Assembly: GCA_027618995.1 (NCBI GenBank)
Contig: JAQCGO010000005.1
Location: 20,772 to 84,771, forward strand
Length of the DNA: 64,000 bases
Source: Pseudomonadota bacterium
Lineage (GTDB): Bacteria; Pseudomonadota; Gammaproteobacteria; Steroidobacterales; Woeseiaceae
Direction: 5' to 3'
The position numbers and the translations under genes are program-made. Below the pieces are notes generated by a model, which was not told the DNA's origin, did not search any database, and worked only from the letters and a program-made list of their open reading frames with translations. This document shows positions 1 through 64,000 of the stretch, piece by piece. Numbering within the stretch: position 1 is the stretch's first letter; every line of letters starts with the position of its first letter.

Positions 1-542
1 ACGCCGGACTGTTCAACACCGGCTATGCGGCCGCACGGCTGGGTCGCTACTACGCCACCGCGATCGCCGCGTCGAAACTGAAATTCGACATGGTCTTTGG
101 CCCGGCCTACAAGGGCATTCCGATCGCCGCTCTTACTACCGCGTCGCTGGCCGAACATCACGACATCGATGTTCCGTATTGCTACAACCGCAAAGAGGCG
201 AAGGCGCATGGTGAAGGCGGCAGTATTGTCGGTCCGCCGCTCGAGGGCCGGGTACTGATCGTTGACGATGTGATCACGGCAGGCACCGCGGTCCGTGATG
301 CCTACCAGATCATCTCCGCAGCCGGGGCCGAGGTGGCGGGCCTGGCGATTTCGCTGGATCGACAGGAACGCGGCCAGGGCCCGGCATCGGCCGTACAGGA
401 GTTGAAACAGGCGCTCGGCATCCCGGTTATCAGCATCATCGGACTCGAGGACCTCATCGTTACCCTCGAAGAATCAAGCGACTATGAAAAGCACCTCGGA
501 CCTATTCTCGAATATCGTCGAGCATACGGCGTTATCACATAA
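1..542 (+). CDS. pyrE: Orotate phosphoribosyltransferase (5' truncated by window edge)
   Basis: Frame open from the window start; PRPP-binding motif [17 protein letters not shown] and [13 protein letters not shown]. Confidence 0.96.
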
Positions 543-659
543 CCCTTTGTTTATAGTAGGATTTTATAACTGTTTTTACAGCCGGCCATGAGCCACCTAT
601 GCTGCTATTTCGCGAACCAGTCCCGTTTCTGGAGTTGCCTTTCGTGGCATAGTTTCGAT

Positions 660-1307
660 ATGCGAATAGGTTTTGCTGTAATAGCCATACTTTTCATGCT
701 TCCGCTGGCAGCGGGCGCGCAGCAGCGTCAGGCGTATTCCTGGGTCGACGACGACGGCGTCGTACACTACGGCGACACGATACCGCCCGAGTACGCCGAC
801 AAACCAAAGAACGTGATCAACGAACACGGCATAACGGTTGACCACATTCGCGGCAGGAGGACCCCGGAAGAGCTTGAGGCCGAGCGCGTTGCCGCCGAAC
901 TGGCAATGCAGAAAGAACTGCAGAATCGCGCGGACCGGGCGCTCCTGGCTACCTACCAGACGGTCGACGAAATCGAGATGCACCGCGATCGCCGTATCGA
1001 GCTGTTTCAGGCGCAGTCCCGTGTTACCGAGTTGTACTTGCGCAATCTTGACCGGCGACTGGTGCAGCTGAAAGAGGAATCTTCACGCTTCCGGCCTTAC
1101 AGTCCTGATCCCAGCGCCGAGATGGTTGATCCGAGGCTGGTGAAGGAAATCAAGGAAACTGAGGCGACGATCGTGCGCCACCAGCGAAACCTGGAGAAGT
1201 ATCAGCAGGACGAGCGCGACATCGTCGAGCGATTCGACGGCGACATCCACCGTTTCAAGAACCTCAAGGGTTTGCCGATTGCTACGGCTCAGACCGTACC
1301 CGAGTGA
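660..1307 (+). CDS. DUF4124 domain-containing secreted protein
   Basis: Signal peptide [21 protein letters not shown] followed by [18 protein letters not shown], typical of DUF4124; coiled-coil C-terminus. Confidence 0.8.
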
Positions 1308-1744
1308 CCGAATCCGCCTGAGCCACGCTCGCTGTCGTTGAACTCCTCAACCACCGCGAATCGCACCTGTTCGACCGGCACGAAAACCATCTGTGCGATG
1401 CGTTCGCCCGGCTCGATGACGTAACTCGCATGGCCACGATTCCAGCAGGAAATAAACACCTGGCCCTGATAATCGGAGTCGATCAGGCCGGTCAGGTTGC
1501 CCAGCACCAACCCGTGTTTGTGCCCGAGACCGGATCTCGGTAACAGCACCGCCGCCAGCGATGCATCACCGATGTGTATGGCGAGACCGGTCGGGATCAG
1601 AGTTGTCTCGCCGGGTGTGACCGTAATCGCAGCGTCGATACACGCGCGCATGTCGAGCCCGGCCGAGCCGTCCGTTGCGTAATGAGGCAGTGGTATGGAA
1701 TCCCCGACCCGCGGGTCGAGAATCTTGAGTTCAACTGATCGCAT
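1289..1744 (-). CDS. dut: dUTP diphosphatase
   Basis: Motifs [50 protein letters not shown]; start set at [10 protein letters not shown]. Confidence 0.95.
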
Positions 1745-2948
1745 AAGTTGCGGCACTGTACGCGATCGCGTAGCGCTCAGCGACCAGTTTGACGAGGGCT
1801 CGCGCGAGTTCCACTTTGCTCGCCCTTGCGAACGATTGCTCGCCACCCCGCCAATAGACATCAACCGCATTGTCATCACTGTCGAAGCCGCGAGCAGCGC
1901 CGACGAGATTCGCAACGATCATGTCGAGCTTCTTTCGCTCCAGCTTGCCAAGCGCGTATTCACGCACATTCTCCGTCTCGGCCGCGAAGCCCACGGTAAA
2001 CGGCGCCGCCTCAAGCATCGCGACCGACGCCAGAATGTCCTGTGTACGCACGAGTTCGATGCTCATCGACTCCTGGCTCTTCCTGATTTTGTGTTCGGCG
2101 ACGACCACCGGCCGGTAATCGGCGACGGCCGCCGTCGCAATGAAAATATCGGCGTCACATACGTGTGCGTGGGTAGCGTCATACATATCCTGGGCCGTCT
2201 GGACGTCGTGTACGGTGACCCCGGGCGGCGCCGGTATCGCCGTCGGGCCGCTGAGCAATACGACCCTCGCCCCCTGTTGCGCCGCCGCCGCGGCAATCGC
2301 GTAGCCCATCTTCCCCGAGCTGCGATTGGTGATGAATCGCACGGGATCAATCGACTCGCGCGTTGGCCCGGCGGTAATCAGTACGGTTTTTTCGGCGAGC
2401 AAACCCTCGCCGCCTGCCGCAAGTTGTGGTCCGCAGACGATCGCGGCGATGTCATCGGGATCCAGCATGCGACCTTCGCCGGTCTCGCCGCAGGCCTGTG
2501 AGCCCGCATCGGGCCCCAGTATGTGCACGCCGCGCTCGGCCAGCGTATTGCGATTTTTCTGCACCGCCGCATTGGCCCACATCACATGATTCATCGCTGG
2601 CGCGATTGCGATGGGCGCCTCGGTCGCCAGGCAGATCGTGGTCAACAGATCGGACGCCGCGCCGGACGCCAGGCGCGCCATGATCTCCGCGGTTGCCGGT
2701 GCGATCAGGACCACGTCGGCCCAGCGCGCAAGCTCGATGTGGCTCATCGCCGCCTCGGCCTCCTTGTCCCAGAGATTAGAGCGTATTGGCCGGCCGGACA
2801 CGGCCTGCAATGCCGTTTCGGTGACGAACTCCTCGGCTGAACTCGTCATGACAATCTGCACCTCGGCACCGCGCCCGCGCAGCCGCCGCACGAGCTCCGG
2901 CGTCTTGTACGCCGCAATACCGCCACTGATGCCAAGCAGGATATTCAT
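1731..2948 (-). CDS. coaBC: Bifunctional phosphopantothenoylcysteine decarboxylase/phosphopantothenate--cysteine ligase
   Basis: [57 protein letters not shown]. Confidence 0.97.
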
Positions 2949-3028
2949 GCATAAAGCTTAACTGAATCCCGTGATGAAGGCCTGATTGGGCGCTTGTCCC
3001 GGCGGCAGCTACGGGCACAATCATCGCT

Positions 3029-3613
3029 ATGAGTGACTCCGAACTTCTGGCCGGCGTGCTGGGTGACGCCGGCCTCGCCGATCGACTGCTCCGCCACTTT
3101 GGCTGCTTGCGGCAGGTATTGCATGCGGACCCGGCCGCACTGGTGGCCGAGCATGGCGTTGGTCGGTCGCGCTGCAATCGGCTGCGCGCTTTGCCCGAAC
3201 TGGCGCGGCGATACTTTGCCGAGTCCCTGCCGGTGGGTACCGCGATTCAGAGCCCGGCGGACACAGAGGCGTTCCTGCGCGCGAAGATCCGGCACCTCGG
3301 GCACGAGATGTTCTGTTGCCTGTACCTGGACAACCGGCATCGCGTGCTGCGTTTTGACGAGTTATTTCGTGGCACCATCGACGGCACCAGTATCTATCCG
3401 CGCGAGGTCGTAAAAGAGGCGTTGGCGATCAACGCAGCGGCCCTCATCTTTGCCCACAATCACCCGTCCGGTGTTGCCGAACCCAGCCAGGCCGATGAGC
3501 GCATCACGCGGCGCCTGAAGTCGGCTCTCGAGCTGGTCGATATTCGGCTGCTCGACCACCTGATCATTGGCAGCACCGAAACGACCTCGCTAGCGAGTCG
3601 CGGATTGCTTTAA
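3029..3613 (+). CDS. radC: RadC family JAB-domain protein
   Basis: [14 protein letters not shown] metal motif and LLDHLIIG; next to rpmB as usual. Confidence 0.93.
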
Positions 3614-3623
3614 CAGGCTCTTG

Positions 3624-3648
3624 TCGCCGGCATGGCCGCCTCCCACAG
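3624..3648 (-). repeat. Dispersed REP-like GC palindromic element (CTGTGGGAGGCGGCCATGCCGGCGA on minus strand)
   Basis: Same core word at about 9756-9831 and 47271-47318. Confidence 0.6.
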
Positions 3649-3663
3649 GCGGGGCCTGGGCCC

Positions 3664-3692
3664 TTGTATTGCGTCGGTCGGGCTGGTATAAA
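3664..3692 (+). promoter_or_regulatory. Putative sigma70 promoter for rpmB-rpmG
   Basis: TTGTAT (3664-3669), 17-bp spacer, TATAAA (3687-3692). Confidence 0.5.
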
Positions 3693-3753
3693 GTTCCGCT
3701 CTTTGCCCACCAACCGTGGGCAACTTTATAGTAAAAACAGAGACTTACACGAA

Positions 3754-3990
3754 ATGTCCAGAGTATGCCAGGTCACTGGGAGGCGCCCGCAAAGCGGAAA
3801 CAACGTTTCTCACGCCCATAACAAGACCCGCCGCCGCTTTCTGCCGAACCTGCAAAGCAAGCGTTTCTGGCTTGCGGAAGAGAACCGCTGGGTACGCCTG
3901 CGCGTTTGCCATAAGGCCATGCGAACCATCGACAAGGATGGTATTGAGAAGATCGTTGCTGACCTGCGCGCGCAGGGTCAACGCATCTAA
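3754..3990 (+). CDS. rpmB: 50S ribosomal protein L28
   Basis: [39 protein letters not shown]. Confidence 0.98.
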
Positions 3991-4006
3991 GACAGAGGAT
4001 TGAAAC

Positions 4007-4174
4007 ATGGCAAAGAGTAATCGCGAAAAGATTCGCCTCGTCTCGAGCGCTGGCACCGGACACTTCTACACAACGGCGAAGAACAAGAAGCTGCATCCCG
4101 AAAAGATGGAGACCAAGAAGTACGACCCGACGATTCGCAAGCACGTCGCGTACAAGGAAGCGAAGATCAAGTAA
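4007..4174 (+). CDS. rpmG: 50S ribosomal protein L33
   Basis: 55-aa ORF below the ORF-track length cutoff: [55 protein letters not shown]. Confidence 0.97.
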
Positions 4175-4180
4175 CCCGAA

Positions 4181-4205
4181 AGCCCGCTCACAGCGGGCTT
4201 TTTTG
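4181..4205 (+). terminator. Rho-independent terminator after rpmG
   Basis: AGCCCGCT-CAC-AGCGGGCT followed by T-tract. Confidence 0.9.
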
Positions 4206-4216
4206 TAGCATACGGT

Positions 4217-5029
4217 ATGCCTGAACTTCCTGAAGTCGAGACCAGCCGCCGCGGCATCGAGCCGTATCTTTGCGGCGAGCGCATCGACAGCATCATCATT
4301 CGCAACAAGCGCCTGCGCTGGCCGGTGCGCGCCGAAGTCGCGCGACAACTCACGGGGCAAACCGTCACTTCGGTGTCGCGGCGCGCCAAGTACCTGCTGA
4401 TCAACACGAGTAACGGCAGTGCCATGATTCATCTTGGCATGTCGGGCAGCGTGTACATCGTCGATCACGACACACCCGCGACCGTGCATGAACACTTCGA
4501 CTTCAAACTCGGCTCCGGCAAGGCGCTGCGCTATCGCGATCCGCGCCGCTTTGGCTCGCTGCACTGGACTCGCGATCCGGCGCAACACAAGTTGATTCGT
4601 TCGCTGGGCCCGGAACCACTGGGTGACGAGTTCTCGGGCGACTACCTCTGGCAACGTTCACGCGGGCGGCGCGGCAACATCAAGCAATTCATCATGAATG
4701 CCAATATCGTGGTTGGAGTCGGCAACATCTATGCGTCCGAGGCGCTGTTCCTGGCGGGCATCAATCCGCACCGGGCCGCGGGCAGGATCTCAGTGCAACG
4801 GTATCTGCGGCTCGCCGACGTCATCCGGCAGGTGTTGCTGCAGGCGATCAAGGCCGGCGGTACCACGCTGCGCGATTTTTACGGTGGCGATGGCGAACCA
4901 GGTTACTTTCAGCAGCAGCTGCTGGTCTATGGCCGGCATGACGAGCCGTGCAGGCAATGCAAGCAGCCGATTTCAGTTGTAGTACTAGGGCAGCGTTCGA
5001 CGTTTTATTGCACTCGCTGCCAACACTAG
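4217..5029 (+). CDS. mutM: Formamidopyrimidine-DNA glycosylase
   Basis: N-terminal MPELPEVETSRRGIEPYL and C-terminal zinc finger CRQCKQP...QRSTFYCTRCQ. Confidence 0.98.
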   Translation: MPELPEVETSRRGIEPYLCGERIDSIIIRNKRLRWPVRAEVARQLTGQTVTSVSRRAKYLLINTSNGSAMIHLGMSGSVYIVDHDTPATVHEHFDFKLGSGKALRYRDPRRFGSLHWTRDPAQHKLIRSLGPEPLGDEFSGDYLWQRSRGRRGNIKQFIMNANIVVGVGNIYASEALFLAGINPHRAAGRISVQRYLRLADVIRQVLLQAIKAGGTTLRDFYGGDGEPGYFQQQLLVYGRHDEPCRQCKQPISVVVLGQRSTFYCTRCQH

Positions 5030-5514
5030 GCTCGACCGCACCGCTCCATCAATGCAATCTTTACTTTGGGTGACACGAACTCACGGACATCACCACCGAG
5101 CTTCGCTACCTCCTTGACCAGGCTCGACGAGATAAACATGTACTTCTCGGTCGGCGTGAGGAACGCGGTTTCAACTTTGTCCGTCAGGTGCCGATTCATA
5201 TTGGCGAGCTGAAATTCGTACTCGAAATCGGACACGGCGCGCAAGCCACGAATGATCACCCGCAGCCCGTGCTTGCGTGCGAAATCGACGGTCAGGCCAG
5301 CATAACCCTGCACATGCACATTCTTGAGATCGCCCAGTGCACTTGCGGCCATGGCGACACGCTCTTCGGCATTAAACATCGGCGCCTTACTGCCGGGGTC
5401 TTCCGCGATCGCGACAACGACGCGATCAAACAGCCCGGCTGCCCGCCGCACCAGATCTTCGTGGCCGAGCGTGATTGGATCAAAGGTTCCCGGGTACATG
5501 GCAGCAACGGTCAT
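5026..5514 (-). CDS. coaD: Pantetheine-phosphate adenylyltransferase
   Basis: MYPGTFDPITLGHEDLVRRA; IIRGLRAVSDFEYEFQLANMNR. Confidence 0.98.
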   Translation of the reverse strand: MTVAAMYPGTFDPITLGHEDLVRRAAGLFDRVVVAIAEDPGSKAPMFNAEERVAMAASALGDLKNVHVQGYAGLTVDFARKHGLRVIIRGLRAVSDFEYEFQLANMNRHLTDKVETAFLTPTEKYMFISSSLVKEVAKLGGDVREFVSPKVKIALMERCGRA

Positions 5515-6194
5515 CAGTTTGTCCTTGAGGCTCTCTTGCCCGAATCGACGAGCGAGAAGCGTACATTACCTGCGTTTGCGGATTTCAGCACCTGCCAGGA
5601 CGCCGGAAGCTCACAGGCGGCCGTCGCCCGATCCTCCTCGATATAGATACGCGCATCATCGGCGAGCATTGTTCCGCGCTCGAGGAGTCGGCACAGCTCC
5701 GGCAGCATGCCGGCGGCGAAGGGCGGGTCAAGAAATACGATATTGAATGCCTCCTCGCCCTGTTGCCGCAAGTATTGTTGCGCATCCATTGCATGAACGG
5801 TCGCGCCACTCGCCTTGAGCGTCGCAATATTGCTGCGCAACATGGTGACTGCGGGCGCCGATTTCTCGACGAAGACGCAGTGCGCGGCTCCGCGCGACAG
5901 TGCTTCGATTCCCAGCGCGCCGGTGCCTGCACACAGGTCGAGGCAACGCGCGCCGGCGACGCGCGACTGCAGCCAGTTGAACAGCGTCTCCCGAGTGCGT
6001 GCAGACGTCGGCCGCAGACCGGGCACCGCCGCTATTTGCAACAGACGACTGCGCCAGTTTCCCGCTACAATACGCAGCCGTCCGGGCTGGGATTTTTTTT
6101 CAGCGTTGCGCTTTGGCAATTGACACTTCCTTATCCCCGTCAGTGTAGGCGATTCATCGCCCACAGGTGAAATGCTTAAGATGTTTGCGAACAA
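5514..6194 (-). CDS. rsmD: 16S rRNA (guanine(966)-N(2))-methyltransferase; annotated start may be too far upstream
   Basis: RIVAGNWRSRLL, RPTSARTRETLFNWL, FLDPPF. Confidence 0.94.
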   Translation of the reverse strand: MFANILSISPVGDESPTLTGIRKCQLPKRNAEKKSQPGRLRIVAGNWRSRLLQIAAVPGLRPTSARTRETLFNWLQSRVAGARCLDLCAGTGALGIEALSRGAAHCVFVEKSAPAVTMLRSNIATLKASGATVHAMDAQQYLRQQGEEAFNIVFLDPPFAAGMLPELCRLLERGTMLADDARIYIEEDRATAACELPASWQVLKSANAGNVRFSLVDSGKRASRTN

Positions 6195-7152
6195 GAAAAA
6201 GGCGAGCGATAAAGCGGCAGATCAGGGTGGGTTTCTGCAACGCCTGCGCGCGCGACTGAACAGGGGTGACAACTGGCTAAGCTATGACCTGGCGAATCTG
6301 GCGCCGGCGGGAAAGATCGATGAGGACGTGCTGGAGGAGCTCGAATCGCTCCTGATCATGGCCGATGTCGGCGTCCAAACCACGACCACAATTATCGCGG
6401 ACTTGCAGGCGAGCCTGGCACGTAAGGAATTAAAGGACATGGCTGCGCTGCAGCAGGGATTGCGCCGCTCACTGCTGGCCATCCTCGAACCCGTTGCAGA
6501 GCCATTACTCATTGAGAAAACCGACGGCCCTTTCGTGATCCTCATGATCGGCGTCAATGGTGCCGGCAAGACGACCACGATCGGCAAGCTGGCGAAACGA
6601 TTTAGCGATCAGGGGCTGTCGGTGATGCTCGCTGCCGGCGATACGTTTCGGGCAGCCGCCGTCGAACAGTTACAGGCCTGGGGTGAGCGCAATGCGGTGC
6701 CGGTCATTGCACAGCACGCGGGCGCCGATCCGGCGGCGGTTATTTTTGATGCCTGCGAGGCCGCTCGGGCACGCGGCGTCGATGTGCTGCTCGCAGACAC
6801 AGCGGGGCGCTTGCAGAACCAGCAGGGTCTGATGGATGAACTGGTCAAGATCAAACGCGTGGCTGCGCGGCGCGATGCCGGCGCACCACACGAGGTCATG
6901 CTGGTGCTGGATGCGAGCCAGGGACAGAATGCCCTGACCCAAGCCGAGAAGTTTCACGCCGCGCTCGGGATCACAGGCATCACCGTTACCAAGCTGGACG
7001 GCAGCGCCAAGGGTGGCATCCTGCTTGCCATAGCGCATCAGCTGCGCGTGCCGGTGCGCTTTATCGGTATCGGCGAGTCAGCCGAGGATTTGCAACCGTT
7101 CAACGCGGCGGAATTTGTCGACGCGCTGTTGCAGCGCAGCGAAACACGATGA
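6172..7152 (+). CDS. ftsY: Signal recognition particle receptor FtsY
   Basis: GVNGAGKTTTIGKLA, AAGDTFRAAAVEQL, DTAGRLQNQ, TKLDGSAKGG. Confidence 0.98.
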   Translation: MLKMFANKKKASDKAADQGGFLQRLRARLNRGDNWLSYDLANLAPAGKIDEDVLEELESLLIMADVGVQTTTTIIADLQASLARKELKDMAALQQGLRRSLLAILEPVAEPLLIEKTDGPFVILMIGVNGAGKTTTIGKLAKRFSDQGLSVMLAAGDTFRAAAVEQLQAWGERNAVPVIAQHAGADPAAVIFDACEAARARGVDVLLADTAGRLQNQQGLMDELVKIKRVAARRDAGAPHEVMLVLDASQGQNALTQAEKFHAALGITGITVTKLDGSAKGGILLAIAHQLRVPVRFIGIGESAEDLQPFNAAEFVDALLQRSETR

Positions 7153-7832
7153 TCCGGTTTGAAGAAGTTACCAAACGGTTCCCGGGCGGGCAGGAGGCAC
7201 TGTCAGGCCTGAGCCTGACGATCGACAAAGGCGAAATGGTGTTCGTCACCGGTCACTCCGGCGCAGGTAAAAGCACCTTGTTGCGGCTTATTGCGTTGAT
7301 CGAGCGACCGACCAGCGGCCAGGTCATTGTCGATGGCCAGAATACACATCGTGTAAAGCGCAGGAAGATTCCGGCGTACCGGCGCCAGATCGGCATGGTG
7401 TTTCAGGACCACAAACTGCTTTACGACCGGCCCGTGTTCGACAACGTCGCGTTGCCGCTGGTGATTGCGGGGATGGGATTTCGCGAAGCAGGTCGGCGCG
7501 TCAGGCCGGCGCTCGAGCAAGTAGGATTGTTGCATAAGGAGAAGCGGAATCCCGCGACTTTGTCCGCCGGTGAACAACAGCGTGTCGGTATCGCTCGCGC
7601 CATCGTGTCGCGGCCGAAGCTGCTGATCGCCGACGAGCCGACCGGCAATTTGGATCCTGACCTGTCATTGGAAGTGATGCGTATCTTTCGCCGCTTTAAC
7701 GAAGTCGGCGTTACGGTCCTGATAGCAAGTCACGACATAGTGTTAATCGACAAGCTTGGTTGCCGCCGCATCGAACTCGACGGCGGCAGGATGGCCGCGG
7801 CGCCAGTCGAGGATCCGGAGCTGTCGGAATGA
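7149..7832 (+). CDS. ftsE: Cell division ATP-binding protein FtsE
   Basis: Walker A GHSGAGKST, LSAGEQQRVGIARAIV, DEPTGNLDP; overlaps ftsY and ftsX. Confidence 0.97.
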   Translation: MIRFEEVTKRFPGGQEALSGLSLTIDKGEMVFVTGHSGAGKSTLLRLIALIERPTSGQVIVDGQNTHRVKRRKIPAYRRQIGMVFQDHKLLYDRPVFDNVALPLVIAGMGFREAGRRVRPALEQVGLLHKEKRNPATLSAGEQQRVGIARAIVSRPKLLIADEPTGNLDPDLSLEVMRIFRRFNEVGVTVLIASHDIVLIDKLGCRRIELDGGRMAAAPVEDPELSE

Positions 7833-8740
7833 TGAACTGGTTGCTACGGCATGCGAGCACCTCGGCCAGTTCGCTCGGCCGGCTGTTTCGGCAGCCGTTT
7901 GCGAGCCTGATGATTGTTCTCGTCATTGCCGTAACGCTTGCGATTCCCGCGTCGCTGAACCTGGTCGTCAAGACAGCGCAGTCCGTAAGTTCCGGATGGG
8001 ACAGTGCGCTCGACTTTTCCTTGTATCTGCGACGAAATATCGCCGAGGCCGACGCCGCAAACCTCCGAGATCTTATCGCGCAGCGTGCTGACGTCGCTTC
8101 GGTGCAGCTGATTACTGCAAGTGCAGCTCTGGCTGAATTCAAGGCACAGTCGGGATTCGGCGCCGCACTCGATCAGCTGAGCGAGAATCCGCTGCCGCAC
8201 ACGCTGGTCGTACGACCGAGCGCCACCAGCACGAGCCAGTCGATCATCCTGTTGCAGGAAGAGCTCGCTAACCTGCCGGAAGCGGATGCCGTTCAGGCCG
8301 ACACTGAATGGGTACAACGCTTTCATGCAATTCTCGACATATTGCGTCGCGCGATCGTGATCGGCGGGTCGCTGCTCGGCGTCGCTATCGTCGTTATCAT
8401 CGGCAACACCATCCGGCTCGACATCCAGAACCGGCGGGAAGAGATAGAGGTGACCAAGTTGATCGGCGCAAGCAACGCGTTCGTCCGCCGGCCTTTCCTC
8501 TGGTCCGGTATCTGGTACGGTTTATTCGGTGGTCTGCTGGCGGTAGGTCTTGTGTACTACGGACTTTATCTGCTCGCGCCATCGGTGAGCAGGCTGGCGG
8601 GCCTGTATCAGAGCGGTGTCGCGGTGACGGGCCTGGTGGCCGGGGAGGCACTGTTGGTCGTTGGCATTGGCATGGCGCTCGGGCTGATTGGCTCGTGGTT
8701 CGCCGCGGCCCGGCATATGCGTCGGATCGAGCCTCGCTAG
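7829..8740 (+). CDS. ftsX: Cell division permease FtsX
   Basis: ATGA overlap with ftsE; MMNWLLRHASTSASSLGRLFRQPFASLMI; four predicted TM segments; FtsX context. Confidence 0.94.
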   Translation: MMNWLLRHASTSASSLGRLFRQPFASLMIVLVIAVTLAIPASLNLVVKTAQSVSSGWDSALDFSLYLRRNIAEADAANLRDLIAQRADVASVQLITASAALAEFKAQSGFGAALDQLSENPLPHTLVVRPSATSTSQSIILLQEELANLPEADAVQADTEWVQRFHAILDILRRAIVIGGSLLGVAIVVIIGNTIRLDIQNRREEIEVTKLIGASNAFVRRPFLWSGIWYGLFGGLLAVGLVYYGLYLLAPSVSRLAGLYQSGVAVTGLVAGEALLVVGIGMALGLIGSWFAAARHMRRIEPR

Positions 8741-8836
8741 AGCCTGATATGACATAATCCAGCTGAATCTTTGGCTCTCAAGTCATTGTTTCAAAACACT
8801 ATTTCTCACCCCAAAGTGTGGAACTTCGACCGATTA

Positions 8837-8863
8837 TTAGCACTCTAAGGCAACGAGTGCTAA
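8837..8863. promoter_or_regulatory. CIRCE element (HrcA operator) upstream of rpoH
   Basis: Exact TTAGCACTC-TAAGGCAAC-GAGTGCTAA, a perfect 9-9-9 CIRCE consensus, ending 25 nt before the rpoH ATG. Confidence 0.93.
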
Positions 8864-8888
8864 AATTCCGCCGCACAGGAGGACACCG

Positions 8889-9749
8889 ATGACAACAGCA
8901 GTAGCCACATTGAATCGCGATCTCGCGCTGGCCGGACCGGTCGGCAGTCTCGATGCGTACATCCAGGCCGTTGGCGCCATACCGATGCTGAGCAAAGAGG
9001 ACGAGCAGGCTTTGTCGCGCCGCTTCAATGAGCACGAGGATCTTGATGCCGCGCGTGATCTGGTCATGGTGCACCTGCGTTTCGTGGTGCACATCGCCAA
9101 GGGTTACACCGGGTATGGACTGCCAATCGGCGACCTCATCCAGGAAGGTAACGTCGGTTTGCTGAAAGCGGTCAAGCGTTTCGATCCGGACTACGGCGTA
9201 CGACTGGTGTCTTTCGCGGTGCACTGGATCCGTGCCGAGATTCATGAGTTCGTACTCAAAAACTGGCGCATCGTCAAAGTTGCGACGACCAAGGCGCAGC
9301 GCAAACTGTTTTTCAATTTGCGCAAGAATAAGAAAAGTCTTGCCTGGTTGTCGCACGCCGAGACGCTTGCCGTTGCGGACGATCTTGGCGTAAGCCCGCA
9401 GGAAGTCACCGAGATGGAGCGACGTTTAAGCGCTCGTGATGCCATCTTCGATCCCGCGCCCGACGCAGACGACGATCACTTGTATACGCCGGCAGCCTAC
9501 CTGTCGAGTCCGAATTCAGATCCGGCCGACCTGCTCGAAAAATCCGACTGGCACGATGACGCAAGCGAAAAAATGACGGTTGCGATGCAGGATCTGGATG
9601 AGCGCAGCCAGGATATCCTGCAGAACCGCTGGCTGTCGGAAACGAAGATGACGCTGCATGAACTGGCTGACAAGTATGGTGTGTCTGCCGAGCGCGTTCG
9701 TCAGCTTGAAGCAAACGCGATCAAGAAGCTTCGCACTGCAATAGTCTGA
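8889..9749 (+). CDS. rpoH: RNA polymerase heat-shock sigma factor sigma32
   Basis: [40 protein letters not shown]-like region 2 and [13 protein letters not shown] RpoH box; SD AGGAGG at 8878. Confidence 0.97.
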
Positions 9750-9755
9750 GAGTTC

Positions 9756-9831
9756 TCGCGGGCATGGCCCCCTCCAACAGGTGGCCGCCAAGTCCGCGAT
9801 CGCCCACCGTGGGAGGCCGCCATGCGGGCGA
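9756..9831. repeat. Inverted pair of REP-like elements downstream of rpoH
   Basis: TCGCGGGCATGGCCCCCTCCAACAGG ... CCGTGGGAGGCCGCCATGCGGGCGA; opposite orientation, similar to the 3624 and 47271 copies. Confidence 0.6.
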
Positions 9832-9837
9832 TAATTA

Positions 9838-10155
9838 TTATTGGTAGGTTTTACGGCGGTAGCTGATCCAGCCCCCATCTTCCGCACCAAGCGGGTCATG
9901 GTGCGTCCAGTGCACCAGTCCGCCCAGCTCGTTCCATTCATACATGCCGCGAAACTGGACCCGGTCGCCAATACCGATAGGCACGCGCTCGGCCAGGTCG
10001 ATATTGTGCGCGATCAACAGCGTTTCCCGGTCCCTGAGTTGCAGGATGAAGCGCTGATGACGTGACCCTTCGTTGTCATCGCTTAACAGTCGCCGTACGA
10101 ATCCCGAATCCTCAATCCAGCGTCCGGTATCGCTTTTTTGATAGCCACTATTGAT
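9838..10155 (-). pseudogene. DUF3465-like coding remnant with no usable start codon
   Basis: Minus-strand frame reads SGYQKSDTGRWIEDSGFVRRLLSDDNEGSRHQRFILQLRDRETLLIAHNIDLAERVPIGIGDRVQFRGMYEWNELGGLVHWTHHDPLGAEDGGWISYRRKTYQ*; in-frame TAA three codons upstream and no ATG/GTG/TTG before the conserved core. Confidence 0.75.
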
Positions 10156-10162
10156 GCCTTAC

Positions 10163-10843
10163 CTACCCTGCAGTGAGCGGTACCATCGTGATTTCAACGC
10201 GACGATTGGCCTGGCGGCCGGTGTCGGTCGCGTTATCGGCCACCGGCATGCTTTCGCCCATGCCGATCGTAATCATGCGTTGTGTCGTGATCCCTTGGCT
10301 TTGCAGGTATTGCGAAACCGTTCCGGCGCGGCGTTCCGACAAGCCCTGGTTATGCTCGTCCGTTCCCGTGCTGTCGGTATGCCCGGCCACCTCGACAATC
10401 GTCTGGTCGAATTCTTTGAGCACCTTGCCGACTGATGTGAGCACATCGAAGAACAACGGATTAAGATCCGAACTGTTGCTTGCGAAGGTCACGTTACCAG
10501 GCATATTGAGCGTTATGTTCTCGCCTTTCTCTCCGGTCCGGGTCACGCTGACACCGGTGCCCTGCAGTTCGGCGCGCAACTCTGCCTCCTGCCGATCCAT
10601 GTAATTGCCGACCGCTCCGCCGGCCAGCGCGCCAACGCCCGCGCCGATCAGCGCGCGCTGCCGACGCTCGAGCGCATCGTCGCCCGACGCGAGACCCACG
10701 GCAGCACCGGCCGCAGCGCCAATCAGAGCGGCCTTGGTCGTCTTGCTCATTTGCTCTTCGCCGGTATACGGGTTGAGCGTCTCGCAGCCCGCCGCAAATA
10801 TTGCCGCCCCAATTATGACCAATGTCCTGATATTGATATGCAT
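10163..10843 (-). CDS. OmpA family lipoprotein (glycine-zipper plus OmpA C-terminal domain)
   Basis: Lipobox AAGC; AALIGAAAGAAVGLASG; VEVAGHTDSTGTDEHNQGLSERRAGTV. Confidence 0.9.
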   Translation of the reverse strand: MHINIRTLVIIGAAIFAAGCETLNPYTGEEQMSKTTKAALIGAAAGAAVGLASGDDALERRQRALIGAGVGALAGGAVGNYMDRQEAELRAELQGTGVSVTRTGEKGENITLNMPGNVTFASNSSDLNPLFFDVLTSVGKVLKEFDQTIVEVAGHTDSTGTDEHNQGLSERRAGTVSQYLQSQGITTQRMITIGMGESMPVADNATDTGRQANRRVEITMVPLTAG

Positions 10844-10934
10844 GCTCCGGTTGCTACCTCAATACCCCCTATTTTGCCCCAGACACCTGAACGAATACTT
10901 AATACAATCCACATTCCTCACCGAAAAGCACCCG

Positions 10935-11402
10935 ATGACCGAAACTATCGACTGGCTACAGCATTATGGCGACTCCCACGCGGAGCTGAGCTACCCGGCA
11001 CTGTATTGGGCCGCCGTGCCCATGGTCGTGCTGGGCACGGTCGGATTGCTCTGGCTAGTGCCTGTCCCTGAGGAATATGCCCGTATTTCACCTCTGCTCA
11101 ACTGGGGCAGTACGTTTCTCATGGCTGCCGTCGTGTACTACTTCATTATTTCGATGCCGCTCGCTATCGGTATGTTGCCGTTTGTCGTCGGCGTAGCGGC
11201 GTGTCAAACCTGGCTTGAGGTGTCCGAATACTCGCCGCTGCGCGTCAGTACGGGGTTGTTGCTCGCGGGCACTATCGGTCTCTGGGTCGGTCGGCGGCGG
11301 CAATGGTCGTTCGGCCCGGTCTGGAAGGACCTGCAACTGATGATGATTGGACCCGCGTGGTTGCTCTCGGTACTGTATCGGCGCATTGGCATTCCCATTT
11401 AA
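10935..11402 (+). CDS. Mpo1-like (DUF962) integral membrane protein
   Basis: DWLQHYGDSHAELSYPALYWAAVPMVVLGTVGLLW; multiple TM segments. Confidence 0.7.
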   Translation: MTETIDWLQHYGDSHAELSYPALYWAAVPMVVLGTVGLLWLVPVPEEYARISPLLNWGSTFLMAAVVYYFIISMPLAIGMLPFVVGVAACQTWLEVSEYSPLRVSTGLLLAGTIGLWVGRRRQWSFGPVWKDLQLMMIGPAWLLSVLYRRIGIPI

Positions 11403-11413
11403 GAGATATCTGC

Positions 11414-12592
11414 ATGACATCCAGTAAAACCGCACTAAACTCGATGGACCTTTTCGATGTTCGCGCCGAACTGACGGGCGAGGAATGCATGGTGCAGGAC
11501 AGCGTCGCACGCTTTGTGGACGAGCAGGCGATCCCGCTCATGCGCGAGGCATTTGAGCAACATCGTTTTCCGCGCGAACTGATTTCGCAGGTTGCGGAGC
11601 TTGGACTTCTGGGAAGTTCGATCGATGGCTATGACTGTGCCGGACTCAACAGCATTTGCTACGGGCTGATCTGCCAGGAACTGGAGCGCGCCGACAGTGG
11701 GCTGCGGAGTTTTGTCTCCGTGCAAAGCAGCCTGGTCATGTACCCGATCTACAGCTACGGCTCCGAAGAGCAGAAGCAGCGCTGGTTGCCGGCCATGGCA
11801 CGAGGTGAGGCGATCGGTTGTTTTGGCCTGACCGAACCGCAGGGCGGATCCGATCCGAGCAACATGAAGACGCACGCGAAGCGCGATGGTAAGGACTGGA
11901 TATTGAACGGCTCCAAGATGTGGATCACCAATGGCTCGGTTGCCGACGCCGCCGTGGTATGGGCCAGGACCGATGAGGGCGTCAAAGGCTTCATCGTGGA
12001 AAAAGGCATGCCGGGATTCACGGCGCAGGAAATTGAAAACAAATTCTCGTTGCGTGCCTCGGTAACTGCGGCGCTGTTTTTTGACAATGTGCGGCTGCCG
12101 GAGGCTAGCGTATTGCCTGGCGTCACCGGTCTCAAAGGCCCGCTCAGTTGCCTGACCCAGGCACGCTACGGCATAACCTGGGGTGTCATCGGTGCTGCGC
12201 AAAGTTGCCTCAACGAAGTCATCCGTTACACCGAGGATCGCATTCTGTTTGGCCGGCCGTTGTCACATACGCAAGCGATCCAGATACGTCTTGCCGACAT
12301 GGCGCGACGCATTACGACTGCGCAATTGCTGTCGTTGCAGCTTGGCCGACTCAAGGATCGCGGCGTGTTGCGACCGACACAGGTATCGCTCGCGAAGTGG
12401 AACAATTGCCGCGCCGCGCTCGACATCGCACGAGACGCGCGTGACATCCTCGGTGGCAGTGGCATCAGTGCCGAGTTCGTACCGATTCGTCACATGCTGA
12501 ATCTCGAAAGCGTCATCACCTATGAAGGCACCGAGACCGTGCACCAACTCATCGTTGGCAAGGAACTCACCGGCGTAAACGCTTTCGGGTGA
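11414..12592 (+). CDS. gcdH: Acyl-CoA dehydrogenase, glutaryl-CoA dehydrogenase-like
   Basis: RADSGLRSFVSVQSSLVMYPIYSYGSEEQKQRWLPAMARGEAIGCFGLTEPQGGSDPSNM; YEGTETVHQLIVG. Confidence 0.88.
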   Translation: MTSSKTALNSMDLFDVRAELTGEECMVQDSVARFVDEQAIPLMREAFEQHRFPRELISQVAELGLLGSSIDGYDCAGLNSICYGLICQELERADSGLRSFVSVQSSLVMYPIYSYGSEEQKQRWLPAMARGEAIGCFGLTEPQGGSDPSNMKTHAKRDGKDWILNGSKMWITNGSVADAAVVWARTDEGVKGFIVEKGMPGFTAQEIENKFSLRASVTAALFFDNVRLPEASVLPGVTGLKGPLSCLTQARYGITWGVIGAAQSCLNEVIRYTEDRILFGRPLSHTQAIQIRLADMARRITTAQLLSLQLGRLKDRGVLRPTQVSLAKWNNCRAALDIARDARDILGGSGISAEFVPIRHMLNLESVITYEGTETVHQLIVGKELTGVNAFG

Positions 12593-12641
12593 GCAAGCCT
12601 TAAGCGAGGCGCGACTGCCGCAGGACCGCGCAGGCCGGCCG

Positions 12642-12657
12642 TGTGAAACAAGTCACA
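12642..12657. promoter_or_regulatory. CRP/Vfr-like palindromic site
   Basis: TGTGA-AACAAG-TCACA, perfect half-sites with N6 spacer. Confidence 0.45.
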
Positions 12658-12685
12658 ATTCTGTGATTTTTGGCGAACCTGCCTT

Positions 12686-12727
12686 AACCGCCTGCGACGT
12701 AGTTCGCTGACGTCGCAGGCGGTTTTG
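12686..12727 (+). terminator. Strong hairpin (15-bp perfect stem) followed by TTTT
   Basis: AACCGCCTGCGACGT-AGTTCGCTG-ACGTCGCAGGCGGTTTT. Confidence 0.85.
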
Positions 12728-12776
12728 CCGCACTTTTACGCACTGGATCGACAAACTCTGCCCACGGGGACGCAAT

Positions 12777-12995
12777 ATGTGGCTACCAAGTTCGGTTTAT
12801 GAGCGCCTTCCGCAATTCTGGATGCTGGTCGGAATCTTGCTCATTTGCGGCGCTGTCTACATTGGTTTTGACTTCTCGCTGTCCGGGACCTACCTCGCCG
12901 TCGGTATGCTGAGCGTGGTCTGGAGCGGCTGCGTTATGGTATTGCGTGCGCGTCGCAGGAAAGGCTCAGAGAGTGCAACGGAGCAACCAGGCTAA
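12777..12995 (+). CDS. Small two-TM membrane protein, unknown function
   Basis: 72-aa ORF with two hydrophobic stretches and basic C-terminus. Confidence 0.6.
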   Translation: MWLPSSVYERLPQFWMLVGILLICGAVYIGFDFSLSGTYLAVGMLSVVWSGCVMVLRARRRKGSESATEQPG

Positions 12996-13028
12996 GCCGG
13001 TCGGGCGCCCCCGCGTCGCCACCACCGG

Positions 13029-14396
13029 CTACGCGCAGGATTTCTTTACCGTCCTTCGTGCCCAGTTGTACGCGATGAATCCCGTGATCACATTCGCCGT
13101 CGCATAGGCCGCGAATATGCCGATGATGCCGTAGAAGTGCCGGCCCAACAGAGCCAGCGGCACATACAGCAGGATAGTGCGTGTCAGGCTAACGGCCACG
13201 CCGGGTATCGGTTTGCCGAGACCGTTGAACGCCGCATTGATCGTCATGACCATGCCGTAGCCGGCGTAACCGAGCGGCGCGATTAACAGGAATTGTTTCG
13301 CAACGCCGACAACCGTATCGCTGTCACTGAACAGTGTTGGCAGGTAGCCCGCTGCCAGAGCCAGCAATCCCGCAATGGCCAGCCCGGAGACTACACAAAA
13401 CCACATGCACAGTCGCAGCGCTTCAAGTATGCGCTCGCCTTTTCCGGCAGACAGGTTTTGCCCGACAAACGGTCCAATCACGGCGGACAGCGCATAGAAC
13501 ATCACGAGCACCAGTGATTCGATACGACTGGCAACGCCGAAACCGGCGACCGCCTGCGGTCCGAAATCCGCTATCAACGCGGTGATAATTGCCGTTGCGA
13601 TCGGCACGATGGCATTGGTGCCCGCAGCCGGGATACCAACGTGCAAAATGTCGCGCCACGACTTGCGTAACTCAGCCGGGTCCGATCGATTGAAACTGAT
13701 CATGTTGAGGCGGCCACGCATCAGGTATAGCGCGCCGATAAAAATAACACCGCGTGCCATCAGCGCGGCCATCGCGGCGCCATTCAAACCCATTGCCGGA
13801 ATCGGGCCCAGGCCGAAAATAAAGATCGGGTCCAGCGCGACGTTGAGAGCGGCGCCCATGATCATCAGTATACTTGGCAACCGGGTATCGCCGGTCGCGC
13901 GCATGCTCGCCATTCCAGCCATGCCGACGACGACGAACGGCACACCTGAATAGAGGATCAGCATGAAACCGCGAATCAGCGGGATCATGTCCTCGGGCGC
14001 GCCGAGCAAGCGAAACAGCGGATTGATCGTCACCACGCCGACGATGCAGAAGCCGAGTGTGATCAGAAACGACAGCAACAGGCTGTCGGTCGCAAGGCGT
14101 CGGGCGCGGCGCATGTCGTGTGCGCCGATCGCGCGTGCCACCACAGAGGACGTGCCTGCACCCATGCCGATCGCAACGCTGGTCACGATCATCAGTATTG
14201 GAAAGCTGAAAGCGTATGCGGCCAACGCGCGATCGCCGACGCGGCCGAGAAAGTACGCGTCGATCAGGCCCTGGCCCATCATCGCGAAAATGCCGACCAG
14301 GACGGGCAGCGCCATCGCCAGCAGGTGTCGACCTACCGGGCCATCCGTAAGTTTGGCCTTATTCTCTTCCATTATTTCCCGGGGCATATACCGCAT
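13029..14396 (-). CDS. MATE family efflux transporter
   Basis: About 12 TM; LLAMALPVLVGIFAMMGQGLIDAYFLGRVGDRALAAYAFSFPI. Confidence 0.93.
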   Translation of the reverse strand: MRYMPREIMEENKAKLTDGPVGRHLLAMALPVLVGIFAMMGQGLIDAYFLGRVGDRALAAYAFSFPILMIVTSVAIGMGAGTSSVVARAIGAHDMRRARRLATDSLLLSFLITLGFCIVGVVTINPLFRLLGAPEDMIPLIRGFMLILYSGVPFVVVGMAGMASMRATGDTRLPSILMIMGAALNVALDPIFIFGLGPIPAMGLNGAAMAALMARGVIFIGALYLMRGRLNMISFNRSDPAELRKSWRDILHVGIPAAGTNAIVPIATAIITALIADFGPQAVAGFGVASRIESLVLVMFYALSAVIGPFVGQNLSAGKGERILEALRLCMWFCVVSGLAIAGLLALAAGYLPTLFSDSDTVVGVAKQFLLIAPLGYAGYGMVMTINAAFNGLGKPIPGVAVSLTRTILLYVPLALLGRHFYGIIGIFAAYATANVITGFIAYNWARRTVKKSCA

Positions 14397-14461
14397 CGAG
14401 CGCGCGGTCGGCGGCCACTATGACGCAGCCAACCCCGTTGCGCAATGCTCCGGAAAACGGA

Positions 14462-15043
14462 CTAAAACAACATTTTGGCGGTAACGACGTAACGCATCGG
14501 GCCGCCTGGGTCGCGTGCCTCGAAGGGGTAACAGGTCACGAGACTCAGATACGGCTCGTCCGTATCGAGCAGCAGACTGCCGCGCCGTGAGTCGACGACA
14601 TCGATACCGACAACTTTGTACAAATGCTTTTTGCCGCTCACGGTTTCGAGAAGCAGCGACTCGCCGATCTCGAGGTCACGCAGAAAACTGAAATGCGTGT
14701 CGCGGTGACCGGCAATGACCGTGTTGCCAGGCTCGCCCGGCAGTGCGCTGGCCGTGAGGTATCCGGGGCCAAACGCGAGCGTTCGACCGGAGCCGCCCGC
14801 GAGGACAATCAACTCGACGCCGCCACCGCGCGCGGACAGGCGCGCAACAGGCCAGGTGTCGGCCCAGGGCCAGGGCACAGGTTTGGCGACACCGCTCGCA
14901 CCGCGCAGCCAGGCGCGCTGCATCAGCTCCTGCGCCATCCAGGCCTTCGCGGGAATGTAGGCGCCCTGGCCAAACTGCCAGAACCCGAAACAAAGCAGAC
15001 AGGCCACGATCCAGCACCGCGGCGATCTAAGCCAGCGACCCAT
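14462..15043 (-). CDS. Class GN sortase (marine proteobacterial sortase)
   Basis: AGHRDTHFSFLRDLEIGESLLL and LVTCYPFE catalytic motifs; beside VIT/VWA target. Confidence 0.92.
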   Translation of the reverse strand: MGRWLRSPRCWIVACLLCFGFWQFGQGAYIPAKAWMAQELMQRAWLRGASGVAKPVPWPWADTWPVARLSARGGGVELIVLAGGSGRTLAFGPGYLTASALPGEPGNTVIAGHRDTHFSFLRDLEIGESLLLETVSGKKHLYKVVGIDVVDSRRGSLLLDTDEPYLSLVTCYPFEARDPGGPMRYVVTAKMLF

Positions 15044-17036
15044 GGAACCATCTCCTTCGCAGGGCAGGGCCGAGCAACAACAGCGCGGCCAGCAGCAGAC
15101 AGGCAATGCCGGTCAGTCGCAACTGCTCGGCATCGGTTGCCGTGGCCGGAAAAGCGGCATTCGCCGAGCTCCCGTGTGGCGCCAGGTTGACGACGGCCTT
15201 GTTAGCGAGTGGATCGCCGGCCGGACGCTCAGGCGTTTTGTCGATCGCGACGAGGCTCGTGTACTTGCTGACGAGATGGTGTGCGAGTGCGGTGGTGACG
15301 ACCGCAACACGTGTCTGTTCCGGGTCACCGCCCCGGCGTTGCTGATCGAGCAACTCGGCGATACGCGCACGCGCCCAGAGCGCGCCTACCCCGGCGCTTT
15401 GCGTGTTGCCGGCCAATGGTAATTCGCTGCTCCATGCACCGCTGATCGAGTTGCCGGAGATTCGTACAACATCACCGGGGCGCACCGCACTTGAAGCACG
15501 CGCCTTGATACTGATGGGCTCGCCGAGATACAGGTCCGGCGTAACACTCGGGTAGCTGTCGACGATCACGCTGCTCGGCCATTGCACGTCGATGTCGGTG
15601 AACTGCGGGTTTTCGAGTTTCTGAAACAGGCGATCCATTTTCTCGCCGACCTCGTGCAGGGAGCTGATCGTCGTGAAAGTGCCACGCCCGGCTTCGGCCG
15701 CCTTGCGCATGAACCAGCTGTTGGGTGCGGATCCGATACCTACGGTAAACAACCGCGCACCCTGCAACCTCGCATCGATCAGCTGGAACAGGCCCTCCTC
15801 GTTGTCGACCGCGCCATCGGTGATGAAGATGACCTGGCGCAGGTAGGAGTCATAGCTTGGCGTACGCAGCGCGAAATCGAGTGCCGGATACATTTCCGTG
15901 CCACCGTCGGCATCGAGCGCACGCACAAATCGGGTTGCCGAATCAATGCTGCCTGCGGCTGCGGTGACGCTGGCTGGAAACAGCGGCCTGGTGACTGAGT
16001 TGAATTCGATGACGTTGAATTTGTCGCCCGGACGCAGGTCGTCAAGCGCAGACAGCAGCGCCTGCTTTGCCTGCTGAATCGAAACGCCGTGCATCGAGCC
16101 TGACGTGTCAATGATGAAAATCATCTCGCGCGGCAGCATCGCGCCGCTGATGAGATCAGACCCCGGCGGCACGACCATCAGCAGATAATGCGGTTGGCCG
16201 TTGATCGTTTCGGCAAACGCCATAGCGCGCGGCTGCGCCGACGGCACGGGCCGCCATAGCAATTCGAAGTCGTGATCCATTGGCGCCTGGCCGCCAGCCA
16301 GCGAAATCAGGTAGGTGCCGTTCGCTTCGGCCACGTTGACCGGGTGATAGCGGCTCGCGACTATTTCGAGCGGCATGCCGGCGTTGACGTTCGCCTGCAG
16401 CGAAATGCGCTGGCCGCGCGTTGCCGATACCAGCGGCGGCGTCATTGGCAGAGAATCCGGCGGCGCCTCCTCCGAAGGCGCATGGCCGGGTGAGTAACGC
16501 GGTGTTACGGTCATCGGGTAACGCAGGCTGAAGAGGCCGCTGTCGTAGCGCAGGTCTTCCAGGTATTCGATTTCGATGATGACTTTTTCGCCCGGGGCGA
16601 TGTTGGCGACCGCCGTGGTAAACAGATTGGCGCGTTGCTGCTCGACCAGGCTGGTCTTTTTGCCACTGGCTTTGGCCGCCTCATATTCCTTGCGTGCCTG
16701 TTCCTTTTCGCGAATCTCGCCTTCGATGAAACGATCGCCAATGTACATCCGCATATGATCGACGGCGGCCGTATCGGGTAACGGAAAGACGTACGTGCCC
16801 TCGACCCAGTCCGCGCTGTCGTTTTCGAATTCCTGCATCACCGAGACCCGTGCCACGAGCCCGTTGACCTGGATGTTGACGTCGGTATTCAGGAGCGGCG
16901 CGTTGGCATAGCCATCGCCCGTTGCCAAGAGCAGTCCCGTTTGCGCATCGGCCAGCGCAGGGTTTGCCAGCAGCAGCACCGCAGTAAGGGTTGTCGTCAG
17001 ACTTAAGCCAGGGTTGGTCCAGGTGGTTCGCTGCAT
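15027..17036 (-). CDS. Marine proteobacterial sortase target protein (VIT and VWA domains)
   Basis: VIT domain VSVMQEFENDSADWVEGTYVFPLPDTAAVD; VWA MIDAS DTSGSMHG; C-terminal FPATAT + TM + basic tail. Confidence 0.93.
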   Translation of the reverse strand: MQRTTWTNPGLSLTTTLTAVLLLANPALADAQTGLLLATGDGYANAPLLNTDVNIQVNGLVARVSVMQEFENDSADWVEGTYVFPLPDTAAVDHMRMYIGDRFIEGEIREKEQARKEYEAAKASGKKTSLVEQQRANLFTTAVANIAPGEKVIIEIEYLEDLRYDSGLFSLRYPMTVTPRYSPGHAPSEEAPPDSLPMTPPLVSATRGQRISLQANVNAGMPLEIVASRYHPVNVAEANGTYLISLAGGQAPMDHDFELLWRPVPSAQPRAMAFAETINGQPHYLLMVVPPGSDLISGAMLPREMIFIIDTSGSMHGVSIQQAKQALLSALDDLRPGDKFNVIEFNSVTRPLFPASVTAAAGSIDSATRFVRALDADGGTEMYPALDFALRTPSYDSYLRQVIFITDGAVDNEEGLFQLIDARLQGARLFTVGIGSAPNSWFMRKAAEAGRGTFTTISSLHEVGEKMDRLFQKLENPQFTDIDVQWPSSVIVDSYPSVTPDLYLGEPISIKARASSAVRPGDVVRISGNSISGAWSSELPLAGNTQSAGVGALWARARIAELLDQQRRGGDPEQTRVAVVTTALAHHLVSKYTSLVAIDKTPERPAGDPLANKAVVNLAPHGSSANAAFPATATDAEQLRLTGIACLLLAALLLLGPALRRRWFHGSLA

Positions 17037-17158
17037 TGCCGGTCTCCTTCGGATGTGGGAGCTATTGCAACAAGTCAATGCGCCGGGCCGCGGGCTGCGG
17101 CATGGCAATGCACCGATGTAATGTGGCAAATTGTGGCGAGGAACCTTAAGGAGTAACC

Positions 17159-17848
17159 GTGGCCAAACGTATCGCGATCGTCGAGGACGAAGCCGCTATC
17201 CGGGATAACTATGCGGCCGCCTTCAAGCGCGAGGGCTATGCCGTCGACACCTACGATTCGCGCAAGCCGGCGCTGCAGGCATTTGCCGCTCGCCTGCCGG
17301 ATCTCGTGGTCATAGATATCAACCTGCGCGATGACGTCGAAGGTGGCTTTGAGCTGTGTCGCGAGCTGCGTGCACGGGCCGCCGAACTACCCATCATTTT
17401 TCTGACGGCGCGCGACAGTGAATTCGATGCCGTGTCTGGTCTGCGACTTGGTGCCGATGACTACCTGACCAAGGACATCAGCCTGCCGCATTTGATGGCG
17501 CGTATTGCGGCGTTGTTTCGGCGCCTCGAGGCGATGCAGCAGCCGCACGCGGCGGAGAGCCGCCTGACACGTGGTGATCTCGCGATCGATACCGAGCGTA
17601 TGACCGTGCTCTGGCAGGAGCAGCCGGTGGGCCTGACCCTGACCGAGTTCTGGCTCGTGCATGCGATGGCGCGTTATCCGGGCCATGTGAAGAATCGGCA
17701 GCAATTGATGGACGCGGCGCAGGCGGTACTCGACGACAACACGATCACGTCGCATGTGAAACGCATTCGGCGCAAGTTCATCGCCATTGATGCCGGGTTC
17801 AATGCCATCGAAACCGTGTACGGCATGGGTTATCGCTGGCTGCAATGA
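17159..17848 (+). CDS. pdsR: Response regulator of the proteobacterial dedicated sortase system
   Basis: OmpR-type receiver IVEDEAAIRDNYAAAFKREGYAVDTYDSR plus winged helix; divergent from the sortase target. Confidence 0.9.
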   Translation: MAKRIAIVEDEAAIRDNYAAAFKREGYAVDTYDSRKPALQAFAARLPDLVVIDINLRDDVEGGFELCRELRARAAELPIIFLTARDSEFDAVSGLRLGADDYLTKDISLPHLMARIAALFRRLEAMQQPHAAESRLTRGDLAIDTERMTVLWQEQPVGLTLTEFWLVHAMARYPGHVKNRQQLMDAAQAVLDDNTITSHVKRIRRKFIAIDAGFNAIETVYGMGYRWLQ

Positions 17849-19881
17849 ACCTCCGGCGGCAGTTGCTTCTGGTCAGCCTGCTAACGCTGGTATTGCCGTG
17901 GGCTGGCTGCCAGTTTATTCGCGAGACGGAAATCGCCCTGCGCGCCGGACAGCAGCAGATGCTGGCGGGCACCGCGCGTGCCATCGCCGATTCGCTGACG
18001 CAACGCGAGGACGACTTTCCGCTGCGGCTCGACAACGACTTCGCCGTAGGCGAACAACTGTACGGTCACCGCCTGGATGCGCTGCCATCGATCGATGGTT
18101 ACTTCGATGACTGGAACCTCAGTCGTGATTCTCTGCGCACTCTGCGCGGCACCGACGGCCCGATCCGCTTCGCCATCGGTCTGCATCGACAGGCCGTGTA
18201 TTTATACGTAGAGGTCGCCGACGACAATGTCATTTACGCGGCACCCGGGACGATAGCCGTCGAAAACAGTTTGCACGCGGCCGATCGCATCGGTCTGGTC
18301 AGTGTAAGCCCGCCGTATCTCAACGAAACGTTTGTGTTCGGTGCGGAAGCACCCGGGCCGATTATCAGCTATGTGCGCACAGCGTTGGGTTTCGAGTCAG
18401 ACGCGACTGTAGCGGCGCATTGGCAGGACGTGCCGGGACGCGGTTATCAGCTCGAGGCACGAATCCCGGCCGGCAAACTGGGCACCAATCTGGGGCTCGT
18501 TGTCAGCAACACGAGTGATGCAGTCACACCGGCCGTGCGCAGCGCGAGTTTTGCTGCGCGTGCACCGGGCACCTTTGTGACGACGTCGGAGGCGCTCACC
18601 GCATTTGCGGCCGAACGCGCGCAGCCGGGGATGCGTCTGACGCTCACCGATACCTCGGGCTGGCGCATCGCATCGGCCGGCGACGTTGAGTTGCCGGCAC
18701 GGGAGCGAGGGAGTATCCGTACCAAGCTGCCGCGCCTTGCTTATGAGTCGCTCGTCGAACCGGGCCAGGAGGCCGTGCTCGCGGAGCCTGATGCGAGCGG
18801 CCAGGAGCGACAGACCTACGTACAGGAAGCCCTGCAGGGGACGGCGTCTGTAGACTGGTTTCGCAGCGCCGACAGCGGCGACGCGATCGTTGTCGCAGCG
18901 CAACCAGTCATGGTTGGCAGCCAGGTCATCGGCGCGCTGGTGCTGCAGCAGGGTACTGACGCTATCCTGAGCCTCCGCAACCAGGGGCTGGCCCGCCTCA
19001 TCTATGTCACGGTAATCGCCACACTGGTAGCGGCGATCGCGTTGCTTGGTTATGCGACCTGGTTGTCGCGCCGCATTCGCCGTTTAAGCATCGCGGCGGA
19101 AGACGCACTTGAGAATGATGACCTGCGCAGCACCCTGCCCAGCGCGCTCGACGGCGACGAAGTTGGGGATCTGTCGCGCAGCTTTTCCCATGTGCTGCGA
19201 CAACTCGGTGATTACAACGAATACCTGCGCTCGCTTGCGTCGAAGCTGTCGCATGAATTGCGCACCCCGCTCGCGATCGTCACTTCATCGCTGGAAAACC
19301 TCGAACACGAACCGCTCAATGCCGCATCCGCCAACTACGCGGCGCGAGCGAAGGGTGGTGCCGATCGGTTGCGACGCATACTCACGGCGATGAGTGAGGC
19401 CAGCCGCGTTGAAGAATTAATGCAGCACGCCGAGCCAGAGGCTTTCGACCTCGTGGCCGTGTTGCGTTCGACGGTTGCGGCGTATCGCGATGTTTACCTG
19501 GCCCGGCAATTTGATCTGGCGACGGAACTGGATGCGGGGCCGATGCGCGGCTCGCCGGAACTGCTGATTCAGATGCTCGACAAGCTGGTCGACAATGCCG
19601 TGGACTTCAGTAGCGATGGAGACGTTATTCAGATTGACCTTGGTCGCAATGCCGGGCACTTGCTGATCTCGGTGAGCAACCCGGGTCCGGCGCTGCCCGA
19701 GCGCATGCGCACGCAGCTGTTTGATTCCATGGTCTCGGTGCGCAACAAGAACAGTGACCGCCACCTGGGGCTAGGATTGTATGTGGCAAAACTCATCGCC
19801 GAGGGCCACGGTGGTAGTATTTCCGCAGATAATATCGATGGCGGCGTTCGGTTTACCGTCCTGTTGCCGGAACCAGACTAG
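17845..19881 (+). CDS. pdsS: Sensor histidine kinase of the proteobacterial dedicated sortase system
   Basis: LSHELRTPLAIVTSSLENLEHE H-box, HLGLGLYVAKLIAEGHGG; overlaps pdsR. Confidence 0.9.
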   Translation: MNLRRQLLLVSLLTLVLPWAGCQFIRETEIALRAGQQQMLAGTARAIADSLTQREDDFPLRLDNDFAVGEQLYGHRLDALPSIDGYFDDWNLSRDSLRTLRGTDGPIRFAIGLHRQAVYLYVEVADDNVIYAAPGTIAVENSLHAADRIGLVSVSPPYLNETFVFGAEAPGPIISYVRTALGFESDATVAAHWQDVPGRGYQLEARIPAGKLGTNLGLVVSNTSDAVTPAVRSASFAARAPGTFVTTSEALTAFAAERAQPGMRLTLTDTSGWRIASAGDVELPARERGSIRTKLPRLAYESLVEPGQEAVLAEPDASGQERQTYVQEALQGTASVDWFRSADSGDAIVVAAQPVMVGSQVIGALVLQQGTDAILSLRNQGLARLIYVTVIATLVAAIALLGYATWLSRRIRRLSIAAEDALENDDLRSTLPSALDGDEVGDLSRSFSHVLRQLGDYNEYLRSLASKLSHELRTPLAIVTSSLENLEHEPLNAASANYAARAKGGADRLRRILTAMSEASRVEELMQHAEPEAFDLVAVLRSTVAAYRDVYLARQFDLATELDAGPMRGSPELLIQMLDKLVDNAVDFSSDGDVIQIDLGRNAGHLLISVSNPGPALPERMRTQLFDSMVSVRNKNSDRHLGLGLYVAKLIAEGHGGSISADNIDGGVRFTVLLPEPD

Positions 19882-19892
19882 AGGAGCGAAAG

Positions 19893-20180
19893 ATGTCGAA
19901 CGAGGGATACCACGAGCCGATCGCGGAGCTCAGCGACGAGACGCGTGACATGCATCGCGCTATTACTTCATTGATGGAGGAACTCGAGGCCGTGGACTGG
20001 TACAACCAGCGCGTGGATGCCTGCAAGGACAAGGAACTTGCGGCGATCCTTGCGCACAATCGCGACGAAGAAAAAGAACATGCCGCGATGGTGCTCGAGT
20101 AGATACGGCGCAAGGACCCGGCGTTCGACAAGGAGCTCAAGGATTTCCTGTTCACTAACAAAGTCATTGCGCATCCGTGA
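19893..20180 (+). pseudogene. Encapsulated-ferritin-like (EncFtn) protein with an in-frame TAG at a conserved Trp position
   Basis: YHEPIAELSDETRDMHRAITSLMEELEAVDWYNQRVDACKDKELAAILAHNRDEEKEHAAMVLE-*-IRRKDPAFDKELKDFLFTNKVIAHP; TAG at 20100-20102. Confidence 0.85.
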
Positions 20181-20195
20181 TACCGATTGTCCGCC

Positions 20196-20597
20196 ATGAA
20201 CTCCGGCTTCCTGTTTCTGCTGTTCGCCGACCTGCTGCTTTTAGCTCACATATTGTTCGTCGCATTCGTCGTTTTCGGCGTTGTTCTGATTCTTGCCGGC
20301 AAGCTCGCCAATTAGGGCTGGGTCCGAAATCCGTGGTTCCGAACGGCTCACCTCGTGGCGATCGTAATCGTGGTGCTGCAAACCTGGGTCGGTGTCGTTT
20401 GCCCGCTCACCACCTGGGAAATGGCATTTCGCGAACGAGCCGGCGAGATTACCTACTCGGGATCATTCGTATCGCACTGGCTCGATACCCTGTTGTATTA
20501 CCAGGCGCCTGCCTGGGTGTTTGTGATTTGCTATACACTGTTTGCGCTGGTCGTCGCCGCGTGCTGGATCTGGGTGCGCCCACGGAAGTTTTTCTAG
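20196..20597 (+). pseudogene. DUF2784 membrane protein with an in-frame TAG
   Basis: MNSGFLFLLFADLLLLAHILFVAFVVFGVVLILAGKLAN-*-GWVRNPWFRTAHLVAIVIVVLQTWVGVVCPLTTWEMAFRERAGE...; TAG at 20313-20315, same frame throughout. Confidence 0.85.
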
Positions 20598-20607
20598 GGG
20601 GATTCGC

Positions 20608-20988
20608 ATGATTGGCTATGTAATTCTCGGCACCAACAACCTAACCCGCGCCACCTTATTTTACGACGCTCTGGCGGCGGAACTGGGCATGTCCCGAATG
20701 ATGGATTTCGGCGAACGCGGTTATGCCTGGGGAGCTGCCATGGATAAGCCGATGCTTTGCATCATGACGCCCTACGATCGCAAGCGGGCGACAGTGGGCA
20801 ACGGCGTGATGGTCGGCATTGCGGCGACTTCGCAGGACCAGGTCGATCGGGTCTATAACAAGGCGTTGGAGCTCGGCGGCACCGACGAAGGTCCTCCCGG
20901 CTTGCGCCCGGAGGGTGGCGACGGCTTTTACGCGGCCTACTTCCGTGACCTCGATGGCAACAAGCTCGACGTATTCACCTACGGCTGA
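20608..20988 (+). CDS. VOC family protein (glyoxalase-like)
   Basis: YVILGTNNLTRATLFYDALAAELG ... FRDLDGNKLDVFTYG. Confidence 0.92.
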   Translation: MIGYVILGTNNLTRATLFYDALAAELGMSRMMDFGERGYAWGAAMDKPMLCIMTPYDRKRATVGNGVMVGIAATSQDQVDRVYNKALELGGTDEGPPGLRPEGGDGFYAAYFRDLDGNKLDVFTYG

Positions 20989-21087
20989 ACGATTGCCGCC
21001 GTAGCGACCATGTAGCCCGCATTCCGTATGCCTGGAAGCTGAAATTCGACGGAGTCCCGGAGTAACATCGGCTCATGAATACACCAC

Positions 21088-21189
21088 ATGCTTGAACTTC
21101 GACCCGCCTGCGAGATCTGCGACAGCTGTGTCGACGTGTCGCGGCTGGCGATCGGTAGCGGAGGCCCGCAATGCTCGATTACACAATGA
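21088..21189 (+). pseudogene. DUF1272-like N-terminal remnant
   Basis: MLELRPACEICD matches the DUF1272 N-terminal signature, but the cysteine-rich remainder is missing. Confidence 0.5.
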
Positions 21190-21605
21190 ACATTGGCGTT
21201 GTGGCGCACGCCATACAACTCGCGCTGGCATCGGTTTTTCTGCTCACCGCTATTGCCGGCATGCTCAACGTGATGACCGGACGTTTGTCTCGCATCATCG
21301 ATCGTGGCAGACAGATTACCGAGACCGCGACACTGCAAGGGGAGCAGCAGGCCGAGGAAGTGCAGCGCCAGCTGAAATCCCTCGAACACCGTCGCTACCT
21401 TGCAAGCGCGGCGTTGCTCGTGTGCACGGTCATCGCGGCACTGTTCCTCGAGGTGCTGCTGCCACTCAAGCTGAGATGGCTCGTCGGGATCGTTTTCACC
21501 GCCTCAACACTGGCACTCGTCGTGGGGCTCGCCTATTTCCTCCGCGAAGTTCATCTCGCTACGCGAACAGTGCGGATTGGGGCACGGCTACGCAAAGCTC
21601 GCTGA
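21171..21605 (+). CDS. DUF2721 domain-containing membrane protein
   Basis: MNIGVVAHAIQLALASVFLLTAIAGMLNVMTGRLSRIIDRGRQI. Confidence 0.85.
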   Translation: MLDYTMNIGVVAHAIQLALASVFLLTAIAGMLNVMTGRLSRIIDRGRQITETATLQGEQQAEEVQRQLKSLEHRRYLASAALLVCTVIAALFLEVLLPLKLRWLVGIVFTASTLALVVGLAYFLREVHLATRTVRIGARLRKAR

Positions 21606-21621
21606 AATCAGGGGATTCCGT

Positions 21622-22119
21622 ATGAACAGCAACGCTCTCATCGCTATTCTTGCGTGCACGGCATTGCTTACTGCCTGCGAATCAAGGAATGTCCAGACAG
21701 ATGTCACGGGTTTGAAGGACTTTGCCAGACGCTACGCCGCGGCATGGAGCTCGCAAGACCCGGTCGCGTTTGCGTCGTTCTATGCGCAGACCGGCTCGTT
21801 GCGCGTCAATGACGGCGAACCGGCTGTCGGTCGCGATGCGATCACACAGATGGCACAAGGCTTTATGGACGCATTTCCCGATATGCTCGTTCGGCTGGAC
21901 GAGCTGCGCCTTCGCGGCGACTACGTGAAATTTCACTGGCACTGGACGGGAACAAATACTGGCCCCGGGGGCACCGGGAACGCCGTGGACCTGCGCGGAT
22001 TCGAACAGTGGACACTCGATGACGAGGGCTTGATACTCGAATCGCTGGGTCATTTCGACAACGACGAATATAGACGACAGTTGCTCGGAGACCCGGAGGA
22101 CAATGTCGCGGAAGACTAA
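21622..22119 (+). CDS. SnoaL/NTF2-like lipoprotein
   Basis: Lipobox LLTAC; FARRYAAAWSSQDPVAFASFYAQTGSLRVND...EQWTLDDEGLI. Confidence 0.75.
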   Translation: MNSNALIAILACTALLTACESRNVQTDVTGLKDFARRYAAAWSSQDPVAFASFYAQTGSLRVNDGEPAVGRDAITQMAQGFMDAFPDMLVRLDELRLRGDYVKFHWHWTGTNTGPGGTGNAVDLRGFEQWTLDDEGLILESLGHFDNDEYRRQLLGDPEDNVAED

Positions 22120-22142
22120 CTTATCGGCCATAAGGACTCTCG

Positions 22143-22463
22143 ATGAATCATTTTCCTAAACAGATCAGCCAGCTGCCCAAATTCGACGGTGCTTTCGCCG
22201 CTTACAAACTTGCGGCCGAGAAGTGCGATGTGCTATTTGCCTCGTACCCCGCGGGAACGACCATTCCCGAGCACGATCACGATACGGATAACCTGGGCGT
22301 GATTACTCAGGGTGAACTCATCCTGACCGTCACCGGGAAAGAAAAACGCTACGGCCCGGGCGACTGGTATCACATCCCGGCCAACGCAGCGCATGCTGCA
22401 CGTTTCGACGTGGCAACCTCCGAGATCGAATTCTGGTTTCACCCGGCAGTCGCCGGCCGCTGA
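22143..22463 (+). CDS. Cupin domain-containing protein
   Basis: PAGTTIPEHDHDTDNLGVITQGELILTV...YGPGDWYHIPANAAHAARF. Confidence 0.88.
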   Translation: MNHFPKQISQLPKFDGAFAAYKLAAEKCDVLFASYPAGTTIPEHDHDTDNLGVITQGELILTVTGKEKRYGPGDWYHIPANAAHAARFDVATSEIEFWFHPAVAGR

Positions 22464-22465
22464 CA

Positions 22466-22855
22466 TTGCGAAAAATTCTTCTCATCCTGCTCTTGCTAAG
22501 CGCCCCGCTGCCGGCTGCCGAATTCAGGCCATATCCGGAAGCCGCGATTTCGATCGAACAATGGCAGACGTATTTTGATGCCGTGCGGCTCGAATTTGGG
22601 GAAACGATGCAGGAAGAACCCGAGGTTAACCTGGTCCTGTTCCACGATGAATCAACAGCAACGTATTACGCCTTTACGATACCCGCGAATCCCGCTCACC
22701 CGGCGTGGGTGACACGCAGGGTTGTCGAGCAGGACGGCGAAGTGGCCGTGGAACAGACTGGATACTTCGCTGGCGACGAGGCGCCGTTCGCGGACCTGTT
22801 TGACGCATTCTCCGATCTGTCGGATGAGCTCGGCGAAGAATTCAAAAATGAGTGA
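22466..22855 (+). CDS. Hypothetical secreted protein (TTG start)
   Basis: Signal peptide MRKILLILLLLSAPLPA; small acidic protein. Confidence 0.6.
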   Translation: MRKILLILLLLSAPLPAAEFRPYPEAAISIEQWQTYFDAVRLEFGETMQEEPEVNLVLFHDESTATYYAFTIPANPAHPAWVTRRVVEQDGEVAVEQTGYFAGDEAPFADLFDAFSDLSDELGEEFKNE

Positions 22856-23762
22856 CGCCGCGGCGTCATCGCGCCGTGTCCCTCGCTGGCGGCCTTTGAC
22901 TTACCTTGTGATTCTCGGCGCGAGCTGGGGACTGCATTTTTCGTTTATCAAGCTCGCCGCCGAATCCGGTTTGTCGTATCTCGGTATCGCGACCGTTGCT
23001 ACCGCCGGTGTCACTACCCTGCTCGTCCTGATGTCATTGCTGCGGCGACGGCTGCCAGTGTTCGATCGGGCGCATTTCAGGTTCTATTTCATCTGCGCGC
23101 TGCTCGCCTATGTAGTGCCATTTCTGCTCGAACTGGCCAGTGCGGCGCATTTGCCGGCCAGCGTGCTGACGCTCGTTGTCAGCAGCACGCCGCTGTTCAC
23201 GGTCGCGCTGGCGATCGCGTTTCGCAGCGATACGATTTCCGCGCGCCGCCTACTGGTCATTGGTATCGGCACCCTCTCGACGGCGCTGATCCTGGTCCCG
23301 GCAGCACTCGGGATCACGGACATTCCCGTGTTCTGGGTGCTGGTCGCTTTCGTGGTGCCGCTGTCCTATTCCGCCGACCATATCTATATTGCGAAGGCCT
23401 GGCCACAGGGCTCGGACTCCTATCAGCTTGGTTGCGGCGAAGCGTTGCTGGCGCTGGCCATGCTCACCCCGGCGTACCTGTGGCAGGGCGTCGCTGCCGA
23501 CCTCGAAGTGCCGTTCGGCCCCGGCCATATCGCAATGATGGTGATGGCTGGATTCGCGCTGGTCGAGATCTTCCTGTACTTCGAAATCCTGCGCATCGCC
23601 GGGCCTATATTCACCTCGCAAACCAATTTCGTCACCGTCGTCAGCGGCGTGGTCTGGGCAATGATTATTTTTGACGAGCAGCCGAGCCAATGGTTATGGC
23701 TCAGCGCGGCGCTGCTCGGCGTCGCGCTGCTGGTCATCGCGACCGATGGCAACCGCAAGTAA
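22848..23762 (+). CDS. EamA/DMT superfamily transporter
   Basis: ATG at 22848 overlaps the upstream stop; LTYLVILGASWGLHFSFIKLAAESG; about 10 TM. Confidence 0.9.
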   Translation: MSDAAASSRRVPRWRPLTYLVILGASWGLHFSFIKLAAESGLSYLGIATVATAGVTTLLVLMSLLRRRLPVFDRAHFRFYFICALLAYVVPFLLELASAAHLPASVLTLVVSSTPLFTVALAIAFRSDTISARRLLVIGIGTLSTALILVPAALGITDIPVFWVLVAFVVPLSYSADHIYIAKAWPQGSDSYQLGCGEALLALAMLTPAYLWQGVAADLEVPFGPGHIAMMVMAGFALVEIFLYFEILRIAGPIFTSQTNFVTVVSGVVWAMIIFDEQPSQWLWLSAALLGVALLVIATDGNRK

Positions 23763-23767
23763 CGTGA

Positions 23768-25183
<1,416 letters not shown>

Positions 25184-28100
25184 TTATGCCGCCCGCCGCA
25201 GGGTCTCGATCAGCGTGCCGAGCTCCGCCGCCTTGGGTTTGACGATCCAGAACTTCGGCAGGAAGGTGCGGTAATCCTCGAGTATCATCTCGCCCCACTC
25301 GCTGCCGGTGAGCGCGACATGCTGGGTCAGCAACGCCCGCAAATGGTGCGCGTGCGCTTCCATGCTTTCCGGCGAAATCCGGTGGATGTCGATCAGTTCA
25401 TGGTTGTAACGGTCCATGAAATTACGCTCGAGGTCGAGCACATAGGCAAAACCGCCCGTCATTCCCGCGCCGAAATTGACGCCCGTGCGTCCCAGCACGA
25501 CGACAACACCATCGGTCATGTACTCGCAGCAATGATCCCCAGTGCCTTCAATCACGACCGACGCGCCTGAATTGCGTACCGCGAAACGCTCACCGGCCGT
25601 ACCCGCTGCAAACAGCGTACCGCCGGTCGCGCCATACAGGCAGGTGTTGCCGACAATCGCTGTTTCCCGTGCTTCATATGACACGCCTTCGGGTGGACGA
25701 ATCACGATGCGACCGCCGGCCATGCCCTTGCCGACGTAGTCGTTCGCGTCACCGATCAGCGTCATGTTGAGGCCGCTGACGTTCCAGGCGCCGAAACTCT
25801 GTCCGGCCGTACCGCGCAGGAAAATCTCCAGTGGCGCGTCCTTCATGCCATGGTTGCCGTAGCGGCGTGCGATCTCTCCTGCGAGTCGTGCGCCGATGGA
25901 GCGATTGAAATTTCGCACCTCAAAGCCAAACTTCCCACCCGCCTTCGATTCGATCGCCGGCAAAACCGTGCGCAGCATCTCTTCCGCCAGCTCGCCCTTG
26001 TCGAAGGGGTTGTTGCGCGGGTCGGTACAAAACTGCGGTGCATTTTTGGCCAGCCCGTCGGCCGACACGATTGGCGACAGGTCAAGTCGTGCCTGGCGGT
26101 CGGTTATGCCAGGCAGCAGCTCCAGCAGATCGACTCTGCCGATCAGCTCTTCAAGTTTTCGCACACCGAGCTCAGCCATCATTTGCCGCGTTTCCTCGGC
26201 AACGAAGCGGAAGAAGTTGATCGCCATTTCCGGCAGGCCGATGAAATACTCGCTGCGCAAAGTCTTGTTCTGCGTCGCGACACCGGTCGCGCAGTTATTC
26301 AGGTGGCAGATGCGCAGATACTTGCAGCCGAGTGCAATCAGTGGCGCCGTGCCAAAGCCGAAACTCTCAGCCCCAAGCATCGCGGCTTTGATCACATCCA
26401 CGCCGGTCTTGAGGCCGCCATCGGTCTGCAGGCGGACCTTGTGGCGCAGGCCGTTGCCACGCAGCACCTGGTGCGTTTCCGACAAGCCGAGTTCCCATGG
26501 GCTGCCGGCATATTTGACCGAGGTCAGCGGACTCGCGCCTGTGCCGCCGTCATAGCCCGAAATCGTAATCAGGTCGGCATAGGCCTTGACGACCCCCGCC
26601 GCGATCGTACCGACGCCGGGCTCCGCGACCAGCTTGACCGACACGAGCGCCTGCGGGTTGACCTGCTTGAGATCGAAAATCAGCTGCGCGAGATCTTCGA
26701 TCGAGTAGATATCGTGGTGTGGCGGCGGTGAGATCAGACCAACGCCCGGTTTTGCGAAGCGCAGCTTCGCGATCATCTCGTTGACCTTGTGCCCCGGCAA
26801 CTGACCACCCTCGCCGGGCTTCGCTCCCTGCGCCATTTTTATCTGGATCACTTCGGCGTTGACCAGGTACTCGGCGGTGACGCCGAAACGACCGGACGCG
26901 ACCTGTTTGATCTTCGATACGCGCTCCGTGCGATAGCGTGCCGGATCCTCGCCGCCCTCGCCGGAGTTGGAGCGCGCTCCGATACGATTCATTGCGATCG
27001 CCAGCGCCTCGTGCGCCTCGGGGGACAGCGCCCCCAGTGACATCCCGGCGCTGTCAAAACGCGGCATGATGGCTTCGACCGGCTCAACTTCGGCCAGCGG
27101 CACAGCAGGGCCAGCGGCGCGAGGTTTCATCAGGTCGCGCAGGGTGGCGATCGGTCGGTCGTTGACGAGCGTCGCATATTCCTTGTAGCGCTCGTAGTCA
27201 CCACTGCGAACGGCCGCTTGCAGCGTCGTGACAACATCCGGATTGAAGCAGTGATACTCGCCGCCGTGCACATACTTCAACAGGCCGCCCTGTTTGATGG
27301 GTTCGCGCGGCTCCCAGGCGGAAGCTGCCAGCTTCTGCTGGTCAGAAAGCAGATCCGCGAAGTTCGCGCCCTGAATACGCGACGCTGTTCCGCGGAAGCA
27401 TCGTGCGACGATCTCCTCATGCAGGCCGATGATCTCAAACAGCTGCGCACCGCGATAACTGGAGATCGACGATATGCCCATCTTGGACATGATCTTGAAC
27501 AGGCCCTTGCGAATGCCGCGTCGATAACCACGACCCAGTTGCTGCTGCTTTTCCAGGTCGCCGCGTTGCGCAATGCTGTGCAGTGACTGGTAGACGAGAT
27601 ATGGGTAAACCGCGGTTGCCCCGTAGCCAATAAGGCAGGCGAAATGATGCGGATCACGTGCGACGCCGGTTTCAACGAGGATATTGGCATCGCAACGCAA
27701 ACCAATCCTGACCAGGTGATGGTGTACAGCGCCGGTCGCCAGTAGTGCGTGCACGGGCAGCTTGTCCCGTTTCAGGTAGCGATCGCTCAGCATCAGGATC
27801 AATTTGCCCTGGCGCAATGCAGATTCCGCTTCAGCACAAATCTGGTCGAGCGCCTCGTTGAGCGACAACGTCGCATCGACGTTGAGATCGATAAACGCGT
27901 TGCTGTCGCCATACATCTCGTCACTGAGCAACTGGCGCAGTTTTCTCTGCGACAGCACCGGTGAATTCATCACGACCTGCTCTGCGTGCTCGGAACCGAC
28001 GTCAAACAAACTGGATTCCCGGCCAATATTGGTCTGCAACGACATCACGATGCGCTCGCGCAGCGAATCGATCGGCGGGTTCGTTACCTGGGCAAACTGC

Positions 28101-29635
28101 TGTCGGAAATAGTCGAACAGTGAACGTACCTGGCTGGATAACACTGCCATGGGCGTGTCGTCGCCCATCGACCCGACTGCCTCCTGCTCTGCCTGCGCCA
28201 GTACCGCGACGATGTCGTTCAGTTCTTCGCGCGACAGGTTGAACATCTTCTGATAAGAGGCGAGTGTTGCTGCATCCATGGGCTCGGCGGCGATGTGGGT
28301 ATCGACGAGCTCCGAATCGAGGTAGCGAACGCCCTTCTTTAACCACTTCTTGTACGGCGCACGCATTTTCAGAATATCGTGAATGTCATCGTTTTCGAGC
28401 AGCGTGCCGTTCACGAGATCGACCGCAATCATCTCGCCCGGCCCCAGCCGGCCCTTGCTCACGACATCCTTTTCATCGTAGTCGTAGACGCCGACTTCCG
28501 AGGCGATCGTGATGTGCCGATCCGCCGTGATGACGTAGCGTGCCGGCCGTAGTCCGTTGCGATCCAGGCAACAGGCGGCATAGCGACCGTCGGTCAGCAC
28601 GATGCCAGCAGGGCCGTCCCAGGGTTCGAGCTGGTAATCAAAAAACTCGTAGAAAGCACGAACGTCGGGGTCCAGATCGTCGATCGCCTGCCACGCCGGC
28701 GGCATCAGGATGCGCATGCCCTGCAAGATGTCCATGCCACCCGCGCGCAGGATTTCGAGCATGTTGTCGAGACTCGATGAGTCAGAGCCGACCAGCGAGA
28801 TGATAGGGTCCAGGTCGGAAATATCATCGAGTTTGTCAGAGACGAAATTCTTCGTCCGCGCTATCGCCCAGTTGCGGTTGCCCTGAATCGTGTTGATCTC
28901 GCCGTTATGGGCGAGAAAACGGAACGGTTGCGCCAGTCGCCACTGCGGTAGCGTGTTGGTCGAAAAACGCTGATGAAACAGGCAGACCGATGATTCGAGT
29001 CGTTCGTCAAGCAGGTCCGGATAGAAACTGGCCAGCGAGCCAGGCATGACCATGCCTTTGTAACTCAAGGTGACCGACGACAGGCTCGCAATATAGGCGT
29101 CGCCATCAGCAAGCCGCTTTTCCGCGCGGCGGCGAGCGAGAAACAGGCGTCTATTGAAGCGGCCGCGCTGCATGCCGGCAGGAGCGTTAACGAAAACCTG
29201 CTCGATACGCGGCAGGGTTTGCAGTGCCTGCTCACCACAGACAGAGGGATCGGTCGGCACTTCACGCCAGCCGGCAACTTCGAGGCCGATCTCAACCAGC
29301 GCCGTATCGATTGCTTCACGCGCTGCCGCGGCGAGCTTTGGGTCCTGATGCAGGAATACCATGCCGACCGCAAATCGTTCACCCAGCGTGAAACCAAGGT
29401 CTTCGCCGACCGCACGCAGGAACTCAAACGGAAACTTGAGCAGCAGGCCACAGCCGTCGCCGGTCTTGCCATCGGCCGCAACGGCACCGCGATGCGTCAG
29501 ACGGGCGAGCGCGGAGATCGCCGTTTTGACGACCCAGTGACTCGGCATGTCATCGAGATTAGCGATCAGTCCAAAGCCGCAACTGTCGCGCTCGAATGCC
29601 GGGTCATAAAGACCTTGTGCGATTCGCTCCGTCAT
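25184..29635 (-). CDS. gltB: Glutamate synthase large subunit
   Basis: [56 protein letters not shown]. Confidence 0.98.
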
Positions 29636-29830
29636 AAACGCCTTGGGGAATACGCGCAGCACGCGCCCCATAACCGATGGTGGTCCGGAAGGCGATCAGT
29701 ATGCCATGCCTTTTTGAACGGCAAACAGACGGCTCAGAATCGGGGCTTTGAGGCCCAAAAAAGCCTGGTTTTTAGGGGTTTGCAGTGCTTTTCGGCCGGC
29801 GCGGCGTTTGGTTTCGCGCGTAACCAAGTG

Positions 29831-30298
29831 TCAGTGGATTTCCTCGCCGGTCTCTCCCCAGCGACCCGCGATCAGGAGCCAGTCGTCACCATCGCGCACG
29901 AGCTCCAGTTCAAAATTGTAGGCATCCGCGCTGAAACCCAACACCCCGTCATGTGTAACGGCCATTCCCACCTTCAGGTCGATTTCGCCGGCCGTGTCAC
30001 CGAACACGCGCACACCCTCGACGCTGGTCAGCAGTTTGAGGTTGTTGGCGCGCAGGAAATATACAAGAAACATTTTCTCGATGTCGTCGCAATCGTTTCC
30101 GCGCGCGTCAGCGTAGTCGTCAGAAATCATGTCCATCAGGCCGCTGCGATCTTTCGCTTCCGCGCGCAGTTGCCCCTCGACAACCCAGGCTCGCAGCGCC
30201 GCCTCGGGCGGCGTGGGCGGATTGCCGCACGCGAGCATGCTGCTGGCCAATAGCCCGACGAGCAACAGCCGCAGTTGTTTTCCGGTAGCACTGACCAT
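29831..30298 (-). CDS. Hypothetical lipoprotein (NTF2-like)
   Basis: Lipobox SMLAC; RAWVVEGQLRAEAKDRSGLMDMISDDYADARGND. Confidence 0.65.
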   Translation of the reverse strand: MVSATGKQLRLLLVGLLASSMLACGNPPTPPEAALRAWVVEGQLRAEAKDRSGLMDMISDDYADARGNDCDDIEKMFLVYFLRANNLKLLTSVEGVRVFGDTAGEIDLKVGMAVTHDGVLGFSADAYNFELELVRDGDDWLLIAGRWGETGEEIH

Positions 30299-30330
30299 GA
30301 TCTGCTAGAGTTTACCGGGAATTCTAAGCG

Positions 30331-31008
30331 TTGAGTAAGGCGATGTCGGTAAAACTACTGAGCGAGAGTGGCGACAGGTCGATCACCGATGAGGATCAGC
30401 TCCGTATCGAAGCCATACTCGACTTCTGGTTTCGCGAACAGGCGTTGACGGCGCCGCAAATAGATCGACGGATGGACGTCTGGTTTGGCGAGGACGAGGT
30501 CTTCGACCATGAATGCAAAAAGGAATTTGAAGCCGATGTCGGACTTGCATCTGATGGCAAGCTCGATCACTGGGCGCATGAACCGCGTGGCCGTCTCGCA
30601 CTGATACTTCTGCTCGACCAGTTTCGACGCAACATCTACCGCAACACCGCCGAAGCGTTTTCCAGGGACAAGCAGGCACTGAAACTGTGTGTTGAGGGTG
30701 CGATGGAGAAGAAGGACCAGGGGCTGGCGCCGATTCAACGCGCGTTTTTTTACATGCCACTGCAGCATTCCGAGTCCGCCAAGGTGCAGGCGAAATCGGT
30801 GGGGCTTTTTAGCAAACTGGCGGAGTCCGTATCGCGGACGTATCGGGAAACGTTCGAGACCATCGCCCAGTTTGCGGAACTGCATCGCGATATCGTCGAA
30901 CGGTTCGGCCGATTTCCGCACCGCAACATCCTCCTGAATCGGCCCAACACCCCGGAAGAAGACGAATACCTGTCGGGTGACAGCCCCGACTTCGGGCAGG
31001 GCGGCTAG
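30331..31008 (+). CDS. DUF924 family protein
   Basis: ILDFWFREQ, LALILLLDQFRRNIYR, FFYMPLQHSE, RFPHRNILLNR. Confidence 0.93.
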   Translation: MSKAMSVKLLSESGDRSITDEDQLRIEAILDFWFREQALTAPQIDRRMDVWFGEDEVFDHECKKEFEADVGLASDGKLDHWAHEPRGRLALILLLDQFRRNIYRNTAEAFSRDKQALKLCVEGAMEKKDQGLAPIQRAFFYMPLQHSESAKVQAKSVGLFSKLAESVSRTYRETFETIAQFAELHRDIVERFGRFPHRNILLNRPNTPEEDEYLSGDSPDFGQGG

Positions 31009-32477
31009 CCCGGCGGGGCAGGATCGATGTCCAGGCTCGCATGCGACAGGCGTGCGAACCGCCACGTCAACAGAGTCGCGGCGACCGACAAACCGACAAT
31101 GAACGCGACCCAGGTGTAAACGGGCGCCGCCTTGTAGGTCACGGCGGCCATGTAAGCAAGCGGAAATGCCAGTACCCAGTAGGCGAAGGTGTTGATGGCC
31201 ATCGGGAAATGCGTGTCCTTGTAACCACGCAACGCACCCGCGGCACCGATTTGTACACCGTCCGCAACCTGAAAGATCGCAGCCGCCAGCAACAGGTTGA
31301 TCGCGATACTGGTCACTGATGGATCATCGGTGTACATGGAAACGACCATGTCGCGAAACAGCAGCATGAACACGGCTGAGCAGGTCATGAATATCGCACA
31401 CGCCGCGATACCGAAGCCGCCGCTGAACCGCGCTGCCTGCGCATTGCCGGAACCCAGCGCATGACCGACACGCACGGTTATTGCAGCGCTGAGCGCCAAC
31501 GGGATCATGAACATCAAGCTCGCGAAGTTGATTGCGACCTGGTGAGCCGCCGCAATCGACGCGCTACGCGTCCCCATCAGTACCGACGCCGCATTGAACA
31601 GGCCCGCCTCGGCGGTAATCGTGATCGCGATCGGCAGGCCCAGCACCAGGATTTCCTTCAACGCAGCGGCGCGCAAACGCCCGGCACGCGAGAAAATCTG
31701 CATGCTCGCGTAGATCTTGCTACGCCACATGTAGATCGCCAGGCTGATCATCATCATCCACATCGTGATCGCGCTGGCGAGCCCGCAGCCGACGGCGCCG
31801 AGCGCTGGCGCGCCGAGTTTGCCGTACATCAGCACCCAGTTAAGGAACACGTTCACGAACAGCGATGCCACTGATACGTACATGATTGGCCGGGTCTCGC
31901 CGATGCCCTCGGTCGTGAACCGAAGCGCGAGGAATATGAAGATTCCCGGGGCGCCGAGCACGATAGCCAGTACGTAACCCTCGGTCAGCTCGCGAAATTG
32001 CGGATCAATGCCAACCAGGTCAAGGGCCGAACCTGCAAACAGGTAGAAGATCGCAATCAGCGCGATGGCCATGATGATGCCGAGAAGGATTCCCTGGCGG
32101 GTATAACGGCCAATAATCTCCGGGTTGCCGGCCCCATAATGCCTTGCGGCAATCGGCGAGATTGCCATCATGGTGCCGAGACAGAACGCGAAACCGAAGA
32201 ACCAGACACTGCCGCCGACAGCAACCGCTGCCAGCGATTCTGCACCCAGCCGTCCGGCCATAACCGCATCCGCAAAATGTATGCCGGCCATGGACAAATT
32301 GTTGACGATCAGCGGCCCGGCGAGCCCCAACAGGGCCCGCAATTCGTGTCGCCAGTTACCACTCGAAAACATCGCGGCACGATACCGCATTATTGACGGT
32401 TGCGTGTTCAGGTTTCTTACCCGAATAGTGTAAAGTTGCCTGCGCATCCAGACGCGATGAGGCACGGAGACAAGCAT
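31005..32477 (-). CDS. MATE family efflux transporter (NorM-like); true start probably internal
   Basis: LLGLAGPLIVNNLSMAGIHFADAVMAGRLGAESLAAVAVGGSVWFF; 12 TM. Confidence 0.92.
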   Translation of the reverse strand: MLVSVPHRVWMRRQLYTIRVRNLNTQPSIMRYRAAMFSSGNWRHELRALLGLAGPLIVNNLSMAGIHFADAVMAGRLGAESLAAVAVGGSVWFFGFAFCLGTMMAISPIAARHYGAGNPEIIGRYTRQGILLGIIMAIALIAIFYLFAGSALDLVGIDPQFRELTEGYVLAIVLGAPGIFIFLALRFTTEGIGETRPIMYVSVASLFVNVFLNWVLMYGKLGAPALGAVGCGLASAITMWMMMISLAIYMWRSKIYASMQIFSRAGRLRAAALKEILVLGLPIAITITAEAGLFNAASVLMGTRSASIAAAHQVAINFASLMFMIPLALSAAITVRVGHALGSGNAQAARFSGGFGIAACAIFMTCSAVFMLLFRDMVVSMYTDDPSVTSIAINLLLAAAIFQVADGVQIGAAGALRGYKDTHFPMAINTFAYWVLAFPLAYMAAVTYKAAPVYTWVAFIVGLSVAATLLTWRFARLSHASLDIDPAPPG

Positions 32478-33771
32478 GCTGCATGGCGGTCGATCTAACA
32501 GGGTTGTTGTTGTAGGCGGTTCAAGGATTCCATTCTGCCGCTCGTATTCGATCTATCGCGAAGTATCAAACCAGGACTTGATGGCAGCTGCTCTTTCCGG
32601 GCTCGTCACTAAATACGACCTCAAGGGCCAAAAACTCGGCGAGGTTGCGCTGGGTGCCGTGATCAAACATTCGCGTGACTGGAATCTCGCGCGCGAATCC
32701 GTCATTGAATGCGGCTTGTCACCAAAGACGCCCGCCTTCGATCTGCAACGCGCCTGTGGCACCAGTCTCGAAGCCTGCGTCCTGATCGCCAACAAGATCG
32801 CGTTGGGACAGATCGACTCCGGCATCGCGGGCGGGGTCGACTCTATCAGCGACGCGCCGATCGTCTATCCCGACAGCTATCGGCGTATTTTGCTCGATGT
32901 GGTCCGCGCGCGATCCCTGCCGCAACGAATATTGCCGTGGTTCCGCCTGCGTCCAAAACATTTCAAGCCCGAGTTGCCGGGAGTCATTGAGCCGCGCACC
33001 GGGATGTCGATGGGCGAGAGCACCGAAGAGATTGCGCGTGAATGGGACGTACAGCGCGAACATCAGGACCAGCTCGCACTGGCGAGTCATATCAAGGCCG
33101 CGCATGCCTACGATTCCGGCTGGTATGAGGATCTCGTCGTTCCTTTCATGGACTGCGAGGAAGACAACAATATCCGTCGCGACTCCACGTTTGAGAAATT
33201 GCAAGCGTTGAAACCGGTGTTTGCGAAAGATGGGGAAGCGACGTTGACGGCTGGCAACAGCACGCCGTTGACCGATGGTGCGGCAGCCGTGTTACTCGCA
33301 TCCGAGTCCTGGGCGACCATGAAAAACCTGCCGATTGCGGCCTACCTGACGTTCGTCAAGGCTGCAGCGGTCAACTTCATCAACGAGGAAGGTCTGTTGA
33401 TGGCGCCCGCTTATGCGGTTTCGGACATGCTCAAGGACGCCAATCTGCGTTTGCAGGACTTCGACTTCTATGAGATTCACGAAGCGTTCGCTGCGCAGAC
33501 GATCGCTACTCTCAAGGCCTGGCAATCGGAGAAATTCTGTCGTGAGAAGCTCGGCCGTAATCAACCACTTGGCCCCATCGACCTGACCAAGCTGAACGTC
33601 AAGGGCGGCAGCCTCGCGATCGGCCACCCGTTCGCCGCCACTGGCGCGCGTATTGTGGGCAACATGGCGAAGCTCCTCAGCGAAAAGGGATCCGGCCGCG
33701 GCCTGATCTCCGTATGCACCGCAGGCGGCATGGGTGTAACGGCGATCATGGAGGCGGCACCGCGCAGCTGA
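32476..33771 (+). CDS. Acetyl-CoA C-acyltransferase (thiolase, FadI-like)
   Basis: LQRACGTSLEACVLIANKI, IHEAFAAQ, GGSLAIGHPFAATGARI, CTAGGMG. Confidence 0.92.
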   Translation: MLHGGRSNRVVVVGGSRIPFCRSYSIYREVSNQDLMAAALSGLVTKYDLKGQKLGEVALGAVIKHSRDWNLARESVIECGLSPKTPAFDLQRACGTSLEACVLIANKIALGQIDSGIAGGVDSISDAPIVYPDSYRRILLDVVRARSLPQRILPWFRLRPKHFKPELPGVIEPRTGMSMGESTEEIAREWDVQREHQDQLALASHIKAAHAYDSGWYEDLVVPFMDCEEDNNIRRDSTFEKLQALKPVFAKDGEATLTAGNSTPLTDGAAAVLLASESWATMKNLPIAAYLTFVKAAAVNFINEEGLLMAPAYAVSDMLKDANLRLQDFDFYEIHEAFAAQTIATLKAWQSEKFCREKLGRNQPLGPIDLTKLNVKGGSLAIGHPFAATGARIVGNMAKLLSEKGSGRGLISVCTAGGMGVTAIMEAAPRS

Positions 33772-33773
33772 AG

Positions 33774-34199
33774 TCAGCGCCGCATGGCTTTTAATGCGGC
33801 ATCGATGCGCGATTTTGCCTGGGCCGTAACACCGCCACGCTGGTATTCATCGACGACGAATTTTTCGACGGTGCCAACGATGTCGTCCAGGTTGACGACA
33901 TCTAACGTCTGCGAAGGGTCCACGCCGGCAGGAAAGTTGCGCAAAGCGCCGAACAAATCGATCCATCTCTCGCTTTGCTTGGCGGTTACCAGCAGGCGGT
34001 AGAACTGTGGGCCCGGCACACCATCCTTACTGCGCGCCAGGCTCAGGACCGCAGCGACGAGCGACGCCGGCAACAGAACGAGATCGCGTAATCCATCCAG
34101 AATAATCTTTACCTGCAGCACGGCCAGATCACGAATAAGCGACCACCTCGTGAGTTGCGGCTCAGCTTGTTTTTGCGCAGTTTGCATCGGAGTCTGCAT
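33774..34199 (-). CDS. Conserved hypothetical protein
   Basis: MQTPMQTAQKQAEPQLTRWSLIRDLAVLQVKIILDGLRDLVLLPASLVAAVLSL; ORF-track start is too long. Confidence 0.65.
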   Translation of the reverse strand: MQTPMQTAQKQAEPQLTRWSLIRDLAVLQVKIILDGLRDLVLLPASLVAAVLSLARSKDGVPGPQFYRLLVTAKQSERWIDLFGALRNFPAGVDPSQTLDVVNLDDIVGTVEKFVVDEYQRGGVTAQAKSRIDAALKAMRR

Positions 34200-34302
34200 C
34201 CATAAATCCCAATCAAGACAATGGATTATAATGCCCGTAGCTGGCGCCCGGTGGGCCTTTCGTTTACTGTTATCCCGACTGACGTCGGTGTCCCTGAACT
34301 CC

Positions 34303-35340
34303 ATGCCTAAATTCAAAATCATGCCTGAATACGAGCACGGATCGCCCGAGGTTCTGGGTGTCTTGCTCGTGAATCTGGGTACTCCGGACAACCCGACTAC
34401 GGCCGCTGTAAGGCGCTTTCTGCGGCAATTTCTTTGGGATCCACGCGTCGTTGAGTATCCGCGCGCACTTTGGTGGTTGATCCTGCACGGCATCATCCTG
34501 TTCCTACGTCCGGCACGGTCAGCCCACGCTTATAAGCAGGTCTGGACAGAACGCGGCTCGCCGTTGTTGTTTCACTCGCAGGATCTTGCGGACGCCATCC
34601 AGGTTGAGTTATCGGGCCGCATGTCCAGGCCGGTACGCGTGCAGCTCGCCATGACCTACGGCTCGCCATCCGTTGCATCCGGCCTCGATACTCTGCATGT
34701 AGCGGGAGCGCGCAAAATCATCGTCCTGCCGCTCTATCCGCAGTACTCCGGAACAACGACGGCAGCCGTTTTCGATGCTGTGGCGAAAGCGCTGGGCCAG
34801 CGTCGCTGGCTCCCTGAGTTGCGCTTCATCAATCAATACCATGACAACGCGGACTTCATCGTTGCGCAGGCCGAGAATATTCGTCGGGAGTGGCGGCAGC
34901 ATGGTCGTGGTGCGCACTTGTTGTTCTCGTTTCACGGCGTGCCCAAGAGCACGCTTTTGAACGGTGACCCATACCATTGCCAATGCCTGAAAACTGCGCG
35001 GCTGATAGCGGAGGCGCTCACGCTGGATGAGACTAGCTGGTCGGTCGCGTTCCAGTCACGCGTTGGTCGTGAAGAATGGTTGCAACCGTATACAGAAGAA
35101 GTCTTAAGCAAACTGGGTGCCGGAAGGATGTCGCGCGTTGACGTCGTTTGCCCGGGCTTCTCCGTCGATTGCCTGGAGACGCTGGAAGAAATTGCGCTGC
35201 GTTATTCGAAACTGTTTGTAGCCGCCGGTGGCGATGCGTTGCATTACATCCCGGCGCTAAATGCTCAAGCTGCGCACGCCGCGTTGCTCGCCGGCCTGAT
35301 CGAGAAACATGCTGCCGGATGGCCGAACGTTGCGCCATGA
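34303..35340 (+). CDS. hemH: Ferrochelatase
   Basis: VLLVNLGTPDNPTTAAVRRFLRQFLWDPRVVEYPR; LLFSFHGVPKS; FQSRVGREEWLQPYTEE. Confidence 0.97.
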   Translation: MPKFKIMPEYEHGSPEVLGVLLVNLGTPDNPTTAAVRRFLRQFLWDPRVVEYPRALWWLILHGIILFLRPARSAHAYKQVWTERGSPLLFHSQDLADAIQVELSGRMSRPVRVQLAMTYGSPSVASGLDTLHVAGARKIIVLPLYPQYSGTTTAAVFDAVAKALGQRRWLPELRFINQYHDNADFIVAQAENIRREWRQHGRGAHLLFSFHGVPKSTLLNGDPYHCQCLKTARLIAEALTLDETSWSVAFQSRVGREEWLQPYTEEVLSKLGAGRMSRVDVVCPGFSVDCLETLEEIALRYSKLFVAAGGDALHYIPALNAQAAHAALLAGLIEKHAAGWPNVAP

Positions 35341-36101
35341 GTAATCTCGGCCGTTACCTGGAATTCAGCGTGCGTACGCCGGATATTCTGAGTTCACTGG
35401 GCTTTTACAAGAGCCTCGGCTTTGCGGAACTCGGGATCGGCGATGTCTACTCGCACAAGTACGCCGTGATTACCGATGGCGCCCTGTGTATCGGCCTGCA
35501 CGATCGCGAATTCGATGCGCCGGCTGTTAGCTACGTGCAACAGGATCTGGCCAAACATGCGCGCTCCATGACCGACCACGGTTTTGAGTTCAGTTTTCTG
35601 CAATTGGACGAGGATGCGCTCAACGAACTCGGGCTGCCCGATCGCGACGGCCACAACATTCGGCTGCTTGAGGCGCGCACATTTATGGCCGGTGACGAGT
35701 TTGGTAACGATTCTGCGTGCGGCAACTGGTTCGAGCTTTCATTGCCAGCCCGCGATGTTGTGCATTCCGCGCTATTTTGGGCGACCGTCGCGCCGGTCGT
35801 CTTACGCGTTCGCGAGGAACCGACAACGCATATGCGTTTCGACGCCGGTGGTGTTCCGCTGGGTCTATCCGAAAGCATAGCACTCACCGCACCATCACTG
35901 TGTTTCCGCTGCCATGACCGCGATGCGTTGTTCGATCTCATCGAGAAGCACGGACTCAGGCATCAGAAATTTCCAGGATACGAAGGTGCGTTTGTCGCTA
36001 TCAAAGCACCGGAGGGGACAACGCTGTTCGCCTTTGACGAAGACTTCCTCGGTGAGGCCTACGAGGTCGCCGAGTCGGACAACGCAACCTACCCCGATTA
36101 A
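35337..36101 (+). CDS. VOC family protein
   Basis: MSNLGRYLEFSVRTPDILSSLGFYKSLGFAELGIGD; ATGA overlap with hemH. Confidence 0.8.
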   Translation: MSNLGRYLEFSVRTPDILSSLGFYKSLGFAELGIGDVYSHKYAVITDGALCIGLHDREFDAPAVSYVQQDLAKHARSMTDHGFEFSFLQLDEDALNELGLPDRDGHNIRLLEARTFMAGDEFGNDSACGNWFELSLPARDVVHSALFWATVAPVVLRVREEPTTHMRFDAGGVPLGLSESIALTAPSLCFRCHDRDALFDLIEKHGLRHQKFPGYEGAFVAIKAPEGTTLFAFDEDFLGEAYEVAESDNATYPD

Positions 36102-36988
36102 TCGCGAGCAAGATCTGAAATGCGCTCCGCCTGTCGGCGCAATGCAGTGCCAATGTCCGCCTCGTCGTACAGTGCATTGATTTCGCCCAGTTTCGGTCGC
36201 GACCGGCGCAGCGTTACTTCCGGATCATCGAACGGAGCATCACAGGCAATGCCCGTGAGTCTTCGTGCCAGCTCGGCATCGCCCTTGTAGGTCGTGAGTT
36301 TTTCGCGCAGTGTTTTCGCGCCGCGCACGTTTATCTCATGCACCTTGTCGAGGTTTGCGTAAATCCCATCGAGGCTGCCAAAGTTCTCGAGCAGTACGGT
36401 CGCCGTTTTTTTGCCGATGCCGGGAACGCCCTTGATATTGTCGACCGCATCGCCCGCAAGCGCGAGGAAGTCGGCGATCTGTTCCGGGTGAACACCGAAA
36501 ACTCCGCGCACTTCGTCATAGCGAATCTTGCCCTTGCCGGCAAAGTCCCAGAACACATCCTGTTTTGACACCAACTGCGCCAAATCCTTGTCGCGAGTCA
36601 CAATCGTTGACGGTCGGTTTACCGAGCGACCGTGTGCCACGAGCGTACCAATCAGGTCGTCGGCCTCATAGTGCGGGCTGCCGTGCTCCATGAGGCCCAG
36701 TGCCCGCGTGAAGCGGCGGCACTGACCGAACTGACGCTTCAGTTCTTCCGGGGCGGGGTCGCGATTGGCTTTGTAGGCAGGGTATATGTCGGTGCGAAAA
36801 GATGATGAGAGGCTTTCGTCAAACAACACGGCAATGTACTCGGGATTGACCTGCTCCATGAAGTCGCCAAGAAAGCGGCAGAAACCATACAGCGCGTTGA
36901 CCGGATTGCCTTGCTTATCGATGATGTCATCAGGCATCGAATAATAGGCCCGAAAGACATAGACGCTGGCATCAATTAAGTACTGCAT
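36098..36988 (-). CDS. 5'-3' exonuclease (FEN/Pol I 5' nuclease-like, stand-alone)
   Basis: MQYLIDASVYVFRAYYSMPDD; YEADDLIGTLVAHG; GDAVDNIKGVPGIGKKTATVLL. Confidence 0.94.
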   Translation of the reverse strand: MQYLIDASVYVFRAYYSMPDDIIDKQGNPVNALYGFCRFLGDFMEQVNPEYIAVLFDESLSSSFRTDIYPAYKANRDPAPEELKRQFGQCRRFTRALGLMEHGSPHYEADDLIGTLVAHGRSVNRPSTIVTRDKDLAQLVSKQDVFWDFAGKGKIRYDEVRGVFGVHPEQIADFLALAGDAVDNIKGVPGIGKKTATVLLENFGSLDGIYANLDKVHEINVRGAKTLREKLTTYKGDAELARRLTGIACDAPFDDPEVTLRRSRPKLGEINALYDEADIGTALRRQAERISDLARD

Positions 36989-36996
36989 GCCAGACA

Positions 36997-37024
36997 GGGT
37001 CAGAGCCTTTTTGGGCTCTGACCC
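36997..37024. repeat. Perfect 11-bp inverted repeat (REP-like GGGTCAGAG palindrome)
   Basis: GGGTCAGAGCC-TTTTTG-GGCTCTGACCC; no flanking T-tract. Confidence 0.7.
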
Positions 37025-37032
37025 GTATCGTC

Positions 37033-37723
37033 ATTCATGGAAATGCACGTCAATGATCTCCTGGCCATCGGCGAGGTGATCCATCAAACGCGCATGCAAT
37101 GGACTCGAGCGCGGGATGTGCGCCAGCAGATACTGCATCTGGTCGGCAAGCACGCGCCGACCTTTCAGATAAATATACTCCGCATACGTCGGGGTGAACG
37201 GCACCGCGATCAATTGCATGCAGGCCTGCTCCGGCTTGCGGCCACCCTTGAAGTTGTTACAGCGACGACACGCCGTTGCAACATTGTTCCAGGCATCGCG
37301 ACCACCGCGCGAGAGCGGCGTAATGTGATCACGCGTCAGGTCGCGGGTCGGGTAACGCATCGCACAGTACAGGCAGATATTTCCGTCACGCTTGAACAGC
37401 GTGCGATTATTCAGTGGCGGAACGTAGCGATCGCGATTGCGGACCAGGCCCTGGCTGGTGCCATGGGTTGCGATGATCGAGTTGACTGCGATCCTGCTGC
37501 GCTCACCATCGTAGCTGCTATATCCACCGAAGACCGTGTACAGGTGCGTGCCGCAGTCGTAGGCCACCTGATCGGCATGGTACAGCCGGACCGCCTCTCT
37601 ATAGTCGATCCATTCGAGTGGCATTCCAGCCACATCGGTACGCAACACCTGCTGCGCGATATCGGTGACGATTCCTGCGAGCATCCGGCTAACCCCATCG
37701 CGCAACGCGCGATCCAAGGGCAT
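37033..37723 (-). CDS. HNH endonuclease
   Basis: CLYCAMRYPTRDLTRDHITPLSRGGRDAWNNVATACRRCNNFKGGR. Confidence 0.93.
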
Positions 37724-37728
37724 GGAGT

Positions 37729-39126
37729 CTAAAGGGCTTTAAGTACGACGTCGAGGGTGTCCTTGGCATCACCGAACAACATGCGCGTGTTCTCTTTATA
37801 GAACAGCGGGTTTTGCACACCGGCATAACCGGTCGCCATGCTGCGCTTCAGAACGATGGTGGTTTCGCCCTTCCAGCACTCGAGCACCGGCATGCCCGCG
37901 ATCGGGCTGTTTGGCTCCTCCAGTGCGGACGGATTGACGATGTCGTTCGCGCCGATGACAACCGAGACGTCGATATCGGGGAAATCGTCATTTATTTCAT
38001 CCATCTCGAACACGATGTCGTACGGCACTTTGGCCTCGGCAAGCAGCACGTTCATGTGCCCGGGCATCCGTCCGGCCACCGGGTGAATACCAAAACGCAC
38101 GTTGATTCTCTTCGCCCGCAACGCCTTCGTAATCTCGAAAACCGTATGCTGCGCCTGGGCCACAGCCATGCCGTAGCCCGGGATAATCATGACTTCCTTC
38201 GCTGCCAACAGCAGCGCTGCGGTCTCGTGCGCCTCGATCGGCACAATCTCGCCCTGCTGCTCGGCATCGCTCGAGACCGTCGTGCCACCAGCCGTGCCGA
38301 AGCCGCCCGCAATGACTGCAAGAAACTTGCGATTCATCGCGCGACACATGATGTAGCTCAGAATGGCGCCGCTGGAACCCACCAGCGCGCCGGTCACGAT
38401 CAGCAAATCATTCTCCAGCATGAAGCCGGTGGCCGCCGCGGCCCAGCCTGAGTAGCTGTTCAGCATCGAGACGACGACCGGCATATCGGCACCGCCGATG
38501 GCCATCACCATGTGAATGCCGAATACGAGCGCGATGATCGTCATGATGATCAACGGCTCCAGGCCACCATCTGCTGCCGATTGGATCACGAACTCGCGTC
38601 CGAACCAGATCGCCGCCAGCAACAGGCCCAGGTTGAACAGGTGGCGGCCCGGCAACGTCAATGGCTTGCCACCGATCCGCCCGCTGAGTTTGCCGAACGC
38701 AATTACCGACCCGGAGAACGTGACCGCGCCAATCAGTATGCCGAGGTAGGTTTCGATGTCATGAATCGTCAGTTCGATGCCCGTATGATGCACAGACGGG
38801 TCCATGAAGTTCGCGAAGCCCACGGCCACCGCGGCCAGGCCAACCAGGCTGTGCAGACTCGCGACCAGCTCGGGCATTTGCGTCATCTGCACACGCCGCG
38901 CGAGCACGATGCCGATGCTGCCACCGATCAACAGCGCTCCCAGCAGCAGCTCGTAATGTTGCGTCACAACGCCGAACACGGTTGCGAGCAGCGCGATGGT
39001 CATGCCGGCGATGCCATACCAGTTACCGCGCCGTGCGGTTTCCTGGTTCGAGAGACCGCCGAGCGCGAGAATGAAGAGCACGGTCGCAGCAATGTACGAC
39101 ACGGTTACTATGCCTGCACTGATCAT
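37729..39126 (-). CDS. pntB: NAD(P) transhydrogenase subunit beta
   Basis: [43 protein letters not shown]; multiple TM. Confidence 0.97.
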
Positions 39127-39133
39127 CTCGACC

Positions 39134-40666
39134 TCACCTACGGAACATTTCGAGCATACGTCGCGTAACGGCGAAGCCGCCCGCAATGTTGATGCTGGTT
39201 AACAGAATAGTGAATGCAGCGATCCACTTGATGATCTCGTCGGTGGAACTGATTTGCAGCAGCGCGCCGATGATGATGATGCTCGAAATCGCATTCGTGA
39301 CACTCATGAGCGGCGTATGCAGCGCTGGCGACACATTCCAGATCACCATGTAGCCGATGAAACAGGCGAGTACGAACACCGTGAAGTGCGCCATGAATGA
39401 CTCCGGTGCAACGGCGCCGAGTCCAAGCAAGGCAAGTCCACCAATAACGGCTGCCGCGATCGGACCAAACAATGATGGTTTCTTTTCGACTTTGACCGGT
39501 ACCGGTGCCGCTGCGGCCTTCGTTGGCGCCGCCGACAGTTTTGCTGCGGGGGGTGGCCAGGTTTTTACGCCGCCCGTGCAAACGGTTACCCCGCGAATGA
39601 CTTCGTCTTCCATGTTGACGTTGATCGTGCCGTTTTTCTCGGGGCAAAGCTCGGTCAACAGGTGCCGCAGATTCGTACCGTATAACTGGCTCGCCTGTGC
39701 TGCGAGACGGCTGGGCAGATCGGTATAACCGATGATCGAAACGCCGTGGCGTACGACGACCTGATCTTTTTCCGTCAGTTCGCAGTTGCCGCCCTGCTCG
39801 GCCGCCAGGTCGACGACAACACTGCCATCCTTCATCGACGCAACCATCTCCGCCGTGATCAGGCGCGGCGCGGGTTTGCCCGGTATCAGCGCGGTCGTGA
39901 TGATGATGTCCACATCTTTGGCCTGCTCCGCGAACAGCGCCATTTCCGCGGCGATGAACTCAGCACTCATGGTCTTGGCATAACCACCCTCACCCGAACC
40001 ATCTTCATCCGAAAATTCGAGCATGAGGAACTCGGCGTCCATGCTCTCGACCTGCTCTTTGACCTCCGGCCGCGTATCGAAGGAACGCACGATCGCGCCC
40101 ATGCTTTTCGCTGCACCGATGGCGGCAAGGCCGGCAACACCGGCGCCGATGACCAACACCTTGGCTGGTGGCACCTTGCCCGCGGCCGTGATCTGGCCGG
40201 TGAAGAAACGTCCGAAATGCTGCGCCGCTTCGACCACGGCGCGATAGCCGCCGATATTGGCCATCGAGCTGAGCGCATCCATTTTCTGCGCGCGCGAGAT
40301 GCGTGGCACGCTGTCCATGGCCATGACGGTTGCGCCGCTGGCCGTCAGTTGTTTCAGCAATTCCGGGTTTTGTGCCGGCCAGAAGAAACTGATCGACGTC
40401 TTGTTCTTGTCGAGCAACAGAGCTTCCTCGGCCGAGGGTGCCCGCACTTTCAGGACGATGTCCGATCGCGCCCAGAGCTCTGCGGCGCTGGTGACGATTT
40501 CGCAGCCGGCCGCTTTGTACGCTTCATTCGAATAGCTCGCGAGAATGCCCGCGTCTTTCTCAACAGCGACGCTGAAGCCCAGTTTAATCAGTTGCGATGC
40601 AACCTCCGGCGTGGTCGCCGCGCGGCGCTCGCCCGCATGTATTTCTCTCGGCACGCCGATTTTCAT
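39134..40666 (-). CDS. pntA: NAD(P) transhydrogenase subunit alpha
   Basis: [54 protein letters not shown]-terminal TM domain. Confidence 0.97.
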
Positions 40667-40705
40667 GCAAGTCCCTCCAGTTCGAGTCGGCGTACTCTAG
40701 CAAAA

Positions 40706-40732
40706 AAAAAGACGCCTGCTGGCGTCCTTTTT
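40706..40732 (-). terminator. Terminator downstream of the DUF3106 operon (minus strand), with A/T tracts on both sides
   Basis: GACGCC-TGCT-GGCGTC flanked by AAAAAAAAA and TTTTT. Confidence 0.75.
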
Positions 40733-40754
40733 ACCAAAACTCCGGCGGATCGAC

Positions 40755-41234
40755 TTAGTCACGCGTCGGCGGCGGGCGCACAGTGCGATCGCTCATGCGC
40801 TCGCGCAGGCGCTGACGCTGTTCGGGAGTGAGGTCGCGAAAGCGATCTCGCAACATCTGTCGACGCTCGGGCGGAATTTCCTGAAAACGCCGGAAATTCT
40901 CCCGGATACGACGTTGATCGTCGGCCGGCAGGTCGTTAAATTCCCGGTAGCGCTCACGGATCATGTCGCGCTGTTGATCGTTCAGTTTGCGCCAGTTGCC
41001 GAAGCGCTGTTTTGCCTGCTGACGCTCTGCAGGAGACATCCGTGACCAGCGTTCAGCGCCCATCGACAACTGTTTCTGCCGTTCGGGCTCAAGCTGCTCC
41101 CAGCCGTCAGCGAATATGCTGAGGACCTGCCTCTGCTCTTCATTGAGGCTCTCCCAGGTGACCCCGTCTCCGGCCATCGCTGCTGCACTCGCGAGCAACG
41201 CGGCGACCGCAAGCAAATGTCTACTCTTCATCAT
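40755..41234 (-). CDS. DUF3106 domain-containing protein
   Basis: WEQLEPERQKQLSMGAERWSRMSPAERQQAKQRFGNWRKLNDQQRDMIRERYREF. Confidence 0.85.
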   Translation of the reverse strand: MMKSRHLLAVAALLASAAAMAGDGVTWESLNEEQRQVLSIFADGWEQLEPERQKQLSMGAERWSRMSPAERQQAKQRFGNWRKLNDQQRDMIRERYREFNDLPADDQRRIRENFRRFQEIPPERRQMLRDRFRDLTPEQRQRLRERMSDRTVRPPPTRD

Positions 41235-41454
41235 ATGTCTCCGTCGATTCTTCACCTTCCGGTGCGGGATCGCTCCGCTTGTCAGTCTCGTTCGTGGCCC
41301 TTACCAGTCCGGCGAACATCGTCCAGTCTTCATCCGATCCTTCCCAACTCCCCAGGTACTCGAGAAACTCCATATCCGGAATTTCGTCTTCGGCGACAAG
41401 CGCCTGGCTGCAGGCCAGTAACAGAGCGCCAATGCAGATCCAATTAACCGGCAT
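41221..41454 (-). CDS. Hypothetical secreted protein in a sigma-factor operon
   Basis: MPVNWICIGALLLACSQALVAEDEIPDMEFLEYLGSWEGSDEDW. Confidence 0.6.
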   Translation of the reverse strand: MPVNWICIGALLLACSQALVAEDEIPDMEFLEYLGSWEGSDEDWTMFAGLVRATNETDKRSDPAPEGEESTETYDEE

Positions 41455-41845
41455 TGCCCTGCGAATCCATATCCGTCGAATCCAGCCAGCTGTAGAACTC
41501 CAGGTTCTCAATCATTTCCAGGTTTTCGCCCTCGAGCAGGATCTCGAAATCCACCACAGAATCGGCGGGCAGCGTGACAGCGTCCGGGCCCTGCGCAAGC
41601 ATCACGGTCACCAGCACGGCCGCGGCTACCCCGGCCGCGCTCGTGACGGGCAACCAGCGACCCTAGGTAGCCGTCACCCGGTTGCCTTGCAGCACTTCGA
41701 GTGCGGCATGCCGACCCTGATTCAGCCGCGACAGAGTTGCGGTATCGAGCTGCTCAACGCTGTTATCGAAAAGCTGCTTCGCCTGCTCGGCAAATTGCTC
41801 GTCGGACATTTTGTCGCCTGATCTTTTGTCGCTAGTCTCATTCAT
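41444..41845 (-). pseudogene. DUF3619-like membrane protein with an in-frame TAG
   Basis: MNETSDKRSGDKMSDEQFAEQAKQLFDNSVEQLDTATLSRLNQGRHAALEVLQGNRVTAT-*-GRWLPVTSAAGVAAAVLVTVMLAQG...; TAG complement at 41663-41665, same frame on both sides. Confidence 0.8.
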
Positions 41846-42480
41846 TACCGGTAGTCTCCCAAATTCTCCCGCAGCGTATGTACAGCGCGGGAATAATGCG
41901 TCTTGACGCTGCCGTCTGAGCAACCCATCGCAACCGCGGTCGCTGCAACATCGAGTCCCTCGAACGTACGCAGCATGAACGCCTCGCGCTGTCGCCCGGG
42001 CAGTTCCCGCACCGCGCGCTCGAGTCTCTGCATTGTCTCACTACTTTGCAGTTGCTCGTCCGGCGTCCTGCCGGCGGGATCGGGCGCCTCGGCAATCGGA
42101 TCATAGTCATCGTCGGTACCGCCACGCCCGAACCACGTCATGACACGATTGCGTACCTTCGCGCGTCGGTGCCAATCGCGGATTCCGTTCTGCAATCTGC
42201 GGTAAAACAGCGGCATCCATTCGGTTTCCGCTCTGCTCGCATAGTTGTTCACCAACTTGATCATCGCTTCCTGCACCAGGTCGAGTGCTTCGTCACGATC
42301 GCGGATCGCTATCTCTGCGATACGCAATGCCCGACGCTCGATGCCGGCAAGAAACTGATTGAGTTGCCTTTCGCGCTGCAGTGTACTCGCCCCGGTTGAT
42401 GGTTCGCGGATGCACGATACCGCAAAAACGCCCGGTCCGGCGCCCGGCAAACTCCTGACTTCAGCCACGGCAAGATCCAT
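41845..42480 (-). CDS. Sigma-70 family RNA polymerase sigma factor (ECF-like)
   Basis: RDEALDLVQEAMIKLVNNY; LPGRQREAFMLRTFEGLDVAATAVAMGCSDGSVKTHYSRAVHTLRE. Confidence 0.93.
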   Translation of the reverse strand: MDLAVAEVRSLPGAGPGVFAVSCIREPSTGASTLQRERQLNQFLAGIERRALRIAEIAIRDRDEALDLVQEAMIKLVNNYASRAETEWMPLFYRRLQNGIRDWHRRAKVRNRVMTWFGRGGTDDDYDPIAEAPDPAGRTPDEQLQSSETMQRLERAVRELPGRQREAFMLRTFEGLDVAATAVAMGCSDGSVKTHYSRAVHTLRENLGDYR

Positions 42481-42633
42481 CTCTGTTGTCCTCTCGACTC
42501 CAACAGGGAGTCAAAAACGTGTCACTCTTATATAACTCAGGCTCACGCGCCCGGTTGACAGCGCCAGGCGAAAAGCCGGGCCGCACAATATGTAAAATTC
42601 ACAAGAGCAAGTAATTGATTTTAAAGAACTAAA

Positions 42634-44841
42634 GTGAGTTCTCCGACGATACTCAAGGTCGCCGTCAACGTGCCGTTGTCACGCCTGTTTGACTATCTGC
42701 CGCCCGCCGGCAGTACGGCGGTACAGCCCGGTTCCCGGGTGATCGTGCCGTTTGGCCGACAGAAACAGACCGGCGTAGTGATGGCGTTGGCAGAAGGCAG
42801 CGACGTGCCTCAGAGCAAGCTGCGCCGCTGCCATGCGCTACTTGACGAAGTGCCGCTTCTGGCCACGTCCGACCTGCGCCTGATCTCGTTTGCCAGCGAC
42901 TATTATCATCATCCGATCGGTGAAGTGGTCGCGGCCGCGTTGCCGGCCCTGCTGCGCGTTGGCAAGCCGTTGCTGCCAAGCGTGCAGTCAGTTGCTATCA
43001 ATGACGCGGGTGCGCGCGTCGACATCGAGGTGCTTGCCCGGCGTGCACCGCGCCAGGCGGAACTTCTGCAGGTGCTGATTGATGCGGGCGGCAGCGGCAT
43101 GGACGTCGATGCGCTTAATGACCGGCTGCCCGACTGGCGGCGAGCGGCGAAACCGTTGTTCAACAAGGAGCTGCTGGTGTGGTTTACCAGCACCGCGCCT
43201 GCGAGTCCGCCCGAGTGCGACGTCGTTGCCACACCCGGCCCCGACCTCAATAACGACCAGCAGCGAGTGCTCGAAACACTGCGTGCGGCGGCTGGCTACT
43301 CGGCCTTCCTGCTCGACGGCGTCACCGGCAGCGGCAAGACCGAAGTCTATTTGCAGCTCATGCGTGACGTCCTCGCGCAGGCCCGGCAAGTACTGATACT
43401 CGTTCCCGAGATTGGACTTACACCGCAACTGGTAACGCGCCTGCGACAAAGACTGGGCATTGAGCCCGCCGTGTTGCATTCCGGGCTCAGCGATATCGAA
43501 CGACTGGCCGCCTGGCGCAATGCACAGCAGGGCCATGCACAACTCGTAGTCGGGACGCGATCCGCAATATTCACGCCAATGCCAAAGCTCGGCCTGATCG
43601 TTGTCGACGAAGAGCATGATCATTCGCTCAAGCAACAGGAGGGACTGCGCTACTCAGCGCGGGACCTCGCCATCATGCGTGCGCGTAACGGCGACGTGCG
43701 TGTCATTCTCGGATCGGCAACGCCAACACTCGAAAGCCTGCAGCATTGTCACGCGGGAAATTTCACGCACCTTAGCCTGCCGCAACGCGCCGGTGGCGCG
43801 CGTCCACCGCTGCTGCGCCTCGTCAGCCTTGACGACGCCGCGCAGAGTGACGGCCTGAGCACGACGCTGGCCGCGGCGATCGAGCGGCAACTGAATGACG
43901 ACGGTCAGATACTGTTGTTCCTCAACCGCCGCGGCTTCGCACCGACACTGATTTGCACCGGCTGCGGTCACCTTGCCGAATGCGAGCGTTGCGACTCACG
44001 CATGACAGTACATGCGCGCGATCACGCCTTGCGCTGTCATCATTGCGGTGCACAAGCACGATTGCCCGAAAGCTGCGCGCAATGCGGTGCGTCGGTGAAG
44101 CCGCTCGGCGCGGGTACCGAGCGTCTTGAGGACGCCTTGCTGCAACGCTTCCCCGGATATGTTGTGCGCCGGATCGACAGCGACAGCACGCAACAACGTG
44201 GCGCTATCGAAGCCGCGCTCAGCGCCGCGGAACAAGGTGATGCCGATATTCTCGTCGGCACACAGATGCTGTCGAAGGGCCATCACTTTCCAAAGCTGAC
44301 GTTGGTCGGTGTTGTCAACGCGGACCAGGGATTGTTCGGCACGGATTTTCGCGCCGCCGAGAGGCTCGCGCAGTCAATTATCCAGGTCGCCGGACGGGCC
44401 GGGCGCGAGACCCAGCAGGGCGAGGTATTGATCCAGACGGCGTTTCCCGAGCATCCGTTCTGGCCGCTGCTGCTTGGTGGCGGCTACCCCGTGGTTGCGG
44501 CCGCGGCTCTCGCCGAACGCGAACAGTCGCGCTGGCCGCCGTTTACGCGACTGGCGCTACTACGCTCCAACGCACACCGGCAGAGCGATGCGCTTGCATT
44601 TCTACAGCGCGCCGTCGAGCTGATTGGCGCTGAACATTCGGCGACGTTGCGCCTGCTCGGCCCGGTGAATGCGCCCATGGCGAGGAAGGCAGGTCGCTAC
44701 CGGGCCCAGTTGCTGCTGCAGAGCAGCGACCGGCGGACGCTGCACACGTTGCTCGCAACATTGCGTCCGGCACTCGAAGCGGAGCCCGCCGCGCGCAAGG
44801 TTCGCTGGTCCATCGACGTCGATCCGATCGAGTTGTTTTAA
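42634..44841 (+). CDS. priA: Primosomal protein N' (replication restart helicase)
   Basis: LLDGVTGSGKTEVYLQL, VVDEEHDHSLKQQEGLRYSARDLA, cysteine-rich zinc motifs, GTQMLSKGHHFP. Confidence 0.98.
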   Translation: MSSPTILKVAVNVPLSRLFDYLPPAGSTAVQPGSRVIVPFGRQKQTGVVMALAEGSDVPQSKLRRCHALLDEVPLLATSDLRLISFASDYYHHPIGEVVAAALPALLRVGKPLLPSVQSVAINDAGARVDIEVLARRAPRQAELLQVLIDAGGSGMDVDALNDRLPDWRRAAKPLFNKELLVWFTSTAPASPPECDVVATPGPDLNNDQQRVLETLRAAAGYSAFLLDGVTGSGKTEVYLQLMRDVLAQARQVLILVPEIGLTPQLVTRLRQRLGIEPAVLHSGLSDIERLAAWRNAQQGHAQLVVGTRSAIFTPMPKLGLIVVDEEHDHSLKQQEGLRYSARDLAIMRARNGDVRVILGSATPTLESLQHCHAGNFTHLSLPQRAGGARPPLLRLVSLDDAAQSDGLSTTLAAAIERQLNDDGQILLFLNRRGFAPTLICTGCGHLAECERCDSRMTVHARDHALRCHHCGAQARLPESCAQCGASVKPLGAGTERLEDALLQRFPGYVVRRIDSDSTQQRGAIEAALSAAEQGDADILVGTQMLSKGHHFPKLTLVGVVNADQGLFGTDFRAAERLAQSIIQVAGRAGRETQQGEVLIQTAFPEHPFWPLLLGGGYPVVAAAALAEREQSRWPPFTRLALLRSNAHRQSDALAFLQRAVELIGAEHSATLRLLGPVNAPMARKAGRYRAQLLLQSSDRRTLHTLLATLRPALEAEPAARKVRWSIDVDPIELF

Positions 44842-44860
44842 TGTAGAATCCCGCCTCGCC

Positions 44861-46612
44861 ATGAAATCCGTAGTCACAAAACTCGTTCGGGATGCCCTCG
44901 CGGCATTGCCGGAACTGGCCGATGCCGCCGCCGATCTCGCGCTCGAGACGACGGTGGAGCGAACGCGCGACCCCGATCACGGTGACTTCGCGACCAATGT
45001 CGCCATGCGCCTCGCGAAACCCGCAGGCATGAACCCGCGCGCGCTGGCCGCAAAGATTGTCGCTGCGATCCCGGCCAGCAACGACGTCGACAAGGTGGAG
45101 ATCGCCGGCCCGGGCTTCATCAACATTTATCTGGGAGCCGCGGCGTTTCATGCCGAGGTCGCATTGATCCTTGAACGAGATGTTTGCTACGGGCGGCAAC
45201 CGCAAAAACTGACGCCGCGCATACTGCTCGAATTTGTCTCTGCAAACCCGACCGGCCCGTTGCACGTCGGGCATGGCCGGCATGGCGCATACGGCGCGAC
45301 CGTTGGCAACCTGCTGGAAGCGGCGGGCTATGACGTCGATCGCGAGTACTACGTCAATGATGCCGGACGGCAGATGGACATCCTCGGGCTCAGTGTCTGG
45401 TTGCGCTGGCTTGAAGCACACAGCATGAAGCTTGATTTTCCGGCGGCAGGTTATCGCGGCGAATATATTCGCGACATCGCGGCAGCCGTGGATACAAAGG
45501 GCATTGCTGTGGTGGACCGCGGCGTACTGCTCAACGGCATTCCTGCCGACGCGCCCGAGGGTGACAAGGAAGCGCACATTGGTGCACTGATCGAGCGCGC
45601 GAAAGATCTGCTCGGCAAAGACGGTTTCAACCACATTCGGCAACAATCACTGGAGTCCATCCGGCAGGACATTGAGCAGGACCTGGCGGAGTTTGGAGTC
45701 GTGTTTGACTACTGGTACTCGGAGCAAAGCCTGGAGTCGACGAATCGCATCGACGCCGCGCTGGCGATCCTCAGGGATCGCGACATGTTGTACGAAAAAG
45801 ACGGAGCGACCTGGTTTCGTGCCGAGCAATTCGGTGACGAAAAGGATCGCGTGGTCATTCGCGAAAATGGCGTCAAAACCTATTTCGCCTCGGATATCGC
45901 TTATCACTTCGACAAACGCGAGCGCGGCTACGATTACCTGATCGATATCCTTGGTTCCGATCACCACGGCTATGCGCCACGCGTCAGCGCCGGGCTAGCC
46001 GCAATGGGCTACGACGCCGGCAGTCTCGAAGTTGAGCTGATGCAGTTCGTGACCCTGTACCGCGACGGCGAGAAACTGTCGATGTCAACGCGCTCGGGCG
46101 AGTTCGTCACCTTGCGCGAACTGCGCAACGAAGTCGGTAACGATGCAGCACGCTTTTTCTATGTCATGCGCTCGAACGATCAGCACCTCGACTTTGACCT
46201 CGAGCTCGCCAAGAGTCGCTCCAACGACAACCCGGTCTATTACATCCAGTATGCCCACGCGCGTATCGCGAGTGTATTCCGGCAGCTCGCGGAGAAAAAG
46301 CTGAGCCATGATGGCGCCAATGGTTGCCGCGGACTGGCGTTGTTGGTGGAAGCGCAGGAGAAAGCGCTGTTCGCCGCGCTCAGTCGTTACCCGGAGGTCA
46401 TATTGCTGGCGGCAACCAATCGCGCACCGCAACATCTCGTGCATTATCTGCGCGAGCTCGCGAACGAGTTTCACAGTTACTACAACGCGCACGCCTTCAT
46501 CGTCGATGACGTGGCGCTGCGCGATGCACGACTGACACTGATTACGGCGACTCGTATCGTCATCAGTAACGGGCTCAGCATTCTCGGTGTCAGCGCCCCG
46601 GAAAAAATGTAG
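44861..46612 (+). CDS. argS: Arginyl-tRNA synthetase
   Basis: EFVSANPTGPLHVGHGRHGAYG; KLSMSTRSGEFVTLREL. Confidence 0.98.
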   Translation: MKSVVTKLVRDALAALPELADAAADLALETTVERTRDPDHGDFATNVAMRLAKPAGMNPRALAAKIVAAIPASNDVDKVEIAGPGFINIYLGAAAFHAEVALILERDVCYGRQPQKLTPRILLEFVSANPTGPLHVGHGRHGAYGATVGNLLEAAGYDVDREYYVNDAGRQMDILGLSVWLRWLEAHSMKLDFPAAGYRGEYIRDIAAAVDTKGIAVVDRGVLLNGIPADAPEGDKEAHIGALIERAKDLLGKDGFNHIRQQSLESIRQDIEQDLAEFGVVFDYWYSEQSLESTNRIDAALAILRDRDMLYEKDGATWFRAEQFGDEKDRVVIRENGVKTYFASDIAYHFDKRERGYDYLIDILGSDHHGYAPRVSAGLAAMGYDAGSLEVELMQFVTLYRDGEKLSMSTRSGEFVTLRELRNEVGNDAARFFYVMRSNDQHLDFDLELAKSRSNDNPVYYIQYAHARIASVFRQLAEKKLSHDGANGCRGLALLVEAQEKALFAALSRYPEVILLAATNRAPQHLVHYLRELANEFHSYYNAHAFIVDDVALRDARLTLITATRIVISNGLSILGVSAPEKM

Positions 46613-47193
46613 TGGCGAAGAGCAGACAGCGGCGCTCGGCACGCAGCCATAGCAGCCAGGCGCGAAGCTACCCCGGCTGGATGTGGATGCTGTTCGGTCT
46701 GGCGATCGGCCTGTCAGTGGCATTCGCGGTCTACGTGAAAGACCGTGGACCCACTGCGCCAGAGCCTGCGCCGCCAACCGCTGCGGCCAAACCCGCACTT
46801 GATCGCAACGGGGAACAAAGCGCCGATGAGGCCGCCGCCGCACCCGCCAAGGAACCGCGTTTTACGTTTTATACCTTACTACCCGACATGGAGGTGATCG
46901 TGCCGGGCAAGGGGCCGGCCACCGAGGCCGACGAACAGCCGCAGGCGATTGTCGAACCCGGTATCTACGTCCTCCAGGCCGGTTCGTTTTCAACCCATGC
47001 CGACGCCGAACGGCGGCGCGCTGAAATCGGGCTACAGGGCATCGAGTCGCATATCCAGCGCGTGCAGGTGAACGATCGCAATTATCATCGCGTCTACATC
47101 GGGCCCGTCGAGGATCTGGACGAACTCAATATGCTGCGGAGTCGCCTGCGAGCCGCGAAAATCGACGTGCTGCGTATTCGCCTCAGTGACTAG
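46612..47193 (+). CDS. SPOR domain-containing protein
   Basis: TM near N-terminus; GIYVLQAGSFSTHADAERRRAEIGLQGIESHIQRVQVNDRNYHRVYIGPVED. Confidence 0.92.
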   Translation: MAKSRQRRSARSHSSQARSYPGWMWMLFGLAIGLSVAFAVYVKDRGPTAPEPAPPTAAAKPALDRNGEQSADEAAAAPAKEPRFTFYTLLPDMEVIVPGKGPATEADEQPQAIVEPGIYVLQAGSFSTHADAERRRAEIGLQGIESHIQRVQVNDRNYHRVYIGPVEDLDELNMLRSRLRAAKIDVLRIRLSD

Positions 47194-48322
47194 TCGCCGC
47201 CTGCTGTTGCCCGGCCTGGTGCTGTTGATCTGCGCCGGTTGCACCTCCACTTCTTCGAGGGAGGCCGCTCCGTGGGAGGCGGCCATGCCGGCGAATGAAG
47301 AGGCGGCCATGCCGGCGAACAATGAGGCAACAGCCCTAGCCAGCAACAGCGAGCTGCGCATCAGCATCGCGGCGGTCGGCGATATGATGCTCGGCACCGA
47401 CTATCCACAGAATCATTTGCCCGACGATGACGGTGTGAGTTTTCTGCAAGCCGTAGAGCCGATCCTGTCGGCGGCCGATATCGCATTCGGCAATCTCGAG
47501 GGCGTGCTTGCGGACGGCGGTGAGCCCGGCAAAAAATGCACTAACCCGAGCGCCTGTTATCTGTTTCGCTCACCAACGCGATACGCAGAACATTATCGCG
47601 CCGCCGGCTTCGACGTACTCAGCCTCGCCAACAATCATGCGCGCGACTTCGGTGAGGAGGGTCGCACAGCCACCATGCAGGCGTTGGACGCCGTCGGCAT
47701 TCATCACTCAGGACGCGAGGGTGAATTCGCGAGCTTCGAAGTCGGGGAGCTGAAGATCGCGTTGCTCGCCTACGCCGTCACCAAGGACTCGAACATGCTG
47801 CTCGATTACGAGCTCGCCGAGCAGACGGTGCAGGAGCATGCGAACGTTCACGACATCGTCATCGTCACCTTTCATGGCGGCGCCGAGGGTGCATCGATGA
47901 TGCACGTGCCGTTTGCCGAGGAGGAGTACTTTGGCGAGCCGCGCGGCGATGTCGCTCTGTTCGCCCGACGCATGGTCGATGCAGGCGCCGATCTCGTGCT
48001 CGGCCACGGGCCACACGTCGTGCGCGGCCTTGAGCTCTACAGGGAACGACTGATCGCTTACAGCCTCGGTAACTTCGCGACTTACTATGGCATCAGCGTG
48101 GACGGCGCCAAAGGACTCGCGCCGATACTGCTGACAACACTCGATGGCACTGGTCGATTCGTTGACGGTGAGATTGTATCCACGGTGCAATTACGGCCGG
48201 ACGGTCCCAGCATCGATGAGCAAAATCGTGCGTTTAATCTCGTTCGTGGCTTGAGCATCGAAGACTTCGACGACCCGGGCATAGTATTCATACCCGACGG
48301 ACGCCTGCTGCCCGCACACTAG
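47186..48322 (+). CDS. CapA family (metallophosphatase-like) lipoprotein
   Basis: Lipoprotein-type N-terminus; AVGDMMLGTDYP; FGNLEGVLADGG; LSLANNHARDFGEEG; GHGPHVVRGLELY. Confidence 0.92.
   Translation: MTSRRLLLPGLVLLICAGCTSTSSREAAPWEAAMPANEEAAMPANNEATALASNSELRISIAAVGDMMLGTDYPQNHLPDDDGVSFLQAVEPILSAADIAFGNLEGVLADGGEPGKKCTNPSACYLFRSPTRYAEHYRAAGFDVLSLANNHARDFGEEGRTATMQALDAVGIHHSGREGEFASFEVGELKIALLAYAVTKDSNMLLDYELAEQTVQEHANVHDIVIVTFHGGAEGASMMHVPFAEEEYFGEPRGDVALFARRMVDAGADLVLGHGPHVVRGLELYRERLIAYSLGNFATYYGISVDGAKGLAPILLTTLDGTGRFVDGEIVSTVQLRPDGPSIDEQNRAFNLVRGLSIEDFDDPGIVFIPDGRLLPAH
47276..47323 (+). repeat. Two 24-bp tandem units containing the REP-like word, inside the CapA-like CDS
   Basis: gaggcggccatgccggcgaatgaa / gaggcggccatgccggcgaacaat. 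Confidence 0.85.
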
Positions 48323-48342
48323 AAAAGGGTCAGACCCTTTTC
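48322..48342. terminator. Short perfect palindrome between convergent genes; possible bidirectional terminator
   Basis: GAAAAGGGTC-A-GACCCTTTTC. Confidence 0.6.
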
Positions 48343-48343
48343 C

Positions 48344-49714
48344 TTATGAGTCGTCTGCCGCGAGCGATTTGAAGTCGACGCCCAGTGAGCGCAGCTTGCG
48401 ATACAGATGCGTGCGTTCCATGCCGACTCGTTTCGCCAGCTGACCAACCTTGCCGTCGCAGAGCACCAGCTGTTGTTGCAGATAGGCGCGTTCGAATTGT
48501 TCCCGCGCCTCACGTAACGGCAGTGACAACAGATCCTGTTTTACGAGCGGTTCGTTCACCGGCTCCGTCGCACGAAGATCGCTCTCGACCTCAGCGAGAG
48601 TGATGTCGCCGGACTCCTCGAGCAGCAACAATCGCCGCACCAGGTTCTTCAGCTCCCGCACGTTATCGGGCCATGGGTAGTTGCGCAGCCTGTTTTGCGC
48701 CGCAACACTGAAGCGGCGGAACGAAAGGCCCTCCGCGTCTACGAGTTTTTCCACATGGTGTGCCAGCAATTCCGGAACATCTTCCGAATACTCGCGCAGC
48801 GGCGGCACTCGCACCGTCAATGTACTCAGGTGCACGACCAGATCGCGGCGCAGTTCGCCGCGCTCGATATTGACTTCAAAATTGGCCGGGGCCGTGGCGA
48901 CGATGCGTGCATCGAGGCGGTGGCTCTTTCTGCCACCGGCGCGCCGGAAACTATGCTCATCGATGACCGCCAACAAAGTCCTTTGTGCTTCCGGACTCAG
49001 ATCCACCAGTTCATCAATGATCAGGGTACCGCCAGCCGCACGCTCAAATGCGCCGGCATGTATTTCTCCATCAGCTTCGCTGCCAAGAAGTTGCTCCACA
49101 ACATTACTCTCGATCAAAGATGCGGCGGTAACGCTGATCAATGGTCCGTCAGCACGGTTGCTCAGCGCATGCAGGTAACGCGCGAACGCGCTGCGTCCAG
49201 TGCCCGGTTCACCCGTGATCAATACGGGCGCGTCATGCTGCGCATACTGCTGCACTCTTTGCCGCAAACCCTGCATCAGCTTGCTGCGGCCGACGGGCGC
49301 CAGCAGAGAGGGCAACGAGGAGTAGACTGATCGCGACTGCTTGTCCGTAGACTCAAGGGCGGAAACGACCGTCCGCAGCAGCTTCGCAAGTGACAGCGGC
49401 TTTTCCACGAAATCAAATGCGCCCAGGCGAGTTGCCTCGACGGCCGCATCAACGGTGCCGTGACCGGACATGATGACGACCGGGCAACTCAGATCACCAT
49501 CATCTGACCATTCGCGCAACAGGGTGATGCCATCGGTGTCAGGCATCCAGATGTCAAGGAGAATAAGATCGAAGTCGTTGCCGTCCCGTGCCTCGCGCGC
49601 CTCGGCAGCGTCAGCCGCAACGGTCACGGTATAGCCTTCGTCAGAAAGAATCTCCTGGATCAGGGCGCGGATGTCCGCCTCGTCGTCAACAACCAGAACA
49701 TGAGAAGTACTCAT
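48344..49714 (-). CDS. ntrX: NtrX-like sigma54-dependent response regulator
   Basis: VLVVDDEADIRALIQEILSDEGY; GEPGTGRSAFAR; FIS-type HTH LAKRVGMERTHLYRKLRSLGVD. Confidence 0.9.
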   Translation of the reverse strand: MSTSHVLVVDDEADIRALIQEILSDEGYTVTVAADAAEAREARDGNDFDLILLDIWMPDTDGITLLREWSDDGDLSCPVVIMSGHGTVDAAVEATRLGAFDFVEKPLSLAKLLRTVVSALESTDKQSRSVYSSLPSLLAPVGRSKLMQGLRQRVQQYAQHDAPVLITGEPGTGRSAFARYLHALSNRADGPLISVTAASLIESNVVEQLLGSEADGEIHAGAFERAAGGTLIIDELVDLSPEAQRTLLAVIDEHSFRRAGGRKSHRLDARIVATAPANFEVNIERGELRRDLVVHLSTLTVRVPPLREYSEDVPELLAHHVEKLVDAEGLSFRRFSVAAQNRLRNYPWPDNVRELKNLVRRLLLLEESGDITLAEVESDLRATEPVNEPLVKQDLLSLPLREAREQFERAYLQQQLVLCDGKVGQLAKRVGMERTHLYRKLRSLGVDFKSLAADDS

Positions 49715-51942
49715 GCTTTCTCCCTCCTTTGGTCGGCGCGCGCCGGCGCCCTGGCAATCATTGCCTCACGAGCTGCCTCATTAAGTGGCAGCCGGATACT
49801 GATTACGGCGCCACCATTCGTACCGTTGTAAGCGCGAATGGTGCCGACGTGTTCTTCTACAAGTTTTTTTACAATTGCGAGGCCGAGTCCCGTGCCTTTC
49901 GGCTTCGTGGTCACGTATGGGTCGAACACCTGTGCCAGCGAGCCCTCGCAAAACCCCGGACCGTTGTCCTGCACTTCGATATGCACAACGTCAACATTGT
50001 TGATCTCGGCTGCACTGACGTGAACATCGATCTGGCCATCGCTCTGGTTTTCGAGTGCCTCGGTCGCATTGCGCAGCAGGTTGTGCAGGATCTGCCGCAC
50101 CCTGCCCATATCGGCTTCGATCATCGGCATGCCTGGATCCGAGGTCAGGATGATATTGATATCGCTTTCCTGGGCGCGATACAGGTCGACAACCTCGTGC
50201 ACGAGCTTGTCAATGCTGAACAGTCCGATATCCATGTCGGGCGCGCGTGCGTAGTCGCTGAAGGCATTGACCATTTCCTTCATTGCCTCGACCTGTTGCA
50301 CGATCGTATGTGTTGCACGATCGAGAATCTGTGCTTCTTCCGCATCCATGGTGCCGAGGTACTTGCGTCGCATGCGCTCGGCCGACAACTGTATCGGTGT
50401 CAATGGATTCTTGATTTCATGGGCGAGGCGCCGCGCGACTTCACCCCAGGCTGCATCACGCTGCGCCTGTAGCAACGCGGTTATGTCGTCAAAAACGATG
50501 ACGTAGCCCGTGGCATGATCTTCGTCGCCCGGCAAGGTCGTGCACGCGCAGGTCAAAATGCGCCGGCCCATTTCGCCGCGCAACACCAATTGTTCGCGCC
50601 ACTCCGTCTCACCCGCGTCCAGATGCACGCGCGCGACATCGACGAACTGCTGCAGCAACGGCTCACCTTTGGCAACATCGAGCAGGTTCTCACCAACGCG
50701 GCTTTCAAGATCAACATCCAGAATGCCGCCGGACGCCTGGTTAGCCGTACGGATACGCATGTCAGCCTCAAGCGCGACCACGCCGGTCGACAATCGAGCC
50801 AGGATGACTTCGAGATTGGTGCGCTCCGCTTCCACCATCGCCTGCGACAACCTTGCCTCGCGGCGGGCACTCGCCAGCCGTTTCGTCATGTCGTTGAATG
50901 AATTGATCAGGAAACCGATTTCGTCGCGTGTCGGCGTCGGCAGCCGGGTATCGAAATCGCCTTCGGCCACCGCCCGCGTACCGGCCATGAGGTCCTGGAT
51001 CGGAGCGACGAGCCGTCGGGACAATACAAACGCGCCGTAAACGGCCGCAAGCAGGCTGAGCATGAAAACGACGGTCAATGTGAGTGACAACGTATCCTTC
51101 AGCGGTTGCCGAAGGTACTGCATGCGCTGGTAGCCAAGGTATGCAGCGTCAACGCTTTCTGCCATTCGCGCGAGTCGATCTGCCACCGGGAAGTGCGCCT
51201 GCAGCACACCGATCGGCTCTGCTCGACCGCTGGTCCGAAACAGCACCGCCGTTCGCACGACATAGTCTTCAGGATCGAGCGATACGTACGGTCGGTTCTG
51301 TTGCAATTGCAGCAACACCTCGTCCTTGAGTGATTTCGGCAGTTCCGCGTGCACGCTGTCCGAACTCGTTGCGATAATGCGGTTATTGCTGCCGTAAATC
51401 GTGATCTCGCTCGCGCCACTCTCGCGCCGCAGCATGCTGAGCTCGAATATCAGATCCCGTTCAGTGCTCTGGCTCAGCCGTTGGGCGATTTGCTCGGTCG
51501 CATTCAGATGTCCGCGAACCTGCATCGAAAGCGCCGCCTGGCTTAACTGGAGCGCGTTCTCCATGCCCGTGGCAACTTCCACGTTGAACCAGGAGTCGAT
51601 ACCGCGATTGATAAACTGCAAGGAAAAATAGAACACAATCAGCAACGGCACGACCGCAAGGCCGACGAACATGCCGACCATGCGCGCTTTGAGCCGCGCA
51701 CCGGGTACGTGCGTACGGTTGTCGCGCCACAAGCGCGCAAGGTTGCCAACCAGCAGGATAAAGAGCAGGAAAACACCGGCGATGTTGATCGCCAGGATGA
51801 CGTTATGCAGCCGATCGAACTCGCCGGAGTTTTGTGCCGTGCGACTCAACAGGAAAACCGCAACGAGCACGAGGCCGACGCCGATGGCGGCCAGTAAAGT
51901 ATAAAATACGCGCTTTATCGCTCGAGTGTCCATTCGGACCAT
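49711..51942 (-). CDS. ntrY: NtrY-like sensor histidine kinase
   Basis: TM segments, HAMP, LAHEIKNPLTPIQLSAERMRRKY, GTGLGLAIVKKLVEEH. Confidence 0.92.
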   Translation of the reverse strand: MVRMDTRAIKRVFYTLLAAIGVGLVLVAVFLLSRTAQNSGEFDRLHNVILAINIAGVFLLFILLVGNLARLWRDNRTHVPGARLKARMVGMFVGLAVVPLLIVFYFSLQFINRGIDSWFNVEVATGMENALQLSQAALSMQVRGHLNATEQIAQRLSQSTERDLIFELSMLRRESGASEITIYGSNNRIIATSSDSVHAELPKSLKDEVLLQLQQNRPYVSLDPEDYVVRTAVLFRTSGRAEPIGVLQAHFPVADRLARMAESVDAAYLGYQRMQYLRQPLKDTLSLTLTVVFMLSLLAAVYGAFVLSRRLVAPIQDLMAGTRAVAEGDFDTRLPTPTRDEIGFLINSFNDMTKRLASARREARLSQAMVEAERTNLEVILARLSTGVVALEADMRIRTANQASGGILDVDLESRVGENLLDVAKGEPLLQQFVDVARVHLDAGETEWREQLVLRGEMGRRILTCACTTLPGDEDHATGYVIVFDDITALLQAQRDAAWGEVARRLAHEIKNPLTPIQLSAERMRRKYLGTMDAEEAQILDRATHTIVQQVEAMKEMVNAFSDYARAPDMDIGLFSIDKLVHEVVDLYRAQESDINIILTSDPGMPMIEADMGRVRQILHNLLRNATEALENQSDGQIDVHVSAAEINNVDVVHIEVQDNGPGFCEGSLAQVFDPYVTTKPKGTGLGLAIVKKLVEEHVGTIRAYNGTNGGAVISIRLPLNEAAREAMIARAPARADQRREKA

Positions 51943-52511
51943 TCACTTTCAAGGTGCCACTGATCCCGCCAGAAGAACAACATCCGCAGGGGTGCCGAGT
52001 ACTGTCGTGTCTGCAACATTGAGCGCAGTCGAACTCGGTAGTCGCTGTCTGCCTCGAGAACCGCGCCGTCGATGATGGGCATGTTTTGTACACGACCGAG
52101 ATTGTTCAGGGCCGAATACAGGGTCGCGAAGGAATCCTGATCACCACTATTGAGATTGCGTACGATGTAACGTTGCGCGAGTGGTCGATACTCGAGTTCG
52201 AAGCGAACCGCTAATTCGGCTTCGAGGTTATCCACGTACCAGCGCCGCACGCGAATGACCTCGACCTGCAATTCAATGGTCAGCGTAATGCCGCTCGACA
52301 GTGCACGCAGCGCCTCGGTACTCAGGACCAGCTGCAACCGGGCATCGAGCGTATGCACACCCTCGATAAGCCGGCTTTCTGCGGCACGCACTTCGAAGTA
52401 ACCGGCGCGATCGGCCTCGTCCTGAGCCAGGCTGTTACCGGCAGCAAGCCCGAGTAGTAACAGCAGGGTCGCGAGCCAGGTGGCAGGTCGGATTATGCGT
52501 GTGCGTGACAT
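51915..52511 (-). CDS. DUF4390 domain-containing protein
   Basis: Signal peptide; FEVRAAESRLIEGVHTLDARLQLVLSTEALRALSSGITLTIELQVEV; ntrY-rsmB context. Confidence 0.88.
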   Translation of the reverse strand: MSRTRIIRPATWLATLLLLLGLAAGNSLAQDEADRAGYFEVRAAESRLIEGVHTLDARLQLVLSTEALRALSSGITLTIELQVEVIRVRRWYVDNLEAELAVRFELEYRPLAQRYIVRNLNSGDQDSFATLYSALNNLGRVQNMPIIDGAVLEADSDYRVRLRSMLQTRQYSAPLRMLFFWRDQWHLESEWSEWTLER

Positions 52512-52519
52512 CGTTAGTA

Positions 52520-53848
52520 TCAGGAGACCTTGCCCAGACAGGCGAAATAAAAGCCATCGAGTCCGGCTGCTCCGGGGAGTAGCTGCAGACCAGGGACCTT
52601 GTCGCGCATTAGATCGCGGATGTTGTTATTGTGCAACAAATCAAACTCCTCGACATCGCCGCGACCGTTGAGAAAGCGGCTCACCACGAGGTCATTTTCG
52701 GCCGCAAGTACCGAGCACGTGACGTACAGCAAGCGACCTCCGGCGCGCAACATTGGCCACAATGCCTGCAACATCGCGAGCTGCAGCTCGCAAAGCGATA
52801 CAACGTCATCCGGCCGACGCAGGTGCTTGATGTCCGGATGGCGCCGGATTACACCGCTCGCCGAGCAAGGCGCATCGAGCAAAATGCCGTCGTAAGGCTG
52901 CCCGTCCCACCACGTGTCAGGTTTCGATGCATCACCGCACAATAACGTTGCAGCGAGGCCGAGTCTTTCGAAGTTGTCGCCAATCCCGGCCAGCCGCGCG
53001 GCGTCGATGTCCACACAGGTCAGGTCAATTCGCTCGCCTCCGATCTCCTTCAGATGTCCGCTCTTGCCACCCGGGGCGGCGCAGGCATCGAGGATGCGGC
53101 CATCCAGATCCTGCAGCAGCCACGGCGCGGCAAGTTGCGCCGCCGCATCTTGGACCGACACATGTCCGGTCGCAAAGCCGGGCAGAACATCTACGGGCTT
53201 CGGTTCGGACAGACGCACGGCCTGTGGGGCCCCCGGCAGCAGCTCGGCCTGTATACCCAGTTCCGCGAGTCGCTCCACATAGTCCGCCGCACTGCCATGG
53301 CGCGGATTCGTGCGCAGCCACATTGGCGCCCGATCGTTGTTGGCCGCGAGCAAGGCCTGCCAGTCGTCGGGCCAGTCATTGCGGATTGTATCGATAAGCC
53401 ATTGCGGGTGATCGAACAAAGCCTGTTCATCAGACGGGATTTCTGCCGATAGCCGGTCGCGCAGGAAACCGCGCAAGATCGCGTTGACGAGTCCCGCCAG
53501 TTTCGGTTTTCGCAGCACGCGGGTCGCCGCGACCGTTTCCGACACCACGGCGTGATCGGGAATGCGGGTATCGCTGATCTGGTAGAGGCCGACGGCGAGC
53601 AACGCGTTGATGACACTGTCGCGTGCTCTGAGTGGTCGCGACAGCTGGGCATTGATCCAGGCCTGCAAATGCCAGTAGTGGCGCAGCGTGCCGTAACTCA
53701 GCAGGCGCAACAGCGACCGGTCGCGTTCTGACAATCGCGACTCATGCTCCTCCAGCGCACGATCCAGCGAGCGCCCCGACGAAACCACGGCATCAACAAC
53801 GAGCGCTGCCGTCGCCCGCAGCTCTGCTCCTGCTTTGCTGTCCGTCAT
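52520..53848 (-). CDS. rsmB: 16S rRNA (cytosine(967)-C(5))-methyltransferase
   Basis: NusB-like N-terminus; VQDAAAQLAAPWL; LDACAAPGGKSGHL; LLDAPCSASGVIRRHPDIK. Confidence 0.96.
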   Translation of the reverse strand: MTDSKAGAELRATAALVVDAVVSSGRSLDRALEEHESRLSERDRSLLRLLSYGTLRHYWHLQAWINAQLSRPLRARDSVINALLAVGLYQISDTRIPDHAVVSETVAATRVLRKPKLAGLVNAILRGFLRDRLSAEIPSDEQALFDHPQWLIDTIRNDWPDDWQALLAANNDRAPMWLRTNPRHGSAADYVERLAELGIQAELLPGAPQAVRLSEPKPVDVLPGFATGHVSVQDAAAQLAAPWLLQDLDGRILDACAAPGGKSGHLKEIGGERIDLTCVDIDAARLAGIGDNFERLGLAATLLCGDASKPDTWWDGQPYDGILLDAPCSASGVIRRHPDIKHLRRPDDVVSLCELQLAMLQALWPMLRAGGRLLYVTCSVLAAENDLVVSRFLNGRGDVEEFDLLHNNNIRDLMRDKVPGLQLLPGAAGLDGFYFACLGKVS

Positions 53849-54774
53849 AGTCGCCGGCCGAGCAGCGTGATCTGCGCGTTGAACTCCGCGGCCGAGACCG
53901 GGCGCCTGCCGGGGCGCTGCAGCGACTGCATGCATAGTCCGCCCGAACCGCAGGCGACGACAATGCCGTCTGACCCGGCAGCAACAATGGTTCCGGGGGC
54001 GACGTCAGCAACAGCGACGCTGCGCGCCACCCAGCATTTAATACGCTCATCATCTAGCGTGAAGTACGCGCCCGGTACCGGGTTATAGGCACGCACGCTG
54101 CGCGCGAGCTCGTCGGCTGGCCGCTGCCAATCGAGCAGAGCGTCAGCGGTCCTGATTTTCGGTGCATGCATCGCCTGGGCATCATCCTGCTGCCCGGCCC
54201 GAAGTTCGCCGGCAAGCAAGCCGGCCAGATGCTGGTTTAATAGTTCGCCGCCCGCCATCGCGAGACGATCATGCAAGGCCCCGGCTGTTTCCTCGGCACC
54301 GATAGCGAGTTGTCGAATGGCGTAGACCGGGCCGCAATCCAGCCCGGCCGTCATTGCCATCAGCGAGACACCGGTGTGCGTGTCGCCGGCCAGTATTGCC
54401 GCCTGTATCGGCGCCGCACCACGCCAGCGTGGCAGCAACGATGCATGCACATTGACGCAGGCGACCCTGGGAAGGTCGAGCACCGATTGCGGCAACAGCA
54501 GGCCGTAAGCAACGACGATCAGGAGATCCGGTTCCAATGCGGCGAGCTCGGCAACGACGCTCGCGTCACGCAACGTCACAGGCTGCAAAACATCGATGCC
54601 TTGTTGCAGCACATATTCCTTGACCGAGCTCACCGTTATCTTTTTGCCGCGGCCGGCGGGCCGATCCGGCTGCGTCAGAACCGCAATCGGCTTATGACCG
54701 GCGTCGACGAGCGTCCGCAACGAAACGGCCGCAAACTCCGGCGTACCAGCAAAAATGATGCGCGATCTCGACAT
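53845..54774 (-). CDS. fmt: Methionyl-tRNA formyltransferase
   Basis: IIFAGTPEFAAVSLRTLVDAGH; NVHASLLPRWRGAAPIQAAILAGDTHTGVSLM. Confidence 0.98.
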   Translation of the reverse strand: MSRSRIIFAGTPEFAAVSLRTLVDAGHKPIAVLTQPDRPAGRGKKITVSSVKEYVLQQGIDVLQPVTLRDASVVAELAALEPDLLIVVAYGLLLPQSVLDLPRVACVNVHASLLPRWRGAAPIQAAILAGDTHTGVSLMAMTAGLDCGPVYAIRQLAIGAEETAGALHDRLAMAGGELLNQHLAGLLAGELRAGQQDDAQAMHAPKIRTADALLDWQRPADELARSVRAYNPVPGAYFTLDDERIKCWVARSVAVADVAPGTIVAAGSDGIVVACGSGGLCMQSLQRPGRRPVSAAEFNAQITLLGRRL

Positions 54775-54780
54775 GCTGTG

Positions 54781-55296
54781 TCAGTCAGCGGCCGTCGTGG
54801 AATGCCGTTGATCGCGTAACAATCGTTTGCGAATACGTGACCGCTTCGCTTCAGACAGATAGTCGACAAACAACTTGCCATCGAGATGATCGATCTCATG
54901 CTGCACGCAGATTGCGAGCTGGCCGTAGAAATCCTTCTCGATATGGGCACCCGTGCGATCCTGGTAGCGCACGCGAACGTGTTGTGCCCGCTCGACTTCT
55001 TCGTAGTACCCCGGGACCGACAGACAGCCTTCTTCCGACACGGCGACGCCGTCTTTTTCGATGATCACCGGATTTATCAACGCATACGGGTCGTTGCCGT
55101 CGTCCGAAACGTCCACGACCAGCAGGCGGCGGTGAACATCGACCTGGGTCGCGGCCAGCCCGATGCCAGGGGCTGCATACATGGTTTCGAAGAGGTCGTC
55201 GATCAGCTGCCTGACGCCCGCATCGACGTCCAAAACCGGCAAAGCCAACTTTCTGAGTCGCGGATCGGGAAATTCCAGAATTGTGAGTTTTGCCAT
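54781..55296 (-). CDS. def: Peptide deformylase
   Basis: [38 protein letters not shown]. Confidence 0.98.
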
Positions 55297-55530
55297 AATT
55301 ATGTGCAGCCAAATTTCTTTATTATTCGTGTAAATTGCGACCAAGCGAGCCTAACTTATTGACTTTACTTGATAAAACGTCGGACAATCACGCCCAGATG
55401 GCCACCATCCGCTGCTCGTTTACGACCGGAAATGTGACGTGATTGGCAGCTTCGGCGGCACCGGAACGACATATTATAGCAACGCCAAAAAGCTAAAGGT
55501 CTCAACACCTTGTATGGAGTATTGAGGAAC

Positions 55531-56589
55531 ATGTCCCGCCGCAAAATAAACCCGAATTATCGCCTCCGGATTGCCTCCGTCGCTGTAGTTGCGACGCTGG
55601 TACTCGGCTCCCTGAACGCGTTTTCACAAAGCAACTCACCCCTGGCTGACAATCATCCGAACGAGTACACGGTTCAGGTGGGCGATACCCTGTGGGATAT
55701 CGCAGCGAAGTTTCTCAAGGACCCCTGGTATTGGCCTGAAATCTGATACATCAACCCCGAGATTGTGAATCCGCACCTGATTTACCTGGGTGACGTGCTT
55801 GGACTCGTTTATATCGAGGGTCGGCAGATGGTCACGCCGATACGCGCGTCATCCTATCGCTTGTCGCCGGACGCTCGTGTCACGCCGCTTACCGAGGCGA
55901 TCACAAGCGTGTCCTATGACTCGATTGCCGCGTTCCTGTCGACGGGCGCCGTACTTGCCAGGGACGAGGTCGATCATTTGCCCTACCTCCTCGCAACACG
56001 CGGCGATCATCTCCTCGCGGCGGCCGGCAACACCGTTTATATCCGCAACAACACCGATGACACGCTGGGGCAGCGCTTCAACATTGTGCATGTCGGCGAC
56101 GAGCTCGTTGACCCAGACAATGACAAGGTGATTGGTTTCCAGGGCATCATGGTCGGCTCGGGAACACTGCGCCGGGGCGGTGATCCCGCAACGCTGGCGA
56201 TCACCGAATCCAGCATGGAAGCCAAGCAAGGCGACGTACTGATTCCAGCCGTCGTCGACCTGCCACTGAATTTCTACCCGAAAGCACCGTCCGGCGAGAT
56301 CGACGGCCGCATTATTTCCGTGGTCGGCGGCGTATCCCAGATCGGCCAGTACATGGTGGTGGTCATGAACCGCGGCACGGCAGCGGGCCTCGCCGTTGGC
56401 GACGTGCTGACCGTGTTCCAGGACGGTCCGGAGGTGGTCGACCACGTTAAAGGCGGCACGGTAAAACTGCCGGACGAGGCCGCGGGCACTATCATGATTT
56501 TCAAGACTTTCGATAGCATCAGCTACGGCCTGGTCATGGAAGCGACAACTGCAATCCATAAATTCGACCACGTGCGTAACCCGATCTGA
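55531..56589 (+). pseudogene. LysM peptidoglycan-binding domain protein with an in-frame TGA at the expected Trp of WPEIW
   Basis: [52 protein letters not shown]; TGA at 55744-55746, same frame continues to 56589. Confidence 0.88.
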
Positions 56590-56612
56590 CAGCGCATTTG
56601 ATGACTCACCGG

Positions 56613-56639
56613 AAACGGCGCCCTCGGGCGCCGTTTTTG
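56613..56639 (+). terminator. Rho-independent terminator after the LysM gene
   Basis: AAACGGCGCCC-TC-GGGCGCCGTTTTTG. Confidence 0.88.
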
Positions 56640-56727
56640 TTTGCCTGACCGAAATACACAACAACGACCTTCTGCCCTATCGGGGTATGATTTCAGCTCA
56701 GGCTTTGCCGGCTATTGCGTGACCCAG

Positions 56728-57648
56728 ATGGACAAAACAAACGATGCCGAGTGGCTCAAGGGCGACAGACATCAGATCGTCCGCCATGACAATGACGAAT
56801 TTCCTGATTTGCTGCGGCAGATTCCGGATCCGCCACTCTTATTATATGTGCATGGTGACGCGAACCTGCTGCAGCTGCCTGCACTCGCTATCGTGGGCAG
56901 TCGCAATCCGACCGCGGGCGGAGAGCGCAACGCATTCGAGTTCGCCCGGCACCTGGCGACTCTGGGTTTTACGATCGTCAGTGGGCTGGCCCAGGGCATT
57001 GACACGGCTGCGCAACGCGGCGCGCTCGCTGCTGGTGGTAACACGATCGCCTTTCTTGACCATGGTATCGATCGTGTTTACCCGGCGAGCAACAAGGCGC
57101 TTGCTCACGAGATTGCTGCACGCGGCGCGTTGATCAGCGAGTTCCCGCTCGGCATGCACCCGGGCAAGGAATTATTTCCGCAACGCAATCGGTTAATCAG
57201 CGGGATCAGTCTCGGCACGCTGGTCGTCGAGGCGGCACAACGCAGCGGCTCACTGATCACCGCACGGCTTGCCGCAGAACAGGGCCGCGAGGTTTTTGCG
57301 CTACCAGGCTCTATCCATAATCCGCTCGCACGCGGCTGTCATCAACTCATCCGTCAGGGGGCCAAACTTGTCGAAACAGCGGATGACATTGTGTCCGAAC
57401 TTGCGCCACTGGTTGGTCACTTGCTGCAAAACTCAATGCAATCAACAGCAACGGAAAAGTCAGCACGAGCTCCTGACGGAGAATATGTTGAACTGCGCAA
57501 ATTCATCGGTCACGACCCTGTTAGTGCCGACGAACTCGCTCTGCAGTCCGGATTGACGATCGATCAGGTTTCCTCCATGCTCCTGATCCTGGAGCTCCAT
57601 GGAGAGATCGAAGCGCTGTCCGGCGGACGGTACTCGCTATTGAGTTAG
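56728..57648 (+). CDS. dprA: DNA processing protein DprA; N-terminus appears short (start uncertain, ORF opens at TTG 56641)
   Basis: LAIVGSRNPTAGGERNAFEFARHLATLGFTIVSGLAQGIDTAAQRGAL; GSIHNPLARGCHQLIRQGAKLVE. Confidence 0.92.
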   Translation: MDKTNDAEWLKGDRHQIVRHDNDEFPDLLRQIPDPPLLLYVHGDANLLQLPALAIVGSRNPTAGGERNAFEFARHLATLGFTIVSGLAQGIDTAAQRGALAAGGNTIAFLDHGIDRVYPASNKALAHEIAARGALISEFPLGMHPGKELFPQRNRLISGISLGTLVVEAAQRSGSLITARLAAEQGREVFALPGSIHNPLARGCHQLIRQGAKLVETADDIVSELAPLVGHLLQNSMQSTATEKSARAPDGEYVELRKFIGHDPVSADELALQSGLTIDQVSSMLLILELHGEIEALSGGRYSLLS

Positions 57649-57688
57649 GCACCTCACGGAACCAGTTATTGAAGGAGCAGCTCGAGGC

Positions 57689-58165
57689 ATGAAAGAGAAT
57701 GTACTCGACGTTTTGATGTATCTATTCGAGACCTACGTCGACACCGAAGAAGAACCCGAAGCCGATCATCAGGAACTGCGCGACGAACTCGTGCGTGCCG
57801 GTTTTAGCGACCCGGAGATCAACCGGGCACTCGAGTGGCTGGATGGACTGACCGAACACCAGGACAACCTCGTGTACCACTCACAAACAGCGCACAGCAC
57901 TCGCATCTTCAGCGACTTTGAGCACGAGCGGCTGGATTCGCCGTGTCGCGGATATATTACGTATCTCGAACAAATCGGCATCCTTTCGCCACCGCAGCGC
58001 GAGATTCTTGTCGATCGGCTATTGGCGCTGGAATCCGCTGATATCGACGTTGAACAGATCAAGTGGGTAGTTCTGATGGTGCTGTTTAGTCAGCCCGGAC
58101 AAGAGATCGCCTATGCCCGAATGGAAGACCTGGTCTTTGAAGAATGCAACGGCTTAGTTCACTGA
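57689..58165 (+). CDS. smg: Smg family protein (DUF494)
   Basis: MKENVLDVLMYLFETYVDTEEEPEADHQELRDELVRAGF. Confidence 0.93.
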   Translation: MKENVLDVLMYLFETYVDTEEEPEADHQELRDELVRAGFSDPEINRALEWLDGLTEHQDNLVYHSQTAHSTRIFSDFEHERLDSPCRGYITYLEQIGILSPPQREILVDRLLALESADIDVEQIKWVVLMVLFSQPGQEIAYARMEDLVFEECNGLVH

Positions 58166-58197
58166 CAACTTGACACGCTGCTGTGAAGCACGTAATT

Positions 58198-58222
58198 AAA
58201 CCGCGGCATTGTCCGCGGTTTT
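58198..58222 (+). terminator. Rho-independent terminator after smg
   Basis: AAACCGCGG-CATTGT-CCGCGGTTTT. Confidence 0.8.
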
Positions 58223-58244
58223 GCATTTTTGAGTACTGCACTTA

Positions 58245-60677
58245 ATGTCGAAGAATCTGGTTATCGTTGAATCGCCCGCCAAGGCGAAGACCATCGAAAA
58301 GTATTTAGGCAAGGACTTTGAAGTCCTGGCCTCGTATGGTCATGTGCGCGATCTGGTGCCGAAAGAAGGCGCAGTCGACACCGAGAACGGCTTCAACATG
58401 AAGTATCAGGTGATTGAGCGTAACGAAAAACACGTTAAGGCCATCATTCGTGCACTGAAGGGTGCAGAGGCACTGTTTCTGGCGACTGACCCGGACCGTG
58501 AAGGCGAGGCCATCTCCTGGCACCTGGTTGAGCTCCTTAAAGAAAAAGGAGCATTGAAGGACAAGGCCGTGCATCGGGTTGTCTTTCACGAAATAACTAA
58601 GGCTGCTGTGCATGACGCGATCGCGCACCCACGCGCCATATCCGGCGATCTCGTCGGTGCGCAGCAGGCGCGCCGCGCACTCGACTACCTGGTGGGTTTC
58701 AACCTGTCGCCGCTGCTATGGAAGAAAGTGCAGCGTGGCTTGTCGGCTGGCCGGGTACAAAGCCCTGCATTGCGCATGATCGTCGAACGCGAACTCGAGA
58801 TTGAGGCGTTCACGGCGCGTGAGTACTGGTCGATCGAGGCCAGCGTCAGCAAACAGGGGCAGCCATTCCTGTCGCGGCTGGTTTCCTACTCGGGTAGCAA
58901 GGTAGAGCAGTTCAGCTTTGAGAATGAGACCGCTGCGCGCGAAGTAGAGAGGACGATTCTGGATGCCGCTGACGGCAAGTTAACGGCCGTAGAGGTAAGC
59001 AAGAAGCAGCGTCGCCGCAATCCCACGGCGCCGTTCACGACCTCGACGTTACAACAGGAATCATCGCGCAAGCTCGGCTTCAACACGCAGTGGACGATGC
59101 GGGTCGCACAGAAACTGTATGAAGGTATTGAACTGCCGGGCGAGGGTAACGTCGGTCTGATCACTTACATGCGCACCGACTCCGTGACGCTTGCCGAAGT
59201 GGCACTGGCGGAAATTCGCGAGTTCATTGTAGAAAGATTCGGAGCCGAGAATGTTCCGGCCGAGGCTCGCGTATTCAAGACCAAAGCAAAGAACGCACAA
59301 GAGGCACACGAGGCCATCCGCCCGACTTCAGTGCGGCTCACACCTGAAGCACTCAAGGACTCGCTCAATGAAGACCAGTTCCGCCTGTACTCCCTGATCT
59401 GGAAACGCACGGTCGCCTGCCAGATGGTACCGGCCGTGTTTGACACTGTTGCCATCGATCTGGCGGCCGGCGATCCCGATGCCGGCCACCGCCTGCGCGC
59501 GAACGGCTCAGTTATGGTCGAACCCGGTTTCATGGCCGTGTACAAAGAGAGCAGTGATGACGAAGCCATAGATGATGATGGCGACAGTCTGTTACCCGAG
59601 GTCATCGAAGGCGATATTATCAAGCTCGATGAGCTGCGTGCCGAGCAACACTTTACGGACCCGCCGCCACGTTTCACCGAAGCCAGCCTCGTAAAGACGC
59701 TGGAAGAGTACGGCATCGGGCGACCATCGACTTACGCGAGCATCATTGCGACGTTGAAGAATCGCGAGTACGTCGAGATCGAGAGCAAGCGGTTCTATCC
59801 GACCGACATCGCCCGCATCGTCAATGGTTTTCTCACCGAACATTTCGCTCGCTACGTTGACTACGATTTCACGGCCAACCTCGAGGACGATCTCGACGCC
59901 GTATCGCTGGGGCAGAAAGACTGGGTGCCGCTGCTTACCGAATTCTGGGGGCCGTTCAAAGAACTTTGCGATCACAAGGAAGAGTCTGTCAGTCGCGAGC
60001 AGGTCGCGCAGGCGCGTGAGCTCGGATTGCATCCAAAGAGCGGCAAGCCTATGACCGTACGCATAGGTCGCTACGGGCCATTCGTGCAGATCGGCACCAA
60101 GGATGACGAGGAGAAACCGAAATTTGCCGGATTGCGCCCCGGGCAGAAGATGAACGACATCACAATGGAGCAGGCGCTCGAGTTGTTCAAGTTGCCGCGA
60201 AACCTCGGTACTACTGCGGACGGACTCGAGGTATCAGCCAGCGTCGGTCGATTCGGCCCCTACGTTCGCTATGGCGACAAATACGTGTCGATCAAGGAAG
60301 ACGATCCTTACACCATCGAGTTGCCGCGCGCCCTCGAAGTCATAGAGGCGAAAAAACTCGAAGATGCGAACCGTATCATTCTCGACTTTGAGCAACAGGG
60401 CATTCAGGTTCTGAATGGCCGCTACGGACCGTACATCACGAACAAGGAAAAGAATGCGCGCGTACCCAAGGATCGCGAGCCCAAGTCGCTAAGCCTCGAG
60501 GAATGTATCGAGCTGCTTGCAGCCGCTCCTGTGCGTGGTCGCCGCGGCAAGAAAACCGGCAAGAAGGCTGCAGACGCCCCGCAGCCGGAGAAAAAAGTAG
60601 CGAAAAAGAAAGCAACCAAGAAGAAGGCTGCGAAGAAGAAGGTCGCAAAGAAGAAGGCAGCAAAGAAGAAAACCTGA
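58245..60677 (+). CDS. topA: DNA topoisomerase I with a lysine/alanine-rich C-terminal tail
   Basis: NLVIVESPAKAKTIEKYLGKDFEVLASYGHVRDL; GLITYMRTDSVTL; tail KKVAKKKATKKKAAKKKVAKKKAAKKKT. Confidence 0.98.
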   Translation: MSKNLVIVESPAKAKTIEKYLGKDFEVLASYGHVRDLVPKEGAVDTENGFNMKYQVIERNEKHVKAIIRALKGAEALFLATDPDREGEAISWHLVELLKEKGALKDKAVHRVVFHEITKAAVHDAIAHPRAISGDLVGAQQARRALDYLVGFNLSPLLWKKVQRGLSAGRVQSPALRMIVERELEIEAFTAREYWSIEASVSKQGQPFLSRLVSYSGSKVEQFSFENETAAREVERTILDAADGKLTAVEVSKKQRRRNPTAPFTTSTLQQESSRKLGFNTQWTMRVAQKLYEGIELPGEGNVGLITYMRTDSVTLAEVALAEIREFIVERFGAENVPAEARVFKTKAKNAQEAHEAIRPTSVRLTPEALKDSLNEDQFRLYSLIWKRTVACQMVPAVFDTVAIDLAAGDPDAGHRLRANGSVMVEPGFMAVYKESSDDEAIDDDGDSLLPEVIEGDIIKLDELRAEQHFTDPPPRFTEASLVKTLEEYGIGRPSTYASIIATLKNREYVEIESKRFYPTDIARIVNGFLTEHFARYVDYDFTANLEDDLDAVSLGQKDWVPLLTEFWGPFKELCDHKEESVSREQVAQARELGLHPKSGKPMTVRIGRYGPFVQIGTKDDEEKPKFAGLRPGQKMNDITMEQALELFKLPRNLGTTADGLEVSASVGRFGPYVRYGDKYVSIKEDDPYTIELPRALEVIEAKKLEDANRIILDFEQQGIQVLNGRYGPYITNKEKNARVPKDREPKSLSLEECIELLAAAPVRGRRGKKTGKKAADAPQPEKKVAKKKATKKKAAKKKVAKKKAAKKKT

Positions 60678-60753
60678 GCCCGGGATTCTGAAACCAGGGC
60701 GGTGACTGCAGGTAGCTGTGCCTGGGTAACTGTCACCGGGTAAACTCCCGCGC

Positions 60754-61293
60754 ATGAATCTTTCCATCACCAGGGCTGCCAGGGTGCTGCGCGACGGCGG
60801 TGTGGTTACCTGCCCGACCGAGGGCGTGTTTGGGCTCAGCTGCATGCCCGATAATGCACTGGCCGTCATGCGACTCCTCGCCATCAAGCAACGAGACCCC
60901 GCCAAGGGCCTGATCCTGATTGCCGCGTCGAAAGAGCAATTGCGGGACTGGATTGCGATTCCGCCCGAGCAGATTCCCGACCCCGAGCCCACCCGGCCCA
61001 TCACGTGGATTGTTCCGGCGGCCGCCGGCGTCCCAACGCTCATCCGCGGCGAGCATGCCGGGCTCGCAGTACGCGTCACCAGCAATCCGACGGCCAGGGC
61101 CTTGTGCGCTGCCGTAAATTCGCCACTCGTCTCGACCAGTGCCAATCTTGGTGGCGCGCCGGTGGCCGCCAACCAGATCGTCCTTCGCCGCAGGTTTGCG
61201 GGGAGTGTAGACTACATCGTGCCGGGCGAGTGCGGACCGGCATCCGGGCCCTCAGAGATCCGTGTTTTGAAGTCTGGCCTGCAATTGCGATGA
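60754..61293 (+). CDS. tsaC: L-threonylcarbamoyladenylate synthase (Sua5/YciO/YrdC family)
   Basis: [47 protein letters not shown]. Confidence 0.95.
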
Positions 61294-61297
61294 CGAC

Positions 61298-62221
61298 ATG
61301 AATGAACTCAACCAGGTAAAGGACTATCTGCAGTCACTGCAGAGCCGCACGATTGCCGAACTCGAGCAACTCGACGGCAAACAGACATTTCAACGCGATT
61401 CCTGGGCGCGGCCAGGTGGCGGTGGTGGCCTCAGTTGCATCCTGAGTAACGGCGCGGTTTTCGAGCAGGCAGGCGTCGGCTTTTCACACGTCTTCGGCGA
61501 TGAGTTACCGCCATCAGCCAGCAAGGCCCGTCCCGAGCTCGCTGGCCGAAGCTTTCAGGCGGTAGGAATGTCGCTAGTGATTCATCCGCAGAACCCCTAT
61601 GTGCCAACGACGCACGCGAACTTCCGATTTTTCTGCGCCGGCGATGCCAGCGACGAGGCAGCCGTGTGGTGGTTTGGCGGTGGCTACGATCTGACGCCGT
61701 ACTACGCATTCTCCGAGGATGTTGTGCACTGGCACGAAGTCGCCAGGCAGGCCTGCGAGCCGTTCGGCGATGACTTGTATGCGCGCTACAAGAAGTGGTG
61801 TGACGAATATTTTTTCCTTACGCACAGAGACGAAACGCGCGGTGTCGGCGGTTTATTTTTCGACGACGTTAACGAAGCCGGCTTCGAAAAGAGCTTCGCG
61901 TTCCTGCGTTCGGTTGGCGACAGTTTTCTGCCTGCCTACCGGCCTATTGTGAAAAAGCGCAAGGGTCATCCCTTTGGCGAGCGACAACGTGAGTTCCAGC
62001 TGTACCGTCGCGGTCGTTACGTCGAGTTCAACCTGCTCTACGATCGCGGCACTCTTTTCGGGCTGCAGTCAGGCGGCCGCACCGAGTCAATCCTGATGTC
62101 GCTGCCACCGCGCGTTCGCTGGGAATACAACTGGCAGCCCGCGGCGGGTTCGCCGGAGGAAAAACTTTATACGGACTACCTGCGACCACGCGACTGGCTG
62201 GCCGAGAAAGTTGGCGGATAA
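61298..62221 (+). CDS. hemF: Oxygen-dependent coproporphyrinogen oxidase
   Basis: [51 protein letters not shown]. Confidence 0.98.
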
Positions 62222-62245
62222 CAGCATTGCAAGTAGCATAAGGCC

Positions 62246-62806
62246 ATGTCCTGGATAGATGAAATCGAGATCAGTGCAGCCGAGGGCCGGCTGGCCGAGA
62301 TCTATCCCGAGCTGGTTGCGAAGCGCGGCAAAGTAGCCAACATCCTTAAAGTCCACAGCCTGAACCCGGACGCGATGAGCGACCATCTCGACCTGTATAT
62401 GACCCTGATGTTCGGCGCGTCGGGACTGAGTCGTGCCGAGCGTGAAGCAGTTGCGGTCGTGGTATCAGCGAGCAACGACTGCACGTATTGCGTGAATCAT
62501 CATGCCGAGGCGCTGCGTCGCTACATCAAGGACGAGGAAACCCTCACCATGCTGATGGAGGCGGACGGCCTCGAAACCTTCGAACCACGACTGAGCAATA
62601 TTGTGCGGCATGCCGAAAAGCTGACGTCGGCTCCGGCAGCGATGACCGATACGGATCTCGGCGAATTGCGCGCCGTTGGCTTGTCCGAGAAGGACATTCT
62701 CGACCTGACATTGATCGTGGCCTATTTCAATTTCGTCAACCGCATCGCTCTGGGCCTCGGCGTCGCCTTCAGCGACGATGAGCTGAGCGGCTACAAGGAC
62801 GATTAA
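62246..62806 (+). CDS. Peroxidase-related / carboxymuconolactone decarboxylase-like protein
   Basis: EREAVAVVVSASNDCTYCVNHHAEALRRY (AhpD-type CxxC), ILDLTLIVAYFNFVNRIALGLGV. Confidence 0.92.
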   Translation: MSWIDEIEISAAEGRLAEIYPELVAKRGKVANILKVHSLNPDAMSDHLDLYMTLMFGASGLSRAEREAVAVVVSASNDCTYCVNHHAEALRRYIKDEETLTMLMEADGLETFEPRLSNIVRHAEKLTSAPAAMTDTDLGELRAVGLSEKDILDLTLIVAYFNFVNRIALGLGVAFSDDELSGYKDD

Positions 62807-64000
62807 TGAGCTGCGCGCGATTCACAACTTTATGCCTGTTGTTGCTTGCCGCTGTCGCCAATGGCGCGGACGAGTCGCGCCTGCGTGACGCGGGCAGCCT
62901 CGGTGGCATTCGGCTGGCGAACAGTGAAGAAGCCGGCATCCGCAAGGTGTATATCGTGCAGCTGAAGGCCCCGCCCGCGGCTGCCTTCGATGCCAGCCTG
63001 CGGCCGCTGGCTAACAAGCTTGGTGTTGCGCACACCCGTTTCGACAAAACCAACCCGATGATTCAGGAGTACGCGGCACAGCTCGCGCTGCAACAGGATA
63101 GTATCCTCGCCCGTGCCGGCGCCGGAGCGGAGCTTGTCTATCGTTACCAGTATGGCCTCAATGGTTTCGCCGCCAGCATGCATCCCTCGCAGGCACATAA
63201 GATTCAGAACCTGCCAGACGTTCTGCAGGTCTGGGAAGACGAAGTCCGGCCGCTGACGACCAATCAAAGTCTCGAGTTCCTTGGGCTGTTTGACGACGAG
63301 AAGGGATTGCGTGGCAAACCCGGCCTCAGTGGCGACGGAATCATTATCGGCGTCATCGATAGCGGCATAGCGCCCGAGCATCCGGCCGTATAGGACACGC
63401 GCAAAGCCAGCCGCCCGAGCCTCTGTACGGGCGATTGGGCCGAGAACACGTTCCTCGGCAGGTGGTTGTGTCGGCGCTTTGAGAAACGCGACGACCAGCT
63501 GCTATTTGAAGCACCTGAAGACTGGAACGGCGAATGCCAGAGCGGCGAGAATTTCGCGATTGATGACTGCAATAACAAACTTATTGGCGCGCGCTGGTTT
63601 GTCAGCGGTGCCGAAGCGACGGGCCCGATCGATGATGGCGAGGTCATGTCGGCACGCGACGTCGACGGTCACGGCACACATACGGCGACGACGGCCGCGG
63701 GCAACCGTGTAAGCGCGTCGATTTTCGATACCTTCATCGGCCGCGTCGAGGGCGTGGCCCCGCGCGCGCATCGCCGTCTACAAGGCCTGCTGGTTGCGGC
63801 CTGACGAGACTCGCGCCAGCTGCAATACGTCCGACCTTGCTTGCCAATGCCATAGACGCGGCTGTGGCCGACGGCGTCGATATCATTAATTATTCAGTAG
63901 GCAGCTCGCTGACGCGGATCACCGCGCCGGACGATATCGCCCTCATGGTGACCACCAAGGCGGGCGTATTGACGGTGGTTGCGGCGGGCAACGACGGCCC
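62806..64000 (+). pseudogene. S8 (subtilisin) family serine peptidase, disrupted by a stop and two apparent frameshifts; continues past window
   Basis: Inhibitor-I9-like N-terminus, GIIIGVIDSGIAPEHPAV-*(63391)-DTRKASRP; HGTHTATTAAGN in the same frame; later motifs (RIAVYKACW; NAIDAAVADGVDIINYSVGS; VVAAGNDG) lie in other frames. Confidence 0.85.

Follow-up and report, generated by a model that had tools for sequence, protein, structure and literature searches.

The inverted repeat at positions 8837–8863, in the leader of the heat-shock sigma factor gene rpoH, is probably a genuine HrcA operator that controls this gene. It appears to be laid over two promoters, one of the sigmaE and one of the sigma70 type, and bound HrcA would block polymerase at both. 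The association of CIRCE with rpoH is class-wide, extending beyond one lineage, and is found, to judge from the leader sequences, in most of the sampled gammaproteobacterial families that possess HrcA.

A perfect CIRCE between ftsX and rpoH

Within the stretch of DNA analysed (64,000 nucleotides; hereafter the window), positions 8837–8863 read TTAGCACTC-TAAGGCAAC-GAGTGCTAA. This is a CIRCE element, the predicted operator of HrcA, and is not assigned to a strand. The earlier note on this DNA had described a perfect CIRCE with the exact 9-nt spacer, and the description holds, since 18/18 arm positions agree with the consensus. A pattern scan of the window returned no other match, even at up to three mismatches. 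The origin of the repeat as a chance palindrome was ruled out: no CIRCE match appeared in 100 dinucleotide-preserving shuffles of the window, and none of 387 shuffled rpoH leaders matched CIRCE as well (at most 3.5 mismatch units).

Protein family matches bear out the placement of the site between ftsX (7832–8740, plus strand; TIGR00439, 329.3 bits, cut-off 255) and rpoH, encoding sigma-32 (8889–9749, plus strand; TIGR02392, 399.6 bits, cut-off 323.1). The order of genes 5' of rpoH is ftsY, ftsE (7149–7832, plus strand; TIGR02673, 284.6 bits, cut-off 264.85) and ftsX. CIRCE ends 25 nt before the ATG, as had been stated, but its distance from the Shine-Dalgarno sequence of rpoH, AGGAGG (8877–8882, plus strand, as read from the sequence), is 13 nt and not the 15 nt given earlier. 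The window also holds a gene for an ECF-type sigma factor (41863–42336, minus strand), with a weak match to TIGR02939 (E 2.8e-9, below the cut-off).

The host is a marine gammaproteobacterium represented by a Woeseiaceae-like uncultured MAG (2.54-Mb assembly, 97% complete), and among named sequences those that match its RpoH best come from MAGs labelled Woeseiaceae or unclassified Gammaproteobacteria. The earlier note had suggested a search for hrcA and for other CIRCE sites, holding that a genome lacking hrcA would speak against an operator. A complete hrcA is present in the genome (TIGR00331, 328 bits, cut-off 197), so this objection falls away. Its product has the DNA-binding and C-terminal domains, with matches to PF01628 and PF03444, and a grpE-like ORF follows the gene. 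A genome-wide scan found exactly two perfect CIRCE sites, the second of them upstream of groESL, where a sigma-32-type promoter, CTTGAAA-N12-CCCCTAT, stands immediately before the operator (L001, 1473–1498). A third match (L003), with 2 mismatches, has one of its arms broken, and none of the genes next to it was recognised as a heat-shock gene. Autoregulation of hrcA through CIRCE was rejected for this genome, as the scan gave no site near hrcA.

Conservation of the operator and its co-occurrence with HrcA

The palindrome is also kept upstream of rpoH in relatives, where its absence had been named as a further argument against HrcA control. Collection by protein similarity gave 110 rpoH loci, 86 of them in a Woeseiaceae-like set that reduced to 61 distinct leaders. 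All 61 have perfect CIRCE arms, with a spacer of N9 in 60 and of N8 in one. The spacer and the flanks drift among these leaders, and their variability beside invariant arms points to strong purifying selection on the operator. The distance from CIRCE to the ATG is 24–31 nt in Woeseiaceae and 90–170 nt in Kangiellaceae.

Two departures from the single canonical operator were seen among the collected leaders. In Aliikangiella/Kangiellaceae (L097, L098, L102, L111) there are two tandem CIRCE-like repeats some 5 nt apart and 90–170 nt from the ATG, one of them perfect or nearly so and the other with a mismatch. In Luteimonas (L106, L107) the operator is a symmetric variant, TCAGCAGTC-N9-GACTGCTA(A/T), in which a change in one arm is matched by that of the paired base in the other, and this possibly reflects an altered HrcA specificity.

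The wider survey took one genome per family across the GTDB Gammaproteobacteria, a class that takes in the former Betaproteobacteria. It covered 140 genomes, in which 129 rpoH leaders were read and the same genomes were searched for HrcA; CIRCE was called present at up to 3.5 mismatch units. The site was found upstream of rpoH in 89/97 genomes with HrcA and in 5/32 without it (Fisher p=6.7e-16, a value that overstates independence because families share descent, although the contrast remains large). It is thus missing in 8/97 HrcA-positive and in 27/32 HrcA-negative families. At the family level, arm positions 4–9 and 19–24 are 89–100% conserved.

The five HrcA-negative genomes that have CIRCE at rpoH fall into two kinds. 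Two (G139 and G176) hold another CIRCE elsewhere, which suggests that hrcA was missed and may be absent from the assembly. The other three (G073, G169 and G123) are without any other CIRCE, suggesting a recent loss of HrcA. Their rpoH leaders (L211, L164 and L192) carry a decaying CIRCE, with no hrcA detected. Outside the class, 29 families of other Pseudomonadota were represented by one rpoH copy each; one leader has a 3-mismatch site and another a 4-mismatch site, and with 2/29 families an origin of the arrangement outside Gammaproteobacteria is not supported.

A predicted sigmaE promoter overlapping CIRCE

The sigmaE (RpoE) consensus consists of GGAACTT and TCNNA elements placed 15–17 nt apart. 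The rpoH leader of the host fits both the elements and the spacing, with a predicted -35, GGAACTT, at 8820–8826 and a predicted -10, TCTAA, at 8844–8848, both on the plus strand and separated by 17 nt. The -10 overlaps the left arm and spacer of CIRCE, and the operator would thus lie over part of a putative sigmaE promoter, GGAACTT-N17-TCTAA.

Conservation specific to rpoH was assessed by aligning 94 family-level sites, with the groESL leaders from 30 of the same genomes as a control. Three features outside the arms are conserved in the rpoH sites: GGAACTT, located upstream by some 16 nt; T..A in positions 1–3 of the spacer; and NAT following the right arm. GAAC at -15/-16 is found in 61/94 rpoH and 0/30 groESL sites, the -35 element being absent from groESL leaders, and A at the third spacer position in 71/94 and 3/30, respectively (p=1.4e-10). 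The groESL CIRCEs have the same arms but a promoter of the CTTGA...CCCCTAT type, as expected for sigma-32. Since the rpoH-only columns are absent there, the extra conservation belongs to rpoH promoters and not to HrcA recognition.

The upstream element also follows the distribution of RpoE, scored as present when a TIGR02939 match exceeds its cut-off. Among rpoH leaders with CIRCE, the GAAC box occurs in 64/83 from genomes with RpoE and 0/11 from genomes without it (p=7.9e-7); in the remaining 19/83 it is not at the expected place. The host has an RpoE orthologue (290 bits, cut-off 236), and GAACTT-N16-TCTAT lies upstream of its gene. Across the host genome the strict sigmaE pattern shows no enrichment, with 6 matches against 9 for a reversed control, and the case for sigmaE therefore rests on the comparative data. 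Another strict match (L285) lies in front of an ORF whose start resembles a signal peptide.

A probable sigma70-type promoter within CIRCE, and alternative readings of the repeat

Sigma70 promoters place their -35 and -10 hexamers 16–18 nt apart. A consensus scan of 8700–8900 gave a single plus-strand sigma70 candidate, TTAGCA-18-TAAAAT with TG, whose hexamers coincide with the CIRCE arms. The possible -35, TTAGCA (8837–8842, plus strand), is a weak element in the left arm, matching at only 4/6 positions (9/12 for the pair), and the predicted extended -10, TAAAAT preceded by TGC (8861–8866, plus strand), lies at the right end. The T at +3 after CIRCE is found in 83/94 rpoH and 4/30 groESL sites (p=3.7e-14), and this T of the NAT extension is kept in 10/11 leaders from genomes without RpoE, as expected of a -10 that is independent of sigmaE. 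TTAGCA-N18-TAAAAT is probably a sigma70 promoter, with the arms of the operator serving as its hexamers. A left-arm G3 variant (TTGGCACTC), considered as a sign of selection on the -35, was dropped (28/94 rpoH against 6/30 groESL sites, p=0.35). Because the -35 sits on bases fixed by CIRCE, its conservation is inseparable from HrcA binding, and this, with the poor match of the hexamer and a CIRCE-to-ATG distance that varies between Woeseiaceae and Kangiellaceae, leaves some room for a different account. CIRCE might bind HrcA while rpoH has here just one promoter, either that of sigmaE or another lying further upstream, TAAAAT reflecting no more than a preference in the initial transcribed region. 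We regard this as rather unlikely, given the retention of NAT both in leaders lacking RpoE and overall, its rarity at groESL, and the TGn that precedes it.

The repeat might instead work chiefly at the RNA level: a 9-bp stem is predicted when transcription begins upstream of CIRCE, and the earlier note had proposed that the palindrome, as a 5' UTR hairpin, could work like a thermometer. A leader hairpin governing translation or mRNA stability as the chief function nevertheless seems most improbable. The predicted starts, near 8855 for sigmaE and 8873 for sigma70, fall inside and after CIRCE and exclude its left arm from the RNA, so that the hairpin would form only in read-through from upstream. 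The Shine-Dalgarno sequence stays outside it, whether the leader is folded with or without the left arm, and an Rfam search of the leader found no family match. Moreover, the arms of the 61 near-relative leaders are invariant in sequence, beyond what mere pairing would demand, and the presence of CIRCE tracks HrcA across the class. This last relationship also bears on the idea of a relic, a former HrcA operator now retained solely for the promoter elements that its bases provide. The arms do overlap the sigmaE and sigma70 elements, and a similar sequence persists in the three genomes that seem to have lost HrcA recently, yet the site has gone from most HrcA-negative families and is kept by those bearing hrcA. 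In addition, the highly conserved arm positions 4–9 and 19–24 lie mostly beyond what the consensus of the hexamers needs. We consider a relic very improbable, and favour an HrcA operator in current use, superimposed on both promoters.

Discussion

Permina and Gelfand reportedly surveyed the same regulons in the same bacteria in 2003, and their survey may already list rpoH sites. In our literature search, whose scope left out that survey and most subscription journals, the only report of CIRCE at rpoH elsewhere was that of Rodionov et al. (2004, PMC545781), and no account of a class-wide CIRCE-rpoH pattern or of a superposition of sigmaE promoter and CIRCE came up. Table 8 of that paper lists a predicted HrcA site at position -51 upstream of rpoH in Geobacter sulfurreducens, a perfect TTAGCACTC-N9-GAGTGCTAA as in the host. 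As far as the table goes, the case is that of one delta-proteobacterial species, with neither an overlap with sigmaE or sigma70 promoters nor a class-wide pattern described. The groESL operon of Caulobacter crescentus shares the operator, the repressor and GroE as the proposed sensor (PMC8119881). There the target is a chaperone operon whose promoter is thought to be used by sigma-73 and sigma-32, whereas in the host it is a sigma factor gene with predicted sigmaE-type and sigma70-type promoters.

The activity of HrcA depends on GroE in Caulobacter (PMC8119881), and free GroE is on this basis likely to be the sensor in the host too. From the sites themselves, how far they are conserved and how they co-occur with hrcA and rpoE, we infer the following scheme of binding, repression, promoter activity and chaperonin sensing. 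Free GroE chaperonin would keep HrcA folded and bound to CIRCE, and thereby both forms of polymerase off the rpoH promoters. Bound HrcA would cover the -10 and start of the sigmaE promoter and the entire core of the sigma70 promoter, making exclusion of polymerase the simplest mode of repression. When unfolded protein occupies GroE, HrcA would become inactive and sigma70 transcription of rpoH would be released; envelope stress in addition would let sigmaE add to the output. More sigma-32 should then raise groESL expression, through a sigma-32-type promoter that has a CIRCE of its own, and the extra GroE could reactivate HrcA and close the loop.

Heat-shock control is usually drawn either as repression through HrcA and CIRCE or as control by sigma-32, the latter modelled on E. 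coli. In most of the sampled HrcA-positive gammaproteobacterial families the two systems look to be wired in series, a link that is absent from E. coli, and the envelope-stress input through sigmaE would enter at the same DNA element as HrcA. Upstream of rpoH, E. coli K-12 shares sigmaE-type elements with the host, GAACTT-N16-TCTGA as read here, which we take to be the sigmaE-dependent promoter P3. It has no CIRCE there (the best match has 8 mismatches), and the HrcA search applied to the other genomes found no HrcA in this control genome. In E. coli, regulation of the gene relies largely on an RNA thermometer and on chaperone control of the protein.

The breadth of the arrangement across the class inclines us, somewhat, to the view that rpoH of Gammaproteobacteria was ancestrally controlled through an HrcA operator over a sigmaE/sigma70 double promoter, with cytoplasmic folding stress, by way of GroE and HrcA, and envelope stress, by way of sigmaE, converging on a single element of 47 bp. 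In that case the state of E. coli, a sigmaE promoter and no CIRCE, would be derived, having arisen after the loss of HrcA. The arrangement thus suggests how rpoH was governed in the relatives of E. coli before HrcA was lost. It also leads to the prediction that, in many gammaproteobacteria, mutation of hrcA would derepress the sigma-32 regulon, beyond groESL.
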